DNA of 64,000 nucleotides from Nocardioides sp. CFH 31398 (GTDB taxonomy: Bacteria > Actinomycetota > Actinomycetes > Propionibacteriales > Nocardioidaceae). The notes beneath the pieces were generated by a model that made no database searches, had not been told where the DNA came from, and saw only the letters and a program-made list of their open reading frames with translations. The position numbers and the translations under genes were made by a program. This document shows, one piece after another, positions 1-64,000 of this stretch (positions are counted from its first letter, which is position 1; each line of letters opens with the position of its first letter). Where the stretch lies: the NCBI RefSeq assembly GCF_022436705.1, contig NZ_JAKUHT010000003.1, positions 1 through 64,000 on the forward strand, given 5' to 3'.

Positions 1-32
1 CCGTACCGCGGAGGCACCCGCCGGCCGGGACC

Positions 33-899
33 TCAGAAGACCGACTTGCCGCCGGTGACGCCGAGCACGGTCCCCGACACGTACGACGCGTCCGCCTCGG
101 AGGCGAGGAACACGAACGCGGGCGCCACCTCCGCGGGCTGACCGGCGCGACCCAGCGGGGTGTCGGCGCCGAGGTTGGCGACCTTCTCCTCGTGCTGCGT
201 CGCGGGCTGCAGCGGCGCCCAGATCGGGCCGGGCGCGACGGCGTTCACGCGGATCCCGTCCGCGCCGAGCTGCGCCGCCAGGTTGACCGTGAGGTTGTTG
301 ATGGCGGCCTTCGTGGCGGCGTAGTCCAGCAGCGCGCTGGACGGCTCGTAGGCCTGGATCGAGCTGCAGTTCACGATGCAGCCGCTGCGCTCCCGCAGGT
401 GCGGCAGCGCGGCGCGGACGGTCCAGAGCAGGGCGTACAGGTTGACCTTGAACGTCGAGTCGATGCGCTCGTCGGTGAACTCGAGCAGGTCGTCGTCGCG
501 GGCCCACTGGTAGCCGGCGTTGTTGACGAGCACGTCGACGCCGCCGAAGGCCTCGACGGTGTCGGCGACGATGCGGTCGCAGGCGTCGCGGTCACGCAGG
601 TCGGTCTCGAGGGCGAGCACCTGGCGGCCCTCCGCCCGGACGAGGTCGGCGACCTCGGCCGCGTCCTGCGACTCCTCGGGCAGGTGGGTGAACGCGACGT
701 CCGCGCCCTCGCGGGCGTAGGCGATGACGACGGCGCGTCCGATGCCCGAGTCGCCGCCGGTGACCAGCGCGACCTTGCCGGAGAGCCGGTCGTGGCCCAC
801 GTAGCTGTCCTCGCCGTGGTCGGGCCGCGGCTGCATCGCACCGGTGGTGCCGGGGTGGTCCTGCTGCTGGGGCGGGAAGGGGGTCTCGTCCTGACTCAT
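33..899 (-). CDS. SDR family NAD(P)-dependent oxidoreductase (YghA/YhdF-type)
   Basis: A short-chain dehydrogenase/reductase of 288 residues. After a polar 35-residue N-terminal tail rich in Pro, Gln and Asp come the Rossmann glycine motif TGGDSGIGRA (about 47-56), the NNAG motif (about 125) and the catalytic Tyr-Lys in YAATK (about 192). The C-terminal FVFLASEADASYVSG segment is the usual SDR end. The long charged tail before the fold is typical of the YghA/YhdF group often annotated as general-stress glucose or aldehyde reductases; the substrate cannot be read from sequence. It lies downstream of mycothione reductase on the same strand but is separated by 220 bp, so it probably has its own promoter. 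The family call is firm; the exact reaction is not. Confidence 0.93.
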   Translation of the reverse strand: MSQDETPFPPQQQDHPGTTGAMQPRPDHGEDSYVGHDRLSGKVALVTGGDSGIGRAVVIAYAREGADVAFTHLPEESQDAAEVADLVRAEGRQVLALETDLRDRDACDRIVADTVEAFGGVDVLVNNAGYQWARDDDLLEFTDERIDSTFKVNLYALLWTVRAALPHLRERSGCIVNCSSIQAYEPSSALLDYAATKAAINNLTVNLAAQLGADGIRVNAVAPGPIWAPLQPATQHEEKVANLGADTPLGRAGQPAEVAPAFVFLASEADASYVSGTVLGVTGGKSVF

Positions 900-1119
900 G
901 GGGCCCCGTACCCGGGCCGGAGCGCCGCACCCGGCGCGGCTGGTTCGCCCCCGCCCGGGGCGGGACAGTCTCCGCGCACGACGGGAGGCGACCAGCCGGG
1001 CGACGCCGACCTCGTCCCGCTGAGGCCCTCGGGCCGCTCCACCACGTGTGAGGAGATCGACGTCCGATGACGTGACGTACCGTCGTGCTCCCGACGGACG
1101 TCCGGCCCCGGTCGGAGGG

Positions 1120-2544
1120 TCAGTGGCGCAGCGCGCGCTCCAGGTCGAGCAGGGCGCCCTCGACGACCTCGGTGAGGGCGGGGTGGATCCAGTACTGCGA
1201 GCGCGCGAGGCCCTTGACGGGAAGGTCGTGGGCCATCGCGGTCAGCAGCGGCTGGATCAGCACGGACGCCTGCGGGCCGACCAGGTGCGCGCCGACGAGC
1301 AGTCCGGTGGCCCGGTCGGCGAGGAGCTTGACCACGTGGCCGGTGGCCGGGCCGTTCCTGTCGTCCTCCTCGTAGGCCCAGCCGTGGGCGGTGTCGGCGT
1401 ACTCGGTGCGGCCGACGGCGAGGTCGATCCCCTCGTCGCGGGCCGCCGCCTCGGTCAGGCCGACGGAGGCGACCTGCGGGGAGGCGAAGACGGCCTGCGG
1501 GACGAACCGGTGGTCCACCGACTGCAGGTCGTCGGGGTTCAGCAGGTTGTGCCGGACGACGCGCGCCTCGTGGTTCGCGACGTGCTTGAGCGGGTGGCCG
1601 GTGCTGGCGTCGCCCAGCGCGAACACGCCCTCGGCACTGGTGCGCTGCTGGTCGTCGACCTTCACCCGCCCGTCGTCGTACGTGTCGACGCCCGCCTTCT
1701 CGACGGCGAGGACGTCGGAGTTGGCGCGGCGACCGACGGCGAGCAGGAGGCACTCGACGGTCAGGGTCGAGTCGTCGTCCAGGGTCAGGAGCAGACCGTC
1801 GCCCTCGGCGGGCTCGACCCTCACGACCTTCGCGCCGCAGCGGACGTCGTACCGCTCGGCGACCTCGCGGGTGAAGACCTCGGCGACCTCGCGGTCCTGG
1901 CTGGCGAGCAGCACGTCCTCGGACTCGACCTGGGTGACGGCCGTGCCGAGCGAGGCGAAGACGTGGGCCAGCTCGGAGCCGACGTACCCGCCGCCGATGA
2001 CGGCCATCGACGCGGGCAGGTCGCTCAGCCGCATCACGGAGTCGCTCGTGTGCACGCGGCGACGGTCGGACTCGGAGAGGTCGTCCAGGCCGTCGATCGG
2101 CGGGATCGTCGGACGGGTGCCGGTCGCGATGACGACCTGGTCGGCGGTGAGCTCGGTCTCCCCGCCGTCCGCGAGGTGGACGACGAGCTGCCGCGGACCC
2201 GTGAAGTGGGCCTCGCCCACGACGACGTCGACCCAGTCCTTCTCGGACTGGCCCTCACGCCCGCTCTCGGCGTTCTCGTCGACGCGGCCCATGATCCGTT
2301 CACGGATCGCCGGCCAGTCGGCGCCGTCGTACGACGTGGCGAGGTCGAAGCGTGCCCCGGTCGCGGCGCTGTGGGCGACCTCGGCGGTGTGGAGGTACAT
2401 CTTCGACGGGATGCAGCCCCGGTTCAGACAGGTGCCGCCGAAGGGCCCCCGGTCCACGATCGCGACGCGGAGGTGCGAGAAGTCGTGGCCCGCGATCATG
2501 TTCCCCGAGCCGGCGCCGACGATGACCAGGTCGTAGTGCGTCAC
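1120..2544 (-). CDS. mtr: mycothione reductase
   Basis: A class I flavoprotein disulfide reductase of 474 residues that should reduce mycothiol disulfide (mycothione) with NADPH. The FAD-binding GAGSGN motif is at about 10-15, and the redox-active pair is Cys39/Cys44 in GGTCLNRGCIPSK. A second Rossmann motif (VIGGGYVGSE) and the FAD-contacting FALGDASTG follow. The C-terminal QYWIHPALTEVVE (about 450-462) carries the catalytic His of the partner subunit. GSGN plus QYWIHPAL point to mycothione reductase rather than lipoamide dehydrogenase. The GTG start at 2544 is preceded 6 nt earlier by a TACGTT -10 hexamer, so the mRNA is probably leaderless. Divergent from the amidohydrolase. Confidence 0.93.
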   Translation of the reverse strand: MTHYDLVIVGAGSGNMIAGHDFSHLRVAIVDRGPFGGTCLNRGCIPSKMYLHTAEVAHSAATGARFDLATSYDGADWPAIRERIMGRVDENAESGREGQSEKDWVDVVVGEAHFTGPRQLVVHLADGGETELTADQVVIATGTRPTIPPIDGLDDLSESDRRRVHTSDSVMRLSDLPASMAVIGGGYVGSELAHVFASLGTAVTQVESEDVLLASQDREVAEVFTREVAERYDVRCGAKVVRVEPAEGDGLLLTLDDDSTLTVECLLLAVGRRANSDVLAVEKAGVDTYDDGRVKVDDQQRTSAEGVFALGDASTGHPLKHVANHEARVVRHNLLNPDDLQSVDHRFVPQAVFASPQVASVGLTEAAARDEGIDLAVGRTEYADTAHGWAYEEDDRNGPATGHVVKLLADRATGLLVGAHLVGPQASVLIQPLLTAMAHDLPVKGLARSQYWIHPALTEVVEGALLDLERALRH

Positions 2545-2582
2545 CTCGACAACGTAGCCAAGGGTGCCGATAACGTCGGGCC
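2545..2582. promoter_or_regulatory. compact divergent promoter region, both sides probably leaderless
   Basis: Only 38 bp separate the GTG of mtr (minus) and the ATG of the amidohydrolase (plus). On the minus strand TACGTT (plus 2551-2556) lies 6 nt before GTG; on the plus strand TAACGT (2571-2576) lies 6 nt before ATG. Each -10 hexamer falls near the -35 region of the other promoter, so the two polymerases should compete. No Shine-Dalgarno sequence is visible on either side. Confidence 0.5.
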
Positions 2583-3755
2583 ATGAGCGACCGGTGGAGC
2601 CAGGCGGCGGCGCTGCAGGACTGGATGGCCGACCACCAGCGCACCCTGCACCAGCAGCCGGAGGTCGGGCTCGAGCTGCCCGACACCCACGCCTACGTCG
2701 CCGACGTGCTCCGCGGCCTGGGGCTCGAGCCCGAGGTGCACCCCCGCGCCGGCGTCACGGTCGCGATCCCGCCCGCGGCCCCCACCGACGAGCCGACGGT
2801 CGTGCTGCGCGCCGACATGGACGCGCTGCCCGTCGTCGAGCGCAGCGGCGTCGAGCACCCCTCGCAGCGCGACGGCGCGATGCACGCCTGCGGCCACGAC
2901 CTGCACATGGCGATGCTGCTCGGTGCGGCGAGGGCGCTCGTCGAGCACCCGCCCGCGCGGCCCGTCGTCCTGGTGTTCCAGCCGGGCGAGGAGACCGACC
3001 GGGGCGCCGTCCCGACGCTGGAGTCGCACGCGGCGCTGACCGGTCTCGCGGACGAGGCGGCCGAGGCGTTCGCGATCCACGTCCACGCGACCTGGCCCGC
3101 GCACAGCGTGCACCTGCGGCCCGGCACGTTCATGGCGTACGGCGACTGGTTCCGCGTCGACTACCGCGGCCCCGGCGCCCACGCCAGCCAGCCGCACCTC
3201 GCCGGCAACCCGGTGGTCGCGGCCGCCGAGCTGGTCACCCACCTGCGCGACGCCGTCGCCGAGCTCGCCGCCGACGAGCACCTCGTCGCCACCGTGACCG
3301 AGTCGCTCATCGGCAACACCGTGAACGTCATCCCGACCGACGGTCGCGTGCGGGGCACGCTGCGGACCCTGTCCGCCGACAAGCGCGACGCCCTCCTCGA
3401 GACCCTCGACCGCCTCGCCACCTCGACCGCCGCCGACGTGGGCGTCGAGGCCGACGTGACGGTGACCGAGGGCTACCCCGCCGTCGTCAACGACGCGGCG
3501 TACGTCGAGCGGGTGCGCGCGGCGATCGGCGACCGCGCCGACGTCCGCGACATGGCGGACCCGTCGATGGTCATCGAGGACTTCGCCTACTTCCTGCACC
3601 GCTTCGGCGGCGCGATGGTCTACCTCGGCGCCCAGGTGGGTGGCCGCACCGGTTTCAACCACGCCGCCGACGCGGTCTTCGACCCGGCCGTCCTCGCCAC
3701 CGGCGCCGCCCTCCACCTCCTCGCCGCGGACGGGCTCCCACCCGCCACGACCTGA
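2583..3755 (+). CDS. M20D family amidohydrolase (aminoacylase/hippurate-hydrolase type)
   Basis: A 390-residue zinc/manganese metallopeptidase-fold amidohydrolase that would remove an acyl group from an N-acyl amino acid or similar amide. Metal-ligand motifs are visible: RADMDALP (about 76-83), HACGHDLHMAM (Cys103, His105) and the QPGEE catalytic glutamate pair (about 133-137). The dimerisation lid segment contains GPGAHASQPH. The MVIEDFAYFL and FNHAADAVF stretches match the C-terminal catalytic half of M20D enzymes. The length is usual for the family. The natural substrate is unknown. The ATG at 2583 looks leaderless. Its 3' end runs directly into the 32-bp repeat array. Confidence 0.9.
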   Translation: MSDRWSQAAALQDWMADHQRTLHQQPEVGLELPDTHAYVADVLRGLGLEPEVHPRAGVTVAIPPAAPTDEPTVVLRADMDALPVVERSGVEHPSQRDGAMHACGHDLHMAMLLGAARALVEHPPARPVVLVFQPGEETDRGAVPTLESHAALTGLADEAAEAFAIHVHATWPAHSVHLRPGTFMAYGDWFRVDYRGPGAHASQPHLAGNPVVAAAELVTHLRDAVAELAADEHLVATVTESLIGNTVNVIPTDGRVRGTLRTLSADKRDALLETLDRLATSTAADVGVEADVTVTEGYPAVVNDAAYVERVRAAIGDRADVRDMADPSMVIEDFAYFLHRFGGAMVYLGAQVGGRTGFNHAADAVFDPAVLATGAALHLLAADGLPPATT

Positions 3756-3756
3756 G

Positions 3757-4055
3757 GTCGAGTCGGCACATCTGCGCACGCACAGGGGGTCGAGTCGGCA
3801 CATCTGCGCACCTACCGAGGGTCGAGTCGGCACATCTGCGCAGGTGGGGCCGGAGGCCATGCGGCCTCGGCCCCAGCCGGTCGAGCCCGTCGAGGGCCAC
3901 GGGAGCTGCGCAGACGTGCCGACTCGAGCCCTCTGAGCCGCGCAGACGTGCCGACTCGAGCCCTCTGAGCTGCGCAGACGTGCCGACTCGAGCCCTCTGA
4001 GCTGCGCAGACGTGCCGACTCGAGGCCTCTGAGCTGCGCAGACGTGCCGACTCGA
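3757..4055. repeat. 32-bp-period inverted repeat array between convergent genes
   Basis: Fills the 349-bp gap between the convergent amidohydrolase and ribokinase genes. Three forward copies of a 22-nt unit (core GAGTCGGCACATCTGCGCA) start at 3757, 3789 and 3821. Five copies in the opposite orientation (core TGCGCAGACGTGCCGACTC) start at about 3907, 3939, 3971, 4003 and 4035. Spacing is 32 bp within each arm. The centre (about 3846-3874) holds a GGGGCC...GGCCCC hairpin with one bulge. The forward copies read CACATCT, while the inverted copies correspond to CACGTCT, so each arm is homogenised separately. The position suits bidirectional termination, but the copy number is far greater than a terminator needs. 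Confidence 0.9.
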
Positions 4056-4104
4056 CCCTGGTCCTGCGCCCACGTCCGCCGAGCCGGCGGTCCTGGCCAG
4101 ACGG

Positions 4105-5028
4105 TCAGACGGTCAGACGGGCGCCGTGGTGGGTGGTGCTCGCCGCGGCGGCGGCGTTGGCGCGGCGGACGGCGTCGACGAGCGGCTCCCCGGCCGCGAG
4201 GCCGGCGGCGAGGCAGCCGCAGAACACGTCGCCGGCGCCGCTGGCGTCCACGGTGTCGACGCGCTCGCCGTCGACGGCGACCGGGTCGGCACCCCTCTCG
4301 ACGCCCTTCTCGAAGCACAGGGCGCCGTCGGCGCCGAGGGTGACGACGACGGAGCCGGCGAAGTCCAGGGCGGCGACGCAGTCGGTCACCTCGGCGGCCG
4401 AGGTGGGCTCGGGGCGCCCGGCGAGACGGCCGAGCTCACCCCGGTTCGGGACGAGGACGTCGACCGCGCCGAGCAGCTCGCGGACTCCTCCGGCGTCCGC
4501 CGGCATCGGCGCCGGGTTGAGGACGACAAGACCCCCGCCGGTGGCCGCACGCGCCGCGGCGGCCACCGCGGGCACCGGCACCTCGAGCTGCAGGACGACG
4601 ACCGCGGGCGCGAGGTCGGCGACCGCGGACGCGGCCTCCTCGGCAGCGACGGTGTCGTTCGCGCCGGCGTCGACCACGATCGTGTTCTCACCGGCGGCGT
4701 CGACGGTGATGACGGCGATGCCCGTCCCGTCGTCGGCCCGACGGGCCACCCGCGACACGTCCACGCCCGCCGCGGTGAGCGCGGCCAGCGACCGCTCCCC
4801 CGGCTCGTCGTCCCCGACGGCGCCGACCATGGCGACGCGGCACCCCAGGTCGGCCCCGAGGACGGCGGCCGCGGCGGCCTGGTTCGCGCCCTTGCCACCC
4901 GGGGACGACAGGCGGGGCCCCGTGGTCAGCGTCGTCTCGCCCGGGGCGGGCAGCGCCTCGACGCGCAGCGTGGTGTCGTCGTTGAGGGAGCCGACGACGC
5001 AGACCAGGCCGGACCGCGCGGAGCTCAC
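4105..5028 (-). CDS. rbsK: ribokinase (PfkB family)
   Basis: A 307-residue PfkB-fold sugar kinase that phosphorylates ribose to ribose 5-phosphate. The N-terminal signature SSPGGKGANQAAAAAVLG and the C-terminal ATP/anion-hole signature DTVDASGAGDVFCGCLAAGLA with its catalytic Asp are both present. A GANDTV substrate segment also matches ribokinase. The GTG start at 5028 overlaps the stop of the upstream nucleoside hydrolase (GTGA), so translation is coupled. It is the last gene of the seven-gene operon and would use the ribose released by the hydrolase. Confidence 0.93.
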   Translation of the reverse strand: MSSARSGLVCVVGSLNDDTTLRVEALPAPGETTLTTGPRLSSPGGKGANQAAAAAVLGADLGCRVAMVGAVGDDEPGERSLAALTAAGVDVSRVARRADDGTGIAVITVDAAGENTIVVDAGANDTVAAEEAASAVADLAPAVVVLQLEVPVPAVAAAARAATGGGLVVLNPAPMPADAGGVRELLGAVDVLVPNRGELGRLAGRPEPTSAAEVTDCVAALDFAGSVVVTLGADGALCFEKGVERGADPVAVDGERVDTVDASGAGDVFCGCLAAGLAAGEPLVDAVRRANAAAAASTTHHGARLTV

Positions 5029-5975
5029 GTCGTCCCGCCCAGCCGGTCGAGCGCGGCGAGCACGAGGTCCCAGTAGCGGTCGGCGTCCAGCTCGAGCGCG
5101 ACCGAGGCGTTGGGCTGCTCGTCGGGGTAGCGGTCGTAGAGGTCGACGACGGTGGTGCCGCGGGTCCAGCGCCCGTCGAGCTCGACGGCCACGAACGACT
5201 CGCGCCACCGGATGACGTCGGGGTCGAGCAGCGCGGCGATGGTGCACGGGTCGTGGACGGGCGGGGCCGAGAACTCCCAGATCCGCTCGTAGGAGTCGCC
5301 GAAGAAGCCCATCCAGGCGGCACACGTGCGCCCGACGGTGTGCGGCATCGCCGCCATGCGGTCGACGACGGCCTGCGTCGCCAGCGCCTGGTGGGTGAGG
5401 TTGAGCCCGACCATCCGCACCGGCACGCCGGAGCGGAGGACGACGTCGAGCGCCTCGGGGTCGGCGTAGGTGTTGAACTCCGCGGTCGGCGTGTGGTTGC
5501 CGCGCTCGGTGGAGCCGCCCATGAAGATGATCTCGCTGATCTTCGCGGCGATCCCGGGCTCCGAGGTCAGCAGCACGCCCAGGTTGGTCATCGGTCCCGT
5601 CACGACGACCGTCACGGGCTCCGGCGCCCCGGTCAGGGTGCGGTAGAGGAACGCCACGGCGGTCTCGGCGGACGGCGGCACGGTCGGCTCCGGCAGCTCG
5701 GGTCCGTCGAGGCCGGTGACGCCGTGCACGTAGTTGCCGAGCGCGAGCTCGCCGCGCATGGGTCCCGCGGCGCCGACCGCGACGGGCACGTCCTCCCGCC
5801 CCGCCAGCGCGAGCACGCGCTGGGCGTTGCGGGTGGCGTCCTCGACGGCGCAGTTGCCGAAGCACGTCGTGATCCCGAGCAGCCGCACGCCGGGCGAGCC
5901 GAGCGCCAGCAGGATCGCGACGGCGTCGTCGTGCCCGGGGTCGCAGTCGAGCAGGATGTCGAGCGGCTCGCTCAT
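5025..5975 (-). CDS. ribonucleoside hydrolase, RihA/RihB-like
   Basis: A 316-residue inosine-uridine-preferring nucleoside hydrolase fold protein that splits a ribonucleoside into base and ribose. The N-terminal calcium-binding motif DCDPGHDDAVAI (residues 10-21) is intact. FMGGSTERGNHTPTAEFNTYADPEA and the C-terminal HDPCTIAALLDPDV, with the active-site His and Ca-binding Asp, are also present. The DCDPGHDDA wording and the NYVHGVTGLDGPELPEP stretch resemble the pyrimidine-preferring E. coli RihA/RihB, so cytidine or uridine are reasonable candidate substrates (inference). It overlaps both neighbours by 4 bp, within a coupled operon that ends in ribokinase. Confidence 0.92.
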   Translation of the reverse strand: MSEPLDILLDCDPGHDDAVAILLALGSPGVRLLGITTCFGNCAVEDATRNAQRVLALAGREDVPVAVGAAGPMRGELALGNYVHGVTGLDGPELPEPTVPPSAETAVAFLYRTLTGAPEPVTVVVTGPMTNLGVLLTSEPGIAAKISEIIFMGGSTERGNHTPTAEFNTYADPEALDVVLRSGVPVRMVGLNLTHQALATQAVVDRMAAMPHTVGRTCAAWMGFFGDSYERIWEFSAPPVHDPCTIAALLDPDVIRWRESFVAVELDGRWTRGTTVVDLYDRYPDEQPNASVALELDADRYWDLVLAALDRLGGTT

Positions 5976-6727
5976 CGGTCGGCCAGCCAGCGCAGCATCG
6001 CGCCGACGAGCGGGGCGAAGCCGTCCCACGCGAGGAAGTCCTCGGGGCACCAGTGGGGGCCGATGTCGGAGGTCCACACCAGCGAGCGGCCCGCGCCGAC
6101 CTCGCGGGTGGCGACGAGGACGTCGTCCCCGACGGTGGCCACGACCTCGGCGTCCTCGCGGGCGTGGACGACGTTGTAGCCCAGCAGCGTCGGCGCGGAG
6201 GCGACGAGCGAGCCCCAGCCGGCGGCGGCGGCGTGGTCCGGCAGGGTGACGGCGACGGGGGCGCCCTGCGGCGCCTCGACGCGGTCGTCGGACTCGAGCA
6301 TCGTCACGGGCAGCACGTCGGCGACGGCGGTCCGCTGGAAGTTCGCGCGGGCCTGGAAGCCGGTGAAGCTGAGGTAGCCGCCGGCCATCATCAGCCCGCC
6401 GCCGCCACGGGTCCACTCGGCCAGGGCCAGCAGGGGGTTGTCGACGCGCTTGCCCTCGAGGAACACCTCGGGCGGCAGCACGAAGCTGTTGGCGCCGATG
6501 TCGGACAGGATGACGACGTCGTACGCCGACAGCGCCTCGACCGTGCGCGGGAACTTCCCCGGCACGTCGTGGGCGTACATCTGCTCGATCTCGATGCCCT
6601 CGCTCGCCGCGGCGGCGATGAAGGCGTCCGCGCCGGTGTGGAACGTGGTCGACGAGAACTCGTCGAAGCCCTTCACGTGGGTCGCGGTCGAGATCCAGCT
6701 CTCGCCGGCCAGCAGGACGCGGGTCAC
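5972..6727 (-). CDS. GATase1-like protein (PF07090-type putative glutamine amidotransferase)
   Basis: A 251-residue protein with a class I glutamine amidotransferase/ThuA-like fold. Visible features are an N-terminal VLLAGESW strand, a DVVILSDIGANSF segment, and GGGGLMMAGGYLSFTGFQ, which occupies the place of the nucleophile elbow but has no cysteine. The C-terminal SLVWTSDIGPHWCPEDFLAWDGF stretch is characteristic of the uncharacterised PF07090 family. Lack of a canonical Cys-His-Glu triad argues against true glutaminase activity. The 4-bp ATGA overlaps on both sides tie it to the nucleoside/ribose operon, so it may act on or sense the same ligand. Its function is unknown. Confidence 0.75.
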   Translation of the reverse strand: MTRVLLAGESWISTATHVKGFDEFSSTTFHTGADAFIAAAASEGIEIEQMYAHDVPGKFPRTVEALSAYDVVILSDIGANSFVLPPEVFLEGKRVDNPLLALAEWTRGGGGLMMAGGYLSFTGFQARANFQRTAVADVLPVTMLESDDRVEAPQGAPVAVTLPDHAAAAGWGSLVASAPTLLGYNVVHAREDAEVVATVGDDVLVATREVGAGRSLVWTSDIGPHWCPEDFLAWDGFAPLVGAMLRWLADR

Positions 6728-7791
6728 GGTGTCTCCTCATTCAGGTGGGGTGCGCCGCCGAACAGGCGGCGGGGGTTGTCGGTCATCAGGGAACGCACCT
6801 CGTCGGGGGTGAGCCCGTGCCGCTCGAGGCGGGGCGCGAAGTACTGCAGGACGTGGCCGTAGCCCGGCCCGCCGTGACGGCGGTAGAGCGACTTCACGAA
6901 CACGTCCTGGCTGAGCAGGAGCTTCTCGCCGTACCCGTCGCGCACGAGGGCGGCGAGGTGGCGGGCGTTGTCGTCGTCGGAGGGGCACTGCACGCCCTGG
7001 TCGGCGTAGAAGACCTCCATGCCGAGCATGTCGTACTGCACCCACGCCCCGCGGTCGGCGACGGAGCGCTGGTAGTCGGCGTCGGCGCCGGACGGGCCCA
7101 TGTGGCACAGCACGACCTTGTCGACGTCGGCGCCCATCTCGTCGGCGACGTCGAGGACGTCGTGGGCGAGGCGGAACCAGCCGGGCAGGTGCACCTGGAC
7201 GGGCAGGTGGGTCTCGGCCTGCGCCGCCATCGCGCCGCGCAGGCTGGTGCGCTCGGCGTCGGTGAAGTCCGCGGAGACGCCGATCTCGCCGATGATGCCG
7301 GGGCGGACGCCGTCCTCGCCGTCGCGCAGGTCGTCGAGCAGCCGCGCGGTGACGCCGTCCACGCCGAGCGCGACGACGTCGACCGGGTGCGACGACTCCA
7401 GGTAGAAGCCGGTGCCGGCGACGACCAGCACGCCGGTCCGCTCGGAGATCGTCCGCAGCCCCGCGAGGTCGCGCCCGATGCCGAAGCCGGTGGTCTCGAC
7501 GACCGTGGTGCCGCCGAGGTCGGCGTACCGGGCGAGCTCGGCGCAGGCCACGTCGACGTCGTCCAGCGCCAGGTTGTGGCGGTTGCCGAACGGGTCCTGA
7601 CGCAGCTCCCAGAGCAGGTCCTCGCTGACCGGGGCCTCCGCGAACACCTCGGGCTCGACGCCGCGCGCCGTGGTGGGGGTCCACCACGACGACACGTCGT
7701 TGAGCAGGTGCTCGTGGGTGAGGACGACACCGAGGTCGTCGGCAGGGACCGGCCCCGTCACCGTCTGCACGGTGGCGGTCTCGTCGGGCAC
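6724..7791 (-). CDS. phosphotriesterase-family metal-dependent hydrolase
   Basis: A 355-residue TIM-barrel amidohydrolase of the phosphotriesterase (PTE) family. Metal ligands in order are His26 and His28 in LTHEHLL, a Glu in IIGEIGV at the bridging position that is a carboxylated Lys in true PTEs, His in QVHLPGW, His in LCHMGPS, and Asp in LLSQDVF. All are present, so it should be catalytically competent. PTE homologues in sugar operons are usually lactonases or phosphodiester/ester hydrolases rather than organophosphate hydrolases. Here the partners are a nucleoside hydrolase and ribokinase, so a ribosyl ester or lactone substrate is plausible. GTG start; it lies 3 bp after the permease gene. 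Confidence 0.88.
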   Translation of the reverse strand: MPDETATVQTVTGPVPADDLGVVLTHEHLLNDVSSWWTPTTARGVEPEVFAEAPVSEDLLWELRQDPFGNRHNLALDDVDVACAELARYADLGGTTVVETTGFGIGRDLAGLRTISERTGVLVVAGTGFYLESSHPVDVVALGVDGVTARLLDDLRDGEDGVRPGIIGEIGVSADFTDAERTSLRGAMAAQAETHLPVQVHLPGWFRLAHDVLDVADEMGADVDKVVLCHMGPSGADADYQRSVADRGAWVQYDMLGMEVFYADQGVQCPSDDDNARHLAALVRDGYGEKLLLSQDVFVKSLYRRHGGPGYGHVLQYFAPRLERHGLTPDEVRSLMTDNPRRLFGGAPHLNEETP

Positions 7792-7794
7792 GGC

Positions 7795-8811
7795 CTAGCC
7801 CTTCTGCCCGGAGATGCGCCCGAACAGCTTGGCGTTGAGCAGGATCGCGACGATGAGGATGAGGCCCTGGGTGATCGGCACCCAGTAGACGTCGACCCGC
7901 AGCAGCACGAGCCCGTTGCTGATCACGCCCAGGGTCACCGCGCCGATGGCCGAGCCGAGGATCGAGCCCTTGCCGCCCATCAGCGCGGTGCCGCCGAGGA
8001 CGACCGCGGTGATGACCTCGAGCTCGAACAGCGTGCCGGAGTTCGACGACCCGCTCGCCAGCCGCGTGGCGGTGATGACGCCGGCGAGGCCGGCCGCGAG
8101 GCCGGTGAGGGTGAGGACGGCGAGCTGGACGCGGCGGACGTCGACCCCGGCGCGCCGCAGCGACTCGGCGTTGGAGCCGACGGCGACGACGTACCGGCCG
8201 AAGCGGGTGTGGTTGAAGACGTACCAGCCGAGGGCCACGACGAGGACGGCGATCCACGTCGGGGTGTAGAGCCCGGCGAGCTTGCCGTTGCCGATCGGCA
8301 GCAGCACTTCGGAGGTGATCGGGGTGGAGTAGCCGTCGGTGATGAGCAGCGCCAGGCCGCGGACGGCGGTGAGCGCCGCGAGCGTGACGATGAAGGACTG
8401 CAGCTTCCCGAAGGCGGTCAGCGCGCCGTTGACGAGCCCGATGCCGAGGCCCAGGACGAGCGTCAGCAGCAGCGCGACCAGCGGGTTGCCGGACTCGGCG
8501 AAGATCGCCAGCGCCGCGGCGGTCAGGCCGAGGATCGAGCCCACCGACAGGTCGATGTTGCCGGTGGTGATGACGAAGGTCATCGCGGTCGCGACGATCA
8601 CGGTCGGGGCCACCTGGCGGGCGACGTTGACCAGGTTGTTCGCGCTCAGGAACGCGTCGGTCTGCACGCTGAAGAACACGAACAGCACGACGAGCACGGC
8701 GGTGATGGACAGGACGCCGAAGTTGCGGGTGACGAAGTCCTGCCGGGCGCCCTTGCGGTTGCGCGCTCCGGCGGGGGTCGTGCCGCGGGCGGCGGCGGTG
8801 TCGGCACTCAT
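7795..8811 (-). CDS. ABC transporter permease, ribose/nucleoside type (RbsC family)
   Basis: A 338-residue integral membrane permease with about ten hydrophobic segments, of the BPD_transp_2 family (RbsC/XylH-like). Family signatures include NLVNVARQVAPTVIVATAMTFVI, the conserved IDLSVGS after TM3, and ATRLASG...ELEVITAVVLGGTALMGGKGSILGSAIG, the cytoplasmic loop that couples to the ATPase. The N-terminal 35 residues are polar and basic and likely cytoplasmic. It lies between the ATPase gene (4-bp gap) and the PTE-like gene (3-bp gap). It would form the membrane channel of the importer fed by the lipoprotein encoded at 9622-10593. Confidence 0.92.
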   Translation of the reverse strand: MSADTAAARGTTPAGARNRKGARQDFVTRNFGVLSITAVLVVLFVFFSVQTDAFLSANNLVNVARQVAPTVIVATAMTFVITTGNIDLSVGSILGLTAAALAIFAESGNPLVALLLTLVLGLGIGLVNGALTAFGKLQSFIVTLAALTAVRGLALLITDGYSTPITSEVLLPIGNGKLAGLYTPTWIAVLVVALGWYVFNHTRFGRYVVAVGSNAESLRRAGVDVRRVQLAVLTLTGLAAGLAGVITATRLASGSSNSGTLFELEVITAVVLGGTALMGGKGSILGSAIGAVTLGVISNGLVLLRVDVYWVPITQGLILIVAILLNAKLFGRISGQKG

Positions 8812-8815
8812 CGGG

Positions 8816-9625
8816 TCACTTCCCCATCATGGCGGTCACGAGACCGCCGAGGTCGGTCTCGGCGGGCGCGAGCTCGCGGTGGTTCACGCCCTCGTGCAGG
8901 ACGACGAACCGGTCGGCGACCTCGAAGAGGTCCTGGAGGCGGTGGGTGATCAGGACGACGCTCACGCCGCGGGCGGAGACGTCGCGGATCAGCTGCAGGG
9001 TCATCTCGACCTCGCGGGCCGCGAGCGCGGCGGTGGGCTCGTCGAGCACCAGCACCTTCGGCTCGAAGGTGACCGCGCGGGCGATGGCGATGGCCTGACG
9101 CTGACCGCCCGACATCGCGCCGACCATGCGGCGGGTGTCGGTGATGCGGATGTGGAGGGTGGCGAGGTCCTTCGCCGCCTCCTCGTGCATCCGCTTGGTG
9201 TCCATCCGCCGGCTGAACGGGCGGTAGAGCTCGCGGCCGAGGAACAGGTTGCCGGCGACGTCGACGTCGTTGCAGAGCGCGAGGTCCTGGTAGACCATCT
9301 CGATCCCGGCCGCGCGGGCCGCCCGCGGGCCGGAGCCCGCGAGCGGCACGCCGTCCACCCGGATCTCGCCGCGGTCGGGGGTGACCGCACCGGCGAGCAT
9401 CTTCATGAGGGTGGACTTGCCGGCGCCGTTGTCGCCGACGAGGCCGACGACCTCCCCGCGGCGGACCGTGAGGTCCACCCCGCGGAGCACGTCGAGGGCG
9501 CCGAAGCTCTTGGTGATCCCGCGCATCTCGACGCGGGGCTCACCGATCCGGCCGCTCCCCGTGTCGGGCCCGGCGTCGGGCCCGGCGTCGGGCCCCGAGG
9601 CCCTCTGCTTGTCGAGGTCCGTCAC
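8816..9625 (-). CDS. ABC transporter ATP-binding protein, sugar type, single NBD
   Basis: A 269-residue ATPase with one nucleotide-binding domain: Walker A GDNGAGKST (64-72), Q-loop YQD, signature MSGGQRQ (171-177), Walker B VLVLDEP (191-197) and the switch His in LITHR. RbsA proteins usually carry two fused NBDs (about 500 residues), so this half-size form must act as a homodimer. The N-terminus carries a GPDAGPDAGPDTG stretch encoded by three near-identical 12-bp units (about 9567-9600), a low-complexity expansion outside the ATPase fold. The GTG start overlaps the stop of the binding-protein gene (GTGA). Confidence 0.92.
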   Translation of the reverse strand: MTDLDKQRASGPDAGPDAGPDTGSGRIGEPRVEMRGITKSFGALDVLRGVDLTVRRGEVVGLVGDNGAGKSTLMKMLAGAVTPDRGEIRVDGVPLAGSGPRAARAAGIEMVYQDLALCNDVDVAGNLFLGRELYRPFSRRMDTKRMHEEAAKDLATLHIRITDTRRMVGAMSGGQRQAIAIARAVTFEPKVLVLDEPTAALAAREVEMTLQLIRDVSARGVSVVLITHRLQDLFEVADRFVVLHEGVNHRELAPAETDLGGLVTAMMGK

Positions 9626-10593
9626 TGGAAGATCTCGCGGTACGGGTCGACGTTCTCGGACGTCACGATGGTGATCGGGACGTCGATGAAGCCCTGCGGC
9701 TCCTCGCCGTCGAGGATCGCGGCGAGCTCGTTGACCGCCTCGACGCCCTCCTGCTTCGGGTCCTGCTGGACGACGGCGGTGACGAGGCCGGAGTCGATGC
9801 CGGCGATGACCTCGGCGGTGAGGTCCCAGCCGATGACCTTCGTGTCGGCGTCCGCGTCGAGGGCGGCGACGGCGCCGACGGTGGCCGGCTCGCCGGTGGT
9901 GTAGACGAAGTCGAGGTCGGGCTGGGCGGTGACGAGGTCCTGCGCCGCGGTGGCGGCCTGCTCCTGGACGTTCTCGCCGTCGACGGCCTGGGTGAAGGTG
10001 GCGCCCTCGTTGTCGACGACGGTGCGGAAGGAGTCCTCGCGCTGGTTCTGGATGAACGAGCTGCGCGCGTCGACGATGCCGTACGACGCGCCGTCGGCGA
10101 GGCCCTCGTCGACGACCCACTGGCCGGCCTCGGTGCCGGCGGCCTCGTTGTCGACGCCGACGAAGGTGTCGACGGCGCCGTCCTCGAGCTCGGCGTCGAT
10201 GGCGACCGAGCGGATGCCGGCCTGGGTGGCCTGCTCGACGGCGGGCAGGACGCCGTTGACGTCGATCGCGACGACGATCAGGCCGGTCACGCCCTGGGAG
10301 ACGAAGTTCTCGATGTCGCTGTTCTGCTTGGCGGCGTCGTTGTTGGCGTTGGCGATCTGCAGCTCGCAGCCGGCCTCGTCGGCCGCCTCCTGGGCGCCCT
10401 CGTTCATCTGGGTGAAGAAGGCGGCGGTCTGGTTGATCTGCGTCATGCCGATGACGCACTCGTCGGCGGGCTCGCCCGCCTCGCCGGTCGAGGACTCCTC
10501 GTTGCCGGTCGAGCACGCGGAGAGCAGCAGGGGGACGGTCGCCAGGGCGGCGAGGGCGGTGGTGCGACGGCGGGTCGTCGAGGGACGGGTCAT
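9622..10593 (-). CDS. ABC transporter substrate-binding lipoprotein, RbsB-like
   Basis: A 323-residue periplasmic-binding-protein type I (Peripla_BP_4) lipoprotein that captures the operon's ligand outside the membrane. The N-terminus is basic, then hydrophobic, ending in the lipobox LLSAC (Cys about 27). After a Ser/Glu-rich linker the mature domain starts ECVIGMTQINQTAAFFTQMNEGAQEAADEAGCELQIAN, with typical RbsB features such as FVSQGVTGLIVVAID and FVYTTGEPATVGAVAALD. It is the first gene of the operon, with an SD-like GAGGA before the ATG and an operator-like element about 20 bp upstream. Ligand: ribose, a ribonucleoside or a related compound, inferred from the other genes. Confidence 0.92.
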   Translation of the reverse strand: MTRPSTTRRRTTALAALATVPLLLSACSTGNEESSTGEAGEPADECVIGMTQINQTAAFFTQMNEGAQEAADEAGCELQIANANNDAAKQNSDIENFVSQGVTGLIVVAIDVNGVLPAVEQATQAGIRSVAIDAELEDGAVDTFVGVDNEAAGTEAGQWVVDEGLADGASYGIVDARSSFIQNQREDSFRTVVDNEGATFTQAVDGENVQEQAATAAQDLVTAQPDLDFVYTTGEPATVGAVAALDADADTKVIGWDLTAEVIAGIDSGLVTAVVQQDPKQEGVEAVNELAAILDGEEPQGFIDVPITIVTSENVDPYREIFQ

Positions 10594-10611
10594 CGGGGGA
10601 TCCTCTGAGTT

Positions 10612-10691
10612 CGGAAATCGTTTGCCGAGAGGTTCCGGACTCTGGCAGAGAGCCAGGTCACACGTCTAGGGTCTAACCGGAAATCGTTTGC
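10612..10691. promoter_or_regulatory. pair of identical LacI-type operator sites in the divergent intergenic region
   Basis: The 14-mer CGGAAATCGTTTGC occurs twice in the same orientation, at 10612-10625 and 10678-10691, 66 bp (about six helical turns) apart. It is an imperfect dyad around a central CG (GGAAAT-CG-TTTGCC), the form expected for LacI-family operators. One site lies just before the binding-protein gene and the other just before the lacI gene. This suggests autoregulation, and possibly repression by looping. Confidence 0.7.
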
Positions 10692-10729
10692 AGACGTAAC
10701 AGCGCCGTCACATGGGGAGGTCCGGAGCC

Positions 10730-11716
10730 GTGTCCCGCACCCGCGCCGCGACCATGGCGGACGTCGCCCGCCTCGCCGGCGTCTCGACCGCGACGGTCTC
10801 GCGGGTGCTCTCCGGCACCCGCGCCGTCGACCCCGCGATGGCGCAGCGCGTCACCGACGCGGCCGGTCGTCTCGACTACCGGATCAACCTGCTCGGCCGC
10901 GGCCTGCGTCGCACCTCGACGTCCACCGTCGGGCTGGTGCTGCCCGACCTGCGCAACCCGTTCTTCTCCGCGCTCGGCCAGCACCTGGCCCGCGCCTTCG
11001 CCGACTCCGAGGTCGACCTGCTGCTCTTCAGCGCCGACGACTCGATCACCACCGAGGTGCGCGGCGTCCGGTCGTTCCTCGGGCGTCAGGTCGACGCCCT
11101 GGTGCTCATCCCCGTGCACGAGGAACGCAGTGCCGAGGCGGTCGCGCTCGCGGCGTCGTCGGTGCGCACGGTCCAGCTCGACCGGCGGGTCCCGGGCACG
11201 GCGGCGTCGTACGTCGGGGTGTCGAACCGCGACGGCGTCGCCCTCGTCCACGACCACCTCGCCGCGGCCGCCGACCTCGACGCCCAGCCGGTGACCTACG
11301 TCGGTGCCGTGCCCGACAGCTCCTCGGCCCACGAGCGGCTGGACGCCGTCCGCCGCTGGTTCGGCGCGGACGTCGACTGCCTGCTGGGCGACTTCTCGGC
11401 CGCCTGGGGACGCGAGGCGGCCTCACGCCTGCTGGGGGACGGCGCCGCCGCCGGCACGCTCGTCTGCGCCGCGGACGTCATCGCCGCGGGCGCGGTGGCG
11501 CACCTGCTCTCCGCCGGGCACCGCGTGCCCGACGACTTCCGCGTCACCGGCTTCGACGGCGTGGGCGCCGAGCTGACGCACCCGTCGTTGACGACGGTGC
11601 GTCAGCCGGTCGAGGTGATGGCGGCGGCTATCCGCGACCTCGTCGTGTCGGAGGAGGACGCCTCCGCGCGCTGGTTCGAGCCCACGCTGGTGGTGGGCGG
11701 CACGAGCCCCGCGTAG
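10730..11716 (+). CDS. LacI family transcriptional regulator
   Basis: A LacI/GalR repressor of about 328 residues. The helix-turn-helix ATMADVARLAGVSTATVSRVLSGTRAV near the N-terminus and the hinge-helix DNA reader region (YRINLLGRGLRR) are followed by a periplasmic-binding-protein-like sensor domain (GLVLPDLRNPFFSALGQHL; C-terminal DDFRVTGFDGVGAELTHPSLTTVRQP). I prefer the GTG at 10730 because GGAGG (10716-10720) lies 9 nt upstream; an in-frame ATG at 10712 has no SD and would add six residues. Divergent from the nucleoside/ribose operon and almost certainly its local repressor, responding to an imported or derived sugar. Confidence 0.9.
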   Translation: MSRTRAATMADVARLAGVSTATVSRVLSGTRAVDPAMAQRVTDAAGRLDYRINLLGRGLRRTSTSTVGLVLPDLRNPFFSALGQHLARAFADSEVDLLLFSADDSITTEVRGVRSFLGRQVDALVLIPVHEERSAEAVALAASSVRTVQLDRRVPGTAASYVGVSNRDGVALVHDHLAAAADLDAQPVTYVGAVPDSSSAHERLDAVRRWFGADVDCLLGDFSAAWGREAASRLLGDGAAAGTLVCAADVIAAGAVAHLLSAGHRVPDDFRVTGFDGVGAELTHPSLTTVRQPVEVMAAAIRDLVVSEEDASARWFEPTLVVGGTSPA

Positions 11717-11732
11717 ACGCCGAGTCGGCCGA

Positions 11733-11960
11733 TCAGGCGTGGCCGGCGGAGGCCTCCGGCCCGTCGACCTCCTGCGGCTTGTCGTCCGGGGTGGCGGCCC
11801 GCTCGGCCTCCTCCTCGGAGATGGTCACGCCCGCGACGGGGTTGCCGCCGCTGGTGCCGGCGTCCTCGTGGTCGGTGCCGGTGGCGTCGGTGCCGGTGGC
11901 GTCGGCGCGGGGCTTCTCGGCGTCGCCGCCCTGGTCGGTGTGCTGGTCGGGGGTGCTCAT
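11733..11960 (-). CDS. small acidic hypothetical protein coupled to ackA
   Basis: A 75-residue, very acidic, disordered-looking protein (many Asp, Glu, Thr, Gly; an ADATGTDATGTD repeat). No signal peptide, membrane segment or known domain is seen. Its ATG overlaps the stop codon of ackA (ATGA at 11957-11960), which supports real, coupled translation. Its stop lies 16 bp from the end of the convergent lacI gene. Function unknown. Confidence 0.55.
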   Translation of the reverse strand: MSTPDQHTDQGGDAEKPRADATGTDATGTDHEDAGTSGGNPVAGVTISEEEAERAATPDDKPQEVDGPEASAGHA

Positions 11961-13177
11961 GGACCCACCGTAGGACCAGCCGCCGCAGTCACGACCTCCA
12001 CCGTCTGCCGCGCGATCTCCCACTCCTCGTCGGTGGGGACGACGAGCACGGCGACCGCGGCTTCGTCCGGCGAGATGCGGGTCGCGGACGACGGCCCGCG
12101 GGCGGCGTCGTTGCGCCCGGCGTCCACCTCGATGCCGAGGTGGGCCAGCCCGGCGAGCGCCCGGGCGCGGACGGGTGCCGCGTTCTCCCCCACCCCGCCG
12201 GTGAGGACGACGGCGTCGAGCCCGCCGAGGGCGGCGAGGTAGGCGCCGACGTACGCGCGGACGCGGTGGCAGTAGACGTCGAGCGCGAGCTCGGCGTCCG
12301 CGCTGCCCGCCTCGGCGGCCGCGACCACGCCCCGCACGTCGTTGTCGCCCGCGAGCCCCCGCAGCCCGGAGGACGCGTTGAGCGCCCGGTCGACGTCGTC
12401 CGCGGAGAGGCCGAGCTCGCGGCGCACGTGGCCGAGGACGGCGGGGTCGAGGTCGCCGGAGCGCGAACCCATGACGAGGCCCTCCAGCGGGGTCAGGCCC
12501 ATGGAGGTCTCGACCGAGCGGCCGCCGTCCACCGCGGTCGCCGAGGCGCCGTTGCCGAGGTGCAGCACGATCTGCTTCGTCTCCTCGATCGGTCGGCCCA
12601 GGGCCGCGGCGGCCGCGCGGGAGACGAACGCGACGGAGGTGCCGTGGAAGCCGTAGCGACGCACCCCGGCCTCCCGCCACGCCGCGGGGACGGCGTAGGT
12701 GTGGGCGGCCACGGGGAGCGTGGCGTGGAACGCGGTGTCGAAGACCGCCACGTGCGGCAGGTCGGCGAAGAGCCGCCGCGCGGCCTCGAGACCGACCGCG
12801 TTGGCGGGGTTGTGCAGGGGCGCGAGCGGTGCGAGCCCGTGGACGGCGGCGACCAGGTCGTCGTCCACCAGCACGGGCTCGGAGAAGCGGGTGCCGCCGT
12901 GGACGACGCGGTGCCCGACGGCGACCAGCCCGAGGTGGGCGAGGTCGGGGCCGTGGGCGGCGAACGCGTCCAGCGCAGCCGCGACGGCGGCCTCGTGGTC
13001 GGCGACGTCGACCTCGACGACGCGCTCCTCGCCGTCGACGGCGTGGACGACGCGGCTGCCGGGCTCGCCGATCCGCTCGACGAGACCGGAGGCGGCGACG
13101 GTGCCGTCGTCGGCGTCGACGACGCGGTACTTCAGCGACGAGGACCCGGTGTTCAGCACCAGGACGGGGGCGCTCAC
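11957..13177 (-). CDS. ackA: acetate kinase
   Basis: A 406-residue ASKHA-fold kinase interconverting acetyl phosphate + ADP and acetate + ATP. The two acetokinase signatures are clear: VLVLNTGSSSLKY at the N-terminus and RRYGFHGTSVAFVSRAAA in the middle. The phosphate loop region HLGNGASATAV and VLTGGVGENAAPVRARAL complete the active site. The GTG start overlaps the pta stop (GTGA), and the stop overlaps the next small gene (ATGA). With pta it forms the classical acetyl-CoA to acetate overflow/ATP-yielding pathway. Confidence 0.96.
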   Translation of the reverse strand: MSAPVLVLNTGSSSLKYRVVDADDGTVAASGLVERIGEPGSRVVHAVDGEERVVEVDVADHEAAVAAALDAFAAHGPDLAHLGLVAVGHRVVHGGTRFSEPVLVDDDLVAAVHGLAPLAPLHNPANAVGLEAARRLFADLPHVAVFDTAFHATLPVAAHTYAVPAAWREAGVRRYGFHGTSVAFVSRAAAAALGRPIEETKQIVLHLGNGASATAVDGGRSVETSMGLTPLEGLVMGSRSGDLDPAVLGHVRRELGLSADDVDRALNASSGLRGLAGDNDVRGVVAAAEAGSADAELALDVYCHRVRAYVGAYLAALGGLDAVVLTGGVGENAAPVRARALAGLAHLGIEVDAGRNDAARGPSSATRISPDEAAVAVLVVPTDEEWEIARQTVEVVTAAAGPTVGP

Positions 13178-15285
13178 GAGGCGCCCATCTCCTGCGCCTG
13201 GATCGCCGTGATGGCCACGGTGCCGACGATGTCGCGCACGTCCGCGCCCCGCGACAGGTCGTTCACCGGCTTCGCCAGCCCCTGGAGCACCGGGCCGACC
13301 GCGACGGCCCCGGCGGAGCGCTGGACCGCCTTGTAGGTGTTGTTGCCCGTGTTGAGGTCGGGGAAGACGAAGACGGTCGCCTGCCCGGCGACGGTGGAGC
13401 CGGGCAGCTTCGTCGCCGCGACCGCGGAGTCGATGGCGGCGTCGTACTGGATGGGGCCCTCGACGGGCAGGTCCGGACGCCGCTCGCGGACCAGACGGGT
13501 GGCCTCGGCGACCTTGTCGACGTCGCTGCCCGCGCCCGAGGTGCCCGTGGAGTAGGACAGCATCGCGACGCGCGGCTCGATCCCGAACGCGGTCGCGGTC
13601 TCCGCGGACGACAGCGCGATGTCGGCCAGCTGGGTGGCGGTGGGGTCGGGGTTGATCGCGCAGTCGCCGTAGACGAGCACGCGGTCGGGCAGGCACATGA
13701 AGAACACCGACGACACGGTCGAGACGCCGGGCGGGGTGCGGATGACCTCCAGCGCCGGGCGGACCGTCGAGGCGGTGGAGTGCGCGGCGCCGGACACCAT
13801 CCCGTCGGCGAGGCCGGTCTCGACCATGAGGGTGCCGCAGTAGGACACGTCGACGACGAGCTCGCGCGCGTCGGCGAGCTCGACGCCGCGGTGCGCGCGG
13901 CGCTCGGCGTACAGCGCGGCGAAGCGCTCCACCAGCTCGGGGTCGTGCGGGTCGACGACCTCCACGTCGCCCAGGTCGACGCCGACCTCGGCGGAGCGGG
14001 CGCGGACGGCGCGCGGGTCGCCGAGCAGGACGGGCCGCGCCACCCCGCGCCGCACGACGACCTCGGCGGCCCGCAGCACGCGCTCGTCGAGCCCCTCCGG
14101 CAGCACGATCCGCTGGAGCGAGGCGCCCGCGCGGTCGAGCAGCTGGTGCTCGAACATCAGCGGCGTCACCGTCGCGGACGGGGTCAGCTCGAGACGGTCG
14201 AGCAGGGCGTCGCCGTCGACGTGGGCGGCGAACAGCGCGGTCGCGGTCGCGAGCTTGCGCGGCGAGTCGCGCGTCAGGCGGCCGCGGACGTCGTTCAGCG
14301 CCGAGGTGGTCGCGTGGGTGCCGAGGTCGGTGGCGACGATCGGGGTGGCCGAGCCGAGCCCGTCCAGCAGCCGCCCCACCTGCGGCGGGAGGTCGAGGCC
14401 ACCGTTGAGCACGATCCCGGAGGACCGGGGGAAGCCCTCCGAGCGCTGCGCCATCAGCACGCCGAGCACGATCTCGGGGCGGTCGCCCGGGGTGACGACG
14501 ACGGCGCCCTCGAGGAGCCGGTCGAGCACGTGCGGCAGGGTCATCGCGGCGACGACGACGCCGGTCACCTCGGTGCCGAGCAGCGCCGCGTCGCCGCTGA
14601 CCAGGCGGCCGTCGATCGCGGCCGCCAGCTCGCCCATCGACGGGGCGCCGAGGAGCGGCTCGTCGGGGAGCGCGAAGCCGGGGGCGTCGCCGAGCGTGAC
14701 CGCGTCGCGGGCGGCGGCGAGGGCCCGGTCCATCCCGTCGTCCCCGCCGGTCACCCGGTTCGCGACGACGCCGAGGAGGGTCGCGTGGTGGCCCCGCAGC
14801 TCGTCGGCGGTGACGGTCGCGAGGGTGTGCAGCTCGGCGGCCGACAGCCCGGCCGCGCCGAGGGTCAGGAGCACGGGCGCCCCGAGGTTGGCGGCGACGG
14901 AGGCGTTGAAGGCGAACTCGGCGGGGTTGCCGACGTCGGTGAAGTCGCTGCCGACGACCACGACCGCGTCGCTCTGCGCGGCGACGGCGTGGAAGCGCTC
15001 GACGATCCGTTCCATCGCGGCGGCGGGGTCGGCGTGGACGTCCTCGTAGGCGACGCCCGCGCACTCGTCGTACGACAGCCCGACCGCGTCGTGGCCGACG
15101 AGGAGGTCGAGCACGTAGTCGCGCGTGCCCCCACGGCCGTCCCCGCGGACGACCGGGCGGAACACCCCGACCCGCTCGACGCGCCGCGACAGCGCCTCGA
15201 CGACGCCGAGGGCGACCGTGGACTTGCCGGTCCAGCCGGTCGGCGCGGCGACGTACACGGCGCGAGCACTCACCGGACCCGTCAC
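13174..15285 (-). CDS. pta: phosphate acetyltransferase (long, P-loop/DRTGG form)
   Basis: A 703-residue phosphotransacetylase converting acetyl-CoA + Pi to acetyl phosphate. It is the long form: an N-terminal P-loop NTPase-like domain (APTGWTGKST, about 14-23; VVVVGSDF), a central DRTGG-type regulatory domain, and the C-terminal PTA_PTB catalytic domain from about 375 (LQRIVLPEGLDERVLRAAE, SYSTGTSGAGSDVDKV, EGPIQYDAAID, FPDLNTGNNTYKAVQR). The GTG start at 15285 overlaps the stop of the upstream oxidoreductase gene (15282-15285). It is coupled to ackA downstream by another GTGA overlap. Confidence 0.96.
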   Translation of the reverse strand: MTGPVSARAVYVAAPTGWTGKSTVALGVVEALSRRVERVGVFRPVVRGDGRGGTRDYVLDLLVGHDAVGLSYDECAGVAYEDVHADPAAAMERIVERFHAVAAQSDAVVVVGSDFTDVGNPAEFAFNASVAANLGAPVLLTLGAAGLSAAELHTLATVTADELRGHHATLLGVVANRVTGGDDGMDRALAAARDAVTLGDAPGFALPDEPLLGAPSMGELAAAIDGRLVSGDAALLGTEVTGVVVAAMTLPHVLDRLLEGAVVVTPGDRPEIVLGVLMAQRSEGFPRSSGIVLNGGLDLPPQVGRLLDGLGSATPIVATDLGTHATTSALNDVRGRLTRDSPRKLATATALFAAHVDGDALLDRLELTPSATVTPLMFEHQLLDRAGASLQRIVLPEGLDERVLRAAEVVVRRGVARPVLLGDPRAVRARSAEVGVDLGDVEVVDPHDPELVERFAALYAERRAHRGVELADARELVVDVSYCGTLMVETGLADGMVSGAAHSTASTVRPALEVIRTPPGVSTVSSVFFMCLPDRVLVYGDCAINPDPTATQLADIALSSAETATAFGIEPRVAMLSYSTGTSGAGSDVDKVAEATRLVRERRPDLPVEGPIQYDAAIDSAVAATKLPGSTVAGQATVFVFPDLNTGNNTYKAVQRSAGAVAVGPVLQGLAKPVNDLSRGADVRDIVGTVAITAIQAQEMGAS

Positions 15286-16223
15286 GGGAGGAGGGCGATC
15301 TTCCCGCCGGGGTGCTGGCCCCGGAGGAACGCGGCCGCCTCGAGGGCGTCGGCCAACGGGTAGGTGCGGGCCAACGGGACCTCCAGATGGCCCTCGCGGG
15401 CCAGTCGCACGAGCTCGGGCCGGATGCGGTCACGGTAGGCCTGCGAGGCGGGCATCCGCCCGGCGATCGCCCGGATCCCCTCGGCCTCCGCGCGGGCGAA
15501 CGCCGCGATGGTGACCAGACGCTCCTTCGCGACCAGCGCCAGGGACACGTCGATCGCCTCGTCGGTGCCGACGCAGTCGAGGGCGGCGTCGACGCCGGCC
15601 CAGCCCCGCTCGGCCGCCGCGTCGCGGACGCGCTGCTCGAGCCCCTCGCCGTACGTCACGGGGACCCCGCCGTAGCGGCGGACGACGTCGTGGTTGGCCT
15701 CGCTCGCCGTGCCGATCGCGTGGACGCCGGCGACGCGCGCCTGCTGCAGCACGCTGACGCCGACCGCGCCGGAGGCGCCGTGCACGAGGACGGTCTCCCC
15801 GGACCTCGCGCCCGTCACGTGGAGCATCTCGGCGGCGGTGCTGCCGGCGAGCAGGAGGTTGGCGGCCTGCTCGACCCCGATCTCGGCGGGGCGGTGCAGG
15901 ACGTCCTTCGCGGGGACGGTCACCTCGGTCGCCCACCCGCCGGTGATGCGGAAGGCGAGGACCTCGTCGCCCTCGGCGACGGCTCCGGTGACGATCTCGG
16001 TGTCGGGCCCGACGGCCGTGATCGTCCCGGCCACCTCGTAGCCCACGGGCTTCGGGAAGTCGGCCACCTCGCCGCCGGCGACGTGCTTGTAGTCGGCGGG
16101 GTTCATCCCGGCGGCCCGGACGGCGATCGTCACCTCCCCCGGCCCCGGCGGCGGGGTGTCCACCTCGGTGAACGAGAGGACGTCGAGGTCCCCGGGACGG
16201 CTGGCGATCCACTGCTGGGCCAT
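15282..16223 (-). CDS. zinc-free quinone oxidoreductase-like NADP-dependent dehydrogenase
   Basis: A 313-residue MDR-superfamily protein. The N-terminal GroES-like half includes PPPGPGEVTIAVRAAGMNPADYK, a quinone-oxidoreductase signature, and lacks the catalytic and structural zinc ligands of alcohol dehydrogenases. The cofactor half carries VLVHGASGAVGVSVLQQARVAG. I start at the ATG at 16223 (MAQQWIASRPG); the open frame upstream is low-complexity and has no family similarity. The start of pta overlaps its stop by 4 bp, so the three genes are probably co-transcribed, although no metabolic link to acetate is known. Confidence 0.88.
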   Translation of the reverse strand: MAQQWIASRPGDLDVLSFTEVDTPPPGPGEVTIAVRAAGMNPADYKHVAGGEVADFPKPVGYEVAGTITAVGPDTEIVTGAVAEGDEVLAFRITGGWATEVTVPAKDVLHRPAEIGVEQAANLLLAGSTAAEMLHVTGARSGETVLVHGASGAVGVSVLQQARVAGVHAIGTASEANHDVVRRYGGVPVTYGEGLEQRVRDAAAERGWAGVDAALDCVGTDEAIDVSLALVAKERLVTIAAFARAEAEGIRAIAGRMPASQAYRDRIRPELVRLAREGHLEVPLARTYPLADALEAAAFLRGQHPGGKIALLP

Positions 16224-16278
16224 GTCCGGGGCAACGGACGACGCCGGGGACCTGTTCCCCCCGCGGCGACTGTACGAA

Positions 16279-16312
16279 GCCCCGCCCGTGCCCCCATGGG
16301 CACCGGCGGGGC
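16279..16312. terminator. strong GC hairpin in the divergent intergenic region
   Basis: A 15-bp stem with one mismatch (GCCCCGCCCGTGCCC / GGGCACCGGCGGGGC) and a CCAT loop. The stem looks like a standard actinobacterial terminator, but it sits between two divergent genes, where neither needs one. No T-run follows on either strand. It could insulate the two promoters or end an unseen short transcript. Confidence 0.4.
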
Positions 16313-16378
16313 CTCGCAACACCCCATGTGCGGGAGGACGGTAAGCAGGTGCCCGCCCGATCTCCTCGGTTGTTTCAC

Positions 16379-16396
16379 GATTCGTTTTGCTGAATC
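16379..16396. promoter_or_regulatory. possible operator in an AT-rich promoter patch
   Basis: The dyad GATTC-N8-GAATC lies in a conspicuously AT-rich stretch (about 16368-16400) upstream of the SDR gene starting at 16455. Such a patch in otherwise extreme-GC sequence suggests promoter/operator DNA. The arms are only 5 bp, so this is tentative. Confidence 0.3.
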
Positions 16397-16454
16397 AATG
16401 GCTCGTCCGGACCAGCGTCGGGAACATCGCCCGCGGGTACCGCGCTGGCCGGTC

Positions 16455-17249
16455 ATGCAGATCGATCTCACCGGCCGCACGGCGCTCGTCACCGGCTCCA
16501 GCCAGGGCATCGGCCTGGCCATCGCCACCGTCCTCGCCCGGGCCGGCGCCCGGGTCGCGCTCAACGGCCGGCGGGCCGACGCCCTCGAGGCGGCGGCCGC
16601 GACGGTGGTCGACGCCGCTCCCGGTGCCGAGGTGCTGCGGGTGGCGGGCGACCTCGGGACGACGGAGGGTGCCGCCTCGGTCGTCGAGCAGCTGCCGCAG
16701 GTCGACGTCCTCGTCAACAACCTCGGCGTCTTCGGCCAGCTCGACCCGTTCGAGGTCGACGACGAGACGTGGGAGCGGTACTTCCAGGTCAACGTGATGT
16801 CGGCCGTGCGGATGCTGCGGGCCCACCTGCCCGGCATGCGGGAGCGCGGCTGGGGCCGGGCGATCACGATCGCCAGCGACTCCGCCGTGGCGATCCCGGC
16901 GGAGATGATCCACTACGGCGTCACGAAGACCGCCCTGCTCGGCGTGACCCGCGGCTTCGCGAAGGCGGTCGCCGGGAGCGGCGTCACGGTCAACACGGTC
17001 GTCGCCGGCCCGACCCACACCCCGGGCGTGGAGGACTTCGTCGCCGAGATGGTCGGCACCGACGGGAGCTGGGACGAGCGCCAGCGCCGGTTCATGGTGG
17101 AGCACCGGCCGGCGTCGCTGGTGCAGCGGCTGCTGGAGCCGGAGGAGATCGCGAACGCCGTGCTGTACCTGGCCTCGGACCTCGCCTCGGCCACCACCGG
17201 CGGCGCCGTCCGCGCCGACGGCGGCTACGTGGACGCGATCCTCCCGTGA
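16455..17249 (+). CDS. SDR family oxidoreductase (FabG-like)
   Basis: A 264-residue classical short-chain dehydrogenase: TGSSQGIGLAIA cofactor motif (about 12-23), VLVNNLGVFG (the NNAG position reads NNLG), a catalytic Ser in TIASDSA and the YGVTK Tyr-Lys pair, then the C-terminal EIANAVLYLASDLASATTGGAVRADGGY. The ATG at 16455 (MQIDLTGRTALVTG) is chosen; an in-frame ATG at 16398 would add 19 basic residues with no family counterpart. Its stop overlaps the GTG of the next gene (GTGA). The substrate is unknown. Confidence 0.9.
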   Translation: MQIDLTGRTALVTGSSQGIGLAIATVLARAGARVALNGRRADALEAAAATVVDAAPGAEVLRVAGDLGTTEGAASVVEQLPQVDVLVNNLGVFGQLDPFEVDDETWERYFQVNVMSAVRMLRAHLPGMRERGWGRAITIASDSAVAIPAEMIHYGVTKTALLGVTRGFAKAVAGSGVTVNTVVAGPTHTPGVEDFVAEMVGTDGSWDERQRRFMVEHRPASLVQRLLEPEEIANAVLYLASDLASATTGGAVRADGGYVDAILP

Positions 17250-18127
17250 CCGCGACGACCGCGACGACCGGCCCGCGGACCGTCCTCGTCACCGGCGTCC
17301 GCGCCAAGACGGGGCTCCCCCTCGCGACGTCCCTCGCCGCGCGGGACGACGTCGTCGTCCGGGGCGGCAGCAGCGACCCGGCGGGCGTCGAGGTCCCGGG
17401 CGTCGAGGCGGTGGCGTTCTCCTGGGACGACCCGGAGCCGTGGGACGCGGCGGTGCGCGACGTCGACGCCGTGTACGTCGTCCGCCCCGACCGCCCCGAC
17501 GCCCCCGCACTGATCGGCAACCTGCTCGCCCGCACCGCTCCCGGCACGCGCGTCGTGCTGCTGTCCGACCTCGACGCGGACCTCGGGGCCGCCGACCGCT
17601 GGTCGCTGCGGGTCGAGGAGGTCGTCGCGACCTCGGGCCGCCCCTGGGTCGCGCTGCGCCCCGGGTGGTTCTCGCAGGTCCTCACCGACCCGCGGTTCTT
17701 CCTCACCGCGATCGTCGAGGACGGCGAGCTGCCCTACCCCGCGGGCGACGGCGCACTGTCGTGGATCGACGCCCGCGACGTCGCCGCGGTCGCCGAGGTG
17801 GCGCTGCTCGACGCGTCGTACGACGGGCGGCTGCTGACCCTGACCGGTCCCGCGGCGTACACGCTGCCGGAGACCGCCGCGCTGGTGTCCGCCGCCCTGG
17901 GACGGCCGGTCGCGCACCGGGACCAGACCGTCGAGGAGGCGGTCAGCGCCTCCGACGAGTTCGTGCGGGCCCTCGAGACGGCCACCTTCGAGCGGGTCCG
18001 GTCGGGCGCGTTCGCCGTCGTCACCGACACCGTCGCCGAGGTCACCGGCCGGTCGGCGCGGCGGTTCGAGGACTACGTCGCGGAGGCCTTCTCCGCGACC
18101 ACGGAGAACAGCGGGTCGCCGGCGTAG
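17246..18127 (+). CDS. NmrA-like NAD(P)-binding protein
   Basis: A 293-residue atypical SDR/NmrA-type protein. After a short Thr/Ala-rich start comes the Rossmann-like VLVTGVRAKTGLPLATSLAA. Further typical segments are a VYVVRPDRPD strand, WVALRPGWFSQVLTDP, and SWIDARDVAAVAEVALLD, as in NAD(P)H-quinone reductase/NmrA proteins. No catalytic YxxxK is evident, so it may act as a redox sensor or as a reductase of unknown substrate. The GTG start overlaps the upstream SDR stop. Its last 55 bp overlap the end of the convergent methyltransferase gene. Confidence 0.85.
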   Translation: MTATTATTGPRTVLVTGVRAKTGLPLATSLAARDDVVVRGGSSDPAGVEVPGVEAVAFSWDDPEPWDAAVRDVDAVYVVRPDRPDAPALIGNLLARTAPGTRVVLLSDLDADLGAADRWSLRVEEVVATSGRPWVALRPGWFSQVLTDPRFFLTAIVEDGELPYPAGDGALSWIDARDVAAVAEVALLDASYDGRLLTLTGPAAYTLPETAALVSAALGRPVAHRDQTVEEAVSASDEFVRALETATFERVRSGAFAVVTDTVAEVTGRSARRFEDYVAEAFSATTENSGSPA

Positions 18128-18687
18128 CGGCCCGACGGGGTGCGCCGCTCGACCCGGGCCGGGGTGAACCCGCCCGCACGGGCGAGGTGGTCGACGACCA
18201 GCGCGCAGTGGCCGGCGTCGTCGGTCTCCAGCCAGGCGCGGACGGCCTTGGTCGGGAAGCAGCGGTTCGAGAAGGTGACGACCACCGGCGCCCCCGGGCG
18301 CAGCACCCGCGCGACCTCGGCGAGGACCCGCACCGGGTCGACGAGGTAGTCGATGGAGACGCAGCACAGCACCGCGTCGAAGGAGTCGTCGGCGAAGGAC
18401 AGCGTCGGGTCGACGTTGAGGTCGTGGACCACCCGCTCCGTCGCCATCGGGTTGGCGGCGAGCTCCTCGGCGTTCATCCCGAGCACCGTCAGCCGCTCGG
18501 GCCGCCGCCGCAGGTGCGAGACCCACGACGACATGAGGTCGAGGACGGCGCCGCCGACGCCCAGCTCTTCGTAGAGGTCGGCGACGGCCCCGATCGCCGC
18601 GTCGTCGATGTGGGTCACGAAGCGCGGCACCGCGTAGAACGCCGCGTCGGGCCCCTCGTCGTACCGCTGGAACCTGCGCTCAGCCAT
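18073..18687 (-). CDS. class I SAM-dependent methyltransferase
   Basis: A 204-residue Methyltransf_11-like protein. Motif I is unusual: VLDLMSSWVSHL replaces the Gly-rich loop, and FDAVLCCVSIDYL, VARVLRPGAPVVVTFSNRCFPTKAVRAW follow as motifs II-III. FVTHIDDAAIGAVADLYEELG before motif I is conserved in a widespread uncharacterised group, recalled from similar proteins. The ATG at 18687 fits that N-terminus. The gene is convergent with, and overlaps by 55 bp, the 3' end of the NmrA-like gene. Its substrate is unknown. Confidence 0.85.
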   Translation of the reverse strand: MAERRFQRYDEGPDAAFYAVPRFVTHIDDAAIGAVADLYEELGVGGAVLDLMSSWVSHLRRRPERLTVLGMNAEELAANPMATERVVHDLNVDPTLSFADDSFDAVLCCVSIDYLVDPVRVLAEVARVLRPGAPVVVTFSNRCFPTKAVRAWLETDDAGHCALVVDHLARAGGFTPARVERRTPSGRYAGDPLFSVVAEKASAT

Positions 18688-18777
18688 GGTCACGAGCGTG
18701 CCAGGACGGCGTGCGCGGCGGCCGGCGCTCGGCGCCTGCCCCCGGCGGGGTGCCCCGGCCGGCCGTAGACTGCGGGC

Positions 18778-19239
18778 GTGAGGGCCGTTCGCGCGATGGC
18801 CGGTGGGCACCGGTCGGCCCGCCGCCTCCCCGTCGTCGTCCTCGGTGTCCTCGTCGGCCTGCTCGGCATGGTCGTGCTCTGCGCCCCGGGCGGCTGCACC
18901 GCCGGCGGCGACTGTCCCGAGGGGGACGCGCCGCCCCCCGCCGCTCACGCCGAGGCCGGGCTGCCCACGGGCGCCCACGCCGAGCACGCCGAGCACGCCG
19001 AGCACGCCGAGCACGCCGGGCACGCCGGGCACGCCGGGCACGAGCCCGCCGCGACCCTGGCGGTGATGTGCCTGGCCCTCGTCGCGGTCGGCCTGTGGCT
19101 CCTGTGGCCCGCTCTCACCCGGAGCACCGGGTTCCTGCGCCTGCCCCGACCCGGCGTCGTCCGACGTCCCGGGCCCGACCCGTCCCCGAGGGGCACCGGG
19201 CCGCCCCCGGCCTGGCAGTTCTCCGTCATCAGGTGCTGA
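18778..19239 (+). CDS. small His-rich membrane protein (DUF6153-like)
   Basis: A 153-residue protein with a basic start, a hydrophobic segment (about 17-35), a Cys-containing GGCTAGGDC stretch, then a tandem tripeptide run of four His-Ala-Glu and three His-Ala-Gly units (about 66-86) before a second hydrophobic helix (AATLAVMCLALVAVGLWLLW). The layout resembles DUF6153 proteins of actinobacteria, but I hold that loosely. His and Cys clusters suggest metal contact. The GTG at 18778 lies 6 nt after a TAGACT -10 hexamer, so the mRNA is probably leaderless. Confidence 0.65.
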   Translation: MRAVRAMAGGHRSARRLPVVVLGVLVGLLGMVVLCAPGGCTAGGDCPEGDAPPPAAHAEAGLPTGAHAEHAEHAEHAEHAGHAGHAGHEPAATLAVMCLALVAVGLWLLWPALTRSTGFLRLPRPGVVRRPGPDPSPRGTGPPPAWQFSVIRC

Positions 19240-19336
19240 GGGGCGCACCGGTCCGTGACGTCACCCCGTGGCGTCCGTCCGACCGCCGTGCCCCGACCCC
19301 GCGACCTCACACCTGACACGACCTCGAAGGACTCCC

Positions 19337-20017
19337 ATGGACATGACCTCCCGCGTCCCCGACTGGCTCACGCCGGTCGCCTGGACCTACATCGCCGCCT
19401 CGCTCGTCAGCGCGGCCTACCTGGGCTGGGCCGTCAGCCGGCTGCCGCGCGGCTCCATGCACCCGGCGACGGCGCTCGTGTGGATCACCTCCGCGCTGTA
19501 CCTCGGCCCCGCGGCCGTCGTCCTCTTCCACCGCTACCGCGACCCCAGCAGCACCGCGGCCCGGGCAGGGGCCGGCCCGGCGGCCCTGGGCGGGCTCCCC
19601 GGCGGCGGGGCCTCGGCCCTGGCCCACCTCGTCGGCGTGCCGCTGGTCATCGCCTCCGGCCTGACGATCGCGGGGATCGACCTCTGGGTCATGATCCTCG
19701 TCATCGGGGCCCTCGCGATCCTCCTGCTGCTCGTCTACGAGCTGGCGCTGACCCGGTCCGCGCAGGCCTCGCGGGCGGCGGAGGGCCGGTCCCGCGTCGC
19801 TGTGCCCGCGGTAGTCGCCGCGGTGCTCACGGTGCTCGCCTTCGACGTCGGCATGGGCGGCTGGATGCTCCTGCTGCACTTCAACGCGTTCATGCCGCCC
19901 GCGACCGAGGGGACCTTCTGGTTCCTCATGCAGATCGGGATCCTGCTCGGGCTGCTCACCGCCTACCCGGCGGTGGCGTGGCTGGCCGGCAGGGGATCAC
20001 GCGCGGTCGCGACCTGA
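19337..20017 (+). CDS. multi-pass membrane protein, DUF4396-like
   Basis: A 226-residue integral membrane protein with about six hydrophobic helices. TALVWITSALYLGPAAVVLFHRYRD near the N-terminus and the C-terminal FNAFMPPATEGTFWFLMQIGILLGLLTAYPAVAWL resemble the DUF4396 family, whose members are found near copper and membrane-stress genes; the resemblance is from memory. The ATG at 19337 has GAAGGA 6 nt upstream. It follows the His-rich membrane protein by 97 bp and may be co-transcribed with it. Confidence 0.65.
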   Translation: MDMTSRVPDWLTPVAWTYIAASLVSAAYLGWAVSRLPRGSMHPATALVWITSALYLGPAAVVLFHRYRDPSSTAARAGAGPAALGGLPGGGASALAHLVGVPLVIASGLTIAGIDLWVMILVIGALAILLLLVYELALTRSAQASRAAEGRSRVAVPAVVAAVLTVLAFDVGMGGWMLLLHFNAFMPPATEGTFWFLMQIGILLGLLTAYPAVAWLAGRGSRAVAT

Positions 20018-20040
20018 ACCACGTCGCCGGACGACGACAC

Positions 20041-20073
20041 CGCCGGCCGGCCCCTGCTCGGGGCCGACCGGCG
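20041..20073. terminator. bidirectional hairpin terminator
   Basis: A 14-bp stem with one mismatch (CGCCGGCCGGCCCC / GGGGCCGACCGGCG) around a TGCTC loop. It lies between the convergent DUF4396-like gene and tRNA-Ser. A perfect 16-bp palindrome (GTCGACCGCGGTCGAC) follows at 20081-20096, so the tRNA side has two hairpins. Confidence 0.6.
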
Positions 20074-20129
20074 GTGCTGCGTCGACCGCGGTCGACGTCA
20101 GGTCCGGATCGTCGTCCTGACCTCTTCGG

Positions 20130-20216
20130 CGGTGGCGGAGGGATTTGAACCCTCGGTGGGGTCGCCCCCACAAACGCTTTCGAGGCGTTCTCCTTAGGCC
20201 GCTCGGACACGCCACC
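20130..20216 (-). tRNA. tRNA-Ser(CGA)
   Basis: Read on the minus strand, an 87-nt class II tRNA begins GGTGGCG and ends CGCCACC plus a G discriminator, giving a perfect 7-bp acceptor stem. The anticodon stem AACGC/GCGTT holds a seven-base loop CTCGAAA with anticodon CGA (plus strand 20180-20182). The long variable arm (TGTGGGGGCGACCCCACCG) is the serine hallmark, and GGTTCAAATCC forms the T arm. CCA is not encoded. CGA reads UCG codons, which are frequent at this GC content. Confidence 0.95.
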
Positions 20217-20279
20217 GCGCGGAACGCTACCCGAGCCCGCCGCTCGCGCGGAAACCGAGGGTGGTCCCGCGCGCAGAGG

Positions 20280-20299
20280 TGTGTGACAGGGGACACACA
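20280..20299. promoter_or_regulatory. possible operator upstream of the dicarboxylate operon
   Basis: A 6-bp inverted repeat, TGTGTG-N8-CACACA, located 18-38 bp before the transporter start codon. Its distance and symmetry suit a repressor site over the promoter. No regulator gene is adjacent. Confidence 0.35.
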
Positions 20300-20317
20300 G
20301 TGCGCTTCACTGAGGCG

Positions 20318-21943
20318 ATGACCGACCTCGGCAAGCATCCCGGTCCCTCCGCCGGCGGCACGCGCACGGACGTCGACCAGGCGTTCATGAGCTCCGCGAC
20401 CTACCGCAGCCTCGGCGAGCAGCAGCTGTCGGCGCGGGAGGAGGCGTTCGAGAAGGGCCGGCGCACGGTCGGCCTGTTCCTCGCGCCCGCGGTGACGCTG
20501 GTGTTCTGGTTCCTGCCGCTCGGCATCGACGCCACCCAGCAGGGGCTCGCGGCCGTCCTGCTGGGCGTGATCGTCCTGTGGATCACCGAGCCCGTGCCGA
20601 TCCCGGTCGGCGGGTTCATCGGCATCGCCGCGATCGTCGTCCTCGGGATCGCCACCGCGGACGAGGCGCTCGCGCCCTTCGGCTCCTCGACGGTCTTCAC
20701 CTTCATCGGCGCGTTCATCCTGGCCCAGGCGATGCTCAAGCACGGCCTGGCGCGGCGGTTCGCGATGTTCGTGCTGAACCTGCCGGGCGTCGGCAGGTCG
20801 TCGTTCCGGGTCATCCTGGCGTTCGGGGCGATCACCTGCCTGCTGTCGGCGTTCGTCTCGAACACCGCGACGGTGGCGATGCTGCTGCCGACCGCGATCG
20901 GCATCCTCACCGTGATCGCGAAGCTCATGCAGTCGCAGGGCGTCGTCGCCGAGGACTTCGACCCGCTCCGGCTGCGGGTGGGCGCCGCCCTGATGCTCAT
21001 GCTGGCGTACGGCGCGTCCGTCGGCGGCCTGCTGACCCCGGTCGGCTCACCCCCCAACCTCATCGGTCGTGGGCTCATCGAGGAGGCCACCGGAGAGCGG
21101 ATCTCGTTCCTCGACTGGATGATCGTCGCGCTGCCGATCTGCGCCCTCATGTTCGTGGCGCTGGCGGTCGTGCTGTTCCTCGTCAACAAGCCCGAGATCA
21201 AGCACCTGGAGGGCATCGAGGAGTGGGTCGCGGCCGAGAAGGCCAAGCTTGGCGGCTTCTCCCGGGCGGAGAAGAACACCCTCATCGCCTTCGTCATCAC
21301 CGTGACCCTGTGGATCCTGCCCGGCATCGTCGGGATCGTCGCCGGCACGGACTCCGACGCCTACCTCGCGACCGGCGACCGCCTCGACGAGGGCGTCGTC
21401 GCCATCCTGGGCGCCGCGCTGCTGTTCCTGCTGCCCACCGACTGGCAGCAGCGAGAGTTCACGCTGCGCTGGTCCGACGCCGCCAAGATCGACTGGGGCA
21501 CCGTCGTCCTGTTCGGCACCGGCATCATCTTCGGCTCGCTGCTGGAGTCGACGGGGCTGGCGCTGACGATCGGCGAGGGGTCCTTCGACGCGCTCGGCCT
21601 CACGAGCGCCCTGGCCATCACGGTCTTCGCCGCGATCCTGGCGATCGTCATCTCGGAGACGACGTCCAACACCGCCGCGGCCGCGGTCGTCGTCCCGATC
21701 ATCATCCCGATCGCGCTGGCCGCGGACGTGAACCCGTTCGTCCCGGCCCTGGCCGCCACCTTCGCGGCGTCGTTCGGCTTCATGCTGCCGGTCTCCACGC
21801 CGCAGAACGCGATCGTCTACGGCTCGGGCGTCGTCCCGATCACGCGGATGATCCGGTCCGGCTTCACCTTCGACATCCTCGGCGCGATCCTGATCATCGT
21901 GCTCCTGCCGGTGATGGTGGCGCTGCTCGGCCTGGGAGGCTGA
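20318..21943 (+). CDS. DASS/SLC13 family anion (dicarboxylate) transporter
   Basis: A 541-residue membrane transporter of the divalent anion:Na+ symporter family. A 50-residue cytoplasmic N-terminus is followed by about 11-12 hydrophobic segments. Typical DASS stretches are VLWITEPVPIPVGGFIGIAAIV, AFVSNTATVAMLLPTA (the first SNT motif) and SETTSNTAAAAVVVPIIIPIA (the second SNT motif), with GASVGGLLTPVGSPPNLIGRG between them. The two Ser-Asn-Thr hairpin tips bind Na+ and the carboxylate. The ATG at 20318 is chosen over the GTG at 20261 because the extra residues are hydrophilic filler. It is followed after 4 bp by a tartrate/malate dehydrogenase gene, suggesting a C4-dicarboxylate cargo. Confidence 0.92.
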   Translation: MTDLGKHPGPSAGGTRTDVDQAFMSSATYRSLGEQQLSAREEAFEKGRRTVGLFLAPAVTLVFWFLPLGIDATQQGLAAVLLGVIVLWITEPVPIPVGGFIGIAAIVVLGIATADEALAPFGSSTVFTFIGAFILAQAMLKHGLARRFAMFVLNLPGVGRSSFRVILAFGAITCLLSAFVSNTATVAMLLPTAIGILTVIAKLMQSQGVVAEDFDPLRLRVGAALMLMLAYGASVGGLLTPVGSPPNLIGRGLIEEATGERISFLDWMIVALPICALMFVALAVVLFLVNKPEIKHLEGIEEWVAAEKAKLGGFSRAEKNTLIAFVITVTLWILPGIVGIVAGTDSDAYLATGDRLDEGVVAILGAALLFLLPTDWQQREFTLRWSDAAKIDWGTVVLFGTGIIFGSLLESTGLALTIGEGSFDALGLTSALAITVFAAILAIVISETTSNTAAAAVVVPIIIPIALAADVNPFVPALAATFAASFGFMLPVSTPQNAIVYGSGVVPITRMIRSGFTFDILGAILIIVLLPVMVALLGLGG

Positions 21944-21947
21944 GGCG

Positions 21948-23021
21948 ATGAGCACCCAGCGCATCGCCGTGATCGGCGGCGACGGGATCGGGCCGGAGGT
22001 CGTCGACGCGACCCGCGCCGTCCTCGACGCCCTCGCCGAGGTCCACTCGCTCGACCTGGCCTACGACGAGTTCGACTGGTCGTGCCGCCGCTACGCCGAG
22101 CACGGCGCGATGATGCCGGACGACGCCCTCGACACCCTGCGGCCGTACGACGCCATCCTGCTCGGCGCCGTCGGGTGGCCGGGCGTGCCGGACCACGTGT
22201 CGTTGTGGGGGCTGCTGATCCCGATCCGACGGACGTTCCGCCAGTACGTCAACGAGCGCCCGATGACCGTCTTCGAGGGCGTCGACTCCCCGCTGCGCCG
22301 CGCCCGACCGGGCACCGAGCCGGGCGGTGTCGACCTGGTCGTCGTCCGGGAGAACGTGGAGGGCGAGTACTCCGAGGTCGGCGGCCGCATGAACCGCGGT
22401 TTCCCCGACGAGATGGCCGTCCAGGAGTCGATCTTCACGCGCGTCGGGGTGTCCCGGATCGCCGAGCACGCCTTCGACCTCGCGAAGCGCCGCACGGGCT
22501 ACGTGACGTCGGCGACGAAGAGCAACGGCATCGTCCACACGATGCCGTTCTGGGACGAGGTGGTGGCCGACGTCGCCGCCGGCCACCCCGATGTCCGCTG
22601 GGACGCCGAGCTCATCGACGCCCTCGCCGCCAAGGTGGTGCTCGAGCCGGAGCGGTTCGACGTCATCGTCGGCTCCAACCTGTTCGGCGACATCCTCTCG
22701 GACCTCACCGCTGCGGTCGCCGGCTCGATCGGCATCGCGCCGAGCGCCAACATCGACCCGACCCGGGAGTTCCCGTCGATGTTCGAGCCCGTGCACGGCT
22801 CCGCGCCCGACATCGCGGGCAAGGGGATCGCGAACCCCGTCGGCACGCTGTGGTCGGCGGTCATGATGCTCGACCACCTCGGCCACCCCGAGGCGGCGTC
22901 CGCGCTCATGGAGGCGATCCGCGAGACCCTGAAGGACCCCGCGACCCGCACCGGCGACCTCGGCGGCAGCGCGTCGACCGCCGAGGTCACCGAGGCCGTT
23001 GTCCAGCGCGTGCGGCGGTAG
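21948..23021 (+). CDS. tartrate dehydrogenase / D-malate decarboxylating dehydrogenase
   Basis: A 357-residue member of the isopropylmalate/isocitrate dehydrogenase fold, TTUC subgroup. Features are IAVIGGDGIGPEVV at the start, LLGAVGWPGVPDHVSLWGLLIPIRR (the tartrate/D-malate wording, not LeuB's), the catalytic Lys/Tyr regions GEYSEVGGRM and ATKSNGIVHTMPFWD, and the metal-binding SNLFGDILSDLTA followed by FEPVHGSAPDIAGKGIANP. It would oxidise D-malate or tartrate with NAD+ and a divalent metal. It is co-transcribed with the DASS transporter (4-bp gap, GGAGG within the spacer region). The two genes form a small D-malate/tartrate utilisation unit. Confidence 0.9.
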   Translation: MSTQRIAVIGGDGIGPEVVDATRAVLDALAEVHSLDLAYDEFDWSCRRYAEHGAMMPDDALDTLRPYDAILLGAVGWPGVPDHVSLWGLLIPIRRTFRQYVNERPMTVFEGVDSPLRRARPGTEPGGVDLVVVRENVEGEYSEVGGRMNRGFPDEMAVQESIFTRVGVSRIAEHAFDLAKRRTGYVTSATKSNGIVHTMPFWDEVVADVAAGHPDVRWDAELIDALAAKVVLEPERFDVIVGSNLFGDILSDLTAAVAGSIGIAPSANIDPTREFPSMFEPVHGSAPDIAGKGIANPVGTLWSAVMMLDHLGHPEAASALMEAIRETLKDPATRTGDLGGSASTAEVTEAVVQRVRR

Positions 23022-23025
23022 CCGG

Positions 23026-23044
23026 GCGCGGCCCCCGGCCGCGC
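23026..23044. terminator. hairpin after the dicarboxylate operon
   Basis: A perfect 8-bp stem (GCGCGGCC / GGCCGCGC) with a CCC loop, 4 bp after the dehydrogenase stop codon and between convergent genes. No T-run, as is usual at this GC content. Confidence 0.55.
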
Positions 23045-23064
23045 TGGCGTGCCGACCCGGCCGG

Positions 23065-24099
23065 TCAGAGGGCGGTCGTGTCGAGGACGAAGCGGAAGCG
23101 GACGTCGTTGCGGGCCAGGCGGTCGAGCGCGATGGCGACCTCCGACGCGGGCAGGACCTCGACGTCCGCGGTGATGCCGTGCTCGCCGCAGAACGCGAGC
23201 AGCTCGGAGGTGCGGTCGACTCCCCCGCTGCCGGAGGAGCTCAGACGCTTCCGCCCGCCCAGCAGGCTCATGGTGTCGACCGACAACCGGCCGAGGTAGC
23301 CGACCGGGTAGAGGACGCCCTCGGTGTCGACGCACGCGAGGTAGGGCTCCAGGTCGTGCTCGACCGCGACGGTGTCGAGGACGACGTCCAGGCTGCTCGC
23401 GGCCGCCGTCATCTGCTCGTCGTCCGTCGACACCACCACGCGCGAGGCGCCGAGGCGACGCGCGTCCTCGACCTTCGCCGCCGAGGTGGTGAAGGCCGTG
23501 ACCTCGGCGCCGAGGGCGGCGGCCAGGCGGACGGCGAGGTGGCCGAGCCCGCCGATCCCGACGACGCCCACCCTGGAGCCCGCCCCGACGCCCTCGGTGC
23601 GCAGCGGCTCGCAGACCGTGATGCCCGCGCAGAGCAGCGGCGCGACGCCGGCCGGGTCGAGGCTCGCCGGGCGTGCGTGGACGAATCGCTCCCGGGCGAC
23701 GTGCTCCCCCGCGTAGCCGCCGAGGGTGCGTGACCCGTCGTGGCGGTCACGGCCCGCGTAGGTGAGGACGACCTCGGCGCACCACTGCTCCTGGCCCTCC
23801 CGGCACCAGCGGCAGTCACCGCAGCTGTCGACGATGTTGCCGACCGCCACCGGATCGCCGACGGCGAAGCGGGTGACCTCCGGACCGACCGCGGCCACCT
23901 CCCCGACGAACTCGTGGCCCGGCACGAGCGGGAAGGCCGCGCCGTCGGTGCTGCGCAGGTGGTGCAGGTCGGTGAAGCAGACGCCGCAGTGGGTGACGCG
24001 GACAGCGACGTCGTCGGGCCGCAGGTCGCGGCGCTCGATCGGCGTGGGGGCGAGGTCGGCACCGGGGCGGTCGGCGAGCAGGGCGGTGGTGCTGCGCAT
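23065..24099 (-). CDS. zinc-dependent alcohol dehydrogenase (MDR family)
   Basis: A 344-residue medium-chain alcohol dehydrogenase. Catalytic zinc ligands are seen in HCGVCFTDLH (Cys about 38) and GHEFVGEV, and the structural zinc Cys cluster in SCGDCRWCREGQEQWC. The cofactor motif is VGVVGIGGLGHLAVRLAAALGAEVTAF. The spacing matches the CAD/YahK-like aldehyde-alcohol dehydrogenase group, probably NADPH-linked. The ATG at 24099 is well supported. It is divergent from a TetR regulator over a 92-bp region containing repeated operator-like sequence, so it is likely controlled by it. Confidence 0.92.
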   Translation of the reverse strand: MRSTTALLADRPGADLAPTPIERRDLRPDDVAVRVTHCGVCFTDLHHLRSTDGAAFPLVPGHEFVGEVAAVGPEVTRFAVGDPVAVGNIVDSCGDCRWCREGQEQWCAEVVLTYAGRDRHDGSRTLGGYAGEHVARERFVHARPASLDPAGVAPLLCAGITVCEPLRTEGVGAGSRVGVVGIGGLGHLAVRLAAALGAEVTAFTTSAAKVEDARRLGASRVVVSTDDEQMTAAASSLDVVLDTVAVEHDLEPYLACVDTEGVLYPVGYLGRLSVDTMSLLGGRKRLSSSGSGGVDRTSELLAFCGEHGITADVEVLPASEVAIALDRLARNDVRFRFVLDTTAL

Positions 24100-24118
24100 G
24101 GCCTATTTCCTAACTGGT

Positions 24119-24184
24119 TGGTTTGTTCTGGCAGCGTGACACCGTTCCCGCCGAAAAGCAACCAACTGGTTTGTTCGCTAGTCT
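24119..24184. promoter_or_regulatory. TetR operator candidates and tetR -10 element
   Basis: TGGTTTGTTC occurs at 24119-24128 and again at 24167-24176. The second copy is part of the dyad AACCA-AC-TGGTT (24160-24171). Immediately after it lies TAGTCT (24179-24184), a -10 hexamer placed 7 nt before the tetR GTG. A repressor on the second site would block tetR; the first site lies 20 bp before the alcohol dehydrogenase start. Confidence 0.5.
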
Positions 24185-24191
24185 GTCCCAC

Positions 24192-24782
24192 GTGACCGCC
24201 GAGCCCGCTCCGACGCCGAAGGGCGAGGCCACGCGCCGGCGCATCCTCGACGCGGCGCTCGCCGAGTTCGCCGAGCACGGCCTCGCCGGCGCCCGGGTGG
24301 ACCGGATCGCCGCCGCGGCGCAGGCCAACAAGGCGCAGCTCTACGCCTGGTTCGGCAGCAAGGACCAGCTCTTCGACGCGGTCTTCTTCGGCTCGCTGCA
24401 CCGGATCATGGACGAGACCCCGATCGACGCCGACGACCTCGCGGACTGGGCCGTCCGGCTGTACGACGACTACCTGCGGCGCCCCGACCTCATCCGCCTG
24501 TCCACCTGGCAGCGTCTCGAGCGGCGGCCGACGGGCCACCTCGTCGCCGACCAGGACCGGGTGGACGCCGAGAAGCTCGCCGCGATCGCCCGGGCCCAGG
24601 AGCAGGGCCGGGTCCGCGCCGGCGACCCGCTGGACGTGATGGCCCTGGTGATCTCGATGTCGATGGCGTGGTCGCCGGTCAGCGGGGTGTGGGCCGCGAC
24701 GGCCGACGAGCCCCCCACCGACCACGAGGCGCGGCGGGACCTGCTGCGTCGCGCGGTCGCCGCGGCGGTGGCGCCGGACTAG
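24192..24782 (+). CDS. TetR family transcriptional regulator
   Basis: A 196-residue TetR repressor. The N-terminal helix-turn-helix reads TRRRILDAALAEFAEHGLAGARVDRIAAAAQANKAQLYAWFGSKDQLFDAVF, and the rest is the all-helical ligand-binding domain (TetR_C_3-like, with WQRLERRPTGH). The GTG at 24192 lies 7 nt after a TAGTCT -10 element, supporting a leaderless start; an upstream in-frame ATG at 24123 would run through the operator region. Divergent neighbour of the alcohol dehydrogenase, its likely target. Ligand unknown. Confidence 0.9.
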   Translation: MTAEPAPTPKGEATRRRILDAALAEFAEHGLAGARVDRIAAAAQANKAQLYAWFGSKDQLFDAVFFGSLHRIMDETPIDADDLADWAVRLYDDYLRRPDLIRLSTWQRLERRPTGHLVADQDRVDAEKLAAIARAQEQGRVRAGDPLDVMALVISMSMAWSPVSGVWAATADEPPTDHEARRDLLRRAVAAAVAPD

Positions 24783-24817
24783 CGCCGACGTCCGTCCGGC
24801 GTCCAGCCGGCGTCGGG

Positions 24818-25282
24818 TCAGTCCCGCCGCCGCTCGGCGAAGAACGCGTCGAGCACCGCGGTGCACTCGTCGGCGAGGACCCCGCTGACGACCTCGGGGC
24901 GGTGGTTGAGGCGACGGTCGCGGACGACGTCCCACAGCGACCCGGCGGCGCCGGCCTTGTCGTCCCAGGCGCCGAGCACCACGCGGTCGACCCGGGCGAG
25001 GACGGCCGCGCCGGCGCACATCGTGCAGGGTTCGAGGGTCACGACCAGGGTGCAGCCGGCGAGCCGCCACTCCCCCCGACGTCGGGCGGCGGCGCGGAGC
25101 GCCAGCACCTCAGCGTGGGCGGTGGGGTCGCCGTCGACCTCCCGCCGGTTGTGGCCGCGGCCGAGGACCTCGCCGGACGCGTCGAGCACGACCGCGCCGA
25201 CGGGGACGTCGCCGACCGCCGCGGCCAGGTCGGCCTCGGCGAGCGCGGCCCGCATCGGGGCGTCCCAGGTGCTGCTGTCCAC
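24818..25282 (-). CDS. tadA: nucleoside deaminase, TadA-like
   Basis: A 154-residue cytidine/deoxycytidylate deaminase-fold zinc enzyme, probably converting A34 to inosine in tRNA-Arg(ACG). The active site is HAEVLAL (zinc His56, proton-shuttle Glu58) and EPCTMCAGA (zinc Cys86, Cys89). [23 protein letters not shown] and the C-terminal [15 protein letters not shown] match TadA. I use the GTG at 25282, which lies 6 nt from a GAGACT -10-like hexamer; the longer open frame reads back into upp. Its 3' end is convergent with tetR. Orthologues act alone, so lack of an operon is normal. Confidence 0.9.
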
Positions 25283-25316
25283 CGTCCGAGTCTCGCCGAC
25301 CACTACGCTGCCCCGC
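25283..25316. promoter_or_regulatory. divergent tadA/upp promoter region
   Basis: A gap of 34 bp between two divergent start codons. TACGCT (25304-25309) lies 7 nt before the upp ATG. On the other strand GAGACT (plus 25289-25294) lies 6 nt before the tadA GTG. Both transcripts would start at or next to the start codon. Confidence 0.45.
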
Positions 25317-25958
25317 ATGCGGACCCACGTCGTCGACCACCCGCTCGTCGCGCACAAGCTCACCACGCTGCGCGACGTGGAGACCGACTCGCCGACCTTC
25401 CGGCGCCTGGCCGACGAGCTCGTGACGCTGCTGGCCTACGAGGCCACGCGCGACGTGCGCGTGCAGACCGTGGAGGTCCTCACCCCCGTCTCCCCCGCCG
25501 CCGGGGTACGGCTGGCCGAGAAGCCGCTGGTCGTGCCGATCCTCCGAGCCGGGCTCGGGATGCTCGACGGCATGATGCGGCTGCTGCCCACCGCCGAGGT
25601 CGGCTTCCTCGGGATGGTCCGCAACGAGGAGACGCTCGAGGCGTCGACGTACGCCGAGCGCCTGCCGGACGACCTGTCCGGCCGCCAGTGCTACGTCCTC
25701 GACCCGATGCTCGCCACCGGCGGCACGTTGGCGGCGGCGATCCGCTTCCTCGTCGACCGCGGCGCCGACCACATCACCGCGATCTGCCTGCTCGCCGCCC
25801 CCGAGGGCTGCGAGCGCCTCGAGGCCGGGCTCGCGGGCCTCGAGGTGCCGGTCACGGTGGTCACCGCGGCGATGGACGAGAGGCTCAACGAGGTCGGCTA
25901 CATCGTCCCCGGCCTCGGGGACGCCGGGGACCGGCTATACGGCGTCGCGGGGAACTGA
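25317..25958 (+). CDS. upp: uracil phosphoribosyltransferase
   Basis: A 213-residue type I PRTase making UMP from uracil and PRPP. Typical features are [28 protein letters not shown] at the start, [20 protein letters not shown], the PRPP-binding [16 protein letters not shown], and the uracil-binding C-terminal [20 protein letters not shown]. The ATG at 25317 looks leaderless. With the nucleoside hydrolase of the 4-11 kb operon it could complete uridine salvage, although the loci are 15 kb apart. A thioesterase gene follows after 7 bp. Confidence 0.96.
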
Positions 25959-25965
25959 GCCCGGC

Positions 25966-26763
25966 ATGACCGAGCCGTCGGCGTACTACCTGCCGGTCGA
26001 CCCCGACGCCGGCCTCTTCGACTCGACCCCGGCGACGGAGAGCCCCTGGGACGCGGCGTCCCAGCACGGCGGCCCCCCGGCCGCGCTGCTGCTGCGGGCG
26101 ATCGACGCCACCGCCTCCGACCCGACCGCGATGCCGGTCGCGCGCCTCAGCGTCGACATGCTGGGCGGGATCCCGCAGGGACGCATGCGTACCGAGGCCA
26201 CCGTCGTCCGCCCCGGCAAGCGGGTGGAGATGGTGGAGGCGAGCCTCTACGCGGACGACGACCTCGCCGTGCGCGCCACCGCGTGGCGGATCCGCCGCGG
26301 CCCCGCCACCACCACCGACCACGTCACCGCGGGTGACGTCCCGCCGCTCCCCGACGAGCAGCCGCAGCGCTACTTCCCCGGCACCAGCCCCGACTGGGGC
26401 TACGGCCGCTCGGTCGAGTGGCGATTCGTGGCCGGTGGGTACGCCGAGCCGGGCCCCGCCACGGTGTGGGCGCGGCCGCGGATCCCGCTGGTCGAGGGCG
26501 AGGAGGCGACCCCGCAGCAGCGGGCGATGGTCGTCGCCGACTCCGCCAACGGGCTGTCGGGCCAGCTGCCGATGACCGAGTGGCTCTTCATCCCCCCGAC
26601 GGTGACGGTCACCTTCCAGCGGCCGCCGACCGGCGAGTGGATCCTGCTCGACGCCGCAACCACGATCGGCCCCGACGGCACCGGCCTCGCCTCGGGCACC
26701 CTCTCCGACGCCGACGGCCTCGTCGCCGCCGTCGCCCAGCCCCTGCTCGTCGCGCGCCGCTGA
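25966..26763 (+). CDS. acyl-CoA thioesterase-like protein (TesB/4HBT_3 type)
   Basis: A 265-residue double hot-dog protein. The N-terminal half carries SPWDAASQHGGPPAALLLRAIDA followed by ARLSVDMLGGIPQGRMRTEATVVRPGKRVEMVEASLYADD, the usual pattern of TesB-like thioesterases in actinobacteria. The second half has the LFIPPTVTVTFQRPPTGEWILLDA strand pair. It should hydrolyse a fatty acyl-CoA; chain length is not readable. It may be co-transcribed with upp (7-bp gap). Confidence 0.85.
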   Translation: MTEPSAYYLPVDPDAGLFDSTPATESPWDAASQHGGPPAALLLRAIDATASDPTAMPVARLSVDMLGGIPQGRMRTEATVVRPGKRVEMVEASLYADDDLAVRATAWRIRRGPATTTDHVTAGDVPPLPDEQPQRYFPGTSPDWGYGRSVEWRFVAGGYAEPGPATVWARPRIPLVEGEEATPQQRAMVVADSANGLSGQLPMTEWLFIPPTVTVTFQRPPTGEWILLDAATTIGPDGTGLASGTLSDADGLVAAVAQPLLVARR

Positions 26764-26814
26764 GGCGGCGCGTGGTTGCGGGTCGTCTGGGTCGCACGGG
26801 TCCCGCTGGTGCGC

Positions 26815-26904
26815 GGGTTTCACCAGCCGGCTGGTGAAACCCCGACTCGGCCCTCGAAACTTCGGGGGCCAAGTCGGGACATCACGGGTCGGCTGGTGAA
26901 ACCC
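26815..26904. repeat. palindromic repeat element between convergent genes
   Basis: A perfect 28-bp palindrome at 26815-26842, with arms GGGTTTCACCAGCC / GGCTGGTGAAACCC. A further half copy, GGCTGGTGAAACCC, lies at 26891-26904. Between them CCGACTCGG and CCAAGTCGGG form further weak dyads. The element occupies the 285-bp gap between the convergent thioesterase and response-regulator genes and could stop transcription from both sides. The remaining sequence to 27048 shows nothing recognisable. Confidence 0.8.
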
Positions 26905-27048
26905 CCGAGCGCGACCCCGAGCGCTCGCCCGGATCAGCGCGGGACGAAGCGCTGGAGCACCTCGCGTCGTGGGTGCGGACGCGTCCGTGGACGCCACGGG
27001 GTGGACCTCACCTCCCCCGCCCGGGGCGACGGCGAACCAGAACCGCGC

Positions 27049-27699
27049 TCACCCGCCGGGTCGGACCAGCCCGTGCTCGTAGGCGAGGACGACGGCCTGC
27101 ACCCGGTCCCGCAGCCCGAGCTTGGCGAGCACCCGCGCGACGTGGGTCTTGACCGTCTGGATGCTCACGACCAGCTCGGCGGCGATCTCGGCGTTGCTGC
27201 GCCCGCGGGCCACCAGCTCGAGGACCTCCGCCTCCCGGGTGGTGAGGTGCTCGTAGCCGCGCGGCGGCCCGTCGCGGCCGGCGCGCGTGAACTCCGCGAC
27301 CAGGCGACGAGTGATGGAGGGCGCCAGCAGCTCCTCGCCCCGGACGACGGCGTGGACGGCGGCGACCAGCCGGTCGCCCGGACCGTCCTTGAGCAGGAAC
27401 CCGCTCGCCCCGGCCAGCAGCGCGTCGTACACCAGCTGCGAGCGGTCGAAGGTGGTGAGGATGACCACGCGGGTGCCGGGCAGGGTCCCGGTGATCCGCC
27501 GCGTCGCCGCGATGCCGTCGAGGCCGGGCATCCGGATGTCCATCAGGACGACGTCGGGGCGCAGCGCCTGCGCGAGCTCGACGGCCGTCGCGCCGTCGGG
27601 CGCCTCGCCCAGGACGGCGACGTCCGGCTCGGGCTCCAGCAGCATCCGCAGGCCGGCCCGCACGAGGTCGTGGTCGTCGGCGAGCAGGACGCCGATCAT
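27049..27699 (-). CDS. two-component response regulator, NarL/LuxR family
   Basis: A 216-residue regulator. The receiver domain has the acidic pair in VLLADDHDLVR, the phospho-acceptor Asp in DVVLMDIRMPGLDG (about 53), the Thr in VVILTTFD and the Lys in FLLKDGP. The C-terminal LuxR helix-turn-helix is LTTREAEVLELVARGRSNAEIAAELVVSIQTVKTHVARVLAKLG. The ATG overlaps the stop of the kinase gene (ATGA). Together they form a complete two-component system; the likely own-promoter target is the repeat cluster at 29481-29530. Confidence 0.95.
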   Translation of the reverse strand: MIGVLLADDHDLVRAGLRMLLEPEPDVAVLGEAPDGATAVELAQALRPDVVLMDIRMPGLDGIAATRRITGTLPGTRVVILTTFDRSQLVYDALLAGASGFLLKDGPGDRLVAAVHAVVRGEELLAPSITRRLVAEFTRAGRDGPPRGYEHLTTREAEVLELVARGRSNAEIAAELVVSIQTVKTHVARVLAKLGLRDRVQAVVLAYEHGLVRPGG

Positions 27700-29444
27700 C
27701 CGACACCGACCGGGCACGCCGCGGGCGCCGGGACCTCCGCGACCACGCGGAACCCGCCGTCGTCGGGCCCCCAGCGCAGCGCACCGCCCCGCTCGGCGAG
27801 GACGGCGGCCAGGCCGGCCAGCCCGGTGCCGGACCCGCGCACCGGCGGCTGGCCGGCGCCGGGCGCACGACCGGTGTCCCTCACGTCGACCCGCCAGCCG
27901 GCTCCCGACCGGGCCACGACCACCGACGCGGTGGCCTCCGGCGCGTGCCGGGCCACGTTCACGAGCGCCTCCCGGACGACCCGGTGCACGAGGGCGCCGG
28001 CGGCACCGCGGGGTGGCGGCCCCGGCTCGGTCGACGCGGTGGTCGCCACCCCGACGAGCCGCCCGAGGGCACGGATGCGCGAGGCGTCGAGGACGTCGTC
28101 GTCGGCGAGGGCGTCGAGGCCGTCGCGGAGCTCGGCCACCCCTCCCGCCGCGGTCGCCGCGATCGTCGCGAGGGCCTCCGCTGCACCGGCGGGGTGACGG
28201 CGAGCCGCCGAGGCCTGGAGGCAGACGACGGTCAGCGTGTGGGCGACGGTGTCGTGCAGCCGGCTCGCCAGCGCCTGCCGCTCGCGAGCCGTCGCCAGGC
28301 GGGTCGCGGCGTCGCGGCCCGCCGCGAGGGCGTCCACCACCTCCGCCGTACGCCGGGCCCGGGCGTGCCACCCGGCGGCGAGGCGCCCCAGCAGCACCGT
28401 GGCGGTGAGCCAGGCGACGACCATGACGTCCTCGGCCGGACCGGCCTCGTCGACGTCGACCGCCGAAAGGTGTCCCAGCAGCAGGGCGGACGCGACCGTG
28501 GCGAGCCACGTCGGGACCCACCACCACGAACGGGACCAGGCGCCGAGCGAGTAGACGAGCACCGACAGCAGGGCGATGCCGGTCACCGTGGCGGGCACGG
28601 GCGTCAGCCACGCGGTGGCGGCCGCGGCGGCGACGAGGAGCACGAGGGCGGCGAGGACCGGCCGGGAGCGGCGGAGCACCAGGGGCGCGGCCACCAGCAC
28701 CCCGGCCAGGGCGCACAGCCACGACGGCCCACGGGCCAGCGGGTGGACGACCATCTCGACCGCGACGGCGACGCCGATCGCCGCGGCCAGGCCCAGGTCC
28801 GCCCACGACGGACGCGGCGCCGGGGCGGCGTCCTGCGCCTGCGACGTCGACGCGGGCGGCTCCGGCGCGGCGAGGGAGCCGAGGACGTCGCGGACCTCGT
28901 CGAGCGCCCCCCGGGCCTCGGACTCCAGGACCGCCAGGGCGCCGGCGTCGCCGACCCGGCGCGCTCCGTCGGCGCGGACGGCGATCGCGGCGAGACGCTC
29001 GGTCACGCCGACGTGCACCTGCTGCTGCACCCGGGCCTGCTCCTCGAGGCGGGCCGCCAGGACGGCCTGCCGCTCCTGCTCCTCGAGCTCGTCCGCGAGG
29101 GCGCGCAGCCGGTCGACCTGCGCCGCGCGAGCGGTGACGACCCGGCCGGCGGCGGCGGGCCCGGCCACGAACGCCAGGAAGAACACGGCGTCGTCCAGCG
29201 GGTGGTACGCCGCGCCGCTGAGCTGGCTGACCGCGCAGAGGCACCCCGCGCTCACCGGCACCATGAGCAGCGCGACCCGCGGTCCGAGCCACGCACCGGC
29301 CGCGTACCCGGCGATCGCGGCGAGGAGGGTCAGCACGACCCCGTCGACCAGCAGCGGCCACCCCGCCGCGAGGGCGACGAGCGGCGTCAGGGTCACCAGC
29401 GCGACCACGACCCACGCGACGGCGGACGGGACGGGCCGGGACAC
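27696..29444 (-). CDS. sensor histidine kinase (HisKA_3) with duplicated DHp-like region
   Basis: A 582-residue kinase, longer than the usual 400 or so. Order: first hydrophobic block (about 10-105), a coiled coil leading into a DHp-like helix pair (about 120-192; VHVGVTERL, with His144 kept but the following Asp replaced by Val), a second membrane block (about 215-355), then an intact HisKA_3 DHp (SRLHDTVAHTL, His397) and HATPase domain (EALVNVARHA N-box, DVRDTGR, GTGLAGLAAVLAERGG). The first half has no ATPase domain, so it looks like a fused, ATPase-less kinase half. The GTG at 29444 lies 7 nt after TAGGCT (leaderless). Confidence 0.92.
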   Translation of the reverse strand: MSRPVPSAVAWVVVALVTLTPLVALAAGWPLLVDGVVLTLLAAIAGYAAGAWLGPRVALLMVPVSAGCLCAVSQLSGAAYHPLDDAVFFLAFVAGPAAAGRVVTARAAQVDRLRALADELEEQERQAVLAARLEEQARVQQQVHVGVTERLAAIAVRADGARRVGDAGALAVLESEARGALDEVRDVLGSLAAPEPPASTSQAQDAAPAPRPSWADLGLAAAIGVAVAVEMVVHPLARGPSWLCALAGVLVAAPLVLRRSRPVLAALVLLVAAAAATAWLTPVPATVTGIALLSVLVYSLGAWSRSWWWVPTWLATVASALLLGHLSAVDVDEAGPAEDVMVVAWLTATVLLGRLAAGWHARARRTAEVVDALAAGRDAATRLATARERQALASRLHDTVAHTLTVVCLQASAARRHPAGAAEALATIAATAAGGVAELRDGLDALADDDVLDASRIRALGRLVGVATTASTEPGPPPRGAAGALVHRVVREALVNVARHAPEATASVVVARSGAGWRVDVRDTGRAPGAGQPPVRGSGTGLAGLAAVLAERGGALRWGPDDGGFRVVAEVPAPAACPVGVG

Positions 29445-29480
29445 GGAGCCGAGCCTAGGCAGCGACGACCCCGTCGCGCC

Positions 29481-29530
29481 TCACTCCGCAGAGTGACGCG
29501 GACTGACGCGGACTGACGCGAGGTGACGCG
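29481..29530. promoter_or_regulatory. 10-bp direct repeats plus palindrome upstream of the kinase promoter
   Basis: TGACGCG is repeated four times at exactly 10-bp spacing (29494, 29504, 29514, 29524). The first copy overlaps a perfect dyad TCACTC-CGCA-GAGTGA (29481-29496). Relative to the predicted start at 29444 the block covers about -37 to -86, a position suited to an activator such as the LuxR-type regulator of this operon. Confidence 0.55.
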
Positions 29531-29552
29531 GGGAGGCCGGGCCCGGCGGCCG

Positions 29553-30950
29553 CTACAGCTTCTTGACCCCCGCCAGCACCTCGGTCAGCGACTCGCGCGC
29601 GTCGCCGAACAGCAGCATGGTGCCGGGCTGGTAGAGCAGCTCGTTCTCGATGCCGGCGAAGCCGGGACGCATGGACCGCTTGAGGAAGACGGTCTGCTTG
29701 GCCTTGTCGGCGTCGAGGATCGGCATGCCGTAGATCGGGGACGACTTCTCGGTGCGCGCGGCGGGGTTCACCACGTCGTTGGCGCCGACGACGAGGACGA
29801 CGTCGGCGGTCGGGAAGTCGCCGTTGATCCGGTCCATCTCACGCAGCTGGTCGTAGGGCACCTGCGCCTCGGCGAGCAGCACGTTCATGTGCCCGGGCAT
29901 GCGCCCGGCCACCGGGTGGATCGCGTAGTCGACACGGACGCCGCGCTCGGCGAGCAGGTCGACGAGCTCGCGCAGCGTGTGCTGGGCCTGCGCGACGGCG
30001 AGGCCGTAGCCGGGGACGACGATCACGCGGTCGGCGTACGCCAGGGTGATGGCGACGTCCTCCGCCGTCCCGGAGCGCACGGGACGGTCCGAGGCGGTGG
30101 TCGAGCCGAGCGTCGAGCCGCCCTTCAGGGCGCCGAAGAGGATGCCCGAGACCGACCGGCCCATCCCGTTGGCCATCAGCAGCGTGAGGAAGGTGCCGGA
30201 CGCACCGACCAGGGTGCCGCCCACGAGCAGCACCGTGTTGCCGAGCAGCCAGCCGGAGCCGGCGACGCACAGGCCGGTGAAGGCGTTGAGCAGCGAGATG
30301 ACGATGGGCACGTCGGCCCCACCGACCGGCAGCACGAGCAGGACGCCGAACGCGAGGCCGAGCAGCGCGAGGACGAACCCCAGCCACAGCGACTGGCCGC
30401 CGACGGTCAGCCACACGGCGCCCGCGAGCGCCAGGACGAGGACGCCGACCACGGCGACCGGCAGGCCCGGGAACACCACCGGGCGGGAGGTCATGAGCTC
30501 CTGCAGCTTGGCGAAGGTGACGACCGAGCCGGCGAACGAGACCGTGCCGACGACCACGGTGAAGGCGGTGATGGCCCAGGTGTCCCAGCCGAGGACGTCG
30601 AGGTCGGCGTAGGCGAGGAACTCCTCGAGCTCCACCAGCGCGACCAGCGCGGCGGCGCCGCCGCCGACGCCGTTGAAGAGCGCCACCATCTGCGGCATCT
30701 GCGTCATCTGCACCCGCTGGGCGCCGAGGACGCCGAGCACGGTGCCGACCACGATCGCGCCCACCATCAGCAGGACGTTGTCGAGGTCGAGGTAGAGGAA
30801 CGGCAGCAGGCAGGCGACCGTCGCGGCGACCGCGCCGACGAGGTTGCCGGCGCGGGCGGTCCGGGGGCCCGACAGGCCCTTGAGCGCGAGGATGAACCCG
30901 ACGGCGCAGAGCAGGTAGACCAGCTGCACCCAGGTCGGCGCCGCCATCAC
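29553..30950 (-). CDS. pntB: NAD(P) transhydrogenase subunit beta
   Basis: A 465-residue beta subunit of proton-translocating transhydrogenase, exchanging hydride between NADH and NADP+. About nine membrane helices form domain II, followed by the NADP-binding domain III: ITLAYADRVIVVPGYGLAVAQAQHTLRELVDLL, then RMPGHMNVLLAEAQVPYD, DVVLVVGANDVVNPAA and YGMPILDADKAKQTVFLKRSM. All are standard pntB motifs. The ATG overlaps the pntA2 stop (30947-30950), and it closes the three-gene operon. Confidence 0.96.
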   Translation of the reverse strand: MMAAPTWVQLVYLLCAVGFILALKGLSGPRTARAGNLVGAVAATVACLLPFLYLDLDNVLLMVGAIVVGTVLGVLGAQRVQMTQMPQMVALFNGVGGGAAALVALVELEEFLAYADLDVLGWDTWAITAFTVVVGTVSFAGSVVTFAKLQELMTSRPVVFPGLPVAVVGVLVLALAGAVWLTVGGQSLWLGFVLALLGLAFGVLLVLPVGGADVPIVISLLNAFTGLCVAGSGWLLGNTVLLVGGTLVGASGTFLTLLMANGMGRSVSGILFGALKGGSTLGSTTASDRPVRSGTAEDVAITLAYADRVIVVPGYGLAVAQAQHTLRELVDLLAERGVRVDYAIHPVAGRMPGHMNVLLAEAQVPYDQLREMDRINGDFPTADVVLVVGANDVVNPAARTEKSSPIYGMPILDADKAKQTVFLKRSMRPGFAGIENELLYQPGTMLLFGDARESLTEVLAGVKKL

Positions 30951-31246
30951 GGGCGGCCCTTGGCGCCGGACGCCGGACGGCGGCGCGAGAACATCTGCAG
31001 CATCCGGTCGGTCACGACGAAGCCGCCGACCATGTTGATGGTGGCGAGCACGATCGCCAGGGTGCCCAGCGCGACGAACACCGGCTCGTCCGTCGACCCG
31101 GTGACGAGGATCGCGCCGAGCAGGATCACGCCGTGGATCGCGTTCGCGCCCGACATCAACGGCGTGTGGAGGGTCGAGGAGACCTTCGAGATGACCTCGA
31201 CGCCCACGAACACGCTGAGCACGAGGATGGTCAGGAGCTCGATCAC
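30947..31246 (-). CDS. pntA2: NAD(P) transhydrogenase subunit alpha 2 (membrane part)
   Basis: A 99-residue membrane polypeptide with three to four hydrophobic helices, corresponding to the C-terminal domain II piece of a full-length PntA. VFVGVEVISKVSSTLHTPLMSGANAIHGVILLGA is the conserved family stretch. The GTG start at 31246 overlaps the stop of pntA1 (GTGA). The separate alpha-1/alpha-2 arrangement is common in actinobacteria and alphaproteobacteria. Confidence 0.93.
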   Translation of the reverse strand: MIELLTILVLSVFVGVEVISKVSSTLHTPLMSGANAIHGVILLGAILVTGSTDEPVFVALGTLAIVLATINMVGGFVVTDRMLQMFSRRRPASGAKGRP

Positions 31247-32475
31247 AGGGAACCGCCTTGCAGGACCGCTCGGGTCATCTCGTGGACGACGACGCCGTCC
31301 TTGACGACGCAGGACTTCGCCACGACCTCGTCCTCCATGTCGGGGGCGAACCGCAGCACCCTCTCGCCGGGCGGGCCCGGGGGCCCGGGCGGCGGCGGGG
31401 TGTCCGCGGCGGCCTCGTCGCCGGGCCCGGCCGCGCCGGCGCCCGGGTCGGCGGCGGGCGGCTCGTCGGTGGTCATGAGGGTGACGAGGGCGAGCAGGTT
31501 CGCGGCGTACAGGCGGGAGGCGGGGTCGGGCATCTGCGAGGGGACGTTCTCCCCGCCCCACACCTGGGCGTCGCCCACGCGGACGACCCGACCGGGCTCG
31601 GAGCGCTCCACGTTGCCGCCGGACTCCGCGGCGAGGTCGACGACGACCGAGCCGGGGCTCATCGCCTCGACCATCTCGCGGGTCACCAGCAGCGGCGCGG
31701 GTCGGCCGGGGACGGCAGCGGTGGTGATGAGGGCGTCGGCGGCCGCGACGTGCGGGGCGAGCAGCGCGCGCTGGCGCTCCGCCCGGTCGGTGGTCATCTC
31801 CTTGGCGTAGCCGCCCTCGCCCGAGAGGTCCTCGAGGTCGAGGGTGATGGCCTCGGCACCCATCGAGCGGATCTCCTCGGCGGCGGCCGGCCGGACGTCG
31901 TACGCCTTGACGACCGCGCCGAGCCGCTTCGACGTCGCGATGGCCTGGAGCCCCGCGACACCGGCGCCGAGCACCAGCACCTGCGCGGGCTGGACGGTGC
32001 CGGCGGCGGTCATGTTGAGGGGGAAGAACCGACGCAGCAGGCCGGCGGCGACGATCGCCGAGCGGTAGCCGGCGACGAGGGCCTGGGACGACAGGGCGTC
32101 CATCGACTGGGCCCGGGAGATGCGCGGCAGCAGCTCCATCGCCCAGGCGTCGACCCCGCAGTCGCGCAGCTCGCCGATCGTGTCGGCCGCGGACGTCGGC
32201 AGGAACGACACGACCGCGGACCCGCGGGGGATGCGCCGCACCGTCGTCGGGGCGAGGGGCTGGACGGCGAGGACCAGGTCGGCACCCTCGAGCGCCTGGG
32301 GGTCGAGGACGGCGCCCGCGTCGGCGTACGCCTCGTCGTCGAACCCGGCCGGGATGCCGGCGCCCGGCTCGACGTGCACCTCGGCGCCCATCGCGACGAG
32401 GCGGCCCGCGACCTCGGGCACCACCGCGACCCGCGCCTCGTCCCGGCGCGTCTCCCGCGCCACCGCGATCCTCAC
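31243..32475 (-). CDS. pntA1: NAD(P) transhydrogenase subunit alpha 1 (NAD-binding part)
   Basis: A 410-residue NAD(H)-binding domain I, related to alanine dehydrogenase. Motifs: RIAVARETRRDEARVAVVPEVAGRL at the start, RISRAQSMDALSSQ, the dinucleotide fold QVLVLGAGVAGLQAIATSKRLGAVVKAYDVRPAA, and TTAAVPGRPAPLLVTREMVEAM. A Pro/Gly-rich linker (PPPPGPPGPPG) precedes a short C-terminal segment. The GTG at 32475 has a TAGGTT -10 hexamer 7 nt upstream (leaderless), so this is the operon's first gene. Confidence 0.94.
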   Translation of the reverse strand: MRIAVARETRRDEARVAVVPEVAGRLVAMGAEVHVEPGAGIPAGFDDEAYADAGAVLDPQALEGADLVLAVQPLAPTTVRRIPRGSAVVSFLPTSAADTIGELRDCGVDAWAMELLPRISRAQSMDALSSQALVAGYRSAIVAAGLLRRFFPLNMTAAGTVQPAQVLVLGAGVAGLQAIATSKRLGAVVKAYDVRPAAAEEIRSMGAEAITLDLEDLSGEGGYAKEMTTDRAERQRALLAPHVAAADALITTAAVPGRPAPLLVTREMVEAMSPGSVVVDLAAESGGNVERSEPGRVVRVGDAQVWGGENVPSQMPDPASRLYAANLLALVTLMTTDEPPAADPGAGAAGPGDEAAADTPPPPGPPGPPGERVLRFAPDMEDEVVAKSCVVKDGVVVHEMTRAVLQGGSL

Positions 32476-32524
32476 GGGGCTGAACCTAAGGCATGGGACC
32501 GACGGTGTCCCGGTCCCGCGCAGG

Positions 32525-33151
32525 TCAGCCGCGCACCACGTCCAGCAGCAGGGACGGGGCGACCTCGTCGAGGGCGTCGCGCGACTGCGAGAAGGTGTGG
32601 AACCGCAGCCGCCCGACCGACAGCCACTCGGTCGAGAGCCGGACGACGGTCCGGCCGCGCACGCCCGGGGTCCGCTCCACGGTGATGCGCTGGGGCTCCA
32701 CCCGCTCGCTCTCCCCGGACTCCGGGTCGACGGCGAACAGCTTGGCGGGACCACCCGCGTTGCCGAGGAAGAAGAACCAGGTCCGGCCGCTGGCCGGGTG
32801 CTCGAGCATGGTCAGCTGCTGCTGCCTGCGGACGCCGGTCGAGCGGCCGTCGCGCAGCTCGGCCCACTGCACGGTCACGACGATGTTGTGCCCGGCCTGC
32901 CACGGGGTGCGGTACGTCGCCCTCAAAATGTCGGCGTGACGGTTGGCCTCGGCCCCGCGGTCCTCCCCGAACGGGTGCTGCACGTCGCCGCGCGGGTCCT
33001 TGACCAGGTCGTGGTAGCGCGCGGCCGCCCGCTGCAGGCCGGCGCCCGGGTCGGACGCCGGGTCCGCCGCCGACGCGGGCGGGGCGAGACCGAGCAGACC
33101 GCTGAGCAGCACGAGGGCCGCCGGGCCGAGGAGACGCTGACGCAGAGGCAC
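32525..33151 (-). CDS. exported protein of a DPRGD paralogue family, copy 1
   Basis: A 208-residue predicted secreted protein of a family I do not recognise. The GTG start gives a clear signal peptide (basic start, LLGPAALVLLSGLLGLA core, ASA cleavage). The mature part carries the family blocks: KDPRGD, then ATYRTPWQAG, VQWAELRDGRSTGVRRQ, a strand near FFFLGNAGG, VRLSTEWLSVGRLRF and the terminal LLLDVV. No catalytic motif, lipobox or membrane anchor is visible. The last gene of the cluster, 98 bp after copy 2. A predicted all-beta fold is inference. Confidence 0.75.
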   Translation of the reverse strand: MPLRQRLLGPAALVLLSGLLGLAPPASAADPASDPGAGLQRAAARYHDLVKDPRGDVQHPFGEDRGAEANRHADILRATYRTPWQAGHNIVVTVQWAELRDGRSTGVRRQQQLTMLEHPASGRTWFFFLGNAGGPAKLFAVDPESGESERVEPQRITVERTPGVRGRTVVRLSTEWLSVGRLRFHTFSQSRDALDEVAPSLLLDVVRG

Positions 33152-33249
33152 GAAACGGTCCCCATCCTGCTCGACGGGCGACCCCACGTCGCCCTGCGCG
33201 CACTCTTGCACAGCGCACGGGTCGGCGACGAGGGTGACGTCGGCCCGGT

Positions 33250-33855
33250 TCAGCGCGGCGTGCCGACGTACAGGGGTCGTGACGTCGCGACAGGATCGCG
33301 CGGGCGGGAGATCGGCCCCCCGCTCCACGAGGTGAACGAGGTCCTCCTGCGATCGACGCGGCGCATCCACTCGGTCGACATCCGCAGGTCCATCCGGCCG
33401 TTCGCCCCGAAGTCGTAGTCGACCTCGACCCGGTCGGGCCTGATGACGCGGACCTCCTCGTCACCGGAGTAGTCCTCGAGCTCGACGCGTCCGTCGTTGC
33501 CGACGTACACCGTCCACGACCCGTAGCCGAACCGGTCACCGAACTCGGTCCACAGCAGCTGGTCGGGACTCCCCCTGCGCCGACCGTCCACCAACCGGAC
33601 CCACCGGGCCGTGATCCGTAGCTCACCGCCGACCCTGAAGGGGGTCCTGTAGCGGACCCTGGTCAGGTCCGCCGTCGACTCGTCCCCGCCCGGACGGACC
33701 ACGTCCCCGCGCGGGTCCTCGACGACCTGGACGTGCGACGGCGTCGCCGGCTCGTCGGCCGCGGTCGCCGTCCCTGGTGCCGTGCCCGGCACCAGGGCCA
33801 CCGCGAGCAGGGCAGGCACGGCGAGCAACCGGGCCGTCGGTCGGATGGTGCGCAT
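33250..33855 (-). CDS. exported protein of a DPRGD paralogue family, copy 2
   Basis: A 201-residue predicted secreted protein. Signal peptide: MRTIRPTARLLAVPALLAVA region with an A-T-A-A cleavage area. Family blocks are EDPRGDVV, VRYRTPFRVGGELRITARWVRL, VYVGNDGRVEL, RPDRVEVDYDFGANGRMDLRMSTEWM and the terminal PLYVGTPR. The RRQ block of the other copies reads SPDQLLW here, so this copy is more divergent in the middle. It follows copy 3 after 92 bp. Confidence 0.75.
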   Translation of the reverse strand: MRTIRPTARLLAVPALLAVALVPGTAPGTATAADEPATPSHVQVVEDPRGDVVRPGGDESTADLTRVRYRTPFRVGGELRITARWVRLVDGRRRGSPDQLLWTEFGDRFGYGSWTVYVGNDGRVELEDYSGDEEVRVIRPDRVEVDYDFGANGRMDLRMSTEWMRRVDRRRTSFTSWSGGPISRPRDPVATSRPLYVGTPR

Positions 33856-33947
33856 GCGGGTCCTCGTCTCCTCCGGGCGCCCGAGCGCGCCCCCTTCACC
33901 CTCTACGCCGCCGGCGACGGATCGGTTGCCCGGCCCGGCGACGCGCG

Positions 33948-34613
33948 TCAGCGCACCGGTCCGACGTCCAGCAGCGGCGAGTACGGCGATCGGTCGACGG
34001 CCCGCCGGGAGAACGCGGCGCTCACGGCGTACACCCGCGGTGCCGTCAGCCACTCCGAGGACACGGTCACGGTCATCGTTCCGCCGCGGCCGAACTGGCG
34101 ACGGACCGACACCTCCTCCGGGCGCACCCGGGACGGCTCCCCGTCGACGTACTCCCGCACGACCACCCGGTCGTCGTGGTTGGTCGCGAACACGGTCCAG
34201 AACCGCTCGCCGGGCCCGCTCAGCAGCGTGAGGAACGCCTGGCGGCGTACGCCGGGGCCCCGGGCGTCACCCAGCGACGCCCAGCGGCTGCGGAGCACCA
34301 GGTCACCTCCCCGGCGTGCCGGCGTCCGGTAGGAGACGGCGGTCAGGTCCGCGAGGTCCAGGTAGGTCCGGGGCCCACGCAGCACCACCGACGTCCCCCG
34401 CTCGGCGTCACCGCGCGGGTCCCCCTTGGACCAGCTCCGCACCGGCGACCCGACCGTCTCGTCGTCCTCGGGCGCCCCGGCGGCGGCCGACGCGACCCAT
34501 CGCTCCACGGCCGAGGGCGGGTCGGCGGGGTCGGCCTGCACCGGGGCGGTGAGGAGGCCGAGGGCCACCACCCCGCCCACCAGGGGTGCGGCCAGCATCC
34601 GGGCCCGCCTCAT
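33948..34613 (-). CDS. exported protein of a DPRGD paralogue family, copy 3
   Basis: A 221-residue predicted secreted protein. A signal peptide (MRRARMLAAPLVGGVVALGL region) is followed by a longer acidic spacer, then KGDPRGD, LADLTAVSYRTPARRGGDLVL, SRWASLGDARGPGVRRQAF, VFATNHDDRVVV, RPEEVSVRRQFGRGGTMTVTVSSEWL and the terminal PLLDVGPVR. Its ATG overlaps the stop of copy 4 (34610-34613), so the two are translationally coupled. Function unknown. Confidence 0.78.
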   Translation of the reverse strand: MRRARMLAAPLVGGVVALGLLTAPVQADPADPPSAVERWVASAAAGAPEDDETVGSPVRSWSKGDPRGDAERGTSVVLRGPRTYLDLADLTAVSYRTPARRGGDLVLRSRWASLGDARGPGVRRQAFLTLLSGPGERFWTVFATNHDDRVVVREYVDGEPSRVRPEEVSVRRQFGRGGTMTVTVSSEWLTAPRVYAVSAAFSRRAVDRSPYSPLLDVGPVR

Positions 34614-35236
34614 CGCAGCGGCCCCACGTCGAGGGGCTTCGAGGCGCGCACGCGGTCGAACGCGATGTTCCGTCGTCCCGAGGTGGCGGTGTTGAGGAAC
34701 GTGAGGGACCGGGCGCCGAGCCACTCGGTGGACAGGATGAGATCGACGGTGCCGTCACGCCCGAAGTCGCGACGCATCTCGACCTTCTCAGGGTTCACGC
34801 GGGACTGGCCGGTGCTGGTCGCGAACCTCTGGACGACCACCCGGTCGTCGGTGTTGCGGACCGTGACGTAGAAGGCCAGGTCCCGGGTCACGCGGAGGGT
34901 CGTGAACTGGAGCTGGCGTCGCGCACCCCCGTCACGGGCGTCGGCCAGGTACGCCCAGGTGGTGGTGATCCGCAGGTCGCCGTCGACGCGGGACGGGGTC
35001 TTGTAGCGGGAGCGTGTGATGTCGGCGAGGCGCTCGTACGAACGGGGTCCGCCGCGCAGCGGGCCCGGGACCTCGCCGTCACCGCGCGGGTCGCGGACGA
35101 CGTCGACCCGGCGGGGCTCGTCGCCCCGGGGGGTGGCCATCTCGACGGCTGTCGTCGCGGTGGCGCTCGGCGCCGGGGCCGGCCCGAGCGCGAGCAGCCC
35201 GGTGGCGAGTGCGGCCACCACGCGAGTCGCCCTCAT
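34610..35236 (-). CDS. exported protein of a DPRGD paralogue family, copy 4
   Basis: A 208-residue predicted secreted protein: signal peptide (MRATRVVAALATGLLALG region), RDPRGDGE, LADITRSRYKTPSRVDGDLRITTTWAYLADARDGGARRQ, VTVRNTDDRVVVQRF, NPEKVEMRRDFGRDGTVDLILSTEWL and the terminal PLDVGPLR. It overlaps copy 5 and copy 3 by 4 bp each (ATGA). It is closest to copy 5 by the shared YKTPSR and PLDVG wording. Function unknown. Confidence 0.78.
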   Translation of the reverse strand: MRATRVVAALATGLLALGPAPAPSATATTAVEMATPRGDEPRRVDVVRDPRGDGEVPGPLRGGPRSYERLADITRSRYKTPSRVDGDLRITTTWAYLADARDGGARRQLQFTTLRVTRDLAFYVTVRNTDDRVVVQRFATSTGQSRVNPEKVEMRRDFGRDGTVDLILSTEWLGARSLTFLNTATSGRRNIAFDRVRASKPLDVGPLR

Positions 35237-35913
35237 CGCAGTGCCCCCACGTCTAGCGGCCGCGAGCGCCGGACCCTGTCGAGCGCCTCCTCGCCGGACC
35301 CGGAGATCCCCTGGGTGAAGAACCGGACCCGGTCGGCGTCCAGCCACTCCGTCGACATCAGGACGTCGGTCGTGCCCCCGGGTCCGAAGGTGCGCTGCAC
35401 CCGGACCTTGTCCGGCCGGACCCGGTCGAAGTCCTCGGTGAGGTCGTAGAGCCGGATCCGGTCGTCGGCGTTGGTGACCACGAAGGCCCAGAACCCGTCG
35501 TCGTCGACGTCGTCGAGGTAGGTCACCTGAATCTGGCGCCGGACGGCGGGTCGGCTGGCGTCGCGGAGGTCCGCCCAGGTGTTGGTGACGCGAAGGTCGC
35601 CGCCGTCGCGCGACGGCGTCTTGTAGCGGAGCCGGGTGAGGTCGGCCAGACGCGTGTAGGGCCGGGGACCGCGCGCGAGCCCGGTCCGCTCGGCGTCACC
35701 GCGGCGGTCCGTCACGACGTCCAGCCGGCGGTCCTCACCGGGCGCGGCGCGGGGAGGCACCGACGACGGCAGGGCGGGCGCCATGGCGCGCAGCTCGGCG
35801 GCGCTCGGGCCCTCGCCGGCGGCCGAGGCCGGGGCTGGTACCAGCCCGAGGGCCAGCAGGCCCGCGGAGAGGAGGGCGGCGGCGCGGGTGGCGCGGCCTG
35901 TGGACACGGTCAT
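35233..35913 (-). CDS. exported protein of a DPRGD paralogue family, copy 5 (first gene of cluster)
   Basis: A 226-residue predicted secreted protein: signal peptide ending ASA (about 31), an Ala/Pro-rich spacer, then TDRRGDAE in place of DPRGD, LADLTRLRYKTPSRDGGDLRVTNTWADLRDASRPAVRRQ, VVTNADDRIRLY, RPDKVRVQRTFGPGGTTDVLMSTEWL and the terminal PLDVGALR. I start at the ATG at 35913; the same frame is open far upstream but runs through the operator and into the decayed copy. A 20-bp palindrome lies 77 bp upstream. Confidence 0.78.
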   Translation of the reverse strand: MTVSTGRATRAAALLSAGLLALGLVPAPASAAGEGPSAAELRAMAPALPSSVPPRAAPGEDRRLDVVTDRRGDAERTGLARGPRPYTRLADLTRLRYKTPSRDGGDLRVTNTWADLRDASRPAVRRQIQVTYLDDVDDDGFWAFVVTNADDRIRLYDLTEDFDRVRPDKVRVQRTFGPGGTTDVLMSTEWLDADRVRFFTQGISGSGEEALDRVRRSRPLDVGALR

Positions 35914-35989
35914 GGTTCCCCCTGGGGTCTCCGACGGGGTCGCACCCCCTCGTGTGGCCGTCACCATGCCCCAGCCCGCCGACAGCAAA

Positions 35990-36009
35990 CCACTGGTCCA
36001 GACCAGTGG
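35990..36009. promoter_or_regulatory. 20-bp palindromic operator upstream of the DPRGD cluster
   Basis: CCACTGGTCCAGACCAGTGG: two perfect 9-bp arms around a CA centre. The TGGTC...GACCA core is the kind recognised by FadR-subfamily GntR repressors (family knowledge). No GntR gene is in the window, so the regulator would act in trans. This is the strongest dyad in the 369-bp stretch 35914-36282; the other content is the decayed gene copy. Confidence 0.65.
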
Positions 36010-36045
36010 GTGTGCTCGCCCGGCGCGGCGGGTCCGGCGCTCAGT

Positions 36046-36240
36046 CGCTCGACGGCAGGGCGAGCGGTCGGTGACGTCGGTGACCCGCAGCTCGTGCACG
36101 TGGCGAGCCCACCCGCTCTCGACCCGGACGGAGAACACCTGTCGGCGGGCGCCGGGCTCGCTGCCGTCGCTCAGCGTGCCCCATCGGCTCACGAGGCGGG
36201 GGTCGACGCCGGGAGCCGGCGTGGTCCCAGTCGCGGGGAC
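36046..36240 (-). pseudogene. decayed sixth copy of the DPRGD paralogue family
   Basis: Translating the minus strand in the frame of copy 5 gives TPAPGVDPRLVSRWGTLSD followed by GSEPGARRQVFSVRVE. This lines up with SRWASLGDARGPGVRRQAF of copy 3 and the matching block of the others. No start, signal peptide, DPRGD block or C-terminal STEWL/LDVG block is present, so only the middle of a copy survives. It sits between the MMPL gene end and the operator. The borders are approximate. Confidence 0.55.
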
Positions 36241-36282
36241 GGCCCGGGGTGCAGGTCTGGACCGCTTCCGCCCACGTGCCCG

Positions 36283-38484
36283 TCAGCGCGGCGAGGCCGC
36301 CGGCGTCGTCCGCCCGGTCGGTCGCGGCCCCTCGTGGTGGCCGTGACGCTCCCACCAGCGGCGCAGCGGGCCCGGGGCGTACCAGTTCCAGTCGCCGAGC
36401 AGCCGCATCGTCGCCGGCACGAGGAGCGCGCGGACGACGGTGGCGTCGATGAAGAGGGCGACGATCATGCCGACGCCGATCATCTTGATGAGCACGATCC
36501 CGCTGGTGCCGAAGGCGCCGATGACGACGCCGAGCAGGAGCGCGGCGCTCGTGATGATCTTGCCGGTCTTCTGCAGCCCGACCGCGACGGCGTCGGTGTT
36601 GGAGGCGCCGGTGTCCCACTCCTCGCGCACGCGGGACAGCAGGAACACCTCGTAGTCCATCGACAGGCCGAACAGGACCGCCAGCATGAGGATCGGGTTG
36701 GTCGCGTCGAGGAACCCCAGGGGCTCGAAGGCGAGCAGGCCGGCCAGGTTGCCGTCGGCGAAGATCCAGGTCACGACGCCGAAGGCCGCGGTGATCGACA
36801 GGACGTTCATCAGCACGGCCTTGACCGGCAGCACCACGGAGCCGAACGCCAGGAACAGCAGCACGAGCATCACGGCCACCATCACCGTGACCATCGCGGG
36901 CAGGCGGTCCGCGAGGCTGTCGATGGTGTCGACCGACTCGGCGGTCACCCCGCCGACCAGGGCCTCCCCGTCCTCGGGACGCACGTCGCGCAGGTGCCGC
37001 AGGAGGTCCTGGGAGGCCTGCGACTGACCGTTGCCCGACCAGCTCGCACGCAGCAGGGCGGCGCCGCCGTCCTCGGACGTCGTGTCGAGGACCTGGACGT
37101 CGACCGGCGTCGCGCCGTCGGCGCCCTCTCCCCCCACCTCGCCCAGCGCGTCGACGTACGACGCCAGCGAGGTCTCGTCGACCCCCGTCACGACGATCTC
37201 GGCGGTCGCGGTCTCCGCGCCGAACTCCTCGGCGAGCGTCGCGGCGGCGACGCGGGCCGGGGAGTCCTCGGGCAGGATCCGGTAGTCGGCGGTGCCGAAC
37301 CGCGCCCCCAGGAAGGGCGAGGCGACGACCAGCAGCGCCGCGGTGAGCACGACGACCACCACGAGGGGACGCCGCATCACCGCGCGGGCGACGCGGGCCC
37401 AGCCGCCGTCCGGGGAGTCCACGGACACGGGGCGGCCGCGCCGCCACGGCAGGCGACCGGCGTCGACGCGCGGGCCGAGGAGGCACAGCGTCGCGGGCAG
37501 GACGGTGATCGCGACCAGGACGGCGACCAGGACCGCGACGACCCCGCCGTACGCCACGGACGACATGAAGGCGAGCGGGAACACCAGGAGGCTGGCCAGC
37601 GCGGCCGCGACCGTCAGGCCGGAGAACAGGACCGTGCGCCCGGCGGTGACGACCGTGCGGTGGGTCGCGGCGGCCGGGTCGAGGCCCCGGGCGAGCTCCT
37701 CGCGGAAGCGGCTGACGACGAAGAGGGCGTAGTCGATCGCCAGCCCGATGCCGAGCAGCGTGATGACGTTGACGGCGAACACCGACACCTCGGTGACCTG
37801 GGTCAGCAGCCGGGTCAGCGCGAGCCCGCCCACCGTGGCGAGGAGGCCGACGAGCACCGGCATCGACGCGGCCACGGCGCTGCCGAAGAACAGCAGCGCG
37901 AGCATCAGCACGATCGGCAGGGAGATGATCTCGGCGCGCTTGAGGTCCTCGGCGGTCGTCTCCGTGACGTCGTCGAACACCGACCACGGTCCGGCGAGGC
38001 GCACCTCGAGTCCGGCGGCCCCCGGGCCGTCGGTCAGCGGGCCCTGCACCTCGTCGTACGACTCCATGAGCTCGCCCTGGCCGTCACCGGCGAGGGAGAT
38101 CACGACCTGGCCCCACTCGCCGTCGGTGCTGACGAGACCGGACCCCGGCGGCACCTCGGCGTACGACGTCACCTTGACGACGGCGTCCTCGGGGAGCCCG
38201 GCGACGGCATCGGCGACCGCCGCGTCGAACGCCGGGTCGCCCGGGCCCGCGCGGCCGTCCTCGGCCCGGTAGAGCGCGAGGACGTCGGCGTCGGAGTTGC
38301 CGAACAGCGCCCGCTCGACCTCGCCCTGCCGCTCGCTCTCGGACCCGTTGACGCCGAAACCGCTGTTCGACAGCGAGCCGAACACGCCGACGCCGTACAG
38401 CCCGGCGACCAGGGCCACGAGCAGGCCGGAGAGCAGCACCGACCGGGGGCGGCGCGCGACGAGGTACCCCCAGCGGTCGAGCAC
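36283..38484 (-). CDS. MMPL family RND-type exporter
   Basis: A 733-residue membrane transporter with the MMPL layout: TM1, an extracytoplasmic domain (about 40-180), five TMs including VFAVNVITLLGIGLAIDYALFVVSRFREEL (the Asp-Tyr proton-relay pair), a second extracytoplasmic domain, and a second TM bundle with MLAVLFGLSMDYEVFLLSRVREEW. Both Asp-Tyr relays are kept, so it should be proton-driven. Cargo of such actinobacterial proteins is usually a lipid or hydrophobic compound. GTG start. The C-terminal tail is short and basic. No regulator or lipid-synthesis gene is adjacent. Confidence 0.93.
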   Translation of the reverse strand: MLDRWGYLVARRPRSVLLSGLLVALVAGLYGVGVFGSLSNSGFGVNGSESERQGEVERALFGNSDADVLALYRAEDGRAGPGDPAFDAAVADAVAGLPEDAVVKVTSYAEVPPGSGLVSTDGEWGQVVISLAGDGQGELMESYDEVQGPLTDGPGAAGLEVRLAGPWSVFDDVTETTAEDLKRAEIISLPIVLMLALLFFGSAVAASMPVLVGLLATVGGLALTRLLTQVTEVSVFAVNVITLLGIGLAIDYALFVVSRFREELARGLDPAAATHRTVVTAGRTVLFSGLTVAAALASLLVFPLAFMSSVAYGGVVAVLVAVLVAITVLPATLCLLGPRVDAGRLPWRRGRPVSVDSPDGGWARVARAVMRRPLVVVVVLTAALLVVASPFLGARFGTADYRILPEDSPARVAAATLAEEFGAETATAEIVVTGVDETSLASYVDALGEVGGEGADGATPVDVQVLDTTSEDGGAALLRASWSGNGQSQASQDLLRHLRDVRPEDGEALVGGVTAESVDTIDSLADRLPAMVTVMVAVMLVLLFLAFGSVVLPVKAVLMNVLSITAAFGVVTWIFADGNLAGLLAFEPLGFLDATNPILMLAVLFGLSMDYEVFLLSRVREEWDTGASNTDAVAVGLQKTGKIITSAALLLGVVIGAFGTSGIVLIKMIGVGMIVALFIDATVVRALLVPATMRLLGDWNWYAPGPLRRWWERHGHHEGPRPTGRTTPAASPR

Positions 38485-38513
38485 GGGACCATGGTGCCCG
38501 GCGAGGGTGCTGC

Positions 38514-39155
38514 TCAGTCCACGAGGATGCCGGCCTCGGCGGCCATCGCCGGCGCCAGGTCGAGCAGCTGCGCCGTGCCCAGGGTCGCCCCTCGCAGCCC
38601 GCTGGGCGGGCTGACCTCGCCGAGGCGGGCGCCGCGGAGGTCGACGTCCTTCAGCCGGGCACCGCGGACCGTGAGGGTCTCGACCGTGCAGCGCTCGAAG
38701 GTCGCGCGCTCGAGGACGGCGTCGGCGAGGTCGAGCTCGCCGACGGTGCAGTCCTCCACCACCAGGTCGGAGACGGTCGAGCCGCGCAGGTTGAGGTAGT
38801 CGACCTTGGTGTGGGCCACGCGCACCGAGGAGAGGGTCGACCCGTGCGCGCTCAGCGCCCCGAGCCGGGAGCCGAGCACCTCGCTGTCGCGCCAGACGCC
38901 CTCCGCCAGCACGAGCTCGGGGGCGTCGAGGGTGTCCAGGCGCAGGTCCAGCAGGCGGCAGCGCTCCAGGCGGGTGCCGTCGGCGCGGGCGCCGAGCAGC
39001 TCGGACTCCTGGAGCGTGACGCCGTGCAGGGTCCGGCCGGACAGGTCGAGCCCCGAGACGCGCAGGCCGTCGAGGCCGTCGTCCAGGTCGACGTCCGCCG
39101 AGTCGGTCTCGGCGAGGTCGACCAGGCCGGGCGGCGTGCGGCGGGGCCGCTTCAC
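38514..39155 (-). CDS. pentapeptide-repeat-like protein
   Basis: A 213-residue protein whose body is a series of short repeats with a Leu or Phe every five residues (LSGRTLHGVTLQESELLGARADGTRLERCRLLDLRL, then LNLRGSTVSDLVVEDCTVGELDLADAVLERATFERC), the pattern of a right-handed quadrilateral beta-helix. No signal peptide is seen, so it is cytosolic. Some pentapeptide proteins mimic DNA and protect gyrase, but nothing here proves that role. The GTG start overlaps the thpR stop (GTGA), so the two genes are coupled. Confidence 0.85.
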   Translation of the reverse strand: MKRPRRTPPGLVDLAETDSADVDLDDGLDGLRVSGLDLSGRTLHGVTLQESELLGARADGTRLERCRLLDLRLDTLDAPELVLAEGVWRDSEVLGSRLGALSAHGSTLSSVRVAHTKVDYLNLRGSTVSDLVVEDCTVGELDLADAVLERATFERCTVETLTVRGARLKDVDLRGARLGEVSPPSGLRGATLGTAQLLDLAPAMAAEAGILVD

Positions 39156-39727
39156 GCGGCCGCTCCGTCCAGCGGCAGCGTCGCGACGACCTCGTGCCGG
39201 GCGCCGCGGCGCGGCCCCTCCCCGAGGTGGGAGGCGACGACCTCGACCTCGTCCGCGCGCCAGTCCGGGCCGGCGTACGCGTCGAGGAGCTTGACCCAGT
39301 CCGAGACCTGGCTCGGCCGGCCGAGCCGGGCGAGCGTCAGGTGCGGCCGGAAGCGGTCGCCGTCCACCACCGCGCCGGCGCGGGAGCAGGCGCGGCGGCA
39401 GGCGGCCGCCAGGTCGTCGAGCCCGGCGCGGTCGCCGGCGAGGTCGCCCCACAGCACCTTGGCGCCGTCCGCGTGCGGGAACGCCCCGCCCCCGTCGACG
39501 CGCAGGTCGAGCGGGGCCCGCCGGGACGCGGCCTCCCCGACGCGCTCGACCAGGTCCTCCACCCGCCAGTCGTCGACGTCGCCGCAGAACGCGAGGGTGA
39601 GGTGCCACTGCTCGACCGGCGTCCACCGCCACCCGGTGGACGGCGCCGCGTCGCGCCGGGGCTCGAGGAAGGTCGCGAGGTGCTCCACCACCTCCGGGGC
39701 CGGTCGCAGGGCGACGAAGATCCGCAC
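39152..39727 (-). CDS. thpR: RNA 2',3'-cyclic 3'-phosphodiesterase
   Basis: A 191-residue 2H phosphoesterase with the two catalytic HxTx motifs: WHLTLAF (His42, Thr44) and FRPHLTLAR (His129, Thr131). The start MRIFVALRPAPEV is typical of ThpR/LigT, which opens 2',3'-cyclic phosphates on RNA ends. The GTG at 39727 lies 6 nt after a TACCGT -10 hexamer. It is divergent from the flavoprotein gene. Confidence 0.93.
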   Translation of the reverse strand: MRIFVALRPAPEVVEHLATFLEPRRDAAPSTGWRWTPVEQWHLTLAFCGDVDDWRVEDLVERVGEAASRRAPLDLRVDGGGAFPHADGAKVLWGDLAGDRAGLDDLAAACRRACSRAGAVVDGDRFRPHLTLARLGRPSQVSDWVKLLDAYAGPDWRADEVEVVASHLGEGPRRGARHEVVATLPLDGAAA

Positions 39728-39800
39728 CCCGCGACGGTAGTCCGTGACGGGGACGCTCGGCGGGGACTACCCCTCGTGGCCTGCGGATACCGTGACGCGC
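39728..39800. promoter_or_regulatory. divergent promoters for thpR and the F420-type flavoprotein
   Basis: The same hexamer TACCGT serves both sides: on the minus strand at plus 39734-39739, 6 nt before the thpR GTG, and on the plus strand at 39788-39793, 7 nt before the ATG at 39801. Both transcripts would be leaderless. Confidence 0.5.
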
Positions 39801-40268
39801 ATGGCCCGCAACATCGCGACGACCGACCACGTCGACCTGGAGGGGCTGCTGGACTTCGTCCGGCCCCGCCACCACATGGTGCTCATCACCACCCGCAAGG
39901 ACGGCGCCCCGCAGTCCTCCCCCGTCACCGGCGGGGTCGACTCCGAGGGCCGGATCGTCATCGCGACCTACCCCAAGCGCGCCAAGACCGCGAACGCGCG
40001 GCGCAACGCCACGGGCAGCGTGCTGGTGCTCTCCGACGAGTTCGACGCCGCCTGGGTGCAGGTCGACGGGGACATCGAGGTCCTCGACGTGCCCGACGCG
40101 GTCGAGCCGCTGGTGGAGTACTTCCGCTCCATCGCGGGCGAGCACAGCGACTGGGACGAGTACCGGCAGGCCATGGTCGACCAGGGCAAGTCCCTCATCC
40201 GGCTGACGCCGACCCGCTGGTCGCCCATCGCGACCGGCGGCTTCCCGCCGGAGCTCGCCGACGACTAG
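39801..40268 (+). CDS. PPOX-class F420-dependent oxidoreductase
   Basis: A 155-residue split-barrel flavin/deazaflavin-binding protein of the pyridoxamine-phosphate-oxidase-like superfamily. HMVLITTRKDGAPQSSPVTGGVDSEGRIVIATYPKRAKTANARRN matches the Rv1155-type TIGR03618 pattern, including the basic residues that bind the F420 tail. The C-terminal LIRLTPTRWSPIATGGFPPEL is also typical. Physiological substrate unknown. It starts at the ATG at 39801, next to its -10. Confidence 0.88.
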   Translation: MARNIATTDHVDLEGLLDFVRPRHHMVLITTRKDGAPQSSPVTGGVDSEGRIVIATYPKRAKTANARRNATGSVLVLSDEFDAAWVQVDGDIEVLDVPDAVEPLVEYFRSIAGEHSDWDEYRQAMVDQGKSLIRLTPTRWSPIATGGFPPELADD

Positions 40269-40325
40269 GCCGTCGTCGTCCCAGCACCGGGACACGACAC
40301 ACGCGCGCAACACGGGCGCGCGACC

Positions 40326-43196
40326 ATGGCGGCCATGAGCTCCACACGCCAGGACCGCCCCGACGTCGACGCGCTGCTCGAGGCCGACCGCCGCGACCTC
40401 GACCCGGCGCTCTTCGCCGGCGGGGTGTCGTCGGAGGACTCCCACACCGTCCTGCGCGCCTCGGTACGCCGGCTCGCGGCGCTGCTGGGCGAGGCCCTGC
40501 GCCGCCACGAGGGCGACGACCTGCTCGACCTCGTCGAGCGCGTGCGGCGCCTCGCGCGGCAGCCGGACGACGCCGAGCTGCGCGCCGTCCTCGACGAGGT
40601 GGACGCCCCCACCGCCGTCGTCCTGGCCCGCGCGTTCACCGGCTACTTCCAGCTCGCGAACGTCGCCGAGCAGCTGCAGCGCGGGCGCGAGCTCGAGGCC
40701 GGCGAGGTCGGGCCGCTCGCCGCGACCGTCGACCGGATCGGGGCCGCCCTCGGCGACGGGTCCCTGACCCCCGACCTGCTCGCCGAGATCCTCGATCGTG
40801 TCGAGTACCGCCCCGTCTTCACCGCCCACCCCACCGAGTCCAGCCGACGCTCCGTGCTGCGGCTCCTCGCCCGCATCGCTGGCGTCGTCGACGACCTCGA
40901 CGACCCCCGGCGCTCGGGCCGGTACGCCGAGCGCGACGAGCAGCGTCTCGCCGAGCTGGTCGACCTGCTGTGGCAGACCGACGAGCTGCGGGTGGTCAAG
41001 CCGCAGCCGCAGGACGAGGCCCGCACCGCCGTCTTCTTCCTCCGCTCCCTGGCACGCGACGTGGTGCCCGAGGTGATGGCCGAGCTCGACCACCGGCTCG
41101 CGGCGATCGACGTCCACCTGCCCGCGACGGCGCGGCCCCTGCGGTTCGGGTCCTGGGCCGGCGGCGACCGCGACGGCAACCCCCACGTCACCTGCGCGGT
41201 CACGCTCGACGTGCTGCGCCTGCAGCACTCCGCCGGTCTCGCCGAGCTGGTCGAGCTCGTCGAGCAGGCGCTGGCGGAGATGACGCCGTCCACGCGCGTC
41301 GTCCGGGCCAGCGAGGCCCTGCTGGCGAGCCTCGAGCGCGACGCCGAGGCCCTGCCCATCACCTGGGAGTCCGTGCGCCGCCTCAACGCGGAGGAGCCCT
41401 ACCGGCTCAAGCTCAGCTTCGTGCGGGTGCGGCTGCTGCGCACCCGCGACCGCCTCGCGCACGGCACCCCGCACGAGCCGGGCCGCGACTACGCCGGCAT
41501 CGGCGAGCTCGTCGAGGACCTGTCGCTCGTGCGCGAGTCGATGCTCGCGGCCGGCGACCGCCTCACCGGCGACGGGACCGTGCTGCGCCTGCTCCGCACC
41601 GCCGTCACCCTCGGCGCCGGGCTCGCCACCCTCGACGTCCGCGAGCACTCGGGGCGCCACCACCGCGCCCTCGCCGAGCTGTACGACCGCCTCGGCGAGG
41701 ACGGCACGCCGTACGCCGACCTTGACCGCGAGCAGCGCATCGAGCTGCTGTCGGCGGAGCTCGCCTCCCCGCGCCCCCTCACCGGCGCGTCGCTGGGCGG
41801 GCCGGGCGGGCTCGACGGGCTGGACGAGGACACGGCCGGTTGCCTCGACCTGATGCGCACGATCCGGACCGCCCTCGACACCTACGGCCCGGAGGTCGTC
41901 GAGACCTACATCGTCTCCATGACCCACGACGTCGACGACCTGTACGCCGCCGTCGTCCTCGCCCGGGAGGCCGGGCTCGTGGACCCCGGCTCGTCGTCGC
42001 GACCCGCGACCGCCCGGATCGGCTTCGCGCCGCTGTTCGAGACCGTCGCCGAGCTGGAGATCGCCGGACCGCTGCTGGAGAAGCTGCTGGGCGACCCGTC
42101 GTACCGCCGGCTCGTGGCCGCCCGGGGCGACGTGCAGGAGGTGATGCTCGGCTACTCCGACTCGTCGAAGGACGCCGGGATCGCGGCCTCGCAGTGGCAG
42201 ATCCACCGCGCCCAGCGGGCGCTGCGCGACATCGCGGCCCGCCACGGGGTGACGTTGCGACTGTTCCACGGCCGCGGCGGGTCGGTCGGTCGCGGCGGCG
42301 GGCCGACGGCGGAGGCGATCCTGTCGCAGCCGAACGGCACCCTGGACGGCCCGATCAAGATCACCGAGCAGGGCGAGGTGGTCTCGGACAAGTACGCCCT
42401 GCCGACGCTCGGCCGGCACAACCTCGAGTCCGCGCTGGCGGCGGTGGTGGAGGCGTCGGTCCTGCACCGGACGTCCCGGCTGCCCCACGACCTCCTGACG
42501 ACCTGGAACGACACGATGGACGAGGTCGCCGCCGCCGGGCAGGAGGCGTACCGCGCGCTGGTCCGCCACCCCGACCTGCCGTCGTTCTTCACCACGGTCA
42601 CCCCCGTCGACGAGCTCGGCGGCCTCAACATCGGCTCGCGGCCCTCGAAGCGCCCCGGAGGCGTCGGCGGCATCGAGGACCTCCGCGCGATCCCCTGGGT
42701 CTTCGGCTGGACGCAGGCGCGGATCATCCTGCCCGGCTGGTACGGCGTCGGCTCCGGCCTCGTGGCCGCGCGGGAGGCCGGGCGTGCGGACACGCTGCGC
42801 GAGATGGTGCGGCACTGGCCGTTCTTCCGCACGTTCCTGTCGAACGTGCAGATGACGCTGGCGAAGACCGACCTCGACATCGCCGCGACGTACGTCGACG
42901 CGCTCGCCGCACCCGACCAGCGCCACCTGTTCGACACCATCCGCGCCGAGCACGCGCGCACGGTCGAGGAGGTGCTGGCGGTGACCGGGCAGTCGACGCT
43001 GCTCGAGTCGGCGCCCACCCTGCGCCGGACGCTCGAGCTGCGCGACTCCTACCTGGCGCCGCTGCACGCCCTGCAGGCCTCGCTGCTGCGTCGTACCCGG
43101 CAGACGCCGGAGGGCGCGGAGGTCGACCCCGACCTCCGCCGCGCGCAGCTCCTCACCATCAACGGCATCGCGGCGGGTCTGCGCAACACGGGGTGA
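40326..43196 (+). CDS. ppc: phosphoenolpyruvate carboxylase
   Basis: A 956-residue anaplerotic enzyme that carboxylates PEP to oxaloacetate. The catalytic His is His168 in FTAHPTESSRRSVL. Further active-site blocks are GSWAGGDRDGNPHVT, MLGYSDSSKDAGIAASQW, FHGRGGSVGRGGGPTAEAILSQP followed by KITEQGEV, and GSRPSKR...RAIPWVFGWTQAR near the C-terminus. The sequence ends in RNTG, the conserved terminal motif. ATG at 40326 or 40335 (MAAM); the difference is three residues. Length fits bacterial PEPC. Confidence 0.97.
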   Translation: MAAMSSTRQDRPDVDALLEADRRDLDPALFAGGVSSEDSHTVLRASVRRLAALLGEALRRHEGDDLLDLVERVRRLARQPDDAELRAVLDEVDAPTAVVLARAFTGYFQLANVAEQLQRGRELEAGEVGPLAATVDRIGAALGDGSLTPDLLAEILDRVEYRPVFTAHPTESSRRSVLRLLARIAGVVDDLDDPRRSGRYAERDEQRLAELVDLLWQTDELRVVKPQPQDEARTAVFFLRSLARDVVPEVMAELDHRLAAIDVHLPATARPLRFGSWAGGDRDGNPHVTCAVTLDVLRLQHSAGLAELVELVEQALAEMTPSTRVVRASEALLASLERDAEALPITWESVRRLNAEEPYRLKLSFVRVRLLRTRDRLAHGTPHEPGRDYAGIGELVEDLSLVRESMLAAGDRLTGDGTVLRLLRTAVTLGAGLATLDVREHSGRHHRALAELYDRLGEDGTPYADLDREQRIELLSAELASPRPLTGASLGGPGGLDGLDEDTAGCLDLMRTIRTALDTYGPEVVETYIVSMTHDVDDLYAAVVLAREAGLVDPGSSSRPATARIGFAPLFETVAELEIAGPLLEKLLGDPSYRRLVAARGDVQEVMLGYSDSSKDAGIAASQWQIHRAQRALRDIAARHGVTLRLFHGRGGSVGRGGGPTAEAILSQPNGTLDGPIKITEQGEVVSDKYALPTLGRHNLESALAAVVEASVLHRTSRLPHDLLTTWNDTMDEVAAAGQEAYRALVRHPDLPSFFTTVTPVDELGGLNIGSRPSKRPGGVGGIEDLRAIPWVFGWTQARIILPGWYGVGSGLVAAREAGRADTLREMVRHWPFFRTFLSNVQMTLAKTDLDIAATYVDALAAPDQRHLFDTIRAEHARTVEEVLAVTGQSTLLESAPTLRRTLELRDSYLAPLHALQASLLRRTRQTPEGAEVDPDLRRAQLLTINGIAAGLRNTG

Positions 43197-43240
43197 GCCC
43201 CGGCCGATGACTCCACGGGGCCGCGCCGGTCGGTCCCCGC

Positions 43241-43600
43241 ATGAGCATCGTGAGAGACCTGTACAGCGTCACCGTCGAGGTGACCGACACCGACCGCGCC
43301 CTGGCGTTCTACCGCGACGTGCTGGGCTGCGAGGTCCGCCTGGACGTCGAGGTGTGGCCCGGCGCCCGTCTCGTCGAGGTGGTGCCTCCGGGAGCCTCGG
43401 TGCCGGTCGCGCTCATCACGCGCGACTCGGGCCTGCCGATCGGCGTGCGGTACGTCGTCGCGGACGCCGACGCCGCCCATGCGGCGCTCGTCGCGGCCGG
43501 CGTGCAGCCGCACAGCGAGGTGCTGCACATGGACGGCGCGCCGCCGATGTTCGCGTTCGACGACCCCGAGGGCAACACGGTGATCCTGATGCAGGGCTGA
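43241..43600 (+). CDS. VOC (glyoxalase/bleomycin-resistance) family protein
   Basis: A 119-residue single VOC module. The N-terminal VTVEVTDTDRALAFYRDVLGCEVRLDVEV and C-terminal MFAFDDPEGNTVILMQG are the two beta-alpha-beta-beta-beta halves. Substrate unknown. It ends 3 bp before the end of the convergent exonuclease gene. Confidence 0.87.
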   Translation: MSIVRDLYSVTVEVTDTDRALAFYRDVLGCEVRLDVEVWPGARLVEVVPPGASVPVALITRDSGLPIGVRYVVADADAAHAALVAAGVQPHSEVLHMDGAPPMFAFDDPEGNTVILMQG

Positions 43601-43603
43601 GCC

Positions 43604-44623
43604 TCAGGCGACCGTGCCGTGCAGCAGCGCCATGCGGCTCGCCGGGGTGGTGCCGGTGAGCACCCGCAGCGCCAGGACGGTCGTGGTCGAGACACCCAGG
43701 TGACCCGTGACCCGGGCGACGGCGAGCTCGTCGAGGGGCAGGGCACCGGTCGAGCGGCTCACGTCGGGGACCAGGCCGAGGTCGAGGTCGTCGCGGCCCG
43801 CCATCATCGAGCGGTTGAACTCGAACTGCTCCCGCGCTCCGTCGGCGGCCAGCTTCCTCAGCACCCCCGCGCCCATCCGACGACCGGTGCGCTCCACGGA
43901 GAGGGAGTCGAGGGCGGCGACGAGGGTCGCACCGCCGGCGTGCTCGACGTCCGCCCAGACCGCGCGCATCGAGCCGGCCGCCTCCAGCAGCAGGGCGGCC
44001 GCCTTCTCGCCGATCCCGGCGACCCCCGGCAGGTTGTCGCTGGCGTCGCCGCGGAGCGCGGCGAAGTCCAGGTAGTGACCGGCCTCGACGCCGTACATGG
44101 TGAAGAGCTTGGCGGGGTCGAGCAGCGGCGAGGCGCCGACGCCGCCGTTGATGAGCCGCAGCACGCGGGTGGAGTCGGAGATGTGGGCGAAGGCGTCACG
44201 GTCGGACGTGATGACGATGCACTGCCAGCCGTGCCGCCGGGCCCAGGTGGCGGCGGAGGCGGTGACGTCGTCCGCCTCGAGGCCGGCGGGGGTCACCGTG
44301 TGCAGCCCCATCGCGTCGAGCATCGCGGCGCCCCGGTCGATCTGCTCGAGCAGCTCCGGGTGCTTCTGCGCCCGGCCCGCCTTGTACGCCGGGTAGCGCG
44401 CCGCCCGCTGCGAGTGCGTGCGGTCGTCGAAGCCGAGGACGACGCGGTCGGGGGCGAAGCGCTCCACCGCCTCGAGCACCTGCAGCAGCATCCCGTGCAA
44501 CGCCCAGGCCGGTCGGCCACCGCGGTCACGTTGGTCGGACGCGACCCGGGCGTGGTGGGCGCGGTGCAGCAGCGAGGGGGCGTCGACGGCGAGGAGCAGC
44601 GGCGCGTCGGTGGGGGTCGTCAT
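43604..44623 (-). CDS. 5'-3' exonuclease (PolA N-terminal domain type)
   Basis: A 339-residue stand-alone FEN/PIN-like nuclease. Metal-binding acidic residues appear in LAVDAPSLLHRAHHA, RVVLGFDDRTHSQRAARYPAYKAGR, AGLEADDVTASAA, CIVITSDRDAFAHI and ALRGDASDNLPGVAGIGEKAAALLLE (the helix-hairpin-helix). It matches the 5' nuclease domain of DNA polymerase I but has no polymerase part, as in many actinobacteria that carry a second exonuclease gene. It probably acts in flap or damage processing. Confidence 0.92.
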   Translation of the reverse strand: MTTPTDAPLLLAVDAPSLLHRAHHARVASDQRDRGGRPAWALHGMLLQVLEAVERFAPDRVVLGFDDRTHSQRAARYPAYKAGRAQKHPELLEQIDRGAAMLDAMGLHTVTPAGLEADDVTASAATWARRHGWQCIVITSDRDAFAHISDSTRVLRLINGGVGASPLLDPAKLFTMYGVEAGHYLDFAALRGDASDNLPGVAGIGEKAAALLLEAAGSMRAVWADVEHAGGATLVAALDSLSVERTGRRMGAGVLRKLAADGAREQFEFNRSMMAGRDDLDLGLVPDVSRSTGALPLDELAVARVTGHLGVSTTTVLALRVLTGTTPASRMALLHGTVA

Positions 44624-44691
44624 GGTGTGCCGCCGAGCCTAGGTCGCCGGAGGCGGGCGCGCGAGGCCCGGATCGGGGTCATGATCGAGCC

Positions 44692-45498
44692 GTGAGGATC
44701 GGACTGGTCGGCGACGTCGAGGGCGAGCTCGCGGTGGTCGTCGACGCCCTGCGCCTCCTCGCCGAGCGCGGGGACGTGAAGCACGTCGTCCAGCTCGGCG
44801 ACCTGCGCTACGGGATGGGCCCGGACCCCGAGGGCTACCTCGACGCGATCGAGGCCGCATGCGTCGGGCTCGGGCTGCGCCTGGATGTCGTCCCGGGCAA
44901 CCACGAGAACTGGGCGCTGCTTGACTCGCTCTGGTCGCGTCCAGCCTCCGTGGACGACACCGGCCGGCTGCTGCCGCTGCGGCTGCGGGAGCACGTGACG
45001 ATGCTGCCCCGCGGCCACCGCTGGACCCTCGGCGGGCGCAGCGTCGTCGCCCTCGGCGGCGCGCCGTCGATGAGCGTGGGCCAGAGGCCGGAGGGCGTCG
45101 AGTGGTGGCCGACGGAGGTCCTGCTCGACCACCACGTCGACGCGGTGGTCGCCGACGGCCCGGCGGACGTGATGCTCACCCACGACAGCCCCGGTCCGCC
45201 GTACTGCGTGCCCGAGGTCGACCAGATCCTGCACCGCAACGTGCGCGACAACCCGCGGGACTGGTCACCGAGGGCGCTCGCCCACGCCGAGACCGGTATG
45301 ACCCGGATGACCCGCGCCGTCCTGGGCGTCGCCCCGCGGTTCCTGGCGCACGGCCACTTCCACGTGGCCGGGGAGGACGTCGTGCGCCTGCCGGGGTCCT
45401 CCCACGACACCACCGTGTGGTCGCTGTCGGCTCGGGGTGAGCCCGGCTCCGTCCGCGTGCTCGACCTCGACACGCTGGGTCCCGCGCCGGGCGGGTAG
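44692..45498 (+). CDS. metallophosphoesterase
   Basis: A 268-residue calcineurin-like phosphoesterase. The metal-binding blocks are GLVGDVEGEL, VQLGDLRYG, VPGNHENW, LTHDSPGPP and the C-terminal HGHFHVAG, which makes a complete dinuclear site. The N-terminus resembles ApaH-like enzymes, but the specific substrate cannot be named. GTG start. Its stop codon TAG is the first base triplet before the 39-bp repeat field. Confidence 0.88.
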   Translation: MRIGLVGDVEGELAVVVDALRLLAERGDVKHVVQLGDLRYGMGPDPEGYLDAIEAACVGLGLRLDVVPGNHENWALLDSLWSRPASVDDTGRLLPLRLREHVTMLPRGHRWTLGGRSVVALGGAPSMSVGQRPEGVEWWPTEVLLDHHVDAVVADGPADVMLTHDSPGPPYCVPEVDQILHRNVRDNPRDWSPRALAHAETGMTRMTRAVLGVAPRFLAHGHFHVAGEDVVRLPGSSHDTTVWSLSARGEPGSVRVLDLDTLGPAPGG

Positions 45499-46000
45499 TG
45501 CGAGGAGCGCCCACGACCCACCCGTCGGAGGTTGAGGTGCGAGGAGCGCCAGCGACCCACCCGTCGGTGGTCGAGGTGCGAGGAGCGCCCACGACCCACC
45601 CGTCGGTGGTTGAGGTGCGAGGAGCGCCCACGACCCACCCGTCGGTGGTTGAGGTGCGAGGAGCGCCAGCGACGAGCCTCGAAACCCCGCACCACGGCCA
45701 CCGGTCGACCCACCGGGTTTCGAGGCTCGTTGCGCTCGCACCTCAACCAGCGGTGGACACGCCCGCTCGCACCACGGCCACCGGTCGACCCACCGGATTT
45801 CGAGGCTCGCTGCGCTCGCACCTCAACCAGCCGTGGACACGCCCGCTCGCACCACGGCCACCGGTCGACCCACCGAGTTTCGAGGCTCGCTGCGCTCGCA
45901 CCTCAACCAGCGGTGGACACGCCCGCTCGCACCTCAACCAGCGGTCGACCCACCGGTTTTCGAGGCTCGCTGCGCTCGCTCCTCAACCAGCGGTCGGTAC
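45498..46000. repeat. 39-bp and 80-bp tandem repeat field
   Basis: The 589-bp gene-free stretch 45499-46087 is almost entirely repeats. Five 39-bp units begin GTGCGAGGAGCGCC at 45498, 45537, 45576, 45615 and 45654. Four 80-bp units begin CGAGGCTCGCTGCGCTCG (first copy CGAGGCTCGTTGC) at 45721, 45801, 45881 and 45961. The two series are partly inverted relative to each other (GAGCCTCGAAACC at about 45675 against GGTTTCGAGGCTC), so the block can fold back. The motif resembles intergenic repeats I recall from several actinobacteria. From 46001 to 46058 nothing else is seen. Confidence 0.9.
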
Positions 46001-46058
46001 GCCCCCGCTCGCACCTCTGCCAGCGACGGGCACCTCCCCTGTGCATCTTCCCTGTTAA

Positions 46059-46074
46059 TCGAACATGTGTTCGA
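46059..46074. promoter_or_regulatory. LexA/SOS box upstream of the HNH endonuclease
   Basis: TCGAACATGTGTTCGA is an exact match to the actinobacterial LexA consensus TCGAAC-N4-GTTCGA. It sits directly upstream of a TACACT -10 hexamer (46076-46081), which is 6 nt before the ATG at 46088. LexA bound here would block the promoter spacer, so the gene should be DNA-damage inducible. Confidence 0.88.
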
Positions 46075-46087
46075 TTACACTGGGTCC

Positions 46088-47422
46088 ATGACCACCACAG
46101 CCATCCCCCTCCGGCCCCGGGACTCCCTCTCCCTGGCCGTGCAGGTGGATGTGCTGCACCTGGTCGTGGACGACCTGCACGCGACCACGGTCCGCGCCGC
46201 GGACGCCGGGTTGCTCGCCGAGGTGCACCGCGCGCAGGCGCGGCTGTACGGGCTGCGGCTGAAGCTGATCGCCGCCGCGCAGGCCGCGGACGTGCCCGCC
46301 GGCGACGGCCAGGCCTCGACCGCGGACTGGGTCGCGAAGAACACCCGCGGCACCCGGCAGGACTCCGCCCGCGACGCCGGCCTCGCCGGCTCCCTGGCCG
46401 GCTCCGAAGGTGAAACCGGACTGGAGGGGACCCGCTCGGCACTGGAGGACGGCGCGCTGTCCGCGGCGCACGCGAAGGTCATCGCCGACGCGATGAGGAA
46501 GCTCCCCGCCGCCCTCACGCCCGCCCAACAGCAGGCGTGCGAGGCGCGGCTGGTCGACCTCGCCGCACGCCTCGACCCCGCCCAGTTGCGCCGTGCCGCA
46601 CGGCGGGTGCTGGAGGAAGTCGAGCCCGACCCCGAGGTCGTCGACGCCCACGAGAACGACCAGATCGTCGAGGAGGAGGACGCCGCCCACGCCAAGGCGC
46701 GCCTGAGCTTCCACGACAACGGCGACGGCACCACCAGCGGCCACTTCACCCTGCCGAACCTCGCCGCCGACGCCCTGCGCAAGATCATCGAGGCCATGAC
46801 CGCACCCCGGCGCCAGCACAGGGCCAGCGGTCGCGACGCGCGCCATGCCAAGGTCGGGCCGCGGGAGTCCAACCCGTTCGTGCGTGACCAGACCGACCCC
46901 ACCCGTGATCCCGCCCATGCCCGCGGCCTCGCCCTGGCGCAGCTGTGCGAGCACCTGCCCACCGACCACCTCCACGGCGCCGCGACCACCCAGGTCACCG
47001 TCCTGATGGACATCGAGACCCTCCGCGGCCACCTACGCGCCGCCGGCCTCGACACCGACCGCCCCATCTCCGCCGGCGAAGCCCGCCGCATGGCCTGCAA
47101 CTCCGGCATCGTGCCCACCGTCTTCGGCCGCGCCCTCGACGGCAAACCCCGCGTCCTCGACCTCGGCAGGCTCTCCCGACTGTTCACCGAAGCCCAACGC
47201 GCCGCCATCACCGCCCTCCACACCCACTGCGCCGCCCGTGGCTGCACCCGACCCGTCGCCTGGTGCGAGCTGCACCACAAGACACCCTGGTCCCACGGCG
47301 GCACCACCGACCTCGACAACGCCGCACCCCTCTGCGGCTGGCACCACCGACGCATCCACGACCACCGCTACACCCACGACTGGTACACCGACGGCACGGT
47401 CTCCATCAGCCTGCGCACGTAG
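46088..47422 (+). CDS. HNH endonuclease with DUF222 (13E12 repeat family)
   Basis: A 444-residue protein with an N-terminal helical DUF222 domain (about 25-330; ALSAAHAKVIADAMRKLPAAL, ARLSFHDNGDGTTSGHFTLPNLAADALRKIIEAM) and a C-terminal HNH nuclease: CAARGCTRPVAWCELHHKTPWSHGGTTDLDNAAPLCGWHHRRIHD. The Cys pairs that hold the zinc and the HH/N/H catalytic residues are present. The family is multicopy in mycobacteria and nocardioforms, where several members are SOS controlled (family knowledge); the perfect LexA box here agrees. Target DNA is unknown. Confidence 0.93.
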   Translation: MTTTAIPLRPRDSLSLAVQVDVLHLVVDDLHATTVRAADAGLLAEVHRAQARLYGLRLKLIAAAQAADVPAGDGQASTADWVAKNTRGTRQDSARDAGLAGSLAGSEGETGLEGTRSALEDGALSAAHAKVIADAMRKLPAALTPAQQQACEARLVDLAARLDPAQLRRAARRVLEEVEPDPEVVDAHENDQIVEEEDAAHAKARLSFHDNGDGTTSGHFTLPNLAADALRKIIEAMTAPRRQHRASGRDARHAKVGPRESNPFVRDQTDPTRDPAHARGLALAQLCEHLPTDHLHGAATTQVTVLMDIETLRGHLRAAGLDTDRPISAGEARRMACNSGIVPTVFGRALDGKPRVLDLGRLSRLFTEAQRAAITALHTHCAARGCTRPVAWCELHHKTPWSHGGTTDLDNAAPLCGWHHRRIHDHRYTHDWYTDGTVSISLRT

Positions 47423-47433
47423 GGGGCGACCGC

Positions 47434-48390
47434 GTGCTGCCCTACCGTCGACCCGTGGAGCCGTCGACCGCCGACCGACTCGCGGAGGCCACCGAGGCCG
47501 CCGCCCTGTCGGCGCGCCTGCAGCGGCAGCTCGACGAGGCGCGTGAGCGAGTGCTCGTCAGCGCGCAGGCAGTGGAGGAGGCGACGTCCTGGGCCGCCGA
47601 GAAGGAGAGGGACGTCGAGCGGCTGCGTGGGTTCGGCTGGTCCGGCGTCCTCGCGAGCGTGACGGGGTCGAAGGACGACGACCTGCACCGCGGGGAGGCC
47701 GAGGCGCTCGCCGCGAGGACGGCGGCCGCCCAGGCCGAGCAGCAGCACGCCCAGGACGCTGCCGCCGTCACTTCGCTCCGCGAGCGGATCCGTGACCTCG
47801 GGTCGACCACCACGGCCCTCGCCGAGGCCCGAGACGCCCACGAGGCGTGGCTCATCGAGCACGACCCCGAGCGCGGACCCCGCCTCCGCGAGCTCGCCGC
47901 CAGCGACGGCGCCCTCGCGGCCGAGCAGAGGGAGGTCAGGGAGGCGCTCGCCGCCGGTCGCGAGGCGCAGGACCGGCTCGTCGCCGCACTGGACCTGCTG
48001 CGCAGCGCCGACGACTGGGCGACCTGGGACCTCCTCGGCGGCGGGGTGGTGAGCGGCGGCATGAAGCACGAGCGGCTCCGGCAGGTCGGCGACCAGCTGG
48101 AGCAGGCGGGCCTGGCGCTCCGCCGGTTCGACGCCGAGCTCGCCGACGTGCACCGGGACGCCGCCGGGGCCGTCGCCGTCAGCGCCGGGCAGCGGTTCGT
48201 CGACGTCTGGTTCGACACCCTCGCCTCCGACCTCGCGGCCAGCCGCCGCATCGACGACGCGGTCCAGCGCACGCGCGCCGCGCTCGAGCGGGTACGGGAC
48301 GCCGGCCAGCGTCTCGAGGCGCGCGAACGAGAGGTGACGGCGCGCAGAACTGTCGTCGCCGATGAACGGGTACATCAGCTCGACCGATAG
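47434..48390 (+). CDS. coiled-coil protein of unknown function
   Basis: A 318-residue, highly charged, almost entirely helical protein (Ala, Arg, Glu rich heptads), without signal peptide or membrane segment. KERDVERLRGFGWSGVLASVTGSKDDDLHRGEAEAL is a recognisable block also remembered from uncharacterised proteins of Firmicutes and actinobacteria. The GTG at 47434 has AGGGGG 7 nt upstream, better than the GTG at 47455. It begins 11 bp after the HNH gene and might be co-induced by its SOS promoter. The last base of its stop codon is the first base of the glgX palindrome. Confidence 0.7.
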   Translation: MLPYRRPVEPSTADRLAEATEAAALSARLQRQLDEARERVLVSAQAVEEATSWAAEKERDVERLRGFGWSGVLASVTGSKDDDLHRGEAEALAARTAAAQAEQQHAQDAAAVTSLRERIRDLGSTTTALAEARDAHEAWLIEHDPERGPRLRELAASDGALAAEQREVREALAAGREAQDRLVAALDLLRSADDWATWDLLGGGVVSGGMKHERLRQVGDQLEQAGLALRRFDAELADVHRDAAGAVAVSAGQRFVDVWFDTLASDLAASRRIDDAVQRTRAALERVRDAGQRLEAREREVTARRTVVADERVHQLDR

Positions 48391-48405
48391 TTTGAACGTT
48401 CAAAC
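48390..48405. promoter_or_regulatory. perfect 16-bp palindrome upstream of glgX-treY-treZ
   Basis: GTTTGAACGTTCAAAC, a perfect dyad with a central CG as in LacI-family operators. It overlaps the preceding gene's stop codon and a TAGTTT -10-like hexamer (48388-48393), 23 bp before the glgX start. A sugar-responsive LacI/MalR-type repressor is a reasonable guess; none is encoded nearby. Confidence 0.6.
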
Positions 48406-48427
48406 CCGAACACCTGTGGAGGCGACC

Positions 48428-50635
<2,208 letters not shown>

Positions 50636-50638
50636 CCC

Positions 50639-52990
50639 ATGGACAAGCCTGTGCCCACCAGCACCTACCGGGTGCAGGTCCGGGAGTCGTTCGACCTCCG
50701 GAGGACCGCGGAGCACCTCCGCTACCTGCACGACCTCGGGGTCGACTGGGTCTACCTGTCGCCGCTGCTCACCGCGGAGCCAGGGAGCGACCACGGGTAC
50801 GACGTGGTCGACCACGCGAGCGTCGACGCCTCCCGCGGGGGCACCGCCGGGCTCGAGGCCGTCGCCCGCCAGGCGCACGCGCTGGGCATGGGCGTGCTGA
50901 TCGACATCGTCCCCAACCACGTCGGCGTCGCGACCCCCGCGGCGAACCCGTGGTGGTGGGACCTGCTGCAGCACGGCCAGGGCTCGGCGTACGCCGACGC
51001 GTTCGACGTGGACTGGGCGGCCGACCCGGGCCAGGACGGGGGCAAGCTCGTCGTCCCGGTCGTCGGGGACGGCGACGAGGGCGCCATCGAGGTCGACGTC
51101 GAGGCTGGCGAGGTGCGCTACCACGACAACCGCTACCCGCTGGCTCCCGGCACGACCACGCTCGCCGAGCAGCACTACCGGCTCGCGCACTGGCGCGAGG
51201 CCGACCACGGGCTGAACTACCGACGCTTCTTCGCGGTCAACACGCTCGCCGGGATCCGCGTCGAGGACCGTCGCTGGTTCGACGCCTCGCACGTCGAGAT
51301 CGGCCGCTGGTTCCGGGAGGGCCTCGCCGACGGCCTGCGCGTCGACCACCCCGACGGCCTGCGCGACCCCGAGGGCTACCTCGCCGACCTCGCCGAGCTG
51401 ACCGACGGCTCCTACGTGCTCGTCGAGAAGATCCTCGAGCCCGGCGAGGAGCTGCCCGAGAGCTGGTCGACCGCCGGCACCACCGGGTACGACGCCATGG
51501 CCCAGGTCGACCGCGTGCTCGTCGACCCCGCGGGCGAGGAGCCGCTGACCGCGCTCGAGGCCCGGCTCGCGCGGCGGCCCTACGACTGGCACCAGCTGAT
51601 CCACGACACCAAGCGCGCGGTCGCCGACGGCGCCCTCGGTTCGGAGGTCCGGCGCATCGTCCGCGAGCTGCCCGCCGAGCAGGTCGGCCCCCACCCCGAG
51701 CGTTTCGTCGACGCCGTCGCCGAGCTCCTCGCCTGCTTCGAGGTCTACCGCTCCTACCTGCCCCTCGGCGCCGAGCACCTCGAGCGTGCCGTCGCCGAGG
51801 CCCGCGAGCGCCGCGGCGACCTCGACGACGTCCTCGACGTCCTCGCGCCCCTCCTCGCCGACACCGACCAGCCGGCCGCGCTGCGGTTCCAGCAGACCTC
51901 CGGCATGGTCATGGCCAAGGGCGTCGAGGACTGCGCGTTCTACCGCACCTCCCGCCTGTCGTCGCTGTCCGAGGTCGGCGGCGACCCGTCGGTCTTCGCG
52001 GTCTCGCCGGCCGACTTCCACGCCGCCATGGCCCGCCGCCAGCACACCTGGCCCCACGCGATGGTCGCCACCTCGACCCACGACACGAAGCGCGGCGAGG
52101 ACGTCCGCGCCCGGATCGCCGTCCTCGCCGAGATCCCCGCCCTGTGGGAGTCGGCGCTCGACCGGTTGCTCGAGGCGGTCCCGACCCCGGACCCGTCGTT
52201 CGCGTCCCTGCTGTGGCAGGCCATCCTCGGCGCGTGGCCGTCCCGGCCCCACCCCGACCTGCGGGGCCGGCTCCACGCGTACGCCGAGAAGGCGATGCGC
52301 GAGGCGGGCGACCGGACGCAGTGGACCGCCCCCGACGAGGCCTACGAGGCCGCCGTCCACGCGTGCGTAGACGCCGCCTTCGACGACCGCCGGGTCGTCG
52401 CCGTCCTCGAGGAGCTGCTCGACGCCACCTCCCGCGCCGGGCAGTCGAACGGCCTCGCCGCCAAGCTGGTCTCCCTGACGATCCCCGGCGTCCCCGACGT
52501 CTACCAGGGCAGCGAGATGTGGGAGCAGAGCCTGGTCGACCCCGACAACCGGCGCGAGGTCGACTTCGAGGTCCGCCGCACCGTGCTCGACGCCGTCGCG
52601 GGCGGCGTCCGCCCGCCGTGGGTCGGCAGCCGGCAGGACGCCGGGGCCGCGAAGCTGCACGTCGTCCGCTCCGCCCTGCGGTTGCGGCGCCGGTCCCCCG
52701 AGCTGTTCACCACGTACGACGCGCTGCTCGCCGAGGGCACCGCGGCCGACCACGTGCTGGCCTTCGACCGGGGCGGCGCCGTCACCGTCGCCACCCGCCT
52801 GCCCGTCGGCCTCGCGGCCGTCGGCGGCTGGGGCAGCACCCGGGTCCGGCTGCCGGCCCAGCCCGGGGACGCGCCCCTCGTCGACCGCCTCACCGGGCGC
52901 GAGTGGTCCGGCGAGGTCCTGCTCGCCCAGCTGCTCGACGCCTACCCCGTCGCGCTGCTGGCGCCCGCCACCGACGAGGACGACGCGTGA
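50639..52990 (+). CDS. treY: malto-oligosyltrehalose synthase
   Basis: A 783-residue GH13_26 enzyme that turns the reducing-end alpha-1,4 link of maltodextrin into a terminal trehalose unit. Signatures are [39 protein letters not shown] at the start, [26 protein letters not shown] (nucleophile), [12 protein letters not shown] (acid/base), [17 protein letters not shown] and the C-terminal [22 protein letters not shown]. It begins 3 bp after glgX, and its stop overlaps the treZ GTG. Confidence 0.96.
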
Positions 52991-54756
52991 GCCGCCCCGG
53001 CGTGTCGCGCTTCGACGTCTGGGCGCCGGAAGCCGAGCGGGTCGACCTCGTCGTCGCCGACCAGGTGGTCCCCATGCGCGGCCTCGACGGTGGCTGGTGG
53101 ACCCCCGACGGTGCCGTGCCGGACGGCGAGGTCGACTACGGCTACCGCCTCGACGGCGCGGAGACGGTCCTGCCCGACCCGCGATCGCGCCGACAGCCGG
53201 ACGGCGTCCACGGCCGCTCGCGGACGTTCGACCCGACCGCGTTCGCGTGGACCGACCAGGCCTGGACGGGCCGCCAGCTCGCCGGGTCCGTCGTCTACGA
53301 GCTCCACGTCGGCACCTTCACCCCCGAGGGGACGCTGGACGCCGCCCTCGGAAAGCTGGACCACCTCGTCTCGATCGGGGTCGACCTCGTCGAGCTCATG
53401 CCGGTCAACTCCTTCGACGGCACCCACAACTGGGGCTACGACGGCGTCGGCTGGTTCGCCGTCGACGAGACGTACGGCGGCCCCGCGGCGTACCAGCGCT
53501 TCGTCGACGGCTGCCACGCCGCCGGCCTCGGCGTCGTCCAGGACGTCGTCTACAACCACCTCGGACCGTCGGGGAACTACCTGCCCGCGTTCGGCCCCTA
53601 CCTGACCGAGGGCCGCAACACCTGGGGCGACCAGGTCAACCTCGACCAGGTGGGCAGCGAGGAGGTCCGTCGCTACGTCCTCGACGACGTCGCGATGTGG
53701 CTCGACGACTACCACGTCGACGGGTTGCGCCTCGACGCCGTGCACGCCCTCGTCGACTCCTCCCCCGTGCACCTGCTGGAGGAGATGGCCGTCGAGGTCG
53801 CCGCCCTGTCGGCGGCACAGCGGCGTCCGCTGACGCTGATCGCGGAGTCCGACCTCAACGACACCCGCATGGTCACCCCCCGCGAGGGCGGCGGCCGGGG
53901 CATCGACGCGCAGTGGAGCGACGACTTCCACCACGCCGTCCACGTCGCGCTCACCGGGGAGACCCACGGCTACTACGCCGACTTCGCGCCGCTGTCCGCG
54001 CTCGCGAAGGTCTGCGAGAAGGGGTTCTTCCACGACGGCACGTACTCGTCGTTCCGCGAGGCCGACCACGGCCGTCCGGTCGACGTCGAGCACATGCCCG
54101 CCTGGCGCCTCGTCGTGTGCTCGTCGAACCACGACCAGGTCGGCAACCGCGCCCGCGGCGACCGCCCCTCCGACCCCGAGCCCGGCCACCTCGACGACGA
54201 CCGGCTCGTCATGGCCGCCATGCTCGTCATGGCCGGCCCGTTCACGCCGATGCTGTTCATGGGCGAGGAGTGGGCCGCCGCCACGCCGTTCGCGTTCTTC
54301 ACCTCCCACACCGACCCCGAGATCGCCGAGGCGACGCGGACCGGCCGGATCGAGGAGTTCGCGAAGATGGGCTGGGACCCCGACACCGTCCCCGACCCGC
54401 AGGACCCGCAGACCTTCGCCGCGAGCCGGCTCGACTGGTCCGAGCCCGAGGGCGGACGGCACGCCGTCGTCCTCGACGCCTACCGGCGGCTCGCGCAGCT
54501 GCGCCGCACGGTCCCCGCGCTGACCGACCCCGACCTGCGGGCCGTCCGCGCCACCGCGGACGACGACGCGAGGGTGTTCGTGCTGCGCCGCGGCGACGTG
54601 ACGCTGGTGCTGAACCTGGGCGACGCGGCGTACGACCACGGCCTGGACGGTGCGGCCGAGGTGCTGCTGGCGACCCCGACGGCACCGACGCTCGACGGGG
54701 GCGTCCTGCGCCTGCCCGCGGGATCGGGTGCGCTCGTGAGGTTTCAGCGGGGCTGA
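52987..54756 (+). CDS. treZ: malto-oligosyltrehalose trehalohydrolase
   Basis: A 589-residue GH13_10 enzyme that releases trehalose from maltooligosyltrehalose. An N-terminal CBM48-like domain ([15 protein letters not shown]) leads into the barrel: [51 protein letters not shown] (nucleophile), IAESDLND (acid/base) and [15 protein letters not shown]. The GTG at 52987 overlaps the treY stop (GTGA). A second in-frame GTG at 53002 is possible. With GlgX and TreY it completes the glycogen-to-trehalose route. Confidence 0.95.
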
Positions 54757-54816
54757 GCGGGGTAGGAGCCTGGGCACCGCGTCATCCCACCCGAGACATC
54801 CGTCGAGGAGGACCCC

Positions 54817-55119
54817 ATGACGATCCAGGTCGTCAAGCGCGAGCTGACCGCTCTGTCGTCGGACATCGACGACGCCGTGGCCGACTCGGTCACTCGCACC
54901 ATCCCGTTGGCCGCCTCCAGCCCCGAGACGTACGGCGACGCCACGCTGTCCGGCTACGTGGACTCCGCCAAGGAGAGCCTGCAGGCGACCATCCGCGCCA
55001 TGGCCACCGACGCCCAGGCCGCCGCCGCCAGCGTGCGCGACCAGCTGACCGACTTCTCGACGACCGACACCGGCTCGGCCGACGCGATGCGGCCCGCCGG
55101 CGGGGGTGTCCCGGTATGA
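54817..55119 (+). CDS. small helical protein, WXG100-like partner
   Basis: A 100-residue protein made of amphipathic helix (VKRELTALSSDIDDAVADSV, then SAKESLQATIRAMATDAQAAAASVRDQLTDF) with a disordered Gly/Ala end. Its size and helical pattern resemble WXG100/ESX partners, but the Trp-X-Gly turn is absent. GAGGAGGA lies just before the ATG. It overlaps the next gene by 4 bp (ATGA), which encodes a T7SS-signal protein, so the two are probably co-secreted or co-folded. Confidence 0.65.
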   Translation: MTIQVVKRELTALSSDIDDAVADSVTRTIPLAASSPETYGDATLSGYVDSAKESLQATIRAMATDAQAAAASVRDQLTDFSTTDTGSADAMRPAGGGVPV

Positions 55120-56504
55120 GCCTGGACGTGAAGGAGCTCGGCGAGACCGAGGACCCCAAGGAGATCGTGCCCGGCGAGCCGGGCCAGGTGCGGACCGCCG
55201 CGACCACGTTCACCGACGAGGGTGAGCGGATGACCCGCATCGGCGTCAGCCTGGCCGGGCTCTCGGCGCCGTCCTGGGAGGGCGGCGCGGCGGAGACGTT
55301 CAACGCGGCCTTCCCCGACTCCATCAAGCCGTGGAGCGAGATCGGCGGCGACGCGAAGTCCGCCGGTCGGGCCCTCTCCGACCACGCCGGCGTCCTCGGC
55401 GCCGCGCAGGCGAAGGCCCAGCAGGCCATCGAGAAGTACAAGGCCGGCAAGGAGGCGCAGGCACGCGCCCTGGCCGAGCACAACGCCGCCGTCGACGCGT
55501 ACAACGCCAACCTCGGCTCCACCGGCACGCTCGGCGGCGGGGGCGGCCACCTGGCCCCGCCCGGCGCCTTCCACGACCCCGGCATCGAGCGGATGCGCGA
55601 GGCGCAGGAGATGGTCGAGGAGGCCCGCGAGCAGGTGAAGGAGTCGGTGGAGACCACCACCACCGCCCTCGCGAAGCTGCCCGGCACCCTGACCGCCGGC
55701 GCCCGCCCCGACCCCGACAGCACCTTCGGCGACATCACGATCGCCCTGCCCGGCGGTGAGCGTCCGTGGAACGACGAGGACCTCATGACGCCCTACGGCG
55801 ACGCGGTCGACGAGGACGGCGACGGTCGCGACGACCGGACCGGCCTCGAGGTCACGATGGACCTCGGCAGCGTCGAGACGCCCACCGCCCGCGTGTGGGG
55901 GGCCGAGGGCAGCTTCGAGAACCAGGTCGGCGACGTCACCCTGTCCGGCGACGGCGAGGTCAACGTGCTCAGCGCCAACGCGGGCGCGGGCCTCGAGGTC
56001 GGCACGGGCGGGCTCGCCGCGACGGCCAACGCCGGCGCCTACCTGGCGCAGGCGGAGGGCCAGGTCTCCGCCCAGTACGGCTACGCCACGGTCGGCGCCG
56101 AGGGCTCCGCCATGGTCGGGGCCGAGGCCGAGGGCGAGGTCAGCGTCGGCACCGACGGCGTCCACGCCGGCGGCGAGGTGTTCGCCGGCGCCCGGGCCGA
56201 GGGCGCGCTGTCCGGCGACGTCGGCGGCGTCGGCGGTGCCGTGACCGGTGAGGCCTGGGCGGGCGTCGGCGCGTCCGCGGACCTGGACGTCGGCATGAAC
56301 GAGGACGGCTCCTTCACCATCGGCGGCCACCTCGGTGCCGCGCTCGGTGTCGGCGGACAGCTCGGCGGCGAGATCACCATCGACCCGGGTGAGGTCGTGG
56401 ACACCGCCGAGGACCTCGCCGAGGGCATCGGCGACGGCGCGGAGGAGGTCGGCGACGCCATCGGCGACGCCGCCAGCAGCGTCGGCGACGCCCTCGGGTT
56501 CTGA
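55116..56504 (+). CDS. putative T7SS-secreted protein with Gly/Ala-rich C-terminal domain
   Basis: A 462-residue protein. Residues 1-120 match the T7SS-signal domain pattern: ELGETEDPKEIVPGEPGQV, helices, SWEGGAAETF (a WxG turn), then an AKAQQAIEKYKAGKEAQARALAEHNAAV coiled helix. A Gly/Pro linker and second helix (about 145-190) precede a repetitive Gly/Ala/Val/Glu domain (about 230-410; GLEVGTGGLAATANAGAYL, GGVGGAVTGEAWAGVGASADLDVG) and an acidic Gly-spaced tail. No nuclease or other toxin motif is evident. Secretion by an ESX system elsewhere in the genome is inferred. Confidence 0.75.
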   Translation: MSLDVKELGETEDPKEIVPGEPGQVRTAATTFTDEGERMTRIGVSLAGLSAPSWEGGAAETFNAAFPDSIKPWSEIGGDAKSAGRALSDHAGVLGAAQAKAQQAIEKYKAGKEAQARALAEHNAAVDAYNANLGSTGTLGGGGGHLAPPGAFHDPGIERMREAQEMVEEAREQVKESVETTTTALAKLPGTLTAGARPDPDSTFGDITIALPGGERPWNDEDLMTPYGDAVDEDGDGRDDRTGLEVTMDLGSVETPTARVWGAEGSFENQVGDVTLSGDGEVNVLSANAGAGLEVGTGGLAATANAGAYLAQAEGQVSAQYGYATVGAEGSAMVGAEAEGEVSVGTDGVHAGGEVFAGARAEGALSGDVGGVGGAVTGEAWAGVGASADLDVGMNEDGSFTIGGHLGAALGVGGQLGGEITIDPGEVVDTAEDLAEGIGDGAEEVGDAIGDAASSVGDALGF

Positions 56505-56532
56505 GACCGGACGAGACGAGAGGATCACGGAC

Positions 56533-57033
56533 ATGGAGCAGTTCCCCGTCCCCATCCGGTTCGAGCTGCCCGGCCCCCAGTGGCGGGCCGTGCAGCCGGA
56601 GTCGGTGGGAGTCACCAACGCGATGCTGGTCGCCCTGCGCGACGACACCCCCGGCGACTACACGCCGATCATCTCCTTCAGCGGCGGCTGGCGGACCGAC
56701 GACGCCACGATGGAGCAGATCGCCGACGAGGCCGTGATGCGGCTGCGCGACGAGACCGGCGACGCCCAGCTGATGGACCGTCGTCGCGTCGGGACCGAGC
56801 AGACCCCGTCGTACAGCCAGGTGATCCGGGCCTCCGCCGAGGTCGACGGCGTCCACTACGACCTGGCCCGCCTGCAGGCCCTGCTCGGCCTCCAGGACCC
56901 CGAGCAGGAGCGTCGCCGGGCGGTGCTCATCGTCAGCTGCACCTGCCTCGCGTCCCAGCTGGACGTCGTGACGCCCGAGTTCCAGACCCTCGTGCGGGGC
57001 CTGCGGGTCGACGAGGAGAAGGCCGCCGGCTGA
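56533..57033 (+). CDS. LpqN/DUF1795-like protein
   Basis: A 166-residue soluble protein without signal peptide. FELPGPQWRAVQPESVGVTNAMLVAL, a TPIISFSGGW strand, and VLIVSCTCLASQLDVVTPEFQTLVRGL at the end resemble the LpqN/DUF1795 beta-sandwich fold, though the similarity is distant. It follows the T7SS-signal gene by 28 bp on the same strand and could be its chaperone or immunity-like partner. Function unknown. Confidence 0.6.
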   Translation: MEQFPVPIRFELPGPQWRAVQPESVGVTNAMLVALRDDTPGDYTPIISFSGGWRTDDATMEQIADEAVMRLRDETGDAQLMDRRRVGTEQTPSYSQVIRASAEVDGVHYDLARLQALLGLQDPEQERRRAVLIVSCTCLASQLDVVTPEFQTLVRGLRVDEEKAAG

Positions 57034-57066
57034 GTCCCCGGCTGGGCCGCCGGCTGAGTCGCCGGG

Positions 57067-57624
57067 TCAGCCCAGGACGCCGGTGAGCGCCAGGATCGCC
57101 ACCACGATCCCGACGACCACGAGGGCGCCGATCACGAGGCCCGCCACGCCGAGGCCGACCTTGGCGGACGTGTTCATCGTCTTCCGCAGGCCCAGGCGGT
57201 CGGCGGCGGCCTCGATGATCGCGTTCCCCTCGCCCGAGGCGAAGGTGTAGTCGACGACCTCGCCCGGTCGTCCGCTGTCGTCGATGCCGATCTCCTTGCG
57301 GAAGGAGATCTCGCGGACGTTGCCCTGCTGCATGCCCGCCGTCGCGCGCAGCACCGGCCGCGGGACGCCGCCCGCGAGCTCGGCACCGGCCTGCCACTCG
57401 ACCGTCATCGACCGGTCCGTGACGGTGTAGGTGCCGTCCGGAGCGACCTTCACGATGTGGGAGAACGACTTCTTCAGCGACTTGCGCTGCATCAACGTCC
57501 ACCACTGGGCGTCGACGACGTCGATCTGCACGGTGAACCCGTCGGGCGTCTCGTCGGCGACCATGTACGGCGTGTCGGCGACGGCGCGCTCGACCTCGGC
57601 GGCGAACTGCTGGGCATCGGCCAT
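57067..57624 (-). CDS. tail-anchored hypothetical protein
   Basis: A 185-residue protein with a soluble, mostly beta-looking body (DGFTVQIDVVDAQWWTLMQRKSLKKSFSHIVKV, FRKEIGIDDSGRPGEVVDYTFASGEG) and one C-terminal membrane helix (about 155-183; VGLGVAGLVIGALVVVGIVVAIL). No known domain is recognised. The ATG lies 6 nt after a TAGGGT -10 hexamer. It is convergent with the T7SS-type cluster (33-bp gap) and divergent from the M15 peptidase. Confidence 0.65.
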   Translation of the reverse strand: MADAQQFAAEVERAVADTPYMVADETPDGFTVQIDVVDAQWWTLMQRKSLKKSFSHIVKVAPDGTYTVTDRSMTVEWQAGAELAGGVPRPVLRATAGMQQGNVREISFRKEIGIDDSGRPGEVVDYTFASGEGNAIIEAAADRLGLRKTMNTSAKVGLGVAGLVIGALVVVGIVVAILALTGVLG

Positions 57625-57658
57625 GGGACGACCCTACTGGCGTCCGTAGCCTGGCCGG
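57625..57658. promoter_or_regulatory. divergent leaderless promoter pair
   Basis: In 34 bp, TAGGGT (minus strand, plus 57631-57636) lies 6 nt before the ATG of the tail-anchored protein, and TAGCCT (57647-57652) lies 6 nt before the GTG of the M15 lipoprotein. Neither side has a Shine-Dalgarno sequence. Confidence 0.5.
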
Positions 57659-58546
57659 GTGAGGCGAACCGCGATCCTCCTGGCGACCGCGACGCTCCTG
57701 CTCGCGGCGTGCGCGCCGAGCGGGGACGACGCCGCGCCGGCCACGGAGCCCGAGCCGCCGCGGTCGTCCCAGTCGCCCCAGTCGTCCGAGTCGCCCCAGT
57801 CGCCCCGGTCGTCCGAGTCCGCCCAGCCGCCCGAGCCCGGGTCGACCCCGCCGCCCTGGCTCGGCACCCGGGTGCTCCCCGACCGCGGCGACGGCTTCGG
57901 TGAGGTCCGGGCGACCCCACCCGCGCTGCGGGAGCGGGCGTTCACGGTCGCCGACACCCTGCCGCCGCTGCCCGGCGGCGGCTTCGCCGCCCGGGTCGCC
58001 GATCCCGCGCCGACCGGCGTCCTCGACCGGTCGACCTGGGCGCCCGGCTGCCCGGTCGCGGCCGACGACCTGGCGTGGGTCCGCGTGACCTTCCGCGGGT
58101 TCGACGGCGAGCGGCACACCGGCGAGCTGCTCCTGGCCTCGGAGTGGGCGCGGCCGATGGTGCGGGTGTTCCGCGCCCTCTGGGACGCCGACTTCCCGCT
58201 CGAGGAGCTGCGGATCACGCGCCCCGCCGAGCTGGACGCCCCGCCCACCGGCGACGGCAACAACTCCGGCGCGTTCGTGTGCCGCCCGGTGACCGGCGGG
58301 ACGTCGTACTCCGAGCACGCCTACGGCCGGGCCATCGACCTGAACCCGTTCCAGAACCCCTACGAGCGCGACGACCTCGTCGTCCCCGAGCTCGCCTCGG
58401 CGTGGCTGGACCGCGACCGGGACCTGCCCGGCATGATCCGCCCCGGCGACGCCGTCGTCCGCGCGTTCGCCCGGATCGGGTGGCAGTGGGGCGGGGACTA
58501 CACCTCGCTGAAGGACTACCAGCACTTCTCCAGCACCGGCGGGTGA
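57659..58546 (+). CDS. M15-family peptidase lipoprotein
   Basis: A 295-residue exported lipoprotein. The signal peptide ends in lipobox LLAAC (Cys about 18). A Ser/Pro/Glu-rich linker with SPQS/SPRS repeats follows. The C-terminal peptidase domain has SYSEHAYGRAIDLNPFQNPY (zinc His and Asp) and the last-zinc-ligand block WGGDYTSLKDYQHFS, as in M15C D-alanyl-D-alanine carboxypeptidase/endolysin-like enzymes. It probably trims peptidoglycan stem peptides at the cell surface. GTG start, leaderless. Confidence 0.85.
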   Translation: MRRTAILLATATLLLAACAPSGDDAAPATEPEPPRSSQSPQSSESPQSPRSSESAQPPEPGSTPPPWLGTRVLPDRGDGFGEVRATPPALRERAFTVADTLPPLPGGGFAARVADPAPTGVLDRSTWAPGCPVAADDLAWVRVTFRGFDGERHTGELLLASEWARPMVRVFRALWDADFPLEELRITRPAELDAPPTGDGNNSGAFVCRPVTGGTSYSEHAYGRAIDLNPFQNPYERDDLVVPELASAWLDRDRDLPGMIRPGDAVVRAFARIGWQWGGDYTSLKDYQHFSSTGG

Positions 58547-58564
58547 GTCCCGCCGGGCGGGGGC

Positions 58565-58975
58565 CTAGCGGTCGGCCTTCCGCACGCGCCGCCGCAGCTG
58601 CAGGATCCGCGCCGTGCCGGCGAGCCCGGCGACCGCCAGCCCGGCCGCGAAGGCGAGCAGCAGCGCCACGGCGAGCGGCGAGCTGCCGGTGGCGCCGAAG
58701 TAGTTCACCTGCACCGACTCGAGGTTCTGCAGGATGAAGACCGCGAGCAGCACGAGGACGACGACCATCAGCACCAGGATCACCCACACGTGACCGGTCG
58801 CCGACCCGCGCAGCGGGTCGTCGGGGCTGCCCTTCACCCGGCGCTGCTCCTGCTCCTCCTGCCGCTCCGCCACCGCGTCGCGCCCCGTGGGCTCGGGCGC
58901 GCGGTCGTCGTACGTCGGTGCGGGCGGAGGCTGGTTCGCGGGCTGTCCGCCGACGACCGGGTCCTGCTGGCTCAT
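58565..58975 (-). CDS. LapA/DUF1049-like membrane protein
   Basis: A 136-residue protein. The first 60 residues are polar and Pro/Gln rich; two membrane helices follow (WVILVLMVVVLVLLAVFILQNLES and VALLLAFAAGLAVAGLAGTARIL), with FILQNLESVQVNYFGA between them, the DUF1049/LapA_dom signature. The C-terminus is basic. In E. coli LapA is linked to LPS assembly, a role that cannot apply here; the actinobacterial function is unknown. Confidence 0.83.
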   Translation of the reverse strand: MSQQDPVVGGQPANQPPPAPTYDDRAPEPTGRDAVAERQEEQEQRRVKGSPDDPLRGSATGHVWVILVLMVVVLVLLAVFILQNLESVQVNYFGATGSSPLAVALLLAFAAGLAVAGLAGTARILQLRRRVRKADR

Positions 58976-59098
58976 GGGCCCTCCTTGGCTCGCGACCAGC
59001 CTAGGGCGTGGGGCCGGGGCCCACGACCGCTTCACCCGCCACGACACGCCGGGCTTAGGGTGGCCTTACCTGACGGTCGTCGGCGGAGCGGAGGAACG

Positions 59099-60802
59099 GT
59101 GGACGAGGCGCCCGGGACCAGCGGCGCCCTCGTGGCCCGCACGCTGCGCCGGCAGGCGCGCCCCCTCGTCGGGGCGCTCGTGATCATCGGGCTGTGGCAG
59201 GTCTGCGAGGCCATGGTCCCCGTGATGATCGGGGTCGTCGTCGACCGCGCGGTCGCGACCGGCGACCCGCTGGCGTTCGCGCTGTGGGGCACGGCGACGG
59301 CGCTGCTGTTCGTCGTCCTCGGGCTGTCGTTCCGGTTCGGCTCGCGCATCCTGCTGCGCTGCCGGACCGTCGAGATGCACCGCATCCGCAGCGAGATCGC
59401 GGCCCACGTGCTCGCCCCCGTCGGCGCCCGCACCGGACGCCCGGTCGGCGAGGTCCTCAGCCTCGCGACCACCGACGCCGAGACGGTGTCCAACGTCCTG
59501 CGCCAGCTGGTGTTCGCCGTCGCCGCGCTGCTCGGCCTGACCGTGAGCACCGTGGTGCTCGTCGGGATCGACCCCGTCCTCGCGCTCGTCGTCCTCGTCG
59601 GGGTGCCGCTGGTGCTGGCCGGCACCCAGCTGCTCGCGCCCCGGCTGGCCCGGCGCAGCACCGTGCAGCTCGACGCCGTGGGCGACGCGACCGCCGTGGC
59701 GACCGACCTCGTCCGCGGCCTGCGACCGCTGCAGGGCATCGGGGGGCAGGACGCCGCCCTGGCCGGCTACCGGCGCCGCAGCCGCGCCGCGTCCGACGCC
59801 GCGGTCGACAGCGCCCGCTCCGAGGGGCTGCTGGTCGGCGTGGCCAACGGGCTGTCCGGGCTGTTCCTCGCCGTCGTCGCCCTGCTCGCCGGCCTGCGCG
59901 CCGCCCAGGGCGAGATCGGCGTCGGCGAGCTCATCGCCGTCGTCGGGCTCGCGCAGTTCTTCGCCGAGCCGATCCGGATGGCCACCGACCTCATCGCCGA
60001 CCTCGCCCGCTCCCGCGCGGCCGCCGGCCGCGTGGTCGACCTCCTCGCCACGCCCCCGCTCGCCGAGGACGGCCCGCTGCCCGCCCCCGGCGCCACCGGA
60101 CCCCCCGCCCTGGAGGTGGACGCCGTCACCACCGGCCCGCTGCGGGGCCTGACGCTCGAGGTGGAGCCCGGCCGGACGACCGCCGTCGTGGTCGACGACC
60201 CCGCCGCGGCCGCGACACTGCTCGCGCTGCTGCGCGGGGAGCGGCGCCCCGACGCCGGGGCGGTCCGGCTCGACGGCGCGGACCTGGTCGACCTCGGTGT
60301 CGCCGCCCGAGCGGCACGGCTCCTCGTGGACGACCACGGCACCGACCTGTTCGAGGGGACGCTGCGCAGCAACGTCGACCCGGCCGGCCGGCTGGACGAC
60401 GACCGGCTCGGCGTCGTCCTCGAGGCGTCGGCGGCGACCGACGTCGCGGACCTGGACCCCGCCGGCGTCGAGCGACCGGTCAGCGCCGACGGCACCGACC
60501 TGTCCGGCGGGCAGCGCCAGCGCCTCGCACTGGCCCGCGCGCTCGCGGCGGACCCGCCCGGCCTGGTGCTCCACGACCCCACCACCGCCGTCGACGCGGT
60601 CACCGAGCAGCGCATCGCCGCCGGGCTCGCCGCACTGCGGCGGGGACGGACGACGCTCGTGCTCACCAGCAGCCCCGCCCTCCTCGACGCCGCCGACGTC
60701 GTCGTCCACGTGCGCGAGGGTCGCGTCGTCGCCCGCGGCCGGCACGCCGAGCTCCTCGCCGACCCGGCGGCCGCGGCGTACGCCGAGGCGGTGCTGCGAT
60801 GA
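59099..60802 (+). CDS. ABC exporter half-transporter with degenerate Walker motifs
   Basis: A 567-residue TMD-NBD half-transporter. Six membrane helices (about 20-290) precede an NBD in which the P-loop is lost: GRTTAVVVDDPAAAATLLAL (about 357-375) has no GxxGxGK[ST]. Walker B reads LVLHDPTTAVD (about 490-500), shifting the usual Asp-Glu to His-Asp. The signature LSGGQRQRL (about 468) is intact. This half cannot hydrolyse ATP alone but can complete the site of its partner, encoded 4 bp overlapping downstream. GTG start with GAGG upstream. Cargo unknown. Confidence 0.92.
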   Translation: MDEAPGTSGALVARTLRRQARPLVGALVIIGLWQVCEAMVPVMIGVVVDRAVATGDPLAFALWGTATALLFVVLGLSFRFGSRILLRCRTVEMHRIRSEIAAHVLAPVGARTGRPVGEVLSLATTDAETVSNVLRQLVFAVAALLGLTVSTVVLVGIDPVLALVVLVGVPLVLAGTQLLAPRLARRSTVQLDAVGDATAVATDLVRGLRPLQGIGGQDAALAGYRRRSRAASDAAVDSARSEGLLVGVANGLSGLFLAVVALLAGLRAAQGEIGVGELIAVVGLAQFFAEPIRMATDLIADLARSRAAAGRVVDLLATPPLAEDGPLPAPGATGPPALEVDAVTTGPLRGLTLEVEPGRTTAVVVDDPAAAATLLALLRGERRPDAGAVRLDGADLVDLGVAARAARLLVDDHGTDLFEGTLRSNVDPAGRLDDDRLGVVLEASAATDVADLDPAGVERPVSADGTDLSGGQRQRLALARALAADPPGLVLHDPTTAVDAVTEQRIAAGLAALRRGRTTLVLTSSPALLDAADVVVHVREGRVVARGRHAELLADPAAAAYAEAVLR

Positions 60803-62544
60803 GCGGGCCCGACACCCTGCCGATCAGCACCCCCCGCGAGGCGGCCCGGGTCGCCTGGCCGCTGCTGCGCCGTCGGCCCGGCGCGCTCGTCGCGACCGTC
60901 GTGTCGCTCGTCCTGGTCGGCGCCGCCGGCCTCGTCGGCCCCTTCATGCTCGGCCGGGTCGTGGACGTGGTCGACGACGGCGGGGACCAGGGCCGCATCG
61001 TCGTCGCCGCCGTCTGGATCGCCCTGGCCGCCGTCGTGGGGGCGGTCGCCACCACCGTCGGGGTGACGGCGCTGGCCGCGGCCGGGCAGCCCGCGCTGGC
61101 CGAGCTGCGCGAGGAGGTCCTCGACGTCGCGCTGCACACCGACCCCGCCCGGATCGAGCGCGCCGGCTCCGGCGACCTGCTGTCGCGGGTCGGCGACGAC
61201 GTCCGGCTGATCTCGGAGTCCCTGACCGAGGCCGTGCCCCTCGTCGTGAACTCGCTCGTCACCGTGGCCTTCACCGCCGGCGGGCTGTTCCTGCTGGACT
61301 GGCGGCTCGGGCTGGCCGGCCTGGCCGCCGCGCCGGCGTACGTGCTGGGGCTGCGGTGGTACCTGCGCCGCAGCGGGCCGAAGTACCGCGCCGAGCGCGC
61401 CGCGAACGGCGTCCGGGCGCAGGCGCTGGTCACGGGCCTGGGCAGCAGCGCCACGCTGCGCGCCCACGGTCTCGCCCCGCGGGCGCAGGAGCGGATCGAG
61501 TCGACGTCGTGGTCGGCGGCCGAGATCACCCTCGACGTCTTCCGGCTCTACACGCGCTTCGGGTTCCGCATGAACATGTCCGAGGCGCTCGGGCTGCTGC
61601 TCGTGCTGGGCGTCGGGTTCCTCGCGGCCCGCGCGGACGCCGTCAGCGTCGGCGAGGTGACCGCCGCGGCGCTGTTCTTCCACCGGCTGTTCAACCCGGT
61701 CGGCGCGCTGCTGTTCTTCTTCGACGACGTCCAGTCGGCCGGGGCGTCGCTCACCCGGCTCACCGGCATGGTCCTCATGCCCCGCCCCGCGCGCCCCGCC
61801 GACGTCCGCCCGCCCGCCGACGCCGGGGTGGCGCTGCGCGGCATCACGCACGCCTACGTCGAGGACCGGCCCGTCGTCCACGGCGTCGACGCCGTCCTCG
61901 CGCCCGGGGAGCGGGTCGCGGTGGTCGGCAGCACCGGAGCCGGCAAGACCACCCTCGCGGCCGTCGCCGCCGGGCGCCTGCACCCCACCGCCGGGACGGT
62001 CGAGCTGGGCGGCGTCCCGCTGGCCGCCGTCGAGGCCGACGGACGCCCGCCGGTCGCGGTGGTGACGCAGGAGGTCCACGTCTACACCGGCACCGTGCGC
62101 GACAACCTGCTGCTCGCGAAGCCGTCCGCGACGGACGACGAGCTGCGCGCCGTCCTCGGCGACCTGGGCGCCCTCGGCTGGGTCGAGGCGCTCCCGGACG
62201 GGCTCGACACCGTCGTCGGCGAGGGCGGGCTCGAGCTCACCCCCGCCCAGGCCCAGCACCTCGCCCTCGCCCGGCTGCCCCTGGCCGACCCGCTGGTCGC
62301 CGTCCTCGACGAGGCCACCGCCGAGGCCGGCTCCGCCGGAGCCCGCGACCTCGAGCGGGCGGCGTCCGCCGCGACCCGCGGCCGCACCTCCCTCGTCGTC
62401 GCCCACCGGCTCACCCAGGCCGCCGCCGCCGACCGGGTCTGGGTCATGCACGACGGTCGCGTCGTCGACTCCGGCACCCACGACGAGCTCGTCGCCGCCG
62501 GCGGCCGCTACGCCGAGCTCTGGCGCGCCTGGTCCCAGCGCTGA
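60799..62544 (+). CDS. ABC exporter half-transporter with intact Walker and degenerate signature
   Basis: A 581-residue TMD-NBD half-transporter. The membrane domain includes the ERAGSGDLLSRVGDDVRLISE coupling region. The NBD has a perfect Walker A (GSTGAGKTT, about 376-384), Walker B with catalytic Glu (VAVLDEATAE, about 500-509) and the switch His in VVAHRLT. The signature, however, is LTPAQ (about 479) instead of LSGGQ. Paired with the preceding protein, one ATP site is fully consensus and the other fully degenerate, as in TM287/288- and TAP-like heterodimers. The ATG overlaps the upstream stop. Confidence 0.93.
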   Translation: MSGPDTLPISTPREAARVAWPLLRRRPGALVATVVSLVLVGAAGLVGPFMLGRVVDVVDDGGDQGRIVVAAVWIALAAVVGAVATTVGVTALAAAGQPALAELREEVLDVALHTDPARIERAGSGDLLSRVGDDVRLISESLTEAVPLVVNSLVTVAFTAGGLFLLDWRLGLAGLAAAPAYVLGLRWYLRRSGPKYRAERAANGVRAQALVTGLGSSATLRAHGLAPRAQERIESTSWSAAEITLDVFRLYTRFGFRMNMSEALGLLLVLGVGFLAARADAVSVGEVTAAALFFHRLFNPVGALLFFFDDVQSAGASLTRLTGMVLMPRPARPADVRPPADAGVALRGITHAYVEDRPVVHGVDAVLAPGERVAVVGSTGAGKTTLAAVAAGRLHPTAGTVELGGVPLAAVEADGRPPVAVVTQEVHVYTGTVRDNLLLAKPSATDDELRAVLGDLGALGWVEALPDGLDTVVGEGGLELTPAQAQHLALARLPLADPLVAVLDEATAEAGSAGARDLERAASAATRGRTSLVVAHRLTQAAAADRVWVMHDGRVVDSGTHDELVAAGGRYAELWRAWSQR

Positions 62545-62717
62545 CGGTCGTCCCGCGCGGGGCTCCCGGGACCGGGGCCGGCGGCGGGTGGCCAGGAGCC
62601 CGTCGGCGCCGGCGGGCGTCCGGTCCGGGGAGGCGCGGCCTGTCGCGTCCGTCACGCTGACGGGGGCGCGGGTGGCGGCGGAGCATGGGTGGAGACGTCT
62701 GCGGGCACACTGAGGGC

Positions 62718-63632
62718 ATGGCTGACTCCCCCGCGTCCCTGCGCGTCCTCGTGACCGGCGCGACCGGATTCGTCGGCCAGCACCTCGTCCCCGAGCTCGT
62801 GGACGCCGGTCACGAGGTCCGCGCGATGACGCGTCACCCCGACACGTACGACGGGCCCGGCGAGGCCGTGCACGGCGACGTGTTCGACCCCGAGACCCTC
62901 GACAAGCCCCTCGCCGACGTCGACGTCGCCTACTACTTCGTGCACTCCCTCGACGCCAAGGACTTCGAGCGTCTCGACGCCGAGGCCGCCACCGCGTTCG
63001 GTGAGGCCGCGAAGCGGGCGGGGGTGTCGCAGATCGTCTACCTCGGCGGCCTCGGCGCCGACGACCAGGAGCTCTCCCCGCACCTGCGCTCGCGCCGCGA
63101 GGTCGAGGGCAGGCTCGGTGCGGCCGGGGTGCCCGTCACCGTGCTGCGGGCCGCGATCGTCGTGGGCCACGGGGGCATCTCGTGGGAGATCACCCGCCAG
63201 CTCGTCGACAAGCTGCCCGCCATGGTCGCCCCGCGCTGGGTCAAGACCCGCACGCAGCCGATCGCGCTCGCGGACGTCGTCCGCTACCTCGTCGGCGTCG
63301 CCGGCAACGACGACGCGATCGGCCGCACCTTCGAGATCGGCGGGCCCGACCAGATCGACTACCTGGAGATGCTGCGGGTCGCCTCGACCGTCATCAAGGG
63401 CCACGCCCCGCCGATCGTCCCCGTGCCGATCCTCAGCCCGCGCCTGTCGTCGTACTGGCTCAGCCTCGTGACCGACGTCGACACCATGACGGCGCGCAAC
63501 CTCGTCGACTCGATGGACACCGAGGTGCTCGTCACCGACCACTCCATCCACGACGTCGTCCCGGGGGACCCGATGACGTACGAGGAGGCCGTGCGCCGGG
63601 CCATCACCGACCGGCAGGCCTCGGAGGCCTGA
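62718..63632 (+). CDS. NAD(P)H-binding atypical SDR (NmrA-like)
   Basis: A 304-residue Rossmann protein: RVLVTGATGFVGQHLVPELVDAGHEVRAMTRHP (GxxGxxG), YYFVHSLDAKDFERLDAEAATAFGEAAKRAGVSQIVYLGGLG, then TVLRAAIVVGHGGISWEITRQLVDKLPAMVAPRWV, matching the long atypical-SDR group fused to DUF2867 in some relatives, without that extra domain here. ATG at 62718; the upstream in-frame ATG at 62685 adds unrelated residues. The 173-bp gap 62545-62717 shows nothing recognisable apart from a CACACT -10-like hexamer 6 nt before the ATG. Confidence 0.87.
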   Translation: MADSPASLRVLVTGATGFVGQHLVPELVDAGHEVRAMTRHPDTYDGPGEAVHGDVFDPETLDKPLADVDVAYYFVHSLDAKDFERLDAEAATAFGEAAKRAGVSQIVYLGGLGADDQELSPHLRSRREVEGRLGAAGVPVTVLRAAIVVGHGGISWEITRQLVDKLPAMVAPRWVKTRTQPIALADVVRYLVGVAGNDDAIGRTFEIGGPDQIDYLEMLRVASTVIKGHAPPIVPVPILSPRLSSYWLSLVTDVDTMTARNLVDSMDTEVLVTDHSIHDVVPGDPMTYEEAVRRAITDRQASEA

Positions 63633-63641
63633 CGGGCCCGC

Positions 63642-64000
63642 TCAGACCGGGAAGAGCAGCGGCAGCGCGTAGAGCATCGAGACCGACCACGTCACGTGCG
63701 TGATCATCGGCGCCATGATGCCGCCGGTGACGCGCCGCTGCTGGCCGGCGACGAGGCCGATGACGATGGCGGCGAACGCGAGCATCACGTTGCCCGTCAG
63801 CAGGGTCGCCAGGGCGTAGACGACCGTCGTGATCAGCACCTTGCGGCCGCGGACGGCGTCGTAGAGGGCACCGCGGAAGAACAGCTCCTCCGCCAGCCCG
63901 TTGATCACCGTGATGAACAGCAGCAGCGGCCCGGTGCCGGCCGCGGCGAACTGGAGGACGGCGGTGACGGCCGCGTCGAGCGGGGGGATCTCGCGGACGA
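63642..64000 (-). CDS. CPBP family intramembrane metalloprotease, 5' end outside the window
   Basis: A partial gene: the C-terminal 118 or so residues, open through position 64000. It carries the EExxxR motif in LAEELFFRGAL, a membrane segment (TTVVYALATLL...MLAFAAIVIGLV), and the second metal-site His in ITHVTWS before a final hydrophobic stretch. This is the CPBP (Abi/CAAX-protease-like) family. An apparent GTG at 63908 is internal, since the upstream frame continues with membrane-like sequence. Role unknown. Convergent with the NAD(P)H-binding gene (9-bp gap). Confidence 0.85.
   Translation of the reverse strand, partial: VREIPPLDAAVTAVLQFAAAGTGPLLLFITVINGLAEELFFRGALYDAVRGRKVLITTVVYALATLLTGNVMLAFAAIVIGLVAGQQRRVTGGIMAPMITHVTWSVSMLYALPLLFPV

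Follow-up and report, generated by a model that had tools for sequence, protein, structure and literature searches.

The window, a 64,000-nt stretch of Nocardioides sp. CFH 31398, contains five adjoining minus-strand coding sequences of 201-226 aa, each with a signal peptide. The array was found in 2 of 209 genomes of the genus, at the same genomic place in both. The features of the locus are as follows, with c1-c5 denoting the five copies.

31243..32475, minus strand: NAD(P) transhydrogenase alpha-type gene (pntA; PF01262, PF05222), downstream neighbour in both species
32525..33151, minus strand: copy 1 (c1), 208 aa, GTG start, last gene of the array, predicted beta-sandwich
33250..33855, minus strand: copy 2 (c2), 201 aa, RRQ block changed to SPDQ, AlphaFold2 model
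33948..34613, minus strand: copy 3 (c3), 221 aa, ATGA link to copy 4
34610..35236, minus strand: copy 4 (c4), 208 aa, ATGA link to copy 5, AlphaFold2 model
35233..35913, minus strand: copy 5 (c5), 226 aa, first gene of the array, TDRRGD variant
35992..36007, minus strand: palindrome ACTGGTCTGGACCAGT, one mismatch to the 16-bp dre consensus, ending 78 nt short of the ATG of copy 5
36037..36222, minus strand: sixth-copy remnant, middle block only (W..L.D....GARRQ), from profile matches and a shuffle test
36251..36266, no strand assigned: degenerate GGTCTGGACC palindrome just past the MMPL stop and before the remnant, 4 mismatches to dre (by eye)
36283..38484, minus strand: MMPL family transporter gene (PF03176, E 1.1e-82), upstream neighbour in both species

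The initial annotation had described five exported minus-strand paralogues of 201-226 residues, the copies 5-4-3 being linked by ATGA overlaps. The coordinates confirmed the overlaps, at 35233-35236 (c5/c4) and 34610-34613 (c4/c3); c3 and c2 are separated by 92 nt and c2 and c1 by 98 nt. The CDS coordinates likewise agreed with the described genes, and the N-termini of c1-c5 were judged by eye to be basic, hydrophobic signal peptides mostly ending in A-x-A, which suggests that the proteins are exported. In a five-protein alignment with c5 as reference, the other copies were 40-51% identical to it, and copy-to-copy identity within the window was 35-52%. The alignment gave 29 invariant columns, including DxRGD, AD, Y.TP, W..L.D, Q and S.EW. 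The shared blocks that had been claimed were therefore found, but several are incomplete in c1 and c2: N.DDR is complete in c3-c5 and reads NDGR in c2 and NAGG in c1, FG..GT is present in c3-c5 only (FGANGRM in c2, PGVRGRT in c1), and the terminal LDVG block is changed in c1 (LDVVRG) and c2 (LYVGTPR). Two tryptophans, W67 and W145 in the numbering of mature c4, are invariant in the array proteins. Cysteine was absent from all ten array proteins of the two species, and the pI, with the signal peptide counted in, was at least 9.5 in nine of them. Pfam showed no CWB2, SLH or other anchor module in the five proteins of the window.

The decayed, middle-only sixth copy that had been noticed near the MMPL gene proved to be real. 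This remnant of about 50 residues scored 23.2 bits, whereas none of 2000 shuffles exceeded 10.6, and in whole-genome scans it matched the mature profile with E 3.8e-4 and the full profile with E 0.0047. Its frame showed neither a DPRGD or TEW block nor a signal peptide. In the second species the spacing from MMPL to c5 is about 98 nt, with no room for such a remnant. Local duplication plus one decayed copy, as originally proposed, was thus supported.

No family in Pfam, NCBIfam, PHROGs or PADLOC fitted the five proteins, in agreement with the earlier impression that they hold no known domain, and no profile search placed them confidently in a described family. The sole Pfam match was sub-threshold (DUF4350 to c3, E 0.048). 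Partial matches covering only the first 30-100 positions resemble signal peptides and were not counted as family members. A PDB sequence search with the array returned only Scabin (E 0.024), in a match that spans positions 2-60, where the signal peptide lies, and one with the broad Nocardioides family described below returned three weak, unrelated chains (E 0.2-1.8). There was no match of copy 4 in the plasmids searched, of the array-derived alignment in the viral contigs searched, or of Rfam within the window. In the literature, no paper was recognisable as being on the family, which has no name to search by.

A check of taxonomic spread, suggested with the initial annotation, was run. Secreted relatives linked to the array by profiles occur in 68 of 98 genomes of the genus, in many cases as tandem clusters. 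The array family matched a set of Nocardioides relatives with an hhalign probability of 96 (E 4e-9), a partly circular rather than independent test, since all seven rows of that set were first chosen with array profiles. Against a broad Nocardioides family of unnamed secreted proteins of the 'DxxGD...DI...C...P.sCLg.PrWVrvG' type (A8), the probability was 94 (E 1e-7), and the similarity covers the domain without the signal peptide. A mature-only HMM from 49 relatives scored all ten array members at 8.4-21.7 bits, above all 210 decoys (shuffled or reversed sequences, at most 5.7 bits). The array forms a branch separate from the A8-type proteins (tree support 100/99), as is also indicated by the lack of the A8 Cys pair in all ten array proteins.

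The A8 family in turn matched domains of other Actinomycetota genera (A9) with probability 98.7 (E 4e-16), and these domains were fused to CWB2 in six and to SLH in one of nine scanned proteins. CWB2 and SLH are described as attaching proteins to wall polymers (PMC5817068). Direct comparison of the array family with the CWB2/SLH-fused set was not significant (probability 1.3, E 0.04); the link from the array to the anchored proteins runs through the Nocardioides relatives. The array and the wall-anchored relatives have an Asp triad in common, and a Tyr and an EW pair are kept throughout the array type. By sequence comparison, it is well supported that the array proteins belong to a wide, unnamed actinobacterial extracellular domain family marked by DxxGD...DI. 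The stand-alone DPRGD family that had been proposed is thus indeed undescribed, but it is one branch of this broader, equally undescribed family.

Structure prediction with AlphaFold2, also suggested with the initial annotation, gave a beta sandwich for copy 4 (pLDDT 84.8) and copy 2 (78.2). The top match for both models was 4jpq, a 'putative carbohydrate-binding protein', with Z 10.3 over 147 residues for copy 4 and Z 10.1 over 144 residues for copy 2. The DOMON-like chain 2ivf_C came second for copy 4 (Z 10.3, 159 residues) and third for copy 2 (Z 9.2, 151 residues); both chains cover most of the sandwich. Antibody matches tied with both under the rule of the comparison tool, which treats Z values within 1 as ties, and those listed aligned 111-120 residues; Foldseek with the copy 4 model listed antibodies and other Ig domains alone. 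Antibody-like variable binding loops were rejected, because the loops were no more variable than the strands (66 versus 60% identity). The Pfam searches gave no match to the carbohydrate-binding family CBM9_1 (PF06452), and 15 CBM9_1 domains showed no profile similarity to the array (hhalign probability 0.2), A8 (0.1) or A9 (0.1) families. The predicted fold of the array proteins would thus resemble that of sugar- or haem-binding domains already described, with antibodies level in Z.

Orthologues of the array proteins in the second species were 52-62% identical (c1 60%, c2 62%, c3 61%), while the flanking MMPL and PntA were 84-89% identical. The dN/dS was 0.51-0.76 for the array orthologues versus 0.20-0.25 for MMPL and PntA. 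In 29 other genus genomes, the 1.5 kb around the pntA match, which in ten cases was only 44-47% identical, lacked the array and gave a single distant match to MMPL. Because the copies within the window share 35-52% identity and c1-c3 have their own orthologues in the second species, the copies must have arisen long ago and grown apart since. Of the two drivers originally offered, selection for dosage or for diversity, dosage was rejected as unlikely because the copies are too diverged, and diversity fits the sequences better.

The palindrome upstream of copy 5 resembles the 16-bp dre, the operator of the GlcNAc regulator DasR, whose consensus is given as A(G/C)TGGTCTAGACCA(G/C)T (PMC4398421). 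The same source describes dre sites at similar distances upstream of Streptomyces chitinase and chb genes, and NagR of Bacillus is reported to bind the same core (PMC4333415). In the second species, ACTGGTCTAGACCACC lies at the same place with one mismatch in 16, within an upstream stretch that is conserved between the two species; it overlaps the MMPL stop codon, whereas the window palindrome lies between MMPL and copy 5. The palindrome was first noticed by eye, and what speaks for an operator is just the near-exact match and the presence in both species. At three mismatches or fewer, the window has 2 sites versus a chance mean of 1.3, a count reached by 38 of 100 shuffles, and 844 kb of the genome had 0, 2 and 43 sites with 2, 3 and 4 mismatches versus 1, 3 and 46 in one simulated sequence. 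TGGTCTNGACCA was present in 16 of 179 loci compared, all 16 being stretches of the two array loci. Of 13 other family genes in the same genome, 3 have GGTCTAGACC upstream, at two tandem pairs, and across all genomes GGTCTNGACC lies within 400 nt before the domain in only 4 of 68 family genes. Downstream of the four GGTCTAGACC sites found without preselection in 1.64 Mb, no GlcNAc or chitin gene was recognisable.

Neither a gene for DasR nor a nag gene under dre control was located in the genome portions scanned (up to 1.64 Mb). Three crude, insensitive patterns for a GntR regulator found no HutC-type gene in 1.58 Mb, and gave one GntR-like candidate that by its length is not of HutC type. A DasR-like regulator is possible but doubtful. 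The window palindrome could be a terminator hairpin; against this reading, the second-species site could not, as it folds no better than shuffles (179 of 200 at least as stable). With a palindrome of operator type placed between MMPL and copy 5 in the window, and over the MMPL stop codon in the second species, the five genes are probably transcribed from a promoter of their own. The GGTCTGGACC palindrome may once have served the lost copy as operator.

Computation established how the genes are arranged, the link to the family, the conservation of the locus, the rapid divergence, the palindrome in both species and the anchor fusions of relatives, while the fold is a prediction. We infer secretion (from the signal peptides judged by eye), a glycan ligand, retention at the wall, the function of operon and operator, and the identity of the regulator. 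The array is best read as an operon of diverged secreted proteins that probably bind the wall or glycans, and the CWB2 and SLH fusions of the domain's relatives in other genera suggest, by analogy, a surface role. Cysteine-free, single-domain beta-sandwich proteins would be exported by the Sec route and would remain in or near the cell wall. There, a DOMON/CBM9-like sheet may bind glycans of the wall or surroundings, such as peptidoglycan, wall polymers or chitin-like GlcNAc polymers, and the separate copies may each be tuned to their own target. All five would be transcribed as a unit, starting at a promoter ahead of copy 5 that carries a GntR/HutC-type (dre-like) operator. We propose this whole reading, five diversified secreted wall- or glycan-binding sandwich proteins in one operon under a dre-like operator, tentatively, at somewhat less than an even chance. 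A further extension is distinctly unlikely: that the large unnamed family of Actinomycetota consists of extracellular sandwich domains that bind ligands, and that its repeated tandem amplification in Nocardioides provides a species-specific lectin-like repertoire, partly under GlcNAc-sensing dre control, so that the coat tracks the supply of chitin or wall sugars.

The proteins might instead be structural or protective, coating or cross-linking the wall like an S-layer or matrix with no specific sugar, and their divergence would then reflect relaxed constraint. The SLH and CWB2 fusions elsewhere and the raised dN/dS agree with such a role, and proteins this rich in arginine, most of them basic, could adhere to anionic polymers of the wall. 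The array proteins have no anchor module, however, and the kept Asp triad, together with Tyr and EW in the array type, suggests a kept site; we regard a structural or protective role as unlikely, if still worth serious weight. Fast divergence beside slower flanks, tandem copies with one lost, and the recurrence of tandem clusters across the broad family would also suit a role in dealing with phages or rival bacteria, as surface decoys or recognition proteins that diversify. This explanation appears improbable, as PADLOC and PHROGs gave no match, dN/dS is below 1, and there is no variable-loop pattern.

The position of MMPL directly upstream of the array in both species raises the idea of accessory factors that handle or carry a lipid or glycolipid exported by the transporter. 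The occurrence of the broad family in 68 of 98 genomes and the separate promoter probably marked by the palindrome count against this, and we hold it very improbable. There is hardly any likelihood that the proteins transfer electrons outside the cell, as haem or redox DOMON domains comparable to the DOMON-like chain of ethylbenzene dehydrogenase: 2ivf_C aligns over a long stretch of both models, but no Met, His, Lys or Cys that could serve as haem axial ligand is found among the invariant or near-invariant columns of the ten array proteins.

These results give a first outline of a common Actinomycetota surface domain, unnamed in the libraries searched, comprising its signature, predicted fold, wall-anchor links and recurrent tandem clustering. 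Five 'hypothetical proteins' become a testable set, with a promoter on which a candidate operator is pinpointed. Should the glycan reading be true, the array would show how soil actinobacteria diversify surface binding; if false, the family still merits a domain-library entry.

Several known systems can be compared with the array. The DasR regulon differs in that other such sites in the array's genome precede unrelated genes, but the array shares with it a dre-like palindrome upstream, with one mismatch in both species. The DOMON/CBM9-like superfamily (2IVF, CDH cytochrome, CBM9-2, DBH DOMON) is defined in PMC4846438 by an Ig-like sandwich whose 10-11 strands follow a common topology. The array lacks profile similarity to CBM9_1 and a conserved haem ligand; a sandwich of Ig-like type is predicted for it by the models, which antibodies match with tied Z, and its Asp-rich conserved site resembles, by description and without superposition, the one reported there for the DBH DOMON domain. 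The A8-type proteins are like the array in signal peptide, Asp motif, length and tandem clusters, but have a conserved Cys pair and a P..C motif where the array copies have TEW and no Cys. Finally, the array proteins, having no wall-anchor module and no cysteine, differ from the CWB2- and SLH-anchored Actinomycetota surface proteins, in which a relative of the array's domain precedes the anchors.

The tandem array of exported paralogues proposed in the initial annotation is real: it consists of five minus-strand genes (copies 1-5), all five of which begin with an apparent Sec signal peptide as judged by eye, and the alignment of the five proteins has 29 invariant columns. The claimed linkage of copies 5-4-3 was confirmed by ATGA overlaps at the 5/4 and 4/3 junctions, while copies 3 and 2 and copies 2 and 1 are separated by gaps of 92 and 98 nt. 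The array lies between an MMPL transporter gene upstream and a transhydrogenase alpha-type gene (pntA) downstream. The decayed sixth copy reported next to the MMPL gene was also recovered, scoring 23.2 bits against the profile of mature array proteins (best of 2000 shuffles, 10.6); in whole-genome scans its E-value was 3.8e-4 with this profile and 0.0047 with the full profile.

Array genes, remnant copy and palindromes
35233-35913, minus strand, copy 5, 226 residues, first gene in reading order
34610-35236, minus strand, copy 4, 208 residues
33948-34613, minus strand, copy 3, 221 residues
33250-33855, minus strand, copy 2, 201 residues
32525-33151, minus strand, copy 1, 208 residues, last gene in reading order
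36037-36222, remnant of a sixth copy
35992-36007, palindrome ACTGGTCTGGACCAGT upstream of copy 5
36251-36266, degenerate copy of the palindrome, after the MMPL gene

Elsewhere in the window, a 1517-codon frame (38514-43067, minus strand) gave only sub-threshold pentapeptide-repeat matches, and a tRNA-Ser (CGA) was found at 20128-20216 on the minus strand. The last 71 codons of pntA were repeated at 100% identity on another contig of the assembly (C14:4493-4705), perhaps an assembly overlap.

When copy 4 was used as a query, matches at E ≤0.001 were found in two of 215 genomes of the genus. The mature profile detected something at E 0.1 in 10 of 209 genus genomes, and better than E 0.005 only in the source genome (4.42 Mb) and in a sister species, the uncultured Nocardioides sp. 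isolate 3-306 (contig NZ_CANLDB010000005.1). The full profile matched 22 of 209 genomes at E 0.01, in 20 cases only over part of its length and no better than E 3e-8. Full-length matches were listed in none of 341 genomes of the family besides the source and sister genomes, and in none of 293 genomes of the order besides the source genome; only about 9-15 candidates were scored per genome in all these searches, and misses are possible. The sister locus contained five copies in the identical order, flanked by the same MMPL and pntA genes, with no space for the sixth-copy remnant. The array was absent from the 1.5 kb around the pntA match in 29 other genomes of the genus, one of which had a distant MMPL match; ten of these pntA matches were only 44-47% identical, and one locus was shorter.

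Copies 1, 2 and 3 paired one-to-one with sister copies at 60, 62 and 61% identity, compared with at most 48% to any other cross-species copy, and with tree support of 100/99 or better. The duplications are therefore older than the species split, at least for copies 1-3. Copies 4 and 5 were indistinguishable across species (51-55% identity), and those of the sister grouped together (81/84). The flanking MMPL and PntA proteins were 84 and 89% identical. The array copies evolve faster than these neighbours with an average dN/dS below 1, the values by a simple Nei-Gojobori count, which is crude at this G+C, being 0.51, 0.51, 0.52, 0.76 and 0.64 for copies 1-5, 0.25 for MMPL and 0.20 for PntA. Conservation was roughly equal in loops (66%) and strands (60%); the DPRGD stretch and strands 60-67 and 136-142 were best kept, and strands 106-112 and 150-159 least among the strands. 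All ten array proteins of the two species lack cysteine, and nine have a calculated pI of at least 9.5 with the signal peptide included, the exception being sister copy 2 (4.8).

The array profiles also gave weak matches in the source genome and in further genomes of Nocardioides. Some of these were secreted proteins with the same D..GD...DI opening and a cysteine pair in the second half; the rest were signal-peptide only or out of frame. An alignment of seven such Cys-type relatives (A6) matched the array alignment (A5) with an hhalign probability of 96 (E 4e-9). Searches with A6 hit 68 of the 98 genus genomes and gave 15 matches in the source genome. At 8 of 30 loci (L123, L128, L129, L132, L135, L137, L141 and L142 of L116-L145; L126, with overlapping frames, was left out), all eight in other Nocardioides genomes, two to four family frames stood side by side. 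Tandem expansion seems to be a general tendency of the whole broad family. An alignment of 49 relatives (A8) also matched A5 (probability 94, E 1e-7), and a model built from the 49 mature sequences, no array member included, scored all ten array proteins at 8.4-21.7 bits, above all 210 shuffled or reversed decoys (≤5.7). Array profiles had been the first to pick up all seven rows of A6 and two further rows of A8, the remaining 40 having come via A6, and the family test is therefore not wholly independent. In a 24-row tree, the array type (TEW, no cysteine) was separated from the Cys type at 100/99, and the ten array copies grouped together, with support of 79/72, in 80% of the bootstrap trees. 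Another locus of the source genome (L009:1435-1899; C30:414041-414457) holds a lone array-type paralogue with no in-frame signal peptide and a TAG within the extended match, which looks decayed.

When the 49 rows of A8 were scanned, no single Pfam family matched more than three of them (best E 0.0027), and nothing in NCBIfam was better than E 0.02. The description of the array proteins as an undescribed family, exported by signal peptide, stands. The frame is wider than that of the initial annotation, as the array family is one branch of a surface-domain family that is common.

A8 was also searched against 295 other genomes of the phylum (Actinomycetota), of which 10 matched. Nine of the matches were scanned with Pfam, and the broad domain was followed by CWB2 repeats in six and by SLH repeats in one (L147-L151, L154 and L155). 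Neither module was found in the other two, L153, which had sub-threshold Ig-like matches, and L156, which had no match; the tenth, L152, is a 301-residue frame read by eye only. A8 matched an alignment of nine of these domains, L156 left out (A9), with a probability of 98.7 (E 4e-16), and A5 compared directly with A9 was non-significant (probability 1.3, E 0.04). CWB2 and SLH modules attach proteins to wall polymers, according to PMC5817068. The broad domain is therefore a surface domain, at least in the proteins where it is fused to them; the array proteins lack a wall-anchor module.

AlphaFold2 predictions from ten sequences were nearly all beta for mature copy 4 (pLDDT 84.8, pTM 0.80) and copy 2 (78.2, 0.76). 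Foldseek with the copy 4 model gave antibodies and other Ig domains among the best 50 listed, at TM ≤0.43 by query length. For both models, the top VIA-align match was 4jpq, a putative carbohydrate-binding protein (copy 4/copy 2: Z 10.3/10.1, 147/144 residues). The ethylbenzene dehydrogenase chain 2ivf_C ranked second/third (Z 10.3/9.2, 159/151 residues), and antibodies among the rows listed reached Z 9.4/9.3 over 111-120 residues, omitting the N-terminal strand. These matches tie by the VIA-align rule, and longer coverage is therefore the sole argument for 4jpq and 2ivf_C. A paper on DBH describes one DOMON-type fold, haem- or sugar-binding, that takes in 2IVF and, less closely, CBM9-2, and a possible Asp-rich metal site in the DBH DOMON domain (PMC4846438). 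CBM9_1 showed no profile similarity to the family alignments. A5, A6 and A9 share three invariant aspartates, two of them spaced by four residues and the third within the DI block; the third is also invariant in A8. These aspartates may form a metal site.

The palindrome upstream of copy 5 is the sole window site within 3 mismatches of the pattern, a result equalled by 38 of 100 shuffles. The sister has ACTGGTCTAGACCACC at the corresponding place, inside a conserved upstream stretch. Both sites differ by one mismatch from A(G/C)TGGTCTAGACCA(G/C)T, given in PMC4398421 as the consensus of DasR-responsive elements (dre) in Streptomyces; binding of GTGGTCTAGACCAC by NagR of Bacillus is described in PMC4333415. 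In 1.64 Mb of the source genome, window included, the dre consensus occurred twice with 1 mismatch, once with 2 and seven times with 3. The first 844 kb had 0, 2 and 43 sites at 2, 3 and 4 mismatches and one simulated sequence had 1, 3 and 46, showing no excess; the simulated sequence had none at 1 mismatch. The palindrome is likely an operator, with DasR as one candidate regulator. The degenerate copy at 36251-36266 may be the former operator of the lost sixth copy.

GGTCTAGACC occurred four times in the 1.64 Mb (L213:11317, L226:8649, L233:8680 and L250:10948), about 70-125 nt upstream of genes on one strand. Read by eye, these encode a secreted peptidase-like protein, a lipoprotein, a large secreted protein and a DJ-1-like/transporter pair; three of the four are secreted, and no GlcNAc gene was seen behind these unselected sites. 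Beyond the 1.64 Mb, three of the 13 other family genes in the source genome have GGTCTAGACC upstream. These sites lie at two tandem pairs, and two of the three may go back to a single event through duplication. Across all genomes, GGTCTNGACC lay within 400 nt before the domain in 4 of 68 family genes. The four GGTCTAGACC sites in the 1.64 Mb possibly mark a small cell-surface regulon.

The best mechanism we can offer, still a tentative one, is that the array would act as a single operon whose products are diverged, secreted proteins that bind the wall or glycans. Paralogue arrays of extracellular binding domains with a sandwich fold are of a known kind, and the array is a variant of these, not a new type of system.
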